Assembly (NCBI GenBank): GCA_016871255.1
Contig: VFZH01000026.1
Span: 1 to 34,650, forward strand
Origin: Acidimicrobiia bacterium
GTDB taxonomy: Bacteria > Acidobacteriota > Vicinamibacteria > Vicinamibacterales > UBA2999
Length of the DNA stretch: 34,650 nucleotides
Direction: 5' to 3'
A model generated the notes under the pieces. That model was not told the origin of the DNA, did no database searches, and was given only the letters and a program-made list of their open reading frames with translations. The position numbers and the translations under genes were made by a program. Positions 1-34,650 of this stretch are shown here, piece by piece. Position 1 is the stretch's first letter. The number at the start of each line of letters is the position of its first letter.

Positions 1-61
1 CAGCGCCCATCGTGGCCCACTTGGCCACGAGCGTCGCCTCGATCTCCGTGTCGCGCCTCAC
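1..61 (-). CDS. Transposase, N-terminal 20 codons only (partial)
   Basis: A GTG at 61-59 on the minus strand opens VRRDTEIEATLVAKWATMGA, which runs off the window. It aligns with the frame opened by TTG at 34595 at the other end (LRRDTDLEATLVAKYAALS). An in-frame TAA lies a few codons upstream in both copies, so the start must be at this place. Short N-termini of this kind (helical, followed in the family by a DERxRRLWAA-type motif) recall the ISAzo13-like transposases, but only 20 residues are visible and the family call is tentative. Confidence 0.45.
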   Translation of the reverse strand, partial: MRRDTEIEATLVAKWATMGA

Positions 62-110
62 GCCACACGTGTTAGATCACAAACCGCCCCTTCTTGGCAA
101 ACTAATTTAC
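1..110 (-). mobile_element. 5' end of an insertion sequence, left copy (continues left of the window)
   Basis: About 100 bases here are closely related, in inverted orientation, to the last 100 bases of the window. Shared blocks include the motif TTTGTGATCTAACA (read on the minus strand), AAATTAGTT, and the start of a coding region. This is the pattern of two copies of one IS family seen from their outer ends, each with the transposase reading out of the window. The exact terminus cannot be fixed; it lies somewhere between about 100 and 125, where an integrase reading frame on the other side stops making sense. Confidence 0.6.
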
Positions 111-209
111 GCGGGACGCCTTAGTGCGCGGGCTGTAGTGCCGGACGCGAATCGCCTCGCGAACCCGGTCGAGGAGCTTCTTCGGGGCAGGACCAGCGAC
201 ACTCGCCAT
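102..209 (-). pseudogene. Truncated integron-type tyrosine recombinase (N-terminal remnant)
   Basis: ATG at 209 on the minus strand opens a 35-codon frame. Its first 29 residues contain APKKLLDRVREAIRVRHYSP followed by RT, which matches the start of IntI-like and related tyrosine recombinases (consensus LLDRVRxxIRxRHYSxRTExAYVxWI). After RT the similarity ends and the frame stops at 102-104 within sequence shared with the IS at the right edge. The core-binding and catalytic domains are absent. I infer that the IS inserted into, or recombined with, the integrase gene. The stretch 210-328, upstream of this remnant, holds no gene I can recognise. Confidence 0.6.
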
Positions 210-328
210 CAGCGGGTGTTCCCTGCGAACGGCGTGCCGTCAGGCCAGAACGATCGGCGCGGTTGTCCCGGAGTGAGTACGCAGGTTCTGCACTGCCCGC
301 CGTCAGCCGACGTGGCAGTTCCTGCCAG

Positions 329-985
329 TTACCAGCTGCCGACGAGCACCTTGGCGCGGACGGTGAAGCCGCCGAGGTTCGTCTCGCCGAAGGCGGCGCC
401 GACGGTCAGCGCGTCCTGGCCGAGACCGTCGGGCACAGAACTCCACTCGACCTCGCCCGCGGCACCGATCCACTTCCAGATCTTCGCTTCCACGCCGCCG
501 GCCAGGTAGTAGCCGGTCACGGTCTCCTGCACGATCTCCGACTCGTCGGAGAAGCCGGCCTCCTCGGTGATCCGGTGCCAACCCAGACCGCCGCCCGCGA
601 AGGGCACGACACGCCACGCGGGTCGCGCGAACCGCAGGCCGCCGCCGATCTGCAGGGGGGAGATGGTGAGCGTCTCGCTGATGTCGAGTGGGAACGCCTG
701 CCCCCCGAACACGAAGACGCGCTGCCCGGTCCGGCTCACCCGACTGATCCGCACCTGCGCAAACAGGCCTCGGGGCATGAGGACGTCCGCGCCACCACCG
801 GCAGCCGGCGCAGACGAGGAGCCGAAGAGCGCCTCGAAGCTGTCCCGGGCCTGAAACGACACGAACCCGAGATCCGCGAACCCCCGGACGGTCACCTCGC
901 CGGCCGGCGCCTGCGCCGCAGCGGGCACCGCGGCAGCCACTCCCATCAACAGAGCCGATCCGGCGGCGGCAACAACCTGTCTCAC
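329..985 (-). CDS. Predicted outer-membrane beta-barrel protein
   Basis: 218 residues with a clear signal peptide (hydrophobic residues about 8-22, then AAAQA as a likely signal peptidase I site). The mature part has short alternating polar/hydrophobic, glycine-rich strands (GGGLRFARP, VPFAGGGLGW, YYLAGGVEAKIW, GGFTVRAKVLVG) and a terminal aromatic residue (W), as in small OmpA/OmpW-like barrels assembled by BamA. I do not recognise a specific family. The GTG start at 985 overlaps the TGA of the upstream protease by 4 bases, so the two are probably translationally coupled. Function unknown; a porin-like or structural surface role is inference. Confidence 0.7.
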   Translation of the reverse strand: MRQVVAAAGSALLMGVAAAVPAAAQAPAGEVTVRGFADLGFVSFQARDSFEALFGSSSAPAAGGGADVLMPRGLFAQVRISRVSRTGQRVFVFGGQAFPLDISETLTISPLQIGGGLRFARPAWRVVPFAGGGLGWHRITEEAGFSDESEIVQETVTGYYLAGGVEAKIWKWIGAAGEVEWSSVPDGLGQDALTVGAAFGETNLGGFTVRAKVLVGSW

Positions 986-2493
986 CGGAACAGCCCCATG
1001 CCGCGCAGCGCGTTCCTGGGTGCGATCAGGCCGAACCCGAACTCGTTGTCGCGTCCGGCGGGCCCCAGGTCGGTGGCGAACTGCTTCAGCGCGGCCTCCA
1101 GCGCGGCCGGGCGCGTGATGCCGTGCTGGATCAACAGCGCGGCCACCCCGGACACGTGCGCCGAGGCCATGGAGCTCCCCTGGAAGTAGCCGTACACGAA
1201 CATGTCGAAGCGTGGCGGGCCGAAGCGTGCCACGCCACTCGAGAACCGGTCCACGACGTCACGATCGTAGGTCTGCTGCAGGATCCCGCCGGTGGTGCCG
1301 AAGCGCATGTCGCCGCCGGGCGCCGCGACTTCGATGTACGACGCGGTGTTGGAGTAGAACGCCCGCGCGCCCGTCGGTCCGGTGGCGCCCACGGCCACCA
1401 TGCCGTCGATCTCGCGGGCGAAGTCGGCCAGCCGGTTCGCCGCGTTGCCCCGGTTGCCCTCGTTTCCACCGGCCGCGACCACGAGCGCCCCACGCGAGAC
1501 GGCGTACTCGATGGCCGCCCGCACCGCCGGCGCGGGACCGCCTTCGCGCCCGATGCTCAGGTTCACGATCTCCGCGCCATTGTCGGCTGCGTACCGGATC
1601 CCCCGCGCCACGACGTCATCGGTGCCGAAAAACGGGCTGTTGAAGATAACGTCCCACTCGCCGTCGATCACCTTCACGGGCATCAGCCGGACGTTGTAGG
1701 CGATGCCGGCCACACCGAGACCGTTGTTGGTGGCCTGGCCGATCGTGCCGGCGATGTGCGTGCCGTGGCCGTCGAGGTCCAGCGGCACGGGGTCGTTCCA
1801 GATGAAGTCGAACGGCGTCACGATCCGCTCGCTTCCGCCAAGGTCGGGCGCCGCGGCAAACGGCACGTCAACCGGGCCCAGCGCCGGGAAGCCGCCAGCC
1901 GCCACGCCGTTGAACCGCACGAGGCCTCCGCGATACGCGACGCCGCTGTCGACGACGGCGACCACGACACTGGACGAGGCGCCCGGCGCGATGTCCCACG
2001 CGCGCTCCATGCCGAGAGCCGACAGGTTCCACTGCCGCGGGAACAGCGGGTCGTTCGGCACCAGCATCGTGTGGACCCGGTACCGCGGCTGGGCGTATTC
2101 GACCTCCGGCTGCCCGGCCAGCAGCGCCGCGGCGGCCTCGTGGTCCGCGGCGGGATCGATCGCCACGATCTCGAAGTCGGCGTGGCTCGGTGTCGCCGTG
2201 ACTGCGGCTCCCGCGCCCGAGAGGGCGCGCGCCCGCGCGGCGCCGGACGCGCCGGGCGCGAACTTCACGATCAGGCTGCCTTCGAGATGCCCCCCGCGGT
2301 CGCGGCGCGCGATCCGCGTCGCGGCCGATCGCGGGGCGGTTGGCGGATCCGCATCCCGGATGCCCCGATCGATGGGGCCTGCGGAAATGTCGCTGAGCGT
2401 GGCCCGGCCGGACGCGCCGTCCTGACCGGACAGGTTCCCGAGGAGAAGCAGGGTGCCGAGGGCGACGGCCGGTGGAAGGCGGGGGAGACGCAT
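982..2493 (-). CDS. Secreted S8 family serine peptidase (subtilase)
   Basis: 503 residues. An N-terminal hydrophobic segment (about 8-20) looks like a signal peptide. Residues about 72-140 resemble an I9-like propeptide (GSLIVKFAPGAS ... EVEYAQPRYRV). The catalytic domain has the full triad: Asp182 in VAVVDSGV, His243 in DGHGTHIAGT, Ser441 in GSSMASAHVSGVAALL, with the oxyanion-hole Asn344 in AAGGNEG. It should be exported, self-processed and act outside the cytoplasm on proteins; the substrate is unknown. The ATG at 2493 is preceded within a few bases by a TATAAT box and has no Shine-Dalgarno sequence, so the mRNA may be nearly leaderless. It is coupled to the downstream barrel protein gene. 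Confidence 0.93.
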   Translation of the reverse strand: MRLPRLPPAVALGTLLLLGNLSGQDGASGRATLSDISAGPIDRGIRDADPPTAPRSAATRIARRDRGGHLEGSLIVKFAPGASGAARARALSGAGAAVTATPSHADFEIVAIDPAADHEAAAALLAGQPEVEYAQPRYRVHTMLVPNDPLFPRQWNLSALGMERAWDIAPGASSSVVVAVVDSGVAYRGGLVRFNGVAAGGFPALGPVDVPFAAAPDLGGSERIVTPFDFIWNDPVPLDLDGHGTHIAGTIGQATNNGLGVAGIAYNVRLMPVKVIDGEWDVIFNSPFFGTDDVVARGIRYAADNGAEIVNLSIGREGGPAPAVRAAIEYAVSRGALVVAAGGNEGNRGNAANRLADFAREIDGMVAVGATGPTGARAFYSNTASYIEVAAPGGDMRFGTTGGILQQTYDRDVVDRFSSGVARFGPPRFDMFVYGYFQGSSMASAHVSGVAALLIQHGITRPAALEAALKQFATDLGPAGRDNEFGFGLIAPRNALRGMGLFR

Positions 2494-2522
2494 GCCGCGT
2501 ACTGATTATACTGACCCGTTCC
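2494..2522. promoter_or_regulatory. Divergent, overlapping -10 boxes
   Basis: Only 29 bases separate the start codons of the protease (minus) and thymidine phosphorylase (plus). The AT-rich core carries TATAAT on the minus strand (2510-2505) and TATACT on the plus strand (2507-2512). Predicted transcription starts would lie within about 5 bases of each start codon. No Shine-Dalgarno sequence is visible for either gene. No convincing -35 boxes were found. Confidence 0.5.
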
Positions 2523-3827
2523 ATGCGGGCCGTTGACATCATCGCGCACAAGCGGGACGGAGGTGCGCTCGATCGTGACGCCATCGCGGCGTTCGTGGAG
2601 GGCGCCGCCCGGGGCACCTGGCCGGACTACCAGCTCGCGGCCCTCCTGATGGCGATCGTCCTTCGCGGGATGGACGCCGAGGAAACGTGGGCGCTCACCG
2701 AGGCCATGCGGGACTCGGGCGATCGCGTGGATCTGTCGGACGTGGCCGGCACGACGGTCGGCAAGCACAGCACCGGCGGCGTTGGCGACAAGGTCTCCAT
2801 CATCGCGGCCCCGCTCGCCGCCGCGTGCGGCGTCGTGGTGCCGAAGATGTCGGGCCGCGGGCTCGGGCACACGGGGGGCACACTCGACAAGCTCGAGTCG
2901 ATCCCCGGCTTCCGCATTCACCTGGACGTGGCCGAGTTCAAGGCGATCCTGCGGGACGTGGGCACCTGCATCATCGGGCAGACGGCTTCGCTGGCTCCGG
3001 CCGACAAGGCGTTGTACGCCCTGCGGGACGTGACCGCCACGACGGAGAGTCTTCCGCTGGTCGCGTCGTCTGTCATGAGCAAGAAGCTTGCAGAGGGGAG
3101 CAGCGCGCTGGTCCTGGACGTGAAGTGCGGCGATGGCGCGCTCGTGCGCGAGCGGCCGGTGGCGCGGCGGCTGGCGCAGACGATGGTGGACATCGGCAGG
3201 CGGGCGGGCGTGCGGACGGAGGCGCTCGTCACCGCCATGGATGCGCCTCTGGGCCGGGCGGTCGGCAACGCGCTCGAGGTGGCGGAGTGCCTGGACGTCC
3301 TCGAAGGCGGCGGCCCCGCTGACGTGCGCGACGTGGCAGCGCGTGTGGCCGGCCGCATGCTCGTGCTCGGTGGCGTCGCGTCCGGCGATGCCGCCGCGGC
3401 CGAGCAGGTCGCCCGTGTGCTCGCATCCGGTGCGGCTCGGGAGCGTCTCGCTCGCATGGTCGAACGGCAGGGCGGCGATCCGCGGGTCCTCGACGATCGG
3501 TCGCGCCTGCCGCGGGCGCCGTCCGTACAGGTCCTGCCCGCACCCCACGATGGGTTCGTCACGGCAACGCAGGCCCGTCCCATCGGTCGCGCCACCGTGG
3601 CGCTCGGGGCGGGACGTGCGGAGGCGGGCGATCGGATCGACCATGCCGTCGGTGTCGTCCTGCAGGCTCGCGTGGGCGACCGCGTGTCCCGGGGCCAGCC
3701 GCTCGTCGAGCTCCACCATCGCGAGGGCCGGGGGCTCGATGAGGCGCTGGCGCTGTGTCGGCAGGCCTGCGCGATCGGCGGCGTCCCGCCCCCACCAGGC
3801 CCGCTGCTGCTCGACGAGGTGCGATGA
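2523..3827 (+). CDS. deoA: Thymidine / pyrimidine-nucleoside phosphorylase
   Basis: 434 residues from the ATG at 2523, the usual length of DeoA/Pdp (about 433-440). The frame is open further upstream but that would run into the divergent promoter. It phosphorolyses thymidine, deoxyuridine or uridine to the base and (deoxy)ribose-1-phosphate. Seen motifs: KHSTGGVGDKVS (phosphate/dimer loop), the family signature SGRGLGHTGGTLDKLESIPG, MSKKLAEGSSALVLDVKCGD, and a C-terminal alpha/beta domain with VGVVLQARVGDRV. The usual KVGSGAF motif reads KCGDGAL, a small deviation. First gene of a four-gene salvage operon; its TGA overlaps the ATG of the transporter (ATGA). DeoA versus Pdp specificity cannot be told from the sequence. 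Confidence 0.93.
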   Translation: MRAVDIIAHKRDGGALDRDAIAAFVEGAARGTWPDYQLAALLMAIVLRGMDAEETWALTEAMRDSGDRVDLSDVAGTTVGKHSTGGVGDKVSIIAAPLAAACGVVVPKMSGRGLGHTGGTLDKLESIPGFRIHLDVAEFKAILRDVGTCIIGQTASLAPADKALYALRDVTATTESLPLVASSVMSKKLAEGSSALVLDVKCGDGALVRERPVARRLAQTMVDIGRRAGVRTEALVTAMDAPLGRAVGNALEVAECLDVLEGGGPADVRDVAARVAGRMLVLGGVASGDAAAAEQVARVLASGAARERLARMVERQGGDPRVLDDRSRLPRAPSVQVLPAPHDGFVTATQARPIGRATVALGAGRAEAGDRIDHAVGVVLQARVGDRVSRGQPLVELHHREGRGLDEALALCRQACAIGGVPPPPGPLLLDEVR

Positions 3828-5197
3828 GCGACACCACCGGTCCCGTGTCTCCGCCCGGCCTGCTGGCCGGCGCGTCCGCGCGCTCGCTGCGCCTGATGGC
3901 GCTCGGCACGGCGCTGGTGGTCCCGCTGGTCGCGTACCTGGCCGTCGGCGTGATCGGCCACCGGGGTCAGGCCGCGGCCGGCGCCGTGTCGTTCATCAGT
4001 CTGGTGGCCGCATGCTCCCCCGACCTCCGGCGCGTGCGCTGGCGTACGGTCGGGTGGGGCATGGCGCTGCAGGTAGGCCTGGCCCTGCTGATTCTCGAGT
4101 TCGAGGTGGGCGGCCGCCGGCCGGGCTACGAGCTGTTCAGCGCGGTGGCCGGTGGCATCCGCCGCTTCCTGGAGTTCACCGACGCCGGCTCGCTCTTCGT
4201 GTTCGGCGTGCTGGCGGACGAAGCGACGCTCGGGAAGGTGATGGGGCCGGCGAACGGTTTCGTGTTCGCGTTCCGGGCGCTGCCGACCATCATCTTCGTC
4301 TCGTCGGTGTCGGCGGTCCTGTACCACTTCGGCGTGCTGCAGGTGATCGTGCGCGGCATGGCGCGCGTGATGATCCGGCTGATGGGCACGAGCGGCGCCG
4401 AAACCCTGTCCGCCGCGGCCAACGTGTTCGTGGGGCAGACCGAGGCGCCGCTGATCGTCAAGCCGTTCGTGCCCCGGATGACGCAGTCGGAGCTGCTGGC
4501 CATGATGGCCGGCGGCATGGCCACGATCGCCGGAGGCGTGATGGCGGTCTACATCGCCATCGGCGCGGATCCGGTTGCCATCCTGACGACCAGCGTGATG
4601 GCAGCGCCGTGCGGGCTGTACCTGTCGAAGCTGCTGCTGCCGGAGCTGGAGGAACCCGAAACGCGCGGGGCGGCGCCGATCGGCATCGAGCGCCAGCACG
4701 TGAACGCAATCGACGCGGCTGCAGGGGGCGCCTCCGACGGGCTGATGCTGGCGCTGAACGTGGGCGCGATGCTGATCGCGTTTCTCGCCATCCTGGCGAT
4801 GGTGGACTCCCTGCTCGGGGCCGTCTGGGACGGTCTCACCCTGTCGCGGGTCTTCGCCGTGGTGTTCGCGCCGCTCGCGTTCCTGATGGGCGTGCCGCCG
4901 GCGGACGTCGGGCCGGTCGCGGACCTGCTCGGCACGAAGCTCGTGGCGAACGAGTTCGTGGCGTTCGTGAAGCTGACGGGCGAGTACAGGGACGTCATCA
5001 GCGAGCGGGGATTCGTCCTGGCCACGTACGCCCTCACGGGGTTCGCGAACTTCGCTTCCGTCGGGGTGCAGCTCGGCGGCATCGGCGGCCTCGCGCCCGC
5101 CCGGCGCGGGGACCTGGCCCGCCTCGGCATGCGCGCGCTGTTCGCGGGCTTCCTCACCACGCTGGTCAACGCCTGCGTGGCTTCGATGCTGTTGTGA
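3824..5197 (+). CDS. Concentrative nucleoside transporter (CNT/NupC family)
   Basis: 457 residues with many hydrophobic segments. Family motifs are GQTEAPLIVKPF (about residues 206-217) and GFANFASVGVQLGGIGGLAP near the C-terminus, which form the re-entrant loops binding the nucleoside and the coupling ion in CNT transporters. It should import nucleosides across the inner membrane with Na+ or H+. Start chosen at ATG 3824, overlapping the deoA stop by 4 bases. The stop overlaps the GTG of the next gene. Position between deoA and purine nucleoside phosphorylase fits uptake of the substrates of its neighbours. Confidence 0.93.
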   Translation: MSDTTGPVSPPGLLAGASARSLRLMALGTALVVPLVAYLAVGVIGHRGQAAAGAVSFISLVAACSPDLRRVRWRTVGWGMALQVGLALLILEFEVGGRRPGYELFSAVAGGIRRFLEFTDAGSLFVFGVLADEATLGKVMGPANGFVFAFRALPTIIFVSSVSAVLYHFGVLQVIVRGMARVMIRLMGTSGAETLSAAANVFVGQTEAPLIVKPFVPRMTQSELLAMMAGGMATIAGGVMAVYIAIGADPVAILTTSVMAAPCGLYLSKLLLPELEEPETRGAAPIGIERQHVNAIDAAAGGASDGLMLALNVGAMLIAFLAILAMVDSLLGAVWDGLTLSRVFAVVFAPLAFLMGVPPADVGPVADLLGTKLVANEFVAFVKLTGEYRDVISERGFVLATYALTGFANFASVGVQLGGIGGLAPARRGDLARLGMRALFAGFLTTLVNACVASMLL

Positions 5198-6018
5198 GCG
5201 GGGACTACGGCTTCGATCGGGTGGAAGAAGCCGCGTCCGCCGTGGCCGGCCGCTGCGGGCGCGCAGACGCGGCCATCGTGCTCGGATCGGGGCTCGGGGG
5301 AGTGGCGCAGGCACTGTCCGAACCGGTCGAGATGCCGTACGCGGCGATTCCCAACTGGCCCGCACCGGGTGTGGCGGGCCACTCGGGCCGTCTGTCGGTC
5401 GGCACGTTGTCAGGCCGCCGCGTCGCCGTGCTGTCGGGGCGCGTCCATGCCTACGAAGGCGTGCCGCTGCCGGCCGTGGTGTTCGCGGCGCGCGTCATGG
5501 CACGCCTTGGCGTCTCGACGTTCGTCTGCACGAACGCGGCCGGGGGCATTGCGCCGACGCTGGCTCCGGGAACGATCATGGTGATCGACGATCACCTCAA
5601 CCTTCTCGGCGCCAGTCCGCTGACCGGCCCGAACGACGAACGGTTCGGCCCCCGGTTCCCGGACATGAGCGAGGCGTACTCCAGGCGGCTGCGCGCCGTC
5701 GCGGACGAGGCCGCGCTGGCCCGTGGGGTCAAGCTCGCACACGGCGTGTATGCGTGTGTGCCGGGCCCGAGCTACGAAACGCCCGCGGAGATCCGGTACC
5801 TGCGGGCGATCGGTGCCGATGCCGTGGGGATGTCCACGGTGCCGGAAGTCATCGCGGCACGGCATCTGGGCGTCGACGTGCTGGGATTGTCGTGCATCAC
5901 GAACATGGCTGCCGGGTTGCTGCCCCAGCCGCTGTCACACGACGAAGTCCTGGAGACGGCCCGGGGCGTGGGGCGGGCGATGAGCGCCCTGCTGGAGGGA
6001 GTGGTTGAACGACTCTGA
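5194..6018 (+). CDS. punA: Purine nucleoside phosphorylase, trimeric (PNP family 2)
   Basis: 274 residues from GTG 5194 (GTGA overlap with the transporter stop). It converts inosine/guanosine and their deoxy forms with phosphate to base and (deoxy)ribose-1-phosphate. Motifs: VLGSGLGG (phosphate loop), GRVHAYEG, TNAAGGI, GPSYETPAEIR, GADAVGMSTVPEVIAARH and CITNMAAG; the Glu of YETPAE and the Asn of TNMAAG are the residues that read 6-oxopurines in this family. The length matches the 270-280 residues of trimeric PNPs. The same frame is open far upstream, but only as a shadow of the other genes. The last 14 bases overlap cdd. Confidence 0.94.
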   Translation: MSGDYGFDRVEEAASAVAGRCGRADAAIVLGSGLGGVAQALSEPVEMPYAAIPNWPAPGVAGHSGRLSVGTLSGRRVAVLSGRVHAYEGVPLPAVVFAARVMARLGVSTFVCTNAAGGIAPTLAPGTIMVIDDHLNLLGASPLTGPNDERFGPRFPDMSEAYSRRLRAVADEAALARGVKLAHGVYACVPGPSYETPAEIRYLRAIGADAVGMSTVPEVIAARHLGVDVLGLSCITNMAAGLLPQPLSHDEVLETARGVGRAMSALLEGVVERL

Positions 6019-6397
6019 TCTGGTCGAGGCGGCGCGGCAGGCCCGGCTGGCGGCGCAGGCCCCCTTCTCCGGGTTCCTCGTGGGCGCCGCCCTCGAAACC
6101 GCCGAGGGCGCGATCATCACGGGCTGCAACGTCGAGAGCGCCACCTACGGGCTGACGATCTGCGCCGAGCGTGTCGCGCTGGTCAAGGCCCTCTCCGAGG
6201 GTCACTCGAGATTCGTGCAAGTGGCCGTCGTGGCCGACGCCGGACAGCCGACGCCACCGTGCGGCGCGTGCCGGCAGCTGCTGTGGGAGTACGCGGGAAA
6301 CCTCGACGTGGTCCTCGCCAACCTGACCGAAGTGACCGGCCGCCACCAGCTGGCGGACCTGCTGCCGCTGCCCTTCGATCGGCGCCAGCTGGAGTAG
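6005..6397 (+). CDS. cdd: Cytidine deaminase
   Basis: 130 residues, the usual length of homotetrameric cytidine deaminases. It hydrolyses cytidine/deoxycytidine to uridine/deoxyuridine, feeding thymidine phosphorylase. Zinc site: Cys53-Ala-Glu55 (TICAERVAL) with Cys86 and Cys89 (PCGACRQ); Asn42 and Glu44 of NVE bind the ribose. The start is a rare TTG at 6005, supported by a GGAGG at 5994-5998 with six bases of spacing. It lies inside the end of the phosphorylase gene (14-base overlap), the last gene of the operon. Confidence 0.95.
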   Translation: MNDSDLVEAARQARLAAQAPFSGFLVGAALETAEGAIITGCNVESATYGLTICAERVALVKALSEGHSRFVQVAVVADAGQPTPPCGACRQLLWEYAGNLDVVLANLTEVTGRHQLADLLPLPFDRRQLE

Positions 6398-6430
6398 ACC
6401 CGCAGCTCACGTGAGTTGGCACTCGTCGAC

Positions 6431-6550
6431 GGCCAGCGCTGGCTGGTCTGGGCGAAGCCGAAGGCGGTCGGCCGGAGCCGGCTGCCCGCCTCCGCACGTT
6501 CCGCGGTGCGGCGAGGTCTCGCCGAAGCCACGCGAAGGCGGAAGGCCGGC
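6431..6550. repeat. Palindrome and direct repeat between convergent genes
   Basis: The 155 bases between cdd and the M48 peptidase gene hold a perfect 12-base palindrome (GCCAGCGCTGGC, 6432-6443), a second one (CTCACGTGAG, 6406-6415), and a degenerate direct repeat of the form GAAGCC(N)GAAGGCGG...GGCCGG at about 6454-6478 and 6525-6550. The first palindrome with its flank (GGCCAGC-GCTGG...AAGCC) resembles the hairpin at 10551-10571, suggesting a dispersed REP-like family. It may also act as a bidirectional terminator. Confidence 0.4.
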
Positions 6551-6552
6551 CC

Positions 6553-8241
6553 CTACTGCGCCGGCGGGGCGGCCGGGCGCGCCGGAGGGGTCGCGGCCAC
6601 GGCTTCGGGCTCGGCCGGCATCTCGGCGTACTTCAGGTTCGGCGTCAGCGGCATGACCACCAGCGGGACCTGCTCGCGGATGGTGCTGGCCTGATCGGAC
6701 GTCGCGGAGCGCAGCAACTGCAGCTTGCCGTTCCACGGATCCAGCACGAGCCTCGAACCCAGCGGGAGGGCCGACACCTGGCCGACCTGGTCGAGCGCCA
6801 GCTCCGGTGAGTCCTTCATCAGGTCGCCCAGCCGGATGCCGCCTTCGACGATGTGATCGCCGATGTGCGGGTGGATCAGGTTCGGCAGGGTGCGCGCCCG
6901 CTCGGCCACGACGCGCAGGAAGAGGCCGACCTTCGCCAGATCCTCGTTGTAGGGCGATCGGCGGAGCATCGCCAGGACCTGGGTGTCCGCGGCGGCTTCC
7001 TGGTCGGCCGTGCGCCGGACCTTCAGCGTCTTCAGCAGCTCGTTGTCGTCGATCATCATGCGGTCGGCGAAGGCGAACTGCGTGTCGATGAGCGGGTGGC
7101 CGAGCACGATGTGCGCGAGCTCGTGCGCGAGCATGGTCGCCAGGCTGGCCTCGTCGGGCAGCACGTCGATCAGGCCGCGACTCAGCACGATGGTGTGGCC
7201 CATCGTGAACGACTCGAGCGGCGACGTCAGGAGCACGCGGGCGCGGACCGGCCGGTCCAGCGCGATCTCGCTGGTCACCAGCAGGTTGTTGAGCACCGTT
7301 TCGAGCACGTTCTCGACGTCGCCCGGCATGGCAATCAGCTGCGCGCGCTCGAGGCGCTCGATCACGTTCCGCTCGGCTTCCAGCTCCCAGCGGCGCTGGC
7401 TCTGGACCGGGGACAACTGCCGCTCCGGCTCGGCCTGGTCGATGGCTGTCGGCTCGTGCACGCGGATGGCCGTGTAGGCCTGGCTGGCCCGGATGCGCTC
7501 GAGATCGAAGCCCCACATCCGGATCTGGCTCTTGAAGCGGGGGCGATCCTCTTCCCGCTCCTCGAGGTCGATGTTGGTCTCCTCGACGTAGATGTAGGAG
7601 GGCAGCCACAGCCCGGGCAGCACGTTCACCCGCCAGCTGTCCACGTGGAAGGCGACCTTCTTGCGGAAGAAGTCGCGTTCGACGCGGCGGTTGATGCCGT
7701 TGAAGCGGACGATGTTGTAGCCGCGATCCTCGACCCAGATCCGGCCGGCGAACCCGTCCTTCAACTCCTTCTTCGGCCGCACGTCCACGACATAACAGCG
7801 CGTCTCGCCGAGGAACTCGCGCCGGACGAACTGGAAGGTGTATTTCTCCGGGGCCAGCAGCTCCCAGTCCGGCGAGGCCATGGCCGCGAAGCCGTCGGGG
7901 ACGTACTCGAGGCTCTTGTTTCGCGCCGCACCGGTGAATCGGGGCGTTTCCCTGCCGCCGCTGACCGGCTGGAGCCTGGGACCGTCACGCCAGTCGAAGC
8001 GGCCCAGCAGGTAGCTGTCGGCGGTCGGCACGAGGCCCAGGCGCGCGTCCTCGGCCAGGTTCTGGACGTAGACCTCCACCACCGGACGGAAGTTCCGCAG
8101 GTTCTGGATGATCGTGCCCTCGGTCTTGTTCGCCTGCGCGACGATCTGTTCCAGTGTCGGTGCCTGGGCGGCCGCCGGTGGCGGTGCCACCACGAGCAGC
8201 CCGAGGAGCAGCGCGCGCCGCGCCGGGGTGGTTGGCCTCAT
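6553..8241 (-). CDS. M48 family zinc metallopeptidase, exported
   Basis: 562 residues if started at ATG 8241, which places a signal peptide (hydrophobic LLLGLLVVAPPPAAAQA) right at the N-terminus. ATG 8262 and a GTG at 8319, the latter overlapping the upstream stop codon, are alternatives. Residues up to about 300 are an uncharacterised N-terminal region containing a DUF-like segment (AGRIWVEDRGYNIVRFNG). The peptidase motif HELAH (residues 373-377) with a downstream QEAAAD supplies the zinc ligands. M48 peptidases of this kind act in the periplasm on misfolded outer-membrane proteins (BepA-like), but no TPR domain is seen. The C-terminus is Ala/Pro-rich. The TonB-like gene lies upstream on the same strand. 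Confidence 0.85.
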   Translation of the reverse strand: MRPTTPARRALLLGLLVVAPPPAAAQAPTLEQIVAQANKTEGTIIQNLRNFRPVVEVYVQNLAEDARLGLVPTADSYLLGRFDWRDGPRLQPVSGGRETPRFTGAARNKSLEYVPDGFAAMASPDWELLAPEKYTFQFVRREFLGETRCYVVDVRPKKELKDGFAGRIWVEDRGYNIVRFNGINRRVERDFFRKKVAFHVDSWRVNVLPGLWLPSYIYVEETNIDLEEREEDRPRFKSQIRMWGFDLERIRASQAYTAIRVHEPTAIDQAEPERQLSPVQSQRRWELEAERNVIERLERAQLIAMPGDVENVLETVLNNLLVTSEIALDRPVRARVLLTSPLESFTMGHTIVLSRGLIDVLPDEASLATMLAHELAHIVLGHPLIDTQFAFADRMMIDDNELLKTLKVRRTADQEAAADTQVLAMLRRSPYNEDLAKVGLFLRVVAERARTLPNLIHPHIGDHIVEGGIRLGDLMKDSPELALDQVGQVSALPLGSRLVLDPWNGKLQLLRSATSDQASTIREQVPLVVMPLTPNLKYAEMPAEPEAVAATPPARPAAPPAQ

Positions 8242-8315
8242 ACAGGGGTCACTGTAGCGCATCTCGTTCCCTACGCCGAGGATCGCCCCGGCTCGACGCT
8301 CGGCTGCTCGTCTCC

Positions 8316-9422
8316 TCACGACAGCCGGAACACGATCGTCACCCTCGTCCGGACGTCGATCGGGACTCCTCCACGGGTGGCCGGCGTGAACTCGATCCGG
8401 CGGGCGGCCTCTTCTGCCCGCGCATCGAGGCCGTAGCCCAGACCCGACACCACACCGAGTACCCTGACCTCCTTTTCGGCCGTAAACACGACGTCCAGCA
8501 CTACCTCCCCCTGAATTCGCCTCTCCCGAGCCTCGTCCGTATAGCGGGGCGTCGGTTTCGACAGCACTTCGAGGGGGGTCGGGGGTGGTGGGGCCGGCTT
8601 CGACGGGGCTGTCTGATCCGGCCCGGACCCTGCGCGGCGCGCGTCCTCGAACCCGGTCGATTCCACGAGGCTTCTCCCGGGTCCGGCTGGTTCAGCCGGA
8701 GAGGGCTGACTGCTGAAGCCGGCGTCCGCCACCGCCTGCCCGGTTGCCGAGGGTCGAGTCACGTTGGCGGACGCATCGCCGGCGGCCCCGAACACGCCGG
8801 TGACCGTCCCCTCTCGTCCCGCCGCCTCCCGGCCGACCGAACCGCCGCCACCGCTCGCGAACAGACCGGTTCGTGCCGGCGGAAGCTGCATCCTCGAGCC
8901 GCTGCCGGCAGGTCCGGCCGCGTCGAACCCCGCGTCGCGCACGATCGGGCGTGCGGCCGGGGGCTCGCTCAGGGCGGCCGCCTGTTCGACGAAGCTCTCC
9001 GGGGCAACGGGGCGGACGGGCCGTGGGGACGCCGGCGGAGGCGGAGGAGATGGCTCAGACGGCACCTTGACCGGCTCGATCGTTGGTGCCGGTGACGGTT
9101 CGGGCGCCGCCAGGCGCACCGGTTCGGGCGCTGCCAGGCGCACCGGCTCGGGTGCGGCGGCGGGCGCGGGCTGCGCCGGCAGCACCAGGCGCGGTTCCGC
9201 GAACATCACGTAGGTCAGCTCTTCTGCCCCTGCCGTCAGACGCGGCGAAAACAGCTCGCGGGCGCCGATGACGGACACGGCTCCCGCGACCGCGAGGTGC
9301 AGGGCGATGCTCGCCAGAGCGGCCAGGGGAGAGCGCCGCGGAACCGGGGGGCTGGTGAACAGTACGGATCCCTCCTGTCCTCTTTCGGAATCCGGGCGGC
9401 AGACGATAGTCTGAGGAAGCAT
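8316..9422 (-). CDS. TonB-like energy transducer protein
   Basis: About 368 residues. A single membrane segment near the N-terminus (LAALASIALHLAVAGAV) is followed by a long Pro/Ala/Glu-rich periplasmic linker with an exact tandem repeat (PEPVRLAA, twice), and a C-terminal TonB domain (PRYTDEARERRIQGEVVLDV ... ARRIEFTPATRGGVPI). The linker also repeats a GFxxA...AGSG pattern three times. The family passes proton-motive force to outer-membrane receptors; the small YP(x)-type C-terminal domain also occurs in proteins of other roles. Start uncertain: ATG 9422 lacks a ribosome site, whereas GGAGGG at 9375-9370 sits just upstream of an in-frame CTG at 9362, which may be the real start. Confidence 0.82.
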   Translation of the reverse strand: MLPQTIVCRPDSERGQEGSVLFTSPPVPRRSPLAALASIALHLAVAGAVSVIGARELFSPRLTAGAEELTYVMFAEPRLVLPAQPAPAAAPEPVRLAAPEPVRLAAPEPSPAPTIEPVKVPSEPSPPPPPASPRPVRPVAPESFVEQAAALSEPPAARPIVRDAGFDAAGPAGSGSRMQLPPARTGLFASGGGGSVGREAAGREGTVTGVFGAAGDASANVTRPSATGQAVADAGFSSQPSPAEPAGPGRSLVESTGFEDARRAGSGPDQTAPSKPAPPPPTPLEVLSKPTPRYTDEARERRIQGEVVLDVVFTAEKEVRVLGVVSGLGYGLDARAEEAARRIEFTPATRGGVPIDVRTRVTIVFRLS

Positions 9423-9439
9423 TGTAAAGCTGCCGATCC

Positions 9440-10495
9440 ATGCTGCCAACCATTACCTGGGAAAACGACGCGGTCGTCATGATCGACCAGCGGAAGCTTC
9501 CCTCAAAGGAGGTCTACGTCCGCTGTCGCACGGCCGCCGAGGTGGCGAGAGCCATCACGACGATGGTCATCCGCGGCGCCCCGGCCATCGGCGTCGCAGC
9601 GGCCATGGGGATCGCGCTGGGGATCAGGGCGAGCCGCGCGGCGGGCACCCGGCAGCTGGCCGTCGAGTTCCAGAAGCTCTGCGATCGGATGGCGGCGACA
9701 CGGCCGACCGCGGTCAACCTGTTCTGGGCGATCGATCGGATGAAGCGGGTGTTCGCCGAACAGGTCGGGACCGGGGCGCCGGTGGACGACATCCGGCAGG
9801 CGCTCGAGCGCGAGGCGCACCGCATTCACGACGAGGACGTGGCGAGCTGCCGTGCGATGGGCGCCTTCGGCGCGTCGCTGGTCCCGGACGACGCGCGGAT
9901 CCTCACGCACTGCAACGCCGGGGCGCTGGCCACGGCCGGCTACGGGACGGCGCTGGGCGTGGTTCGTGCGGCAGCCGAGGCTGGCAAACGGGTCGCCGTG
10001 CTGGCGGACGAGACGCGTCCGTTCCTGCAGGGTGCGCGGTTGACGGCCTGGGAGCTGGTGAGGGACGGCATCGACACGACGGTGATCACCGACAACATGT
10101 CGGGCGCAATGATGCGGGCCGGGCAGGTGGATCTGGTCGTGGTCGGAGCGGACCGCATCGCGGCGAACGGCGACGTGGCGAACAAGATCGGCACCTACGC
10201 CGTGGCCGTGCTGGCCAGGGAGCACGGCCTTCCGTTCTACGTCGCGGCGCCGCTGTCCACGATCGACCTGGCCACGCCCGACGGCGATCACATCCCGATC
10301 GAAGAACGGAAGGCCCGGGAGCTGACGCACGTCGCGGGGCAGCGGCTCACGCCGGAGGGCGCGCAGGTCCGCAACCCGGCGTTCGACGTGACACCCCACC
10401 GCTACGTGACGGCGATCGTGACCGAGCGGGGGATCTGCCGCCCCCCGTACACCGAGTCGCTCGGTGCGATCGTGAAGGGCGGATGGGGCAGATAG
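9440..10495 (+). CDS. mtnA: S-methyl-5-thioribose-1-phosphate isomerase
   Basis: 351 residues, full length. It isomerises 5-methylthioribose-1-phosphate to 5-methylthioribulose-1-phosphate in the methionine salvage pathway. Motifs: [34 protein letters not shown] with the catalytic Cys158, [40 protein letters not shown] with the catalytic Asp238, and [12 protein letters not shown]. Both catalytic residues fall within two positions of those of the B. subtilis enzyme. The aldehyde-type eIF2B-like paralogs lack this exact set. The gene is divergent from the TonB-like gene and stands alone. Its last codons (GGWGR-stop) are formed by a 9-bp tandem repeat. Confidence 0.95.
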
Positions 10496-10530
10496 GGCAG
10501 ATAGGGCGGATCGGGCAGATAGGGCGAGTG
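10477..10530 (+). repeat. Tandem 9-bp repeat (six units, GGGCRGATA)
   Basis: Six consecutive 9-base units begin at 10477, 10486, 10495, 10504, 10513 and 10522. Three read GGGCAGATA exactly; the others differ at one to three bases. The array begins inside the last codons of mtnA and supplies its TAG stop, so copy number could alter the C-terminus. Because the period is a multiple of three, expansion keeps the frame. Confidence 0.85.
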
Positions 10531-10550
10531 GGCCTGCAGAGACACTCGTA

Positions 10551-10571
10551 GGGGCCAGCTTTGGCTGGCCC
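10551..10571. terminator. Palindromic hairpin between convergent genes (REP-like)
   Basis: GGGCCAGC (10552-10559) pairs with GCTGGCCC (10564-10571) across a TTTG loop. It lies between mtnA (plus) and the TonB-receptor remnant (minus), where a bidirectional terminator would be useful, but there is no U-tract. Flanking sequence (GTAGG before, AAGCC after) and the stem resemble the element at 6431-6446, so a repeated extragenic palindrome is the alternative reading. Confidence 0.45.
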
Positions 10572-10651
10572 AAGCCTCGAACGCCTTCACGCACGACAAC
10601 TATGGCCACTTCAGGCGCCGCCCGAGCCGGCCGGGACCGCGGCAGCCGCGA

Positions 10652-11566
10652 TCAGTAGTCGAACTGCCCGCCGAACTTGATCAGCCGGCCGCCCAGCACG
10701 GTCGTGGGCCTCAGCCACTGCGGCCCGTACGCGGTCACCTGGCTCAGCACGTCGCGCGCGTTGAACAGGTTGTAGATGTCGAGGTCGACCTTCAGGCGTC
10801 CCTTGCCCACCCGCAGGATCTTCGTCAGCCGCAGATCCACCTGGCTCAGCCGGCTGCTGAACTGTGTGTTCGGTTCCAGCAGATCGACGCTGACCGTCCC
10901 CGTGGCGCCGCTCGACAGATTCCGCCCGAGCGTCGGCACGACCTGCGCGTTGGGCACGACCCACGTCGCAACGGTGGGAATGCCCGGCAGGTTCTGGACG
11001 ACGCCGCTCAACTGCACCCCGTACGGCAGCGGGTAGATGGCCGAGACTTTGTACTGCATCTGTCCGGCCAGCGGGAGCGTGGTCCGGCAGAACCCGGGAC
11101 GGGCCGCCTGCGGCGAATCCACGATCGTGCACGTGTCGGTCAGCGTCTTGCCGCCGGCCACGCCGCCCTGCAGGATGCCACCGGTGCCGAACCGCGCGTT
11201 CACGGCCACGTCGAAGCCGTTGTACAGCTCGGTCCGTTCCCCGAAGCGGGAGTGGAGCACGACGAGGTTGTCGACCCGCCCGAACCTCGCTGGGCTCACG
11301 TCGTACAGACCGCAGAGCTGGGTCCCGCTGGCCGACCCGAGGCGGTTGTCGACGGGCGCCGTCACGCAGAAGGGATTGAAGTCCGCGGGCGTGACGGCCA
11401 GGTTGTCCGTCACCGTGAAGTTGCCGAACCAGGTCCGGTAGTACCCCGCCGTCATGGCCACCCCCGGCGCGAGTTCGTGCTGCACGGCCACGGTGTTCTG
11501 CCAGTGGTACGGCCGTTTCGAGAAGCCCCGGAGCACGTCGTCGGCATAGGTCGTGGACGGCGTCGT
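10652..11566 (-). pseudogene. TonB-dependent receptor, C-terminal part only (5'-deleted)
   Basis: About 305 codons of the beta-barrel end of an Oar/carboxypeptidase-regulatory-domain type TonB receptor. Seen: TTYADDVLRGFSKRPYHWQ, the strand pattern TAGYYRTWFGNFTVTDNLAV, VDLRLTKILRVGKGRLKVDL with YNLFNARDV, and a C-terminal aromatic pair (FDY). Full receptors of this type are about 1000 residues or more, so the plug and most of the barrel are missing. The frame is open only to 11566, where it meets the PEP-CTERM frame on the other strand. A GTG at 11536 could start a 294-residue product but without signal peptide, so I regard it as dead. Confidence 0.8.
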
Positions 11567-11985
11567 CGCCCAGCACGGCGCTCTTCCAGTTGAACGGGAA
11601 CCAGCCGATCACGATGACCAAGACGTCACCCGGGGTCTTCGACCTGCTGGGGATCGACGTGGCGGCGCTCATCTCGAACATGGGTGGTCCGAGCTTCAAC
11701 ATGACGGTGGTCGGCACCAGGCCGGACCTCACCATGGTCAATCAGATGCTGACGGTATTCAACAACCCTGGCAACCCGCTGCTGCAGACCTTCAGCCTCG
11801 CGGGATTCACCGGCCTCTCGAGCGTGACGCTCACGCAAGGGACGTTGGGAAACCAGAACGCCTTTCAGTTCACCAACCTGGTCGTAGACGACACGGCACC
11901 CATCCCGGAGCCCGCCTCCATGCTTCTTGTCGCGTCCGGGATCGGCGCGCTTGGGCTGCGCCGCCGGCGTCGCCGCGCCGACTGA
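11566..11985 (+). pseudogene. PEP-CTERM sorting-domain protein, 5'-deleted
   Basis: About 139 codons. The frame starts abruptly in SPSTALFQLNGNQ, which in intact relatives lies after an N-terminal signal peptide and a strand-rich segment. It continues with FDLLGIDVAAL and SLAGFTGLSSVTL, a jelly-roll-like secreted domain. The C-terminus is a complete PEP-CTERM signal: PIPEPASMLLVASGIG, then a run of arginines, the tag recognised by exosortase for delivery of extracellular-matrix proteins. No signal peptide remains. A TTG at 11590 is the first possible start but gives no export signal. Confidence 0.78.
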
Positions 11986-12144
11986 ACAGCGGCCGCTTCC
12001 GAGTTCACTTCGAACGCCGTCGCGACGGGCCGCGCGGCCGGTCCGCGTGCGCGGTGGTGCGTCTGTAGCGTGGCCAGCCGGGCAGCCGCCGCGCGAGCAG
12101 GCCCTGAGGTGCCGCCGCTCCCGATCGTTCCGATCCGGCCAGCC

Positions 12145-12291
12145 AGCGCACCCTCGGAACGGGGGAAGGCCACCTCCCGGGTCAGGCAGCTGCGGGACCC
12201 GGCGATCTTCGAGGAGGCGGGCCGCACCTTCCTGCTCTACGCCGTCGCCGGCGAATCGGGCATCGCCATCGGCGAGATCCACTGGCGCTGA
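12145..12291 (+). pseudogene. C-terminal tail of a glycosidase-like protein
   Basis: The last ~38 codons of a frame ending at TGA 12289-12291 read QLRDPAIFEEAGRTFLLYAV followed by AGESGIAIGEIHWR. RDPxxFEExGRxYLLYxxAGExGIA is the closing blade motif of GH43/GH32-type five-bladed propeller enzymes. Upstream the frame loses similarity. The remnant is overlapped antisense by the 3' end of the glycosyltransferase gene (12182). The stretch 11986-12144, between it and the PEP-CTERM remnant, shows nothing I recognise. Confidence 0.55.
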
Positions 12292-13459
12292 CGCCCGTGC
12301 GGGCGGGGCGCGTGGCTTCACGGCGCGCGGCCGACTGCAGGACCCCGTCGATCTCGTCGACGTACCGTGCGACGTCGAACCGCCGCACCGTGTCGAGCGC
12401 ACCGGCGATCACGCGGTCCGCCATCGCCCGGTCGTCGACCAGCAACGCGATGCCGGTGGCCAGCCCCTCTGCCGTGCCGTCGTAGAGGAGACCGTTGACG
12501 CCGTGCTCGACGATCTCCTGAATCGCCCCGGCACGGTTGCAGATCACCGGTATCCCGCGGGCCATCGCTTCCGGCACGGTACGGCCCAGGCTGTCCACGA
12601 GGCTGCAGTTCAGGAGCACGTCCGTGTCCGCGTAGATCCGCTCGATGTCGTCCGTGAACGGGAGCCACCGCACATCACCGGCCAGGCCGAGCGCCGCGCA
12701 CGAGGCCCGCACCTCCTCCACATAGACCCTATCGAGCGCGTCGCCGTAGACGGCCAGGGAGCAGGAGACGCCGCGCGCTTTCAGGAGGCCGAGCGCGTGC
12801 GCCGCGATGTGCTGGCCCTTGCCGGCCACGCCGTAGGCCGGTAGCGTCAGCCGAACCGTGGCGTCCCTGCCGATCCGGCGTCGCCGGACGGCCGCGGCCG
12901 GAGGAGCGGGGATGCCGTTTCTCACCACATGGCATCGCTTTCCGCGGGCGCCCAGCCACCACGCCTGCACGAACGTCGAGACGGCGATGACGCGGTCGGA
13001 CCGACGGATGCGGCAGGCGATACGGGGCCGGCAGGGCAGGTACTGGTAGTTCTCGCCGATTTCGCGCACGTGCCAGACGTGCGGCACCCCGTGACGCCTC
13101 GCCACCAGAAAGCCCGCTTCCACGGCCGACGTGTTCGTGTAGACCACGTCCGGGGCGAATCGCGCCGTGGCCCGATCCAGGCCGGGAAGCGCGCCCCTCA
13201 GCGCGGCCAGGTAGCGGACCGCCCGTGCGGCGTGCGCCGGCACCGTGGCGGCCTCGGTCGCGCTGGTGATGCACCGCGGAAAGGGAACGACGTCCGCCCC
13301 GATCCCGCACCGCTCGAGCTCGATCCCGAGCGGTCCCGGATAGGGCAGCAGTACGTGGAGGTCGCGGCTTCCACGGGCGCGCAGGCCGTCCAGCGCGGTC
13401 AGCAGCGATCGTGACGCCCCGTAGAGGGACGTGTCGTGCGAGAAGACCAGAATCCGCAT
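12182..13459 (-). CDS. GT4 family glycosyltransferase
   Basis: 425 residues from ATG 13459. The N-terminus MRILVFSHDTSLYGASRSLL is the typical GT-B donor-fold start with a glycine-rich loop; the C-terminal domain carries the GT4 signature SLGRTVPEAMARGIPVICNR with the E...E pair (PEAMARG...AIQEIVEHG) that binds the nucleotide sugar. It should transfer a sugar from an NDP donor in glycan assembly. The final ~50 residues are Arg/Pro/Gly-rich (about 375-425), have no similarity pattern, and are read antisense through a glycosidase remnant, so the authentic 3' end may have been lost. The frame is open upstream, but without GT similarity. Confidence 0.83.
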   Translation of the reverse strand: MRILVFSHDTSLYGASRSLLTALDGLRARGSRDLHVLLPYPGPLGIELERCGIGADVVPFPRCITSATEAATVPAHAARAVRYLAALRGALPGLDRATARFAPDVVYTNTSAVEAGFLVARRHGVPHVWHVREIGENYQYLPCRPRIACRIRRSDRVIAVSTFVQAWWLGARGKRCHVVRNGIPAPPAAAVRRRRIGRDATVRLTLPAYGVAGKGQHIAAHALGLLKARGVSCSLAVYGDALDRVYVEEVRASCAALGLAGDVRWLPFTDDIERIYADTDVLLNCSLVDSLGRTVPEAMARGIPVICNRAGAIQEIVEHGVNGLLYDGTAEGLATGIALLVDDRAMADRVIAGALDTVRRFDVARYVDEIDGVLQSAARREATRPARTGVSASGSRRWRCPIRRRRRRAGRCGPPPRRSPGPAAA

Positions 13460-13660
13460 GGGGCGTATCAAGCGGCCGTCGCGGCTCTCCCTGACGCGGC
13501 GCGCCAGGGCGCCCCGGATCACCCGCCTGTGCGGTGCCCCGGCACCGAGCCGCGCAGCGCATTGTCGAGCGCGGAGACGGACCCTGCTGCGTCCCAGTGT
13601 ATGCGCGAAGATGAGCCTGACGGCCGAAAAGACTGGCCCGAATCTTGACAGCGCCAGGGG

Positions 13661-13717
13661 CTGTGCAGGGGCAGGCCCGGGGGCGGATCGCAAGAGGGGC
13701 GTTCGGTAGACTTCCTG
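13661..13717. repeat. 57-58 bp dispersed repeat, copy 1
   Basis: Begins CTGTGCAGGGGC and contains GGGCGGATCGCA and AGGGGCGTTCG. The same series of blocks occurs at 34491-34547 in the same orientation, about 80 percent identical by eye. It sits in the 259-base gap between the glycosyltransferase and msrB, and its last bases touch the msrB stop codon. No other feature is recognised in that gap. Its second copy stands directly beside the right-hand IS, so it may be an old IS end or a small non-autonomous element. Confidence 0.6.
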
Positions 13718-13718
13718 G

Positions 13719-14135
13719 CTAGTGCTTCCTGTCGTCAAGCGGTTGGAAGGTGAGCGCCAGCCCGTTGATGCAGTAGCGCAGGCCGGTGGGTGGTGGTCCG
13801 TCCGGAAACACGTGGCCCAGATGGCCTCAGCACTGGCCGCAGTGCACCTCGGTACGGACCATCCCGTAGGCGCGGTCCACGGTCTCGCCAAGGGCCCCGT
13901 CGAGGGGGGCGAAGAAGCTGGGCCAGCCCGTGCCGCTCTCGAACTCGCGCTCGGTTCGGAACAACCGGTGTCCGCAGCCGGCACAGGCAAACGTCCCCGC
14001 GCGCTTCTCGTCAAGCAGCGCGCAAGACCCCGGGGGCTCGGTGCCATGGGCCCGCAGGACGGCGTACTGCTGGGGTGTCAGCAGACGACGCCATTCCGCG
14101 TCGGTCCGCTGCACGGGAAATTGTGAGCTGGCCAT
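13719..14135 (-). pseudogene. msrB: Methionine-R-sulfoxide reductase with an in-frame TGA
   Basis: ATG 14135 opens a 138-residue MsrB frame interrupted by TGA at codon 103 (13829-13827). Before the stop: SGTGWPSFFAP, and zinc ligands in FACAGCGH and EVHCGQC. After it, in the same frame: [19 protein letters not shown] with the catalytic Cys122, then [16 protein letters not shown] and TAG. MsrB reduces methionine-R-sulfoxide in proteins. Intact homologs have Gly, Asp or Ala at this codon, so a single G-to-T change from GGA would explain the TGA. It is not the position of selenocysteine in MsrB selenoproteins, which replaces the Cys of RYC. A truncated product would lack the catalytic cysteine. 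Confidence 0.88.
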
Positions 14136-14268
14136 GGAGTGATTATTCTGGAGACGTGTTCGACCCGTCCACTTTCGGCCTGACGGCCTACCGACAACGG
14201 AGAGGCTACACCGGCTCCACCACGCCGACCTGGGCCACCCTCGCGGGCGTCGCGGAGCGGCACCCGCC

Positions 14269-14511
14269 GTGCCCGGCAGCAGGTTGTCCGTGCTCCCGGA
14301 ATGGCTCATCAAGGAGGGCGACGCCACGGTGGTGATGCTTGCAGTGGGCGACCGCGCAGAGCGCCGCGTGGTCACCACGGGCCTCACATCCGATCAGGGC
14401 CTAGAGATCACCTCTGGCCTCGTCCCAGGCGACCTCGTGATCACGCAGGGGCACATCGGCGTCGAGCACAACACGACGATCACCGCCGCGATGCGACCCC
14501 AAGGGCACTAG
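14269..14511 (+). pseudogene. RND efflux periplasmic adaptor, C-terminal remnant
   Basis: 80 codons from GTG 14269 to TAG. The sequence VMLAVGDRAERRVVTTGLTS, then GLEITSGLVPGDLVITQGH, is the membrane-proximal domain of HlyD/AcrA-type adaptors (VxxGDRAxxRxVxxG ... GLxxGDxVVxxG). The barrel-sandwich, hairpin and beta-barrel domains and the export signal are missing. No adjacent RND pump is present. The region 14136-14268 in front shows nothing I recognise. It ends seven bases before the start of the glycan operon. Confidence 0.65.
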
Positions 14512-14518
14512 CGGAATC

Positions 14519-16210
14519 GTGACAGCAGAGCGCGTCCTGTGGCCGGCGTTTCGCCCCCTGCTCCGAGGGCTGGTCGACCGGCTTCCGGCAACCTGGCAAC
14601 TGCGGGTCAGGGCAGCCAAGCGCGTCGTGCTGCGCCAGTACGACTGGGCGCGACCGATCGCGCGCCTGCGCAGACGCGACGACGCCTACATTGATGCCAC
14701 ACGGCGGCAGTCACAATCTCTGCCTGGCCGCCAGCGTGTTGCCATCTACAGCCTCCACCATTTCTCCCCAGTCGAGTATTCCCTGGCCATGGCGCTGCAG
14801 CTCCGAGGGCACGAGGTTCAGGGCATCCTGTGCGACGGACTGCTGCCGCTGTGCGAGTTGAGTCTCGGGCCAAACGTCCGTCCGCCGTGCGATGCCTGCG
14901 TCATGAACCTCTCGCGATACGAGTCGGCGTTCGGTTTCCACTACGAGCGCCTGAGCCGTTTCCTCACCGAGGACGACCGCGCGCGGGCCACGGCCCTGGT
15001 GGCCGCTGTCCCGCCGGCGGCCAGGCTGAGCATGACTGTGAACGGCGTCGCGGTCGGGCGCCTGGCGCATCGCGAGCTGCAGCGCTATTACCGCGGGTTC
15101 GTGTTCGAGCCGTCTGCCGACCCTGCGTTCCAGAAGTGGCTGGTGTCGGCCGTGCTGTTGACCTGGCTGTCAGAACGCTGGCTCGACAGCATTCGGCCCG
15201 ACATCGTCGGGACCTGCAGCGGGAGAACCCTGCCGACCGCGTGCGTGTTCGAGGTCGCCCGCCGAAAGGGCATCCGCACCGTCACCTGGGACGGTGTGGC
15301 CACGCGTCCGGACGCGCTCATGTTTAGCCACGATCGGCCGGCCACGGAAGTCCCGCTGGACGAGGCGTGGCTGCAGGTAGCGGGCGAGCCATTGTCACCA
15401 CAGCAGGATAGGGAGTTGGACGCGTTTCTCGCCGACTGGTCGCGGAGCCGGAACACGCCGTTTCCGTACAACCCACACCCGGTCGATAACGAAGCGGTGA
15501 TCCGGGCGGAACTGGGACTCCGTGACGACGCGCCGCTCGTGGCGGCGTTCTCGAATACCTCATGGGACATCTCGGTCATCGACCGTGACGCCGGTTTCGA
15601 CAGCATGTTCGACTGGCTGTTTGCGCTGGTCGGCTACGCGGCCCGCCACCCCGAAATCGACCTGGTGGTGCGGGCTCACCCGGCCGAGAAGACGGTGCCG
15701 CCCGAGCTGCAGTCGCGAACGCCCGTCGGTGCCGAGATCCGAAAGCGGTGTCACCCGCTGCCGCGCAACGTGAAGATCGTCGAGGGCGACAATCCGATCA
15801 GCTCGTACCGTCTGGCCGGGATGGCGCAGGTGAACATCGTCTACGCGTCACGCCTGGGCCTGGAGCTGGCCGTCGCGGGCATGCGGGCGTGGATCGCCGG
15901 CGTCGTCACCTACCGGGGGAAAGGCTTTACCCTCGACCTCGAGTCGCGGGAGCATATGTTCGACATGCTCGACCTGCACATGGGCGAGAATCGGCTCTCT
16001 GGCGAGGACATCGAGCGCGCGCGACGATTCGCCTACTTGTGGTTCTTCCGTTACGAGGTTCGGCTGCCGCTGCTCCACCCGGCCGACAAGCGCTTCGCGC
16101 TCGACGGCTTCCGTCAGCTTGGCCCGGGAGGCGACCCAGTGCTGGAGAACGTGTGTCACGCGGTGGTCACGGGCGTACCCTTTCTGGACCTGAATGCTCC
16201 AGTCGCTTAG
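14519..16210 (+). CDS. Capsule polysaccharide synthesis-like protein (copy 1)
   Basis: 563 residues from GTG 14519. The C-terminal half has features of the capsule-synthesis family (PF05159-like, related to Kdo transferases KpsC/KpsS): a strand ending in VVRAHPAEKT (His at about 387), a segment PRNVKIVEGDNPISSYRLAG, and SRLGLELAVAGMRAWIAGVV with YRGKGFTLD. These recur at the same spacing in the gene at 19252, so the two are paralogs. The N-terminal half is a Rossmann-like region opening with VAIYSLHHFSPVEYSLAMAL and holding PPCDACVMN. It probably transfers a sugar or phosphoglycerol-like unit to a surface glycan; substrate unknown. First gene of the plus-strand operon; it overlaps the next gene by 17 bases. 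Confidence 0.66.
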   Translation: MTAERVLWPAFRPLLRGLVDRLPATWQLRVRAAKRVVLRQYDWARPIARLRRRDDAYIDATRRQSQSLPGRQRVAIYSLHHFSPVEYSLAMALQLRGHEVQGILCDGLLPLCELSLGPNVRPPCDACVMNLSRYESAFGFHYERLSRFLTEDDRARATALVAAVPPAARLSMTVNGVAVGRLAHRELQRYYRGFVFEPSADPAFQKWLVSAVLLTWLSERWLDSIRPDIVGTCSGRTLPTACVFEVARRKGIRTVTWDGVATRPDALMFSHDRPATEVPLDEAWLQVAGEPLSPQQDRELDAFLADWSRSRNTPFPYNPHPVDNEAVIRAELGLRDDAPLVAAFSNTSWDISVIDRDAGFDSMFDWLFALVGYAARHPEIDLVVRAHPAEKTVPPELQSRTPVGAEIRKRCHPLPRNVKIVEGDNPISSYRLAGMAQVNIVYASRLGLELAVAGMRAWIAGVVTYRGKGFTLDLESREHMFDMLDLHMGENRLSGEDIERARRFAYLWFFRYEVRLPLLHPADKRFALDGFRQLGPGGDPVLENVCHAVVTGVPFLDLNAPVA

Positions 16211-17414
16211 ATGGTCGTCGACGCACCGGGCGTTTCAGCTCGCCGGCGGCGTGTGGCTGAGGGTTGGCGGCCGCACCGACGATGCCCGGCCTATCGAGCT
16301 TGGGCGCATCGAGCGCGTCCTGGTGGTGCGCCTGGACGAGATGGGCGACCTCGTCCTGACGACGCCGTTCCTGCGGGAACTGCGGCGCAACCTGCCCGAC
16401 GCCTCAATCGCGTTGCTGGTACGGAGCGAGCTGGCCAATCTGGTCGAGCGCTGTCCATACGTAGACGAGGTCCTCACCACCGAGCCGGTCGCGGAGGGAC
16501 CCTGGCGCTGGCTGCAGACGCCGGCGCGGGCAGCAGGCCTGGCCCGACGAGAACTCTGGCCGCGTAACTTCGATCTGGCCATCACGCCGCGCTGGGACGT
16601 CGACTCGGGCTACGCCGCCGCCATTGGCTTGTTGAGCGGTGCCCGCCAGCGGCTGGGCTACTCGGAACGGGTGACTGAACGGAAGACCGTCTTCAATTCC
16701 GGACTGGATCGCCTGCTCACGCATCCAGTTACCGACGATGGCCACGCCCATGAAGTGGAGAAGAATCTGGCGCTCATCGTCGCCATGGGCGGCGCCGTCC
16801 GCGAGGACCGTCTGGAGCTGTGGTGCGGGGAACCCGACGAACGGACCGCCGCCGCCCTTCTGCGCGAGCATCGCGCGGCCGGTGGCGAGTTGGTGGTCGC
16901 GGTCTCTCCTGGTGCCGGCCATCCCAAGCGCATGTGGCCCCTGGCCAAGTTCGCGAGGCTTGGCGCCTGGCTGCAGCACAGAGGCGCCAGAGTGGTGCTG
17001 GTCGGCGGCCGTGGCGAAGAACCACTCGGCCTGCAGCTTCGGCACCTGCTGGGCGATACGGTGGTCAACGCCATCGGATGCACCAGCATGCGCGAAACGG
17101 GCGCGCTGCTGAAGCGCTGCCACCTGTTCATCGGCAACGACGCGGGACCGATGCACCTGGCGGCAGCGGCCGGCCTGCCGGTCGTCGAAATCTCGTGCCA
17201 TCCCGACGGCGGTTCCATCGATCACGTGAACTCACCGATGCGCTTCGGTCCATGGGGCGTGCCCCAGGCGATCCTCCGCCCGGCCACCCCGCTGGGCACC
17301 TGCTCGGACGCCTGTGTCGCCGAACGTGCGCATTGCATCGATGGCGTGTCGGTCGAGCAGGTCACGCAGGCCGCAACCGCGTTGCTGTCGCGATTGGGCG
17401 AGGCCGCGACATGA
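16194..17414 (+). CDS. GT9 family glycosyltransferase (heptosyltransferase-like)
   Basis: 406 residues. Motifs of the ADP-heptose:LPS heptosyltransferase family: GDLVLTTPFLRELRRNLPDA in the acceptor half, AVSPGAGHPKRMWPLAKFA and FIGNDAGPMHLAAAAGLPVV in the nucleotide-sugar half. About 60 residues longer than a typical WaaF/WaaC (about 345), mostly from an N-terminal extension (1-35) and a Cys-containing tail (CSDACVAERAHCIDG) that in this family usually precedes a helix. It probably adds a heptose or another sugar to a lipid-anchored core. The ATG at 16194 lies within the end of the previous gene, and the TGA overlaps the ABC transporter start (ATGA). Confidence 0.86.
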   Translation: MLQSLRWSSTHRAFQLAGGVWLRVGGRTDDARPIELGRIERVLVVRLDEMGDLVLTTPFLRELRRNLPDASIALLVRSELANLVERCPYVDEVLTTEPVAEGPWRWLQTPARAAGLARRELWPRNFDLAITPRWDVDSGYAAAIGLLSGARQRLGYSERVTERKTVFNSGLDRLLTHPVTDDGHAHEVEKNLALIVAMGGAVREDRLELWCGEPDERTAAALLREHRAAGGELVVAVSPGAGHPKRMWPLAKFARLGAWLQHRGARVVLVGGRGEEPLGLQLRHLLGDTVVNAIGCTSMRETGALLKRCHLFIGNDAGPMHLAAAAGLPVVEISCHPDGGSIDHVNSPMRFGPWGVPQAILRPATPLGTCSDACVAERAHCIDGVSVEQVTQAATALLSRLGEAAT

Positions 17415-19252
17415 AGACGCTCCCCGCGCTGCGCCGGCTCGTCGCCGAGATCACGACCGCCGCGGCGGGCAAAGCGTCGGCGAGCGTCGCGCTGACGCTG
17501 GCACTGAGCGTGACCGAGGCGGCCAGCCTGGCGATGCTGGTCCCGCTGCTGGCGATGGTGGGAATCGGTGAATCGGCCGTGATGCCCGAAGCGGTCGACG
17601 ACTGGTTCGCCGGGGCGTTTGACTCGATGAACGTGCGGCCGACGCTTGGCAGCGCGCTGGCGTTGTTTGCCGGCGTGGCCGCACTGCGCGCGATCCTCAT
17701 GCGGTGGCAGCTCCTGGTCAACTCCAGCCTCCGCGAGGCCGTGACGGCCAGCGTGCGGGTGCGGCTGTACCGGGCATTGGCCGGGGCTGAGTGGACGTTC
17801 ATCGTTACGCGACAGCCGTCGGAGTTCGTCAACGCGCTGACGGACCAGGTCGGCCGGGTCGGATCGGCCGCGCACCAACTGGTGTCGTTGAGCGTGATGA
17901 CATCGGTCTCGCTCGTCTACCTGGGCATGGCGCTCTATCTCTCGGCGATCATGACGCTGGCAACGCTGACCTGCGCGGCGCTGCTGGCGTGGGTGCTGCG
18001 CCGAAGCATGACCGACGCCAGCACTTCCGGGAGGCTGGCGTCTGAGGCTCGGGGACGACTGCATGCCGCAGCGACCGAGCATGTGGGCAGCCTGAAGACC
18101 GTCAAGAGCTTCGGTGCCACGGATCGGCATGACGAGGTCTTTCGCCGCCTCACCTACGAATCGCGCGATGCCAATCTGCAGGTGACGGCCGGACAGACGG
18201 AGCTACAGCAGCGGCTGGAGTTCGGCTCCACGGTGCTGCTGGCGGTTGCAGTCTACGTCGCGCACGAAGTCCTGGGAATCGCGACGCCGCAATTGCTCGT
18301 CCTGCTGTTCGTGTTCGCCCGCCTGATGCCACGCCTGACGTCGATCTATGGGCAGCTGCAGGGGCTGGCGACCGTTCTTCCGGTGGTCGAGGCGACGGCG
18401 GAGCTCGAGCGCACCTACCACGCTGCCGCCGAACCCACGGCCTCGGAGTCACGGCCGCACCCCCTCGCCGACGGCATTCGCCTGCAGGGCGTGTCGTTCG
18501 CCTACCTGCGGCGAACCGAGGCCCCGGCGCTCTACGACGTGAACCTGGACATTCGGGCCGGATACACGACCGCGATCGTCGGACCCTCAGGTGCCGGCAA
18601 GACGACGCTTGCCGACCTGCTCATCGGGCTGCTGTCGCCGACGAGCGGCCGCATCCTGGTCGACGGCACGCCATTGACCGCGGATGGCCTGGCTGGCTGG
18701 AGGCGGCAGATCGGTTACGTTGCCCAGGAGACGTTCCTGTTCCACGACACGATCCGTGCGAACCTGCTGTGGGCCAGTCCCGCTGCCAGCGACGCCGCGC
18801 TGTGGGATGCCCTGCGCCTGTCCGCGGCCTCCGACTTCGTCGCCGCACTGCCGGAGGGGCTGGACACGGTCCTGGGCGAACGCGGCGTGCTCGTGTCGGG
18901 CGGCGAGCGCCAGCGACTGTCACTGGCGCGCGCCCTGCTGCGCCAACCACGCCTCCTGGTGCTCGACGAGGCGACCAGCTCGCTCGACTCCGAGAACGAA
19001 ACGCGGATTCAGCAGGCCATCGAAGGCCTGCACCAGCGGATGACCATCGTCATCATCACCCATCGTCTGTCGACGATCCGTCGGGCAGACCTGATTCACG
19101 TGATCGAGATGGGGCGTGTCGTCGAGTCTGGATCGTGGGACGCGCTGATGGCCCGTCGTGCCGGGCGCTTTCGCCAACTGTGCCTGGCACAGGGGATCGA
19201 AGACGGACCGGCAGCGCCGGCACGTCGCTCGGTGGCCTGGAGCGCCCAGTGA
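17411..19252 (+). CDS. ABC exporter, fused membrane and ATPase domains (lipid/glycan flippase type)
   Basis: 613 residues from ATG 17411. Residues 1-330 form a type IV exporter membrane domain (hydrophobic segments around 25-50, 80-105, 155-195, 270-300). The ATPase follows: Walker A GPSGAGKT (391-398), Q-loop Gln439, signature VSGGE (495-499), Walker B LLVLDE (515-520), switch His551. MsbA/PglK-type proteins flip lipid-linked sugars from the cytoplasmic to the periplasmic leaflet; the gene order (glycosyltransferases on both sides, start-stop overlaps) suggests the same here. A role in export of a lipid is an alternative. Confidence 0.9.
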   Translation: MKTLPALRRLVAEITTAAAGKASASVALTLALSVTEAASLAMLVPLLAMVGIGESAVMPEAVDDWFAGAFDSMNVRPTLGSALALFAGVAALRAILMRWQLLVNSSLREAVTASVRVRLYRALAGAEWTFIVTRQPSEFVNALTDQVGRVGSAAHQLVSLSVMTSVSLVYLGMALYLSAIMTLATLTCAALLAWVLRRSMTDASTSGRLASEARGRLHAAATEHVGSLKTVKSFGATDRHDEVFRRLTYESRDANLQVTAGQTELQQRLEFGSTVLLAVAVYVAHEVLGIATPQLLVLLFVFARLMPRLTSIYGQLQGLATVLPVVEATAELERTYHAAAEPTASESRPHPLADGIRLQGVSFAYLRRTEAPALYDVNLDIRAGYTTAIVGPSGAGKTTLADLLIGLLSPTSGRILVDGTPLTADGLAGWRRQIGYVAQETFLFHDTIRANLLWASPAASDAALWDALRLSAASDFVAALPEGLDTVLGERGVLVSGGERQRLSLARALLRQPRLLVLDEATSSLDSENETRIQQAIEGLHQRMTIVIITHRLSTIRRADLIHVIEMGRVVESGSWDALMARRAGRFRQLCLAQGIEDGPAAPARRSVAWSAQ

Positions 19253-21036
19253 TGGACAGCTCAGGGCACGGGACCGGGCGCGGCCTGCGCGACCGCGTCC
19301 GCGAGGGGCTCGACGGAATAGGCGCGCTCGGCGCGTGGCGGCGATGGCGCCGCCGCGGCATCGAGCTGCGCCGTTACGCGACCGATGCGTCGTATCGCCA
19401 GATGCAGAGGGAGCGCCGGCAGCACTTCGAGGCATTCCGCAGCCGGTACGCGCACCTCTTCCCGCCGATCGAACCACGTGGCTCGTCGGCGATGCGCGTC
19501 TTCGTGCGCAGCCGGCGGTTCCCGACCATCGAGGTCGAACTGGCGCTCATCAAGGCCCTGCAGGCGCGCGGCTCTACGACCGTTGTCGGCCTGGCTCGGG
19601 CGGATGCGCACCTGCGGCCGTACTACGAGCTGGCGGGCGTTCGCGAGTTCCTGCCGTGGGACCCGGGCGAACGCACGCACGTCTTTCGCGCCCAGGCGCG
19701 GGCCGCACTCGCCTCCGTGAGGTCGATCGATGAACTCAAGAAGCTGGACATCGATGGCGTGCTGGTTGGCGTGGCCGCACTGCTCAGCACCCACCGGCGG
19801 TTACGAACCGGAGAGCTGAATCTTGACCAGCCCGCCCACCGGGCGGCGCTGCAGTCTCGCATCGCGGCGTCGCTGGCCGCGGGGGCCTGGGCCTCGGAGA
19901 TCGTGGAGCGCGCGCGACCGGATCTGCTTCTGACCTCGGAGATCGAGTACACGCCGGAATCCGAACTCTTCGACACCTGCCTGGCGCGCGGAATCCCGGT
20001 CGTCAGATACATGGAGGCGCACCGCGACAGCACGCTGCTGTTCCGGCGCCATACCTCCGCGAACCGCGACGACCATGTCGCCTCGATCGCGCCGGAGACA
20101 TGGAGCAGGCTCACGGCAATGGACTGGTCGGAGCGCCACAGCGCTGCCGTCCTCGATGAGCTTCGCCGGTGCTACACGACCGGCGACTGGTTCAGCATCC
20201 CGGGCACGCAACGCGGCACGCGGGTGACCGCGGAGCGCGACACACGCGCCGCCCTCGAACTCGACGACACTCGCCCCGTCGGCGTCATCTTCTCGCACAT
20301 CCCGTGGGACAGCTCCTTCCGCTGGGGAACTGACCTGTTCCGAAGCTGCGAGGAGTGGCTGATCGAAACGGTCAGGACCGCGATCGACAACGACCGCGTG
20401 CAATGGCGGATCAAGGTGCATCCAGCACACGTCGGCAAGGCCCTGAAGGAGCGGTATTCGGGAGGGCCGGCCGACGTGACGGCGCTCGGTGAGGCGCTGG
20501 GCGACCTGCCACCACACGTCCGGCTGATTCCCCCCGACACGCCGGTCAGCACCTGGTCGCTGCTGGAAGTCATGGACTATTGCCTCACGGTGCGCGGCAC
20601 CATCGGCATCGAGGCAGCGCTGCTCGGCATTCCCGTGTTGACGGCCGGGACCGGACGCTACGACCGCAAGGGGTTCACCATCGATTCATCCTCGCGAGAG
20701 GAGTACCTCGACCGGCTCGCACACATCGAGACGATCCGGCCACTTCCGGAGCAGGCACGAACGCTGGCGCAGCGGTACGCCTACGGACTGTTGCTCTGTC
20801 GGCCACTGGTGCTCTCGAGCGTTCGCTTTGCGGTCTCGCGATCGGGCGACATTGGCCCCGACCGCGTCGGCACCCGCGTGATCAATCTGCTGGAAAGCTC
20901 GTTCCACCTGGACAACGCCGACGCCTGGGGCCGCGCGCCAGACCTGGTGGCGTTCGCCGACTGGGTGGCCGGAGAAACAGCGGAGATGCTCGTCGAGCCC
21001 ACCGTGCCTGCACCGGTCCAGGCGGCCGCGCGATGA
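19252..21036 (+). CDS. Capsule polysaccharide synthesis-like protein (copy 2)
   Basis: 594 residues from ATG 19252 (TGATG overlap with the ABC gene). The C-terminal half is paralogous to the gene at 14519: IKVHPAHVGK (His at about 390), PPHVRLIPPDTPVSTWSLLE, and TVRGTIGIEAALLGIPVLTA followed by GTGRYDRKGFTID, the expected phosphate/nucleotide-binding signatures of this glycosyltransferase-like family. The N-terminal part is basic, then has a region (MRVFVRSRRFPTIEVELALI) that looks like a first Rossmann domain. Probable glycosyltransferase acting on the exported glycan; donor and acceptor unknown. The next gene begins at the overlapping ATGA. Confidence 0.68.
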   Translation: MDSSGHGTGRGLRDRVREGLDGIGALGAWRRWRRRGIELRRYATDASYRQMQRERRQHFEAFRSRYAHLFPPIEPRGSSAMRVFVRSRRFPTIEVELALIKALQARGSTTVVGLARADAHLRPYYELAGVREFLPWDPGERTHVFRAQARAALASVRSIDELKKLDIDGVLVGVAALLSTHRRLRTGELNLDQPAHRAALQSRIAASLAAGAWASEIVERARPDLLLTSEIEYTPESELFDTCLARGIPVVRYMEAHRDSTLLFRRHTSANRDDHVASIAPETWSRLTAMDWSERHSAAVLDELRRCYTTGDWFSIPGTQRGTRVTAERDTRAALELDDTRPVGVIFSHIPWDSSFRWGTDLFRSCEEWLIETVRTAIDNDRVQWRIKVHPAHVGKALKERYSGGPADVTALGEALGDLPPHVRLIPPDTPVSTWSLLEVMDYCLTVRGTIGIEAALLGIPVLTAGTGRYDRKGFTIDSSSREEYLDRLAHIETIRPLPEQARTLAQRYAYGLLLCRPLVLSSVRFAVSRSGDIGPDRVGTRVINLLESSFHLDNADAWGRAPDLVAFADWVAGETAEMLVEPTVPAPVQAAAR

Positions 21037-21521
21037 GCACGTCGACGACGACTCAGGCACTGCACATCGTCTGCGAGCGCGACGTCGGGTTGTTCAACCT
21101 GTTTCTCGGCATCATCGCGCACATCCATTGGGCGAGGAGCGAGGGTCGCATCCCGGTCGCCTATCTCGGCCAGTACTGCTGCTACTGGACGCCGCTCGGC
21201 TACCGCGGCAGCGATTCGGTGTGGGAGTACTACTTCGAGCCGCTCGTTCCCGAGTATCCAGCCGCCGCATTCCCCCTCATGTCCGCCAATGGATTGCCGA
21301 CCATCCTCACGTGAAGGACGTGAAGGGCTGCTTCGTCGATGATCGACTACTTGCTGCTGTGCCGGTGACACCACCTCGTGTACAACCTCTCGGCGATTCC
21401 CCGAGCCCTGATGCTGAGCGTGCCCGGCATGCCCGAAACCAATCTCGCCGCGCTGGCGCCTCTCGACCTCGCGGTCGCGGCTCTGCGTCGCCAGGTGCAG
21501 CGGTGGCGACGCTCTCACTGA
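21033..21521 (+). pseudogene. Decayed fucosyltransferase-like gene
   Basis: ATG 21033 opens LHIVCERDVGLFNLFLGIIA ... GQYCCYWTPLGYRGSDSVWE. At about 21272 one base is missing and the homologous text goes on in another frame (IPPHVRQWIADHPHVKDVKG, CFVDD). At about 21337 (GATGAT) it jumps to what looks like the protein's C-terminal part in yet another frame: MIDYLLLCR, a TGA where Cys is likely, then HHLVYNLSAIPRALMLSVPG and MPETNLAALAPLDL, ending at TGA 21519-21521. The DYLLLCRCxHLxxNxSA text resembles the donor-site region of NodZ/FUT8-like enzymes. The middle of the protein is deleted. As it stands it encodes only 93 residues. The ATGA overlap shows it was once part of the operon. Confidence 0.62.
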
Positions 21522-23530
21522 TCCTGTGCTCGCGCAACGACCAGTACATGGGCAACTCCCGCTGGCGGCTGCAGACGGCGCTCGACTACGCGGCCAGAAG
21601 AGCGCACGAACTGGGCAGGGCCAACGACGTGGAGATTCTCGTCGCCGACTGGGGCAGCGAGACACCGCTGCGCGACGTCGTCCGACTGGGGCCGGAGGCG
21701 GGCAGGATGGTCCGGTTTCTGCACATTCCGCCGGCGGCGGCGCGACGGCTCCAGCGAGACAGCCCGTTCCCGGAGGTGCTCGCGCTGAATGCGGCGGCCA
21801 GGCGGGCCGGCGGAGACTACATCGGACGCATCGATCAGGACACGCTTGTCGGGGGGCGCTTCCTGCGCATGTTCTTCGATCTGGTCGAGGGCCGGCGCCA
21901 CCTCGACGTGCCTGTCGCCACCGCGCTGCTCTTCGCCAACCAGAGGATGGTGCCCTACCGGTTTACCTCACGCTGTCCAGATCTTCCGTTGGTCGAGCGG
22001 TGCATCCGTAGCTTCGGGCCGCGCCTGCCGGTTGAACTCTCGCCGCGCCGCCCCTTCCACGCTCACGGGGTCGGCATCTGGCTCGCCCATCGCGACCTCT
22101 GGCACGAATGCGGGGGCTACGACGAGCGCATGATCTACATGAACGACATGGAGATCAACATGATCGAGCGGCTGCGCCGGCGGCACGTGCTGGTCGATCT
22201 GGGGCGCATCGTCGACTACGACTTCTTCCATCTGGAGCACTACTCGCCGCTCCAGCCACGCCGGTCCTCCACACACCGCAGAGTGAATCCTTCGTCGCCC
22301 TTCGATCGGACAGACGTCATCAACCCCACCGGGGCCGACTGGGGATTGGCTCGGCTACCGCTTGACGCACCCTCCGGCGTCGATGCCGAGGCACTCACCT
22401 CGCCACCGCCATTCGACGGGACACGGTATCGGTGGCTGGTCTGTGTGGCCGCGGGGCGCATCGCTGGTGACAGGTCGTGGCTCGCGCTCCGCCGATTGAC
22501 CGGCAGGGTCAGCGGCCAGGCCAAGGAGGTGTTCTTCCGTGTCTTCCGCTCGGACGTCGTAGCCGAATGCCGGGCGACCATCGCCACACGCGGCCTGGTT
22601 CCGGCGCTCAACGGGACCAGACACCTCCGTCGTCGGGACAGGCTTGTCGTCGCCACCGGGCTGTACGAGGTGTTCACGAGACACCCGGAGTGCACCGAAC
22701 TCCATCGCGGCGCCGTTCGCGGCGCGCGCTATGTCCTCTCCCAGTCGGCGCTGGCCAACCGCGACACCAGACGCTATCTCCTTGCGTGGGGCACCGAGCT
22801 GCTGCGACAGCATGCCGACATGCGCGACCTGTTCGAGAACACGGATATCGTGTTCTCTCCCAGCGAGCAGGCGGCGTTGCAGAACTCGACGCTGTTTGAA
22901 ACCACCTGGAGGCTGCTCGTCCCCATGCTGCTGTCGCGCGAGCCGGCAGACGGGGATCGACAGCACATCTATTGCTTCGGCTGCGCGGGTGGGGCGACCG
23001 TCGCCGCGCTCAAGTTCGCGTTCGACAGGCAAGGCATGCCGCTGCCGTTCCTGCACCTGTTCGACTCGTTCGCCGGCCTTCCCGCCGAACAACCCGGCAT
23101 CGGCACCAACAGCCATTGGCGTGAGGGGTCGTTCGCGTTCGGCCCGGAGCGTCTGCGCGAGAAGCTCTGTAAGGTGGGCGTCACAAACGATGGATTCGCC
23201 ATCCACGAGGGTTTCTTCAGCGACTCGCTGACTCCGGAACTCGCCGCCTCTGGCGACCTCCGGCCGGCTCTCTATATCGACATCGACTGCGATCTGTACA
23301 TCAGCACGTACCAGGCGCTGGACTTCATGTTCGCCCACGGTCTGGCCACCACGGGCACCTATGTCGGCTACGACGACTGGGGCGACACCAGGGAGTGGAC
23401 GGAAGGCGAGAGCCGGGCGCACAAGGAGATCGCCGACAAGTACGGCGTACGGTTCACGGAGTGCGTCTCCTGGGGACGCGCGCCGGTGGTGCGCAAGCTG
23501 TTTCGTGTCATGGACAGGGGTTCGCGGTGA
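21503..23530 (+). CDS. Fusion: GT2-type glycosyltransferase + TylF-like methyltransferase
   Basis: 675 residues from GTG 21503. Residues 3-290 are a GT-A domain: LSLILCSRNDQYMGNSRWRL, EILVADWGS, LNAAARRAGGDYIGRIDQDT with the metal-binding DQD (111-113), and GGYDERMIYMNDMEINMIER, the acceptor-side motif shared with GT2/GT27 enzymes. Residues about 340-485 are a helical linker I do not recognise. Residues 488-660 resemble the macrocin-O-methyltransferase (TylF/MycF) family: FGCAGGATVAALKFA, LFDSFAGLP (521-526), YIDIDCDLYISTYQALDFMF and YDDW (623-626). The enzyme would add a sugar and O-methylate it or a partner sugar. The start overlaps the pseudogene before it; the TGA overlaps the next GTG. 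Confidence 0.78.
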   Translation: MATLSLILCSRNDQYMGNSRWRLQTALDYAARRAHELGRANDVEILVADWGSETPLRDVVRLGPEAGRMVRFLHIPPAAARRLQRDSPFPEVLALNAAARRAGGDYIGRIDQDTLVGGRFLRMFFDLVEGRRHLDVPVATALLFANQRMVPYRFTSRCPDLPLVERCIRSFGPRLPVELSPRRPFHAHGVGIWLAHRDLWHECGGYDERMIYMNDMEINMIERLRRRHVLVDLGRIVDYDFFHLEHYSPLQPRRSSTHRRVNPSSPFDRTDVINPTGADWGLARLPLDAPSGVDAEALTSPPPFDGTRYRWLVCVAAGRIAGDRSWLALRRLTGRVSGQAKEVFFRVFRSDVVAECRATIATRGLVPALNGTRHLRRRDRLVVATGLYEVFTRHPECTELHRGAVRGARYVLSQSALANRDTRRYLLAWGTELLRQHADMRDLFENTDIVFSPSEQAALQNSTLFETTWRLLVPMLLSREPADGDRQHIYCFGCAGGATVAALKFAFDRQGMPLPFLHLFDSFAGLPAEQPGIGTNSHWREGSFAFGPERLREKLCKVGVTNDGFAIHEGFFSDSLTPELAASGDLRPALYIDIDCDLYISTYQALDFMFAHGLATTGTYVGYDDWGDTREWTEGESRAHKEIADKYGVRFTECVSWGRAPVVRKLFRVMDRGSR

Positions 23531-24663
23531 CCCTGTCACTCATCCTGTGCTCGCGCAACGACCAGTACATGGGCGATTCGCGCTGGCGGCTGGCGACGGC
23601 GCTGAACTACGTCGGCGAGCACATCAGGCGCCTGGGCAGAGAGTCCGACGTGGAGATCGTCGTTGCAGACTGGGGGAGCGACCCGCCGCTGAGCGACACC
23701 CTCGAGATCGATCCCGCCGCCGCGCGTGTGACCCGCTTCGTCCTTGTCCCGCCCATACTGGCGGCGACCCTCCAACTGGACAGTCCCTTCCCCGAAGTCA
23801 TCGCGTTGAATGCGGCCGCGCGGCGCGCGCGCGGGGACTACATCGGACGCATCGACCAGGACACGCTGGTCGGCGCACGTTTCCTCGCGACGTTCTTCGA
23901 CCTCTGTGAAGGGAAGCAACGCCTCGATGTGCCGCTCGACTCAGCCCTGCTTTTCTCCGGCCACCGACACGTCCCCTACCGGCTTGCCGTGCGCTGCCCG
24001 CCGCTGTGGGCCGTCACCAGGTTCGTCGAGCGCCGAGGCCGCGCGCTGCCGTTGGAGGGCAGCGACTCGGCCAGTCCCTTCTACCTGAAGGCGGTCGGCA
24101 TCTGGCTGCTGCATCGCCGCCTCTGGCATGAGTGTGGCGGCTACGACGAGCGGATGATCTACATGAACGGCATGGAAGCCAACATGATCCATCGGCTGAT
24201 GACGACGTACCCCATCGTCGACCTCGGACGACTCGCCGGCCACGACTTCTATCATCTCGAGCACTACCATCCCTGGGCGACGCGCAGGTCGTCGACGCAC
24301 CGGAAGGTGAACCCGCATCTCCCGTTCTGGACGCCCGACCGGATGAATCCAAACGGCGACGCCTGGGGGCTCGCAGCGCACGATCTCGCGTTCGCACCCT
24401 CCGGCAACGTGCAGGACTCCGCGGCTCCGCCAAGCACAGTGCCTGGGACCCGGGCTGGGCAGTTCCTGCTGCTGACGGCTCTCGTCTCGGCCCTGGGCGT
24501 CGTCGACCGTATCGCGATCGCGACCACCGTCTGGAGCACGCGAATCAGGAAAGCCTGGCTGGCCGTCCGTGACCGGCCTGTGGCCACCTGGCCCCGCGTC
24601 CTCTGTGACCTGTGGGCCGCACGGCGAGCCGCGCGACAGGCTCGATCGCCTGGCGCGTGCTAG
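23527..24663 (+). CDS. GT2-type glycosyltransferase, tandem paralog of the previous gene
   Basis: 378 residues from GTG 23527 (GTGA overlap). It matches the first ~290 residues of the preceding protein almost motif for motif: LSLILCSRNDQYMGDSRWRL, EIVVADWGSDPPL, RRARGDYIGRIDQDTLVGAR, GGYDERMIYMNGMEANMIHR, HLEHYHPWATRRSSTHRKVN. It lacks the methyltransferase; instead it has an ~80-residue tail with a hydrophobic stretch (FLLLTALVSALGVV) that may touch the membrane. It probably adds the same or a related sugar to the growing glycan. Last gene of the plus-strand operon. Tandem duplication, followed by gain or loss of the methyltransferase half, is the simplest history. Confidence 0.8.
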   Translation: MTLSLILCSRNDQYMGDSRWRLATALNYVGEHIRRLGRESDVEIVVADWGSDPPLSDTLEIDPAAARVTRFVLVPPILAATLQLDSPFPEVIALNAAARRARGDYIGRIDQDTLVGARFLATFFDLCEGKQRLDVPLDSALLFSGHRHVPYRLAVRCPPLWAVTRFVERRGRALPLEGSDSASPFYLKAVGIWLLHRRLWHECGGYDERMIYMNGMEANMIHRLMTTYPIVDLGRLAGHDFYHLEHYHPWATRRSSTHRKVNPHLPFWTPDRMNPNGDAWGLAAHDLAFAPSGNVQDSAAPPSTVPGTRAGQFLLLTALVSALGVVDRIAIATTVWSTRIRKAWLAVRDRPVATWPRVLCDLWAARRAARQARSPGAC

Positions 24664-24699
24664 GGACGCACCGAGGCTGCGCTCATCCGCCGTACCGAT

Positions 24700-24730
24700 T
24701 CCGGTCGAACAGGTGCGCCGTCAGACCGGA
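24700..24730. terminator. Possible bidirectional hairpin between convergent operons
   Basis: TCCGGTC (24700-24706) can pair with GACCGGA (24724-24730), loop of 17 bases, at the meeting point of the two glycan operons. There is no U-tract, and part of the stem lies in the last codons of the cytidylyltransferase gene. Weak call. Confidence 0.25.
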
Positions 24731-25491
24731 TGCCGCGCGCCGGCTGGACGGGCCGGCGGCCATTCGCCGCGACCAAGGGCACCTAGCGCCTGTTCCAGCC
24801 GCGGCAGACTCTCGGGGTAATCCAGCTCCACCACCGGTTCGTCGACGATAAACGGCAACACGCGTTCGCCGGCCATCCGGCCGAGCCCGAGCACCACGTG
24901 CGGTCGCACGATGTCAACGTAACCGTTCTGCCAGTACGCCTCGGGCAACGTCTGCCGGGGCGCACAGCATGGCTCCACCATGCCAGGCACCTGCAGCAGC
25001 GGCTGCAGTTCGCCGTCGACCATGCGCCACATCTTGTAGGGCGTCTGCTCCGCCAGGCTGACCGAGCGCAGCGAGTGGGCGTCCGGGCGGCCAAGCATGA
25101 TCTCGATTGCACGGTCGATGGGCTCGACGCGGCGCACCGGCCCGGTCGGTCGCAGGTGCACGACGAGCTCGCAGGCATAGCCCTGGCGAGCGTCCAACTC
25201 CTGCAGCACGTGGCGGAACACCTCCAGATCCGTGGACTCGTCCAGCGCGAACGCTCCCGGCCGCATGAACGGCACCTCCGCCCCGCACGCCCGCGCCACG
25301 TCCGCGATCTCCTCATCGTCTGTAGACACGATGGTGCGCGTGATCAGTCGAGACGCGAGCGCCTGTTCGATGGAATAGGCGATGAGCGGCTTGCCCGCGA
25401 CGACGACGAGATTCTTGCGCGGGATGCTCTTCGAACCGCCGCGTGCCGGGATGAGCGCGAGCACCTCGGCACGCCGGTCACACGCGCTCAT
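24721..25491 (-). CDS. Acylneuraminate cytidylyltransferase-like protein (NeuA type)
   Basis: 256 residues. The N-terminus LALIPARGGSKSIPRKNLVV is the CTP-binding signature of CMP-sialic acid synthetases (also CMP-legionaminate, CMP-pseudaminate and CMP-Kdo enzymes), followed by GKPLIAYSIEQAL, IVSTDDEEIADVA and LRPTGPVRR (LRPTSP in most members). It should activate a nonulosonic acid as its CMP derivative. The ATG at 25491 overlaps the stop of the oxidoreductase gene (ATGA). It is the last gene of the minus-strand operon, downstream of a NeuB-type synthase. Which sugar is activated cannot be told. Confidence 0.87.
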   Translation of the reverse strand: MSACDRRAEVLALIPARGGSKSIPRKNLVVVAGKPLIAYSIEQALASRLITRTIVSTDDEEIADVARACGAEVPFMRPGAFALDESTDLEVFRHVLQELDARQGYACELVVHLRPTGPVRRVEPIDRAIEIMLGRPDAHSLRSVSLAEQTPYKMWRMVDGELQPLLQVPGMVEPCCAPRQTLPEAYWQNGYVDIVRPHVVLGLGRMAGERVLPFIVDEPVVELDYPESLPRLEQALGALGRGEWPPARPAGARHPV

Positions 25492-26521
25492 GCCAGCTCC
25501 ACGACGCGCCCGGTCGCCATGGACTCGAGCGCGGCCAATGCCATGCGCACGCTCTGAGCGCCCTCGCGCACCGGCGCGAGCGGTGACGCCTCGCCGCGGA
25601 TGCAGGCGAAGAAGTGACGCAGCTCATCGAGGAACATGTCGTTGCGGTCGAATCCGGCCCACGAGTACGTCTCGGGTGCCCCCCTGCCAGTGACGACGTC
25701 GACGGTGAGCGCGTTGAAGTCGGCGACGATCGAGCCCCGGTCGCCAACGACCTTGCACGTGCGAGCGGGGCGCCGTTGCAGGTAGTCCTGCTGGAGGTGT
25801 ACGGGAATCGGCCTGCCGTCAACCACGCACTCCATCATCACACTGGCCACGTCCTCCACGTCGATCCCGAGGCTCCCCGAGTTGCCCCCAAGCGCGAACA
25901 CTCGCCGCGGAGCCCGAACAGCCAATAGATGTAGTCGAGCTCGTGGATCTGCGCGAGCACGACGCCGCCACCCAGGTCGCGACGCGCGGCGTACATCTGG
26001 CGATGGTCTTCATAGGGGTGCCACCCGGGCAGATACTCACCAATCTCCGCCTGGACGGACACCACGGAGCCGATGCGAGACTGACCGAGCAGATCCCGCA
26101 GTTGCCTCAGGCAGGGGTGAAAGCGCATTTGAAAGCCGACCAACGTGACGAGTCCGCGCGCGTCGACCAGTTCGGCAAGCGCGTCAACGCCCTCCCACGA
26201 CGCGGCCAGCGGCTTCTCGATGAAGAGGTGACAACCGGCGCCCGCGGCGGCGAGCGCCACCGGCACGTGCAGGCTGCTCGGGTTGCAGACGAACACCGCC
26301 GTCGGCCGGCGCGCCAGTGCCTCGTCCAGATCGTCGAACGAGCGGACGCCGTAGTGCGCGTCCAGTTGCGCATCGGCAACGACCTCGAACCGCGAGGTCA
26401 ATACCGGCGTCTGGCGTCGTACCCGGTAGGCGTCGATCTCCACCTCCGCGCCGAACAGGTGGCGCAGGTTGCGCACGTGGCGCTGGCCGATTCCTCCCAG
26501 CCCGGCGACGAGCACGTTCAT
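25488..26521 (-). pseudogene. Gfo/Idh/MocA family oxidoreductase, frameshifted
   Basis: From ATG 26521 the frame gives VLVAGLGGIGQRHVRNL (Rossmann GxGxxG-type loop), VFVCNPSSLHVPVALAAAGA, the catalytic-region motif CHLFIEKPLA (EKP), and ARRDLGGGVVLAQIHELDYI. At about 25910-25920 one base appears to be missing. The family text continues in another frame, RRVFALGGNSGSLGIDVEDV ... GDRGSIVADF ... RNDMFLDELRHFFACIRG, to a TGA that overlaps the next start codon. Together the halves make a full-length (~344-residue) NAD(P)-dependent sugar oxidoreductase. It could be a recent mutation or a base-calling error; every other part is well conserved. It probably oxidises, reduces or epimerises the precursor of the NeuB product. 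Confidence 0.85.
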
Positions 26522-27357
26522 CGGGCGACACCGCCGTGAGGGTGCAGGTGGTGTCGCACAAGGCGGGAGTACCCGCGCGAGAGGCCCAGGTAGTCAGCGC
26601 CCGTGGCCGCTTGCACTACGAGCGGGCCACCGTAGCCGACGGCTGCCAGCTCGGAGAAGAAGGCGGCGAAGTCAACGTCGCCCTGTCCCAGCGGCACGCT
26701 GGCGCCACCTCGCGGCCGGTCCTTGACGTGTACGCCGCGCAACCAGGGACCGAGCGCGCGCAGGTCGGCCACAGGGTCGTAGCCTTTCGCGGCTGCGTTG
26801 CCGACGTCGTAGTAGATGCCCAGGGCCGGGGACCCGGCGTCCTCGACAAGCGCCCGGTACTCGGACGAGGGCAACTCGGTTTCCAGGGCGATCGTGACGG
26901 CCGCGTCGTGGGCGATGCCCAGCGGTCGCCGAAGCGCCTTGAGCAGGTCGATGGCCTCCTGCGCCGCGCGGATCTCGCAGCCCTCGAGCACCGGTACCAG
27001 AATGGTGCGGATGCCGAGGCTTCTGGCATGCCCGATGAGCGTCTCGAGCACATCGACGCTTCTGGTCCGCTCGTGGTCTGGAACGCGGAAGAACGGGTGT
27101 GTCATGAAGTAGTCGGCGCACACCGAACGCACGGAGACGCCGGAGTCGGCCACCCGCCGGCGAATCCGATCGCGACCCGGCGCGCTCCAGAGTGGATTGT
27201 CGACGGCGCGGGGCTCCTCGAACAGCCACTCGATCGTATCGAAGCCACACTCGCGCGCCCGCGTGAACTCGTCCTCCCACGACGACCACGGGAACGCCTG
27301 CACCCGGCCTGCGACCGGCGGCGACAGGCGCCCCTGCATGATGCCGATTTCGTTCAT
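26518..27357 (-). CDS. TIM-barrel sugar isomerase/epimerase (xylose-isomerase-like)
   Basis: 279 residues from ATG 27357 (a GTG at 27408 would overlap the synthase gene). The start EIGIMQGRLSPP and EFTRARECGFDTIEWLFE are typical of the AP-endonuclease-2-like family of divalent-metal sugar isomerases and epimerases. Glu in TIALETELP, Asp in YYDVGNAAAKGYDP and His in LRGVHVKDRPRGG are the likely metal ligands. The family interconverts keto and aldo sugars or epimerises keto-sugars; several members sit in nonulosonic-acid-like and capsule clusters without known function. It lies between the NeuB-type synthase and the oxidoreductase, with ATGA overlap to the latter, so a role in making the synthase's substrate is likely. 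Confidence 0.82.
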   Translation of the reverse strand: MNEIGIMQGRLSPPVAGRVQAFPWSSWEDEFTRARECGFDTIEWLFEEPRAVDNPLWSAPGRDRIRRRVADSGVSVRSVCADYFMTHPFFRVPDHERTRSVDVLETLIGHARSLGIRTILVPVLEGCEIRAAQEAIDLLKALRRPLGIAHDAAVTIALETELPSSEYRALVEDAGSPALGIYYDVGNAAAKGYDPVADLRALGPWLRGVHVKDRPRGGASVPLGQGDVDFAAFFSELAAVGYGGPLVVQAATGADYLGLSRGYSRLVRHHLHPHGGVAR

Positions 27358-27379
27358 ACGGCGGAGGGCTCGATCCGGG

Positions 27380-28294
27380 TCAACGTCCGGTGCGTCGCAG
27401 CTTGTCACGGGCGGGAATCTCGCTCTCGTAGACCCGCTTGACGCCGTCCCCCAGCGCCGCCTCGATCGCGCGAATATCCTTCACCAGGCGCGCCATGCCC
27501 ACGGGCTCGACCGACGCGGCCTGGTCGCTGCCCCACTGCGCGCGATCGAGCGTCAGGTGCCGCTCGATGACGCAGGCACCGAGCGACACCGCGGCCAGCG
27601 TCGTGGCCAGGCCCACCTCGTGTCCCGAGTAGCCGACGGGCACGCGATAGCGATCGAGCAACCGCGGAATCACCTTGAGGTTCAGCTCCTCGGGCTGGGA
27701 CGGGTACGAACCCGTGCAGTGCAGCACGACCAGCCGTTCCCGGCCGATACGATCGACCGCACGGTCAATCTCCTCCATCGTGCTCATCCCGGTCGACAGC
27801 AATACCGGGCGCCCCCGCTCACGATGGCGGAGAAGCAGCGCGTCATCGGTGAGGCACGCCGACGCGATCTTGAAGCACGGCACGTCGAACGAAGCGATGA
27901 GATCCACCGACTGAGGGTCCCAGCACGAGGCGAACCACGGGATTCCGACCGCGCGGCAGTGGCGGTCGATCTCGACGTAGGCCTCGCGGCTCAGTTCCAA
28001 CCCCCGCTTCAGATCGCCGTTGGTGTCGCCGAAGGCGCTCGTGCGCGGTCGCGCCAGTTCCTCGGGCGAATACACGGCCTCGATCGTGCGCTTCTGAAAC
28101 TTCACCCCGTCGCAACCGGACGCGAGCGCCGCATCGACCAGACGCTTGGCCTGATCGACGCTCCCGTTGTGGTTGATCCCGATCTCGGCGACTACGAAGA
28201 CTGGGTGTCCCGGCCCGACCAGCCGGCTACCGATGCGCACCGGCTCGACGCCTGCGCTGGCGTCGCCCCCGTCGTGGGTACTGGGTTGGTTCAC
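27380..28294 (-). CDS. NeuB-type nonulosonic acid synthase without SAF domain
   Basis: 304 residues from GTG 28294, which overlaps the upstream stop (GTGA). TIM-barrel motifs of the NeuB family: VVAEIGINHNGSVDQAKRLV, CDGVKFQKRTI, FASCWDPQSVDL, FKIASACLTD, LLSTGMSTMEEIDRAV, LHCTGSYPSQPEELNLKVI, GYSGHEVGLATTLAAVSLGA and IERHLTLDR. The family condenses phosphoenolpyruvate with an N-acyl-hexosamine-type aldose to give a nine-carbon sialic acid, legionaminic or pseudaminic acid. Standard NeuB proteins (about 345 residues) end in an antifreeze-like SAF domain; here the protein stops just before it (DKLRRTGR). Short members without SAF are known. The aldose acceptor is unknown. Confidence 0.87.
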   Translation of the reverse strand: MNQPSTHDGGDASAGVEPVRIGSRLVGPGHPVFVVAEIGINHNGSVDQAKRLVDAALASGCDGVKFQKRTIEAVYSPEELARPRTSAFGDTNGDLKRGLELSREAYVEIDRHCRAVGIPWFASCWDPQSVDLIASFDVPCFKIASACLTDDALLLRHRERGRPVLLSTGMSTMEEIDRAVDRIGRERLVVLHCTGSYPSQPEELNLKVIPRLLDRYRVPVGYSGHEVGLATTLAAVSLGACVIERHLTLDRAQWGSDQAASVEPVGMARLVKDIRAIEAALGDGVKRVYESEIPARDKLRRTGR

Positions 28295-28676
28295 CGCTCC
28301 GCCACTCGCATGTCGAGACTTGCCGAGACCTGCGCGCGGTCCTTCACGCGACGGTACCAGTCGATCGTCTGGTGCAAGCCGTCCGCGAACATCACCTGCG
28401 TCTCCTCCCAGACGACGAACGGATCCTGACCGATGAACGCACGCGCGATCATCGCCATGATGGCGTGATTCTCGTGACAACGCTCACCGTACACGGTGAA
28501 GTACCGGCAACTGACCGACTTCATGCCAGCCTCGGCGGCGTAGGCGCGCAAGGTCATCTCGGCCATGAGCTTCGCCCTGCCGACGGCCGCGCCACGCTGA
28601 TCAACGCATCGACCAGGTGCGATCCGATGACGGAGGCCCCGCCGGTCACGAGCGTCCTGCAACCGCTCCAGTTCAT
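28291..28676 (-). pseudogene. NAD-dependent sugar epimerase, internally deleted and frameshifted
   Basis: ATG 28676 opens RTLVTGGASVIGSHLVDALI (Rossmann GGxxxIGxH). One base later missing, the frame changes at about 28610 to RGAAV, and then jumps directly to GRAKLMAEMTLRAYAAEAGM, SVSCRYFTVYGERCHENHAI (near the K of the YxxxK motif; the Tyr is lost). After DPFVVW a second jump leads to the C-terminal text EETQVMFADGLHQTIDWYRR. Some 130 and 80 residues respectively are missing compared with the ~310-residue family. It ends with DMRVAER at 28291 and overlaps the synthase start. No active enzyme can be made; it may formerly have supplied a UDP-sugar. Confidence 0.8.
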
Positions 28677-28712
28677 GTCTGCCTTCCGTCGCTATACTGA
28701 CCGAGGTTCCAC
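28677..28712. promoter_or_regulatory. Divergent promoter of the minus-strand operon and the GT2 gene
   Basis: Only 36 bases lie between the epimerase remnant start and GTG 28713. TATACT (28693-28698) is a plus-strand -10 box, followed by GAGG (28703-28706) as the ribosome site. The reverse strand reads TATAGC over the same bases. The text TATACTGACC is identical to that at 2507-2516, in front of deoA. Confidence 0.45.
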
Positions 28713-29636
28713 GTGCGTTGCCCCAACCTTGCCGAGCTGCCGCCGCCGCCCGAGTCGGTCACCATCTGGCCCTGGACGCGAGGCTCGAAGGCGCTGCCGC
28801 CCACGATGCCTGACGGCTCCCCCTGGCCGCTCATCAGCATCGTCATGCCGTCGTTCAACCAGGATCGATTCCTTGAGCAGGCGATCCGGTCGGTACTGTT
28901 GCAGGGGTACCCACAGCTCGAGTTCATCATCATAGACGGCGGATCCTCTGATGGCAGCGCCGCGACCATCGCCAGATACGAATCCTGGCTTCGGCACTGG
29001 AGGTCGGAGCCGGACGACGGTGCGGCAGACGCGCTGAACAAGGGCTTCCGGCTCGCCACTGGTGAGATCTTCTCGTTTCTGAACGCGGACGATTTCTACC
29101 TCCCCGGCTGCCTCGAACGGGTGGCCACGGCGTTTCACGCGCATGCGTCCGCGGACGTCCTGTCGGGGCACGGCTATTTCGCCACCGACTCTGGCGAGTT
29201 GGGCGTGCCCCTGTTCAGCGACCGCTGGAGCCTCAACAGGTTCAGCCACGGCGCCTGCGTGCTGGTGCAACCGGCAACGTTCTTTCGCCGCGATGCCTAC
29301 GAGCGCACCCGCGGATTCCGTTACGAAACGAGCACATGCTGGGACATGGAACTCTGGGCCGATATGGCGCTGGCCGGCGCACGATTCCGCTCGATGGACG
29401 AATTCGTGGCCGCGTTCCGGCTGCACACCGGTTCGATTACCGGCGCCGCGGGACTTCGGCAACTGCGCCGGCGCGAGTCGATCGCCGTCATGGAGCGCCT
29501 CCGCGGACGGCCCGATTCCTTTCTGAAACCGATGCTCAGGTTCTACCATCGCGCACGGAAGTTCTCGGAGCACCCCCTGCGGACGTTGAACCAGCGGCTG
29601 TACTTCCACCGGACGATTGGCCGCTGGTCGTTGTGA
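28713..29636 (+). CDS. GT2 family glycosyltransferase
   Basis: 307 residues from GTG 28713, with a GAGG ribosome site six bases upstream. Classical GT-A start LISIVMPSFNQDRFLEQAIR, IIIDGGSSDGS, then the metal-binding region FSFLNADDFYLPG (NADD), and an acceptor-side aromatic/acidic stretch CWDMELWADMALAG. This WcaA/SpsA-like enzyme adds one sugar from an NDP donor during polysaccharide synthesis. A proline-rich leader of ~38 residues precedes the domain. It is transcribed away from the nonulosonic-acid-like operon and probably belongs to the same locus. Confidence 0.9.
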   Translation: MRCPNLAELPPPPESVTIWPWTRGSKALPPTMPDGSPWPLISIVMPSFNQDRFLEQAIRSVLLQGYPQLEFIIIDGGSSDGSAATIARYESWLRHWRSEPDDGAADALNKGFRLATGEIFSFLNADDFYLPGCLERVATAFHAHASADVLSGHGYFATDSGELGVPLFSDRWSLNRFSHGACVLVQPATFFRRDAYERTRGFRYETSTCWDMELWADMALAGARFRSMDEFVAAFRLHTGSITGAAGLRQLRRRESIAVMERLRGRPDSFLKPMLRFYHRARKFSEHPLRTLNQRLYFHRTIGRWSL

Positions 29637-29660
29637 CCGTGTCGACTCGTCTCTGTGATG

Positions 29661-29786
29661 CTACGTTGCGCGAAGGGCGTAGCAGAGCAGCCGGGGTGGC
29701 GTGTCGTTGAGCGTGTCGCGCGTGTTCTGCGTGACGTAGAGCAGACCGCGGCTCAGACTGGCAGCGTTTGAAGTTTGCCCTTTCAT
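29661..29786 (-). CDS. Small ORF (41 residues), unknown
   Basis: ATG 29786 opens MKGQTSNAASLSRGLLYVTQ, continuing NTRDTLNDTPPRLLCYALRAT to TAG 29661-29663. A purine-rich AAAGGAAGGA lies about 14-22 bases upstream. It is on the same strand as, and 80 bases downstream of, the DinB gene. Composition is less GC-rich than the surroundings. I find no family. The 3' end overlaps an imperfect hairpin (GCTACG 29660-29665 with CGTAGC 29678-29683) which could end transcription on either strand. It may be a real small protein or a chance frame. Confidence 0.3.
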   Translation of the reverse strand: MKGQTSNAASLSRGLLYVTQNTRDTLNDTPPRLLCYALRAT

Positions 29787-29866
29787 GGTTTCGTGTTTCG
29801 TCCTTCCTTTGGACATTCGGATTCAGGATTTCTCTTCACGCTAGCCACCTTCCGACCTTGCTCCCC

Positions 29867-30400
29867 TCACCACTTCATCCTTTTTCTAAGCTCGGTGATG
29901 TGCCCCACATGATGCCTTCCATGCCAGCCATACATTTGCAGTAACCAGTTCAGGTCCACCAGCCCCGACTCCGGGTGCTTGAACTTCTTTGAGAACTCCT
30001 CCGGCTTCATCGACTCCATCAACATGACCCACCGTTTGTGCAACGATTCGAGGAGGGTCAGAGAGACCTCGATGGGTGCCGTTCTTGAATCGATGAGGGC
30101 TGACCATCCATCCTGGTCGTACGGCTTTATCGTCGGCACATCTTCGGTCAGCGCCAGCCGCAAACGGATGAACGCGTTCATGTGGCTGTCCGGCAAATGA
30201 TGAACGACCTGCCGAACGGTCCATCCCCCCTCCCGGTATGGCGTCTCGAGTTGTTTCTCAGATAGCCCTTCCACCGCCTCCCGAAGCCGCGCGGGGGCTT
30301 GGGCGATCTGCCGGATGCATTCCTCTTGCACGGCGGGAGTCAGCGTCGGCTTTGAGGCGAACGTTCCGACGGGGTAGCGAAGGTCCGGCGATGAAGGCAT
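29867..30400 (-). CDS. DinB/YfiT-like putative metal-dependent transferase
   Basis: 177 residues from ATG 30400, with AAAGGA a few bases upstream. Four-helix DinB fold with the YfiT-type metal site: His67 in VVHHLPDSH, His160 and His164 in YGWHGRHHVGHI, exactly spaced as in B. subtilis YfiT. The relatives are thiol-S-transferases (bacillithiol or similar) or metal-dependent hydrolases; the substrate here is unknown. The gene is visibly less GC-rich than the flanking genes, with more A/T-ending codons and poly-T stretches near its end, which suggests acquisition by transfer. Confidence 0.87.
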   Translation of the reverse strand: MPSSPDLRYPVGTFASKPTLTPAVQEECIRQIAQAPARLREAVEGLSEKQLETPYREGGWTVRQVVHHLPDSHMNAFIRLRLALTEDVPTIKPYDQDGWSALIDSRTAPIEVSLTLLESLHKRWVMLMESMKPEEFSKKFKHPESGLVDLNWLLQMYGWHGRHHVGHITELRKRMKW

Positions 30401-30505
30401 GGGGTCCTTTCTGGGAGAAGAGTGCTGGGTTGGCCTACGCAGGCCCTGCCACGCGGAGAACGCCAGAGAGCGGAGAGAATAGTACAGAGCGCCGGGTCTC
30501 GCGCT

Positions 30506-31963
30506 TCAGGCGCCGATGCCACCCATGCACAGGTACTTGATCTCGAGGTACTCATCGATGCCGTACTTCGAGCCCTCGCGGCCGAGGCCGGACTCCTTCA
30601 TGCCGCCGAACGGCGCCACCTCGGTCGACAGGATGCCCTCGTTGATGCCGACCATGCCGTATTCGAGGCGTTCGGCGACGCGCCAGACGCGGCCGATATC
30701 GCGCGAATAGAAGTACGAGGCCAGGCCGAACTCGGTGTCGTTGGCCATCTGCACCGCTTCCTCTTCGGTCTTGAAGCGGAACAGGGGCGCGAGCGGCCCG
30801 AAGGTCTCCTCGCGGGCCACCGCCATGTCGCGGGTGACGTTGGTGATGATGGTGGGCTGGAAGAACGAGCCGCCCAGCGAATGGCGCGCGCCGCCGACCA
30901 TCACCTTGGCGCCCTTCCTGACCGCATCCGAAATGTGCTCCTCGACCTTCTCGACGGCCGCCATGTCGATCAGCGGCCCCTGGTCGGTCTCGCCCTTGAG
31001 GCCGTCGCCGACGCGGAGCCTGGCGACGGCGTCCGCCAGCTTCCTGGCGAACGCGTCGTAGACCTTGTCGTGGACGAGGATGCGGTTCGAGCACACGCAG
31101 GTCTGGCCGGTGTTGCGGAACTTGGAGGCGAGTGCGCCTTTGACCGCCTCGTCGAGGTCGGCGTCGTCGAACACGATGAACGGTGCGTTGCCGCCCAACT
31201 CGAGGGACAGCTTCTTCATGGTGCCGGCGCACTGTTCCATCAGCTTCTTGCCGATCTCGGTCGAGCCGGTGAACGACAGCTTGCGCACGATCGGGTTCGA
31301 GCACATCTCATCGCCGATCGTGCGCGCCGAACCGGTGACGATGCTCAAGACCCCCCTGGGCACGCCGGCGCGTTCGGCCAGGTCGATCAGCGCAAGCGCG
31401 GTGTAGGGTGTCTGCGAGGCGGGTTTGACCACCATGGTGCAGCCGGCGGCGAGCGCCGCGCCGGCCTTGCGCGTGATCATCGCCGCCGGGAAGTTCCACG
31501 GCGTGATCGCGACGGTGACGCCGACCGGCTCCTTGATGACAACGATGCGCCGGCCCGGCGCGTTCTGCGGGATGGTGTCGCCATAGACGCGCTTCGCTTC
31601 CTCGCCGAACCATTCGATGAAGCTGGCAGCGTAGGCGACCTCGCCCTTGGCTTCGGCGAGCGGCTTGCCCTGCTCGGCCGTCATCAACACCGCGAGATCA
31701 TCGGTGTGCTGGATCATCAGCTCGAACCAGCGCCGCATGATGGCGGCGCGTTCCTTGCCGGTCTTGGCGCGCCAGCCCGGGAGCGCCTTGCTGGCGGCTT
31801 CGATGGCGCGGCGCGTCTCGGCCGTGCCCATGTCGGGGATGGTGCCCAGGACCTCGTTGGTCGCCGGGTTGTTGACCGGCTTCTTGGCGCCGGAGTCCGC
31901 ATCGACCCACACGCCGTCGATAAGGCACTGCTGACGGAACAGACGCGCGTCCTTGAGCTTCAT
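30506..31963 (-). CDS. gabD: Succinate-semialdehyde dehydrogenase (NADP+ type)
   Basis: 485 residues from ATG 31963; the frame is open to 32002 but the ribosome site (GAGGGTGGGTC) and family length favour 31963. It oxidises succinate semialdehyde to succinate. The sequence follows E. coli GabD closely along its whole length: LFRQQCLIDGVWVDADSG, EQGKPLAEAKGE, ITPWNFPAAMITRKAG, SLELGGNAPF with catalytic Glu255, NTGQTCVCSNR with catalytic Cys289, and GREGSKYGIDEYLEIKYLCM. No gabT, gabP or regulator is adjacent, so it stands alone. Glutarate semialdehyde dehydrogenase activity (DavD) is an alternative. Confidence 0.94.
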   Translation of the reverse strand: MKLKDARLFRQQCLIDGVWVDADSGAKKPVNNPATNEVLGTIPDMGTAETRRAIEAASKALPGWRAKTGKERAAIMRRWFELMIQHTDDLAVLMTAEQGKPLAEAKGEVAYAASFIEWFGEEAKRVYGDTIPQNAPGRRIVVIKEPVGVTVAITPWNFPAAMITRKAGAALAAGCTMVVKPASQTPYTALALIDLAERAGVPRGVLSIVTGSARTIGDEMCSNPIVRKLSFTGSTEIGKKLMEQCAGTMKKLSLELGGNAPFIVFDDADLDEAVKGALASKFRNTGQTCVCSNRILVHDKVYDAFARKLADAVARLRVGDGLKGETDQGPLIDMAAVEKVEEHISDAVRKGAKVMVGGARHSLGGSFFQPTIITNVTRDMAVAREETFGPLAPLFRFKTEEEAVQMANDTEFGLASYFYSRDIGRVWRVAERLEYGMVGINEGILSTEVAPFGGMKESGLGREGSKYGIDEYLEIKYLCMGGIGA

Positions 31964-32010
31964 GACCCACCCTCGGGATGATTTCGCGGCGAACCGCCGC
32001 AAAGACGGGC

Positions 32011-32016
32011 ACTATA
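32011..32016 (-). promoter_or_regulatory. -10 box of gabD (TATAGT)
   Basis: TATAGT read on the minus strand about 50 bases upstream of the gabD start. The same hexamer stands about the same distance before the radical SAM gene (34136-34131). No clear -35 box. Confidence 0.4.
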
Positions 32017-32019
32017 CCG

Positions 32020-32355
32020 CGTCGGTCGCGCTCCATCGACCGCTCGACCCAGTGGGCGGTCTTCGAGCCGAACGGTGAGCGACTGTGGGTCGCGATCCGG
32101 GGCGCGGTGTCGGATTTCCTGTTCAACGAATGGCGCAGCGGTGCCCTGCCGGGCGGCGCACCCGAAGAGGCGTATTTCGTGCGCTGTGATCGCAGCACCA
32201 TGACCCAGCACGATCTGGACAACGGCCGCTTGACCTGCGAAATCGGCGTGGCTGTGCTCGAACCGGCGGAGTTCGTCATCTTCCGCATCAGCCAGAAGAC
32301 CGCCGATGCCCGATCGCAGTCCGATCCATCCAGCGTGAGGCGAGGCGAACCATGA
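32020..32355 (+). pseudogene. Contractile tail sheath protein, C-terminal remnant
   Basis: About 110 codons ending at TGA 32353-32355. Seen: SIDRSTQWAVFEPNGERLW, VSDFLFNEWRSGALPGGAPE, EAYFVRCDRSTMTQHDLDNG and GVAVLEPAEFVIFRISQKTA. These are the hallmarks of the C-terminal domain of phage / extracellular contractile injection system sheath proteins (QWVVFEPN ... FLxxxWxxGAL ... YFVRCDxxTMTQxDxDxG). Complete sheaths have about 400-700 residues; the N-terminal part is gone. It lies antisense to, and just outside, the gabD promoter. No other injection-system gene than the tube remnant follows. Confidence 0.82.
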
Positions 32356-32460
32356 GGCTGGGAGCGGAATTCACCGTCGCCGAATACCGCAACGGCAACG
32401 ACCCGGAGAATCACGTGCGCGAGGTCGTCGGTGTGCATGAACCGTCGGATACGACCGTCA
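32352..32460 (+). pseudogene. Tail tube protein remnant
   Basis: ATG 32352 overlaps the sheath TGA (ATGA). The frame reads GAEFTVAEYRNGNDPENHVR followed by EVVGVHEPSDTTVRRG. The pattern EYRxGNDP...VRKxxGxxxxxDVTLKRG is the conserved core of gp19-like tail tube proteins, normally encoded right after the sheath. Both the N-terminal ~35 residues and everything after the RRG are missing. The frame runs on into unrelated arginine-rich text. Confidence 0.6.
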
Positions 32461-32463
32461 GGC

Positions 32464-32561
32464 GCGGCCGGGATCGGCGTGGACGACGTCGAGGACTACG
32501 CACGCCGCCGCGGCGTCAGCATTGACGAGGTGGAGCGGTGGGGCTGCAGCCGAACCTGTAG
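32464..32561 (+). pseudogene. Methionine synthase (MetH) C-terminal remnant
   Basis: The frame at 32467 reads VDDVEDYARRRGVSIDEVERW, and after two extra bases LQPNL-stop (TAG 32559-32561). E. coli-type MetH ends DQVEDYAKRKGMSVTEVERW then LAPNLGYD, so this is the extreme end of the reactivation domain. About 30 codons of a 1,200-residue protein remain. It follows directly on the tail-tube remnant and is followed, convergently, by the radical SAM gene 19 bases away. Confidence 0.65.
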
Positions 32562-32579
32562 ACGCAGCCCGGCGCGGTC

Positions 32580-34085
32580 TTACGCGGGCACCGTCAGGTA
32601 CGGCATCGGCTTGCCGGCGAACAGGCGCCGGCACGGCTTCGCGATGAGGCGCGCCCACCGCGCCGACCGATTGACGCGCGCGCTGTCGGTGGCGATGCCG
32701 GTGTTGGCGTACATCTGGCGGTACAGCTTCGAGATGAGCACGAACGCGAGCCGCGCCTTGAGCGACTTCACGCAGCGCGAGCGCGCCCAGATGTTCGACA
32801 GGCTGTAGAAGCTGTCCCACACGCCTTGCGTCCGCTCCCGGATCTCGTCCGCCGACATCACGGGGTGGGGCGTGTAGACCTTCGGCCGGGACGCCTGCGG
32901 AATCAGCCAGTGGCGCGTAATCGGCACGCCGGCAATCACGGTCGTGTCGTTCGCCATCGTCTTCTCCCACGCCGCGAAGTCGAGCGTGCCGGGGAACGGC
33001 GTGAGCATGACGAACTGCGCGAAGGTGAGATTGGCCCGGTGCGCGAGCGACGCCGTCGTGTCGAACGTGGCCGGGCGATCCGACGGCAGGCCGAAGATGA
33101 ACGAGCCCAGGACGTGCACGCCGGCACGGCGGAACGTCTGCAGCCGATCGACGAGATCCTCGCCGGCGGCGTTGAACGGCTTGTGGATGTCCTTGAGGCC
33201 TTCCGGCGTCACCGATTCGACGCCGACGAGCGCGCCCTTGATGCGCGCGCGCTTCATGGCCGCCAGGAACTCGGCGTCCTCGGCCGCCTCCATCGTGATC
33301 TGCGTGAAGAACACCATGTCGTCCGGCAGCTTCGCGAGCCGCTCCATCAGCTCGAAGCGATCCTGGCGGATCGCGAGCAGCCGGTTGAGCGTCGCGGGAT
33401 CGGCGCGCCGCCGGGCCATGCGCAGGTCGTCCTGTGCCACGGGATAGAAGTTGTCGTCGGCCAGCGCGATGAAGCGGAAGCCCTTCTGGCGGAGCTGAAC
33501 GACCTCGGCCATGATCGCGTCGGACGGCCGCGACCGCGGTTTCTGGCCGTCGGTCCGCCAGACCGAGCAGAACGAGCAGTACTTCGGGCAGCCGCGCACG
33601 GTCTGCACCGACGCCCACATGTACGCGTTCGGCGGCATCAGGTCCCAGCGTGCCGGCAGGAAGTCCGAGCCCTCGATCCGTCCGCCCTCGTACAGCCGCT
33701 TGAGCGAGCCGAGGTGCGCGTCGCGCACGATCTGGCTCCAGACGACGTCGCCGTCGCCCCTGGACACCGCGTGCGCGCCACCCAGTTCATGCGGCTCGTC
33801 GGGATAGAGCGTGGCGTGAATGCCGCCGAAGATGACCGTGGCGCCCCGCGCGCGCGCGGCGCGTCCGACTTCGTACCCACGCAGGGCATTGCCCGTGTGG
33901 ATGCCGATGCCGACGACGTCGCCTGGGCCGATGATCGACGGGTCCAACTGTTCCAGCGTCTCGTCGGTGATGACGGGGTCCCCGAACTCGGCAGGCGTGG
34001 CGGCAGCGATCACGTACAGCCAACGCGGGGTGATGACGCCGACCCCGAAGGACACGTGACTCGGGTTGACCAGGTGAACTCTCAC
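32580..34085 (-). CDS. B12-binding-domain type radical SAM protein
   Basis: 501 residues from GTG 34085, with GAGGAG four bases upstream of the start codon. The N-terminal ~150 residues look like the cobalamin-binding fold that precedes many radical SAM domains (VGIGIHTGNALRGYEVGRAA ... FGGIHATLYPDE), but the DxHxxG motif for lower-axial His ligation is not present. The 4Fe-4S motif is CPKYCSFC (Cys166, 170, 173). Further family motifs are FIALADDNFYP, GVESVTPEGL and GSFIFGLPSDRP. The class includes methyltransferases and the hopanoid-related HpnJ/HpnP proteins; the substrate is unknown. A conserved C-terminal helical domain follows (about 400-501). Monocistronic. Confidence 0.87.
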   Translation of the reverse strand: MRVHLVNPSHVSFGVGVITPRWLYVIAAATPAEFGDPVITDETLEQLDPSIIGPGDVVGIGIHTGNALRGYEVGRAARARGATVIFGGIHATLYPDEPHELGGAHAVSRGDGDVVWSQIVRDAHLGSLKRLYEGGRIEGSDFLPARWDLMPPNAYMWASVQTVRGCPKYCSFCSVWRTDGQKPRSRPSDAIMAEVVQLRQKGFRFIALADDNFYPVAQDDLRMARRRADPATLNRLLAIRQDRFELMERLAKLPDDMVFFTQITMEAAEDAEFLAAMKRARIKGALVGVESVTPEGLKDIHKPFNAAGEDLVDRLQTFRRAGVHVLGSFIFGLPSDRPATFDTTASLAHRANLTFAQFVMLTPFPGTLDFAAWEKTMANDTTVIAGVPITRHWLIPQASRPKVYTPHPVMSADEIRERTQGVWDSFYSLSNIWARSRCVKSLKARLAFVLISKLYRQMYANTGIATDSARVNRSARWARLIAKPCRRLFAGKPMPYLTVPA

Positions 34086-34130
34086 TCAACTCCTCGATTC
34101 AGGGGGCGCGCGCCGAAGGAAGGTGACAGC

Positions 34131-34136
34131 ACTATA
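34131..34136 (-). promoter_or_regulatory. -10 box of the radical SAM gene (TATAGT)
   Basis: TATAGT on the minus strand, about 46 bases upstream of GTG 34085. Identical hexamer and similar spacing to the gabD promoter. From here to 34267 I see no gene. Confidence 0.4.
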
Positions 34137-34267
34137 CCCGATCGGTGTTCAGTCGTGCCGCCGGGCGGCAGCGAACAGGCCGGGCAGTCGATCGAGCCGA
34201 TCCGAGGGGCCGCGCCCTCACGGGCGGCGGGGTGCCGGGCGCCGGGAGCGTGTCGCCGCCGGCGGAT

Positions 34268-34426
34268 CTACGGCTGCCGGCCGCGCTGCCAGCCGACGCC
34301 GAGCAACACGATTATCGACGGCGAATAGCGCCGTCCGAGCGACACCGGGCCGGCGTGCGTGTACGTCGTCGACGACAGGGCGTAGAAGGGCAGCAGAACG
34401 TCGAGCTGGACGAACGTCCGCGCCCG
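34268..34426 (-). pseudogene. Outer-membrane barrel protein, C-terminal remnant
   Basis: About 52 codons ending in TAG at 34268: TFVQLDVLLPFYALSSTTYT, then GPVSLGRRYSPSIIVLLGVG and WQRGRQP. The alternating hydrophobic pattern and the last strand suggest the end of a barrel protein. In front the frame becomes arginine/proline-rich and loses sense; a neighbouring frame (EAEFTRLRERFAGR) may hold more of it after a frameshift. No signal peptide. I do not know the family. Confidence 0.4.
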
Positions 34427-34490
34427 CGTGGCGCGCGGCCGGCGAACCGCTCCCGGAGGCGGGTGAACTCCGCCTCGGCCTCGCCGGATG

Positions 34491-34547
34491 CTGTGCAGGG
34501 GCGGGCCGGTGGCGGATCGCATAAGGGGCGTTCGCTAAGGGCCCTGG
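34491..34547. repeat. 57-58 bp dispersed repeat, copy 2
   Basis: CTGTGCAGGGGCGGGCC, GGCGGATCGCATAAGGGG and CGTTCGCTA follow each other as in the copy at 13661. It directly abuts the shared part of the right-hand IS, whereas no copy is found next to the left-hand IS. Identity by eye is about 46 of 58 positions. Confidence 0.6.
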
Positions 34548-34650
34548 CAGAAATTAGTTGCTCCACTCGGCCGTTTGTGATCTAACAGTGGTCGTTGAGG
34601 CGCGACACGGATCTCGAGGCGACGCTCGTCGCGAAGTATGCGGCGTTGTC
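34545..34650 (+). mobile_element. 5' end of an insertion sequence, right copy (continues right of the window)
   Basis: Same family as the element at 1-110 but in the opposite orientation. Shared text: AAATTAGTTG, GTTTGTGATCTAACA and TTGAGGCGCGACACGGA. Differences are scattered, about one base in four or five, so these are two diverged relatives and not identical recent copies. Confidence 0.6.
34595..34650 (+). CDS. Transposase, N-terminal 18 codons only (partial)
   Basis: TTG at 34595 opens LRRDTDLEATLVAKYAALS, aligned residue for residue with the left-hand copy (GTG start at 61). TAA at 34583-34585 excludes an earlier start in this frame. Family as for the left-hand copy, tentative. Confidence 0.45.
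   Translation, partial: MRRDTDLEATLVAKYAAL

Follow-up and report, generated by a model that had tools for sequence, protein, structure and literature searches.

A predicted GT2-like glycosyltransferase fused to a TylF/MycF-type O-methyltransferase beside nonulosonic-acid genes in an acidobacterial contig

Proteins that carry a methyl-capping enzyme and a glycosyltransferase on one polypeptide are already known from glycan assembly. In WsaE, of the S-layer glycan of Geobacillus stearothermophilus, a methyl-capping domain is joined to glycosyltransferase modules; the methyltransferase is N-terminal, there are two rhamnosyltransferase domains, and the gene belongs to a Wzm/Wzt cluster (PMC2943079). 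ORF6 of Klebsiella pneumoniae O7 is a methyltransferase-kinase-GT2 terminator with a long coiled-coil ruler, and an extended ruler of this kind is carried by the characterised terminators (PMC11231755). Within a 34,650-nucleotide stretch of contig VFZH01000026.1 (the window), we describe a protein, P1, that shares with WsaE the pairing of a sugar O-methyltransferase with glycosyltransferase modules, and with O7 ORF6 the union of a methyltransferase and a GT2 module in a single protein of glycan assembly. P1 differs from WsaE in that a single glycosyltransferase domain comes first and a TylF-type methyltransferase last, beside an MsbA/PglK-like exporter, and from O7 ORF6 in that neither a kinase nor a coiled-coil ruler was found in it. 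No description of a TylF-GT2 fusion was found in the open literature. An earlier sequence-only reading had called the combination undescribed; as far as we searched this holds for the exact pairing, but the principle is known from WsaE (PMC2943079) and O7 ORF6 (PMC11231755), and we regard P1 as a new combination of known parts, capping fusions of glycosyltransferase and methyltransferase having been described before. The features of the locus, in window coordinates, are as follows.

16194-17414, + strand: GT9 (heptosyltransferase-like), by profile match
17411-19252, + strand: MsbA/PglK-like ABC exporter with fused transmembrane and ATPase parts (PF00664+PF00005), start approximate
19192-21036, + strand: KpsC/Capsule_synth-like protein (weak PF05159), start approximate
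21033-21519, + strand: decayed NodZ-like fucosyltransferase gene, directly upstream of P1
21503-23530, + strand: P1, GTG start at 21503, 675 aa, glycosyltransferase domain followed by O-methyltransferase
21503-22430, + strand: P1 glycosyltransferase domain, GT-A/GT2-like, residues 1-309, with DQD at 111-113 and E217, fold taken from the P2 model
22431-22960, + strand: P1 linker, about residues 310-486
22961-23527, + strand: P1 TylF/MycF-type O-methyltransferase domain, about residues 487-675, with G493/G497, C491 in place of Glu, D521, D595/D597/Y599/S601 and D624/D625
23527-24663, + strand: P2, unfused GT2-like paralogue, GTG start, 378 aa, with a hydrophobic (313-331) and basic helical tail
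24721-25491, - strand: CMP-nonulosonate cytidylyltransferase (CTP_transf_3, PseF-like), by profile match
25488-26521, - strand: Gfo/Idh/MocA oxidoreductase, in two overlapping frames
26518-27408, - strand: TIM-barrel isomerase/epimerase-like protein (AP_endonuc_2), by profile match
27380-28480, - strand: NeuB-type nonulosonate synthase, by profile match

The sequence-only reading had placed two tandem genes within 21503-24663, had given them about 290 shared residues and had assigned a methyltransferase to the first alone, and on all three points we agree with it: P1 and P2 are 61% identical over 308 residues (BLASTP, E = 1e-119), and P2 is unfused. The start of P2 and the stop of P1 overlap by four bases (GTGA). 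At the DNA level the two genes are 71% identical across 799 nt, with similarity stopping near codon 262, and in this comparison no repeat in common with P2 was found at the junction of glycosyltransferase and methyltransferase. Third-position GC content varies little (0.81-0.88) over the glycosyltransferase, linker and methyltransferase parts of P1, so the whole frame looks coding. The longest exact DNA match between the two genes is a 33-nt repeat at 21521 and 23542, at the starts of both glycosyltransferase genes, where it is a possible recombination site.

Neither P1 nor P2 reaches the curated Pfam cutoff for GT2, the best single member of their family giving E values of 0.0017 for PF00535 and 1.9e-5 for PF10111 (below the cutoffs where these are shown), and NCBIfam assigned no name to either; the GT2 call of the sequence-only reading is therefore kept here as GT2-like only, resting on fold and motifs. 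The AlphaFold model of P2 has a GT-A fold (pLDDT 84) whose best PDB matches are the chondroitin polymerase K4CP, a Leptospira glycosyltransferase, TarS and SpsA, while PDB searches from single sequences (the C-terminal half of P1; P2) returned nothing useful. The family motifs are RND.YMG, DWGS and DQD. P1 has the DXD motif as RIDQDT at 109-114 and keeps other family-conserved residues, and DQD is kept in all members except the Omnitrophota copy L007 (7956-9155), in which CSD replaces it and a methyltransferase gene follows 63 bases downstream. In the unfused members the C-terminus is a long helical tail; that of P2 is basic (12 K/R vs 3 D/E) and has a hydrophobic stretch with a peak mean hydropathy of 2.05 at 313-331. 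Such tails may sit at the membrane. P1 is without the hydrophobic and basic tail of the other glycosyltransferases and has the linker in its place.

The two domains of P1 were aligned and modelled separately, a joint alignment having misaligned both. The assignment of the C-terminal domain to the TylF type, as proposed in the sequence-only reading, was right: PF05711 matches residues 496-630 with E = 2.3e-8 and a score of 34 bits, the cutoff being 23, and the AlphaFold model of residues 310-675 shows a confident methyltransferase fold (core pLDDT mostly 82-94) whose best PDB matches by Foldseek are MycF (4x7v, E 9e-9), NovP, CalS11 and SpnH. With a profile made from this domain together with relatives, the matches to SpnH, NovP and MycF range from about 1e-74 to 1e-66. 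With TylF, MycF, NovP and SpnH the domain has in common the fold, the metal site and the DSFxGLP motif; it differs from them in being fused to a glycosyltransferase, in matching only profile positions 103-233 of 264, and in the loss of the motif-I Glu. In the alignment, P1 and its relatives share G493, G497, D521, D595, D597, Y599, S601, D624 and D625, so that the ribose-binding Asp, the DSFxGLP motif and the acidic residues of the metal site, whose metal role we take from NovP and MycF, are intact. The Glu of motif I (E-x-G-x-x-x-G) is Cys (C491) in P1 and Glu in 17/17 compared relatives, and since this residue is replaced, SAM binding may be weakened. On the question raised with the original proposal, whether SAM-binding residues are missing, the motif-I acidic residue is indeed lost, but the other SAM and metal residues are kept. 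As judged from sequence and model, the domain may be an active though divergent TylF-type enzyme, with a specific doubt attached to SAM binding.

The linker, about 120-180 residues, had been described as helical and of unknown nature. Helices were modelled there, short, with low confidence and at most 21 residues long, and no coiled coil rises above shuffled sequences, the heptad score being reached by 167 of 500 shuffles. One relative aligns to P1 from residue 434 onward, so the last part of the linker (about 434-490) probably belongs to the N-terminal region of the methyltransferase.

In the neighbourhood, the KpsC-like protein at 19192-21036 is homologous to the domain that is fused to the first glycosyltransferase in Acidobacteria relatives, and a second, distant homologue of this protein (about 25% identity), with no Pfam match of its own, lies at 14441-16210 (+). 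The NodZ-like remnant has a recognisable N-terminus (21051-21275) and C-terminus (21327-21443), but about 190 codons are missing and in-frame stops are present, by comparison with an intact homologue at L084:742-1749 (-). The Gfo/Idh/MocA gene is split in the window and contiguous in the relatives L004 and L005, so the split is a frameshift or an assembly error. The NeuB-type synthase covers only the first 278 of 329 TIGR03569 positions, which suggests from sequence that it is without the C-terminal SAF-like part. The locus has no recognisable dTDP-sugar pathway genes, and no Wzm/Wzt pair was found there, the ABC protein of the locus being of the PF00664+PF00005 type; elsewhere in the genome, Wzt-type proteins (Wzt_C, with carbohydrate-binding C-termini) were found just on contigs C11 and C16. 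Nor did the genome support a Wzx/Wzy reading, a sub-threshold Wzx-like match being all that it showed.

The glycosyltransferase family is rare. A scan of genome contigs by peptide patterns, which reaches close relatives only, gave five loci; 4/162 genomes of the order carry the family (two further genomes gave methyltransferase-only matches), as do 2/396 in a phylum sample, the phylum-level searches being samples of genomes. No relatives of the glycosyltransferases were found in plasmids, phages or viral contigs. In Methylomirabilis (L003/L004) and Acidobacteria (L005, L006), as in the window, genes for NeuB, a CMP-transferase and Gfo adjoin the glycosyltransferases. None of the three glycosyltransferases of Methylomirabilis is fused, nor are the Omnitrophota copies, which occur singly; stand-alone class I methyltransferase genes are found close to the glycosyltransferase in Methylomirabilis (L003 3395-4183) and Omnitrophota (L007 9219-9992). 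Of the glycosyltransferases in the Acidobacteria relatives, the first carries a KpsC-like domain as a fusion and the second stands alone. A tree groups P1, P2, L003b, L005b and L006b (82/98) apart from the KpsC-fused copies; since P1 and P2 are the sole members in their genome and both fall in this group, the window genome is without the KpsC-fused subtype. A lineage-specific duplication was considered as a possible origin of P1 and P2; P1 is nearer to a Methylomirabilis copy (68%) than to P2 (61%), but the forks of the tree are poorly supported.

The KpsC-fused proteins (L005 1134-3983, L006 4711-7974 and L009) have both domains in a single frame and resemble P1 in belonging to the same glycosyltransferase family, in having an enzyme placed after it, and in their nonulosonic-acid neighbourhood where the contig extends. 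They differ from P1 in that the added domain is a Capsule_synth/KpsC-like glycosyltransferase and in the subtype of the first domain; it is possible that they are two-step nonulosonate or Kdo-type transferases. TylF itself is common (74/392 genomes), and other acidobacterial fusions likewise carry it C-terminally in a larger protein, but their N-terminal domains, which are TPR (L046, L050), weakly GT-B-like and below cutoff (L041, L042, L044) or another methyltransferase (L043), are unrelated to the GT2-like family of P1. No second fusion of this glycosyltransferase to a methyltransferase was found in the close-relative contig scan, the 162 genomes of the order or the phylum samples. The sequence-only reading had taken confinement to a single assembly to speak against its proposal, and as far as we searched the fusion does occur in one genome only; it had also asked whether fused and unfused genes co-occur in relatives, and the glycosyltransferases seen there were KpsC-fused or unfused, none of them methyltransferase-fused.

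Considering these findings, we read P1 as a bifunctional cytoplasmic enzyme that would both add a sugar to one surface glycan, made by a nonulosonic-acid locus, and O-methylate one of its hydroxyls, and we give this a probability of about one half. The GT-A domain would add one sugar to a growing lipid-linked glycan, the divalent-metal-dependent methyltransferase would then act on a hydroxyl of that glycan, most likely on or beside the sugar just added, and P2, the unfused sister, would add another residue. We infer here the activity of both domains, the identity of donor and acceptor, the order of the steps and methylation of the glycan rather than of a precursor. The bifunctional reading is drawn from the single open coding frame, the GT-A fold with DQD and the TylF profile and fold match; from the conservation of D521, D595, D597, Y599, D624 and D625; from the adjoining NeuB, CMP-transferase and Gfo genes, found also in Acidobacteria and Methylomirabilis; from the separate methyltransferase genes near the glycosyltransferase in Methylomirabilis and Omnitrophota; and from WsaE and O7 ORF6 as precedents for such fusions acting on one glycan. 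Counting against it are C491, the occurrence in one genome, the low confidence of the linker model and the missing hydrophobic tail of P1.

It is unlikely, if still the least improbable of the alternatives, that the methyltransferase domain has lost or is losing its catalytic function and has only a structural or interaction role. The lost motif-I Glu, the decayed gene directly upstream together with the frameshifted Gfo nearby, and the failure to find another fused copy would fit such decay, but P1 keeps all metal-site residues, the ribose-binding Asp and DSFxGLP in an open frame of coding composition, and the fold is modelled with confidence. If the domain is active, it could be a chain terminator that halts elongation by methylating the non-reducing end, like WbdD, WsaE and O7 ORF6, as the sequence-only reading had proposed. 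The likeness of the fusion to WsaE and O7 ORF6 favours this, and Wzt proteins with carbohydrate-binding C-termini are encoded on other contigs of the genome; yet P1 has no coiled-coil ruler and no kinase domain, the locus has no Wzm/Wzt and its exporter is MsbA/PglK-like, and relatives have the module without any fused methyltransferase, all of which leaves termination weakly supported and a rather unlikely function.

Somewhat less probable again is methylation of a nucleotide-activated or free sugar precursor, with the fusion only channelling the methylated donor to the glycosyltransferase. One of the best fold matches, CalS11, is a TDP-rhamnose 3'-O-methyltransferase, but the closest fold and profile matches, MycF and SpnH, act on attached sugars (as inferred from their names), and the locus shows no recognisable dTDP-sugar pathway. 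An assembly artefact seems a very improbable source of the fusion: the assembly is a draft of 243 contigs and the 33-nt repeat is common to both glycosyltransferase starts, but P2 and the junction have no repeat in common, DNA similarity stops well before the junction, and frame and composition continue across it with no seam.

Beyond the bifunctional reading of P1, it can be speculated, as a long shot, that the C-terminal slot of this glycosyltransferase family is an exchangeable position for finishing enzymes, since relatives carry a putative CMP-NulO/Kdo-type transferase there and the window genome an O-methyltransferase; acidic-sugar or methyl ends would then be chosen by domain swapping, with no ruler involved. 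P1 draws attention to a GT2-like family that has been little described, goes with nonulosonic-acid loci in Acidobacteriota and Methylomirabilota, and has more than one kind of finishing enzyme as its fusion partner. Should its two domains both be functional, P1 would be a compact test case for the coupling of sugar addition and methylation in uncultured bacteria.
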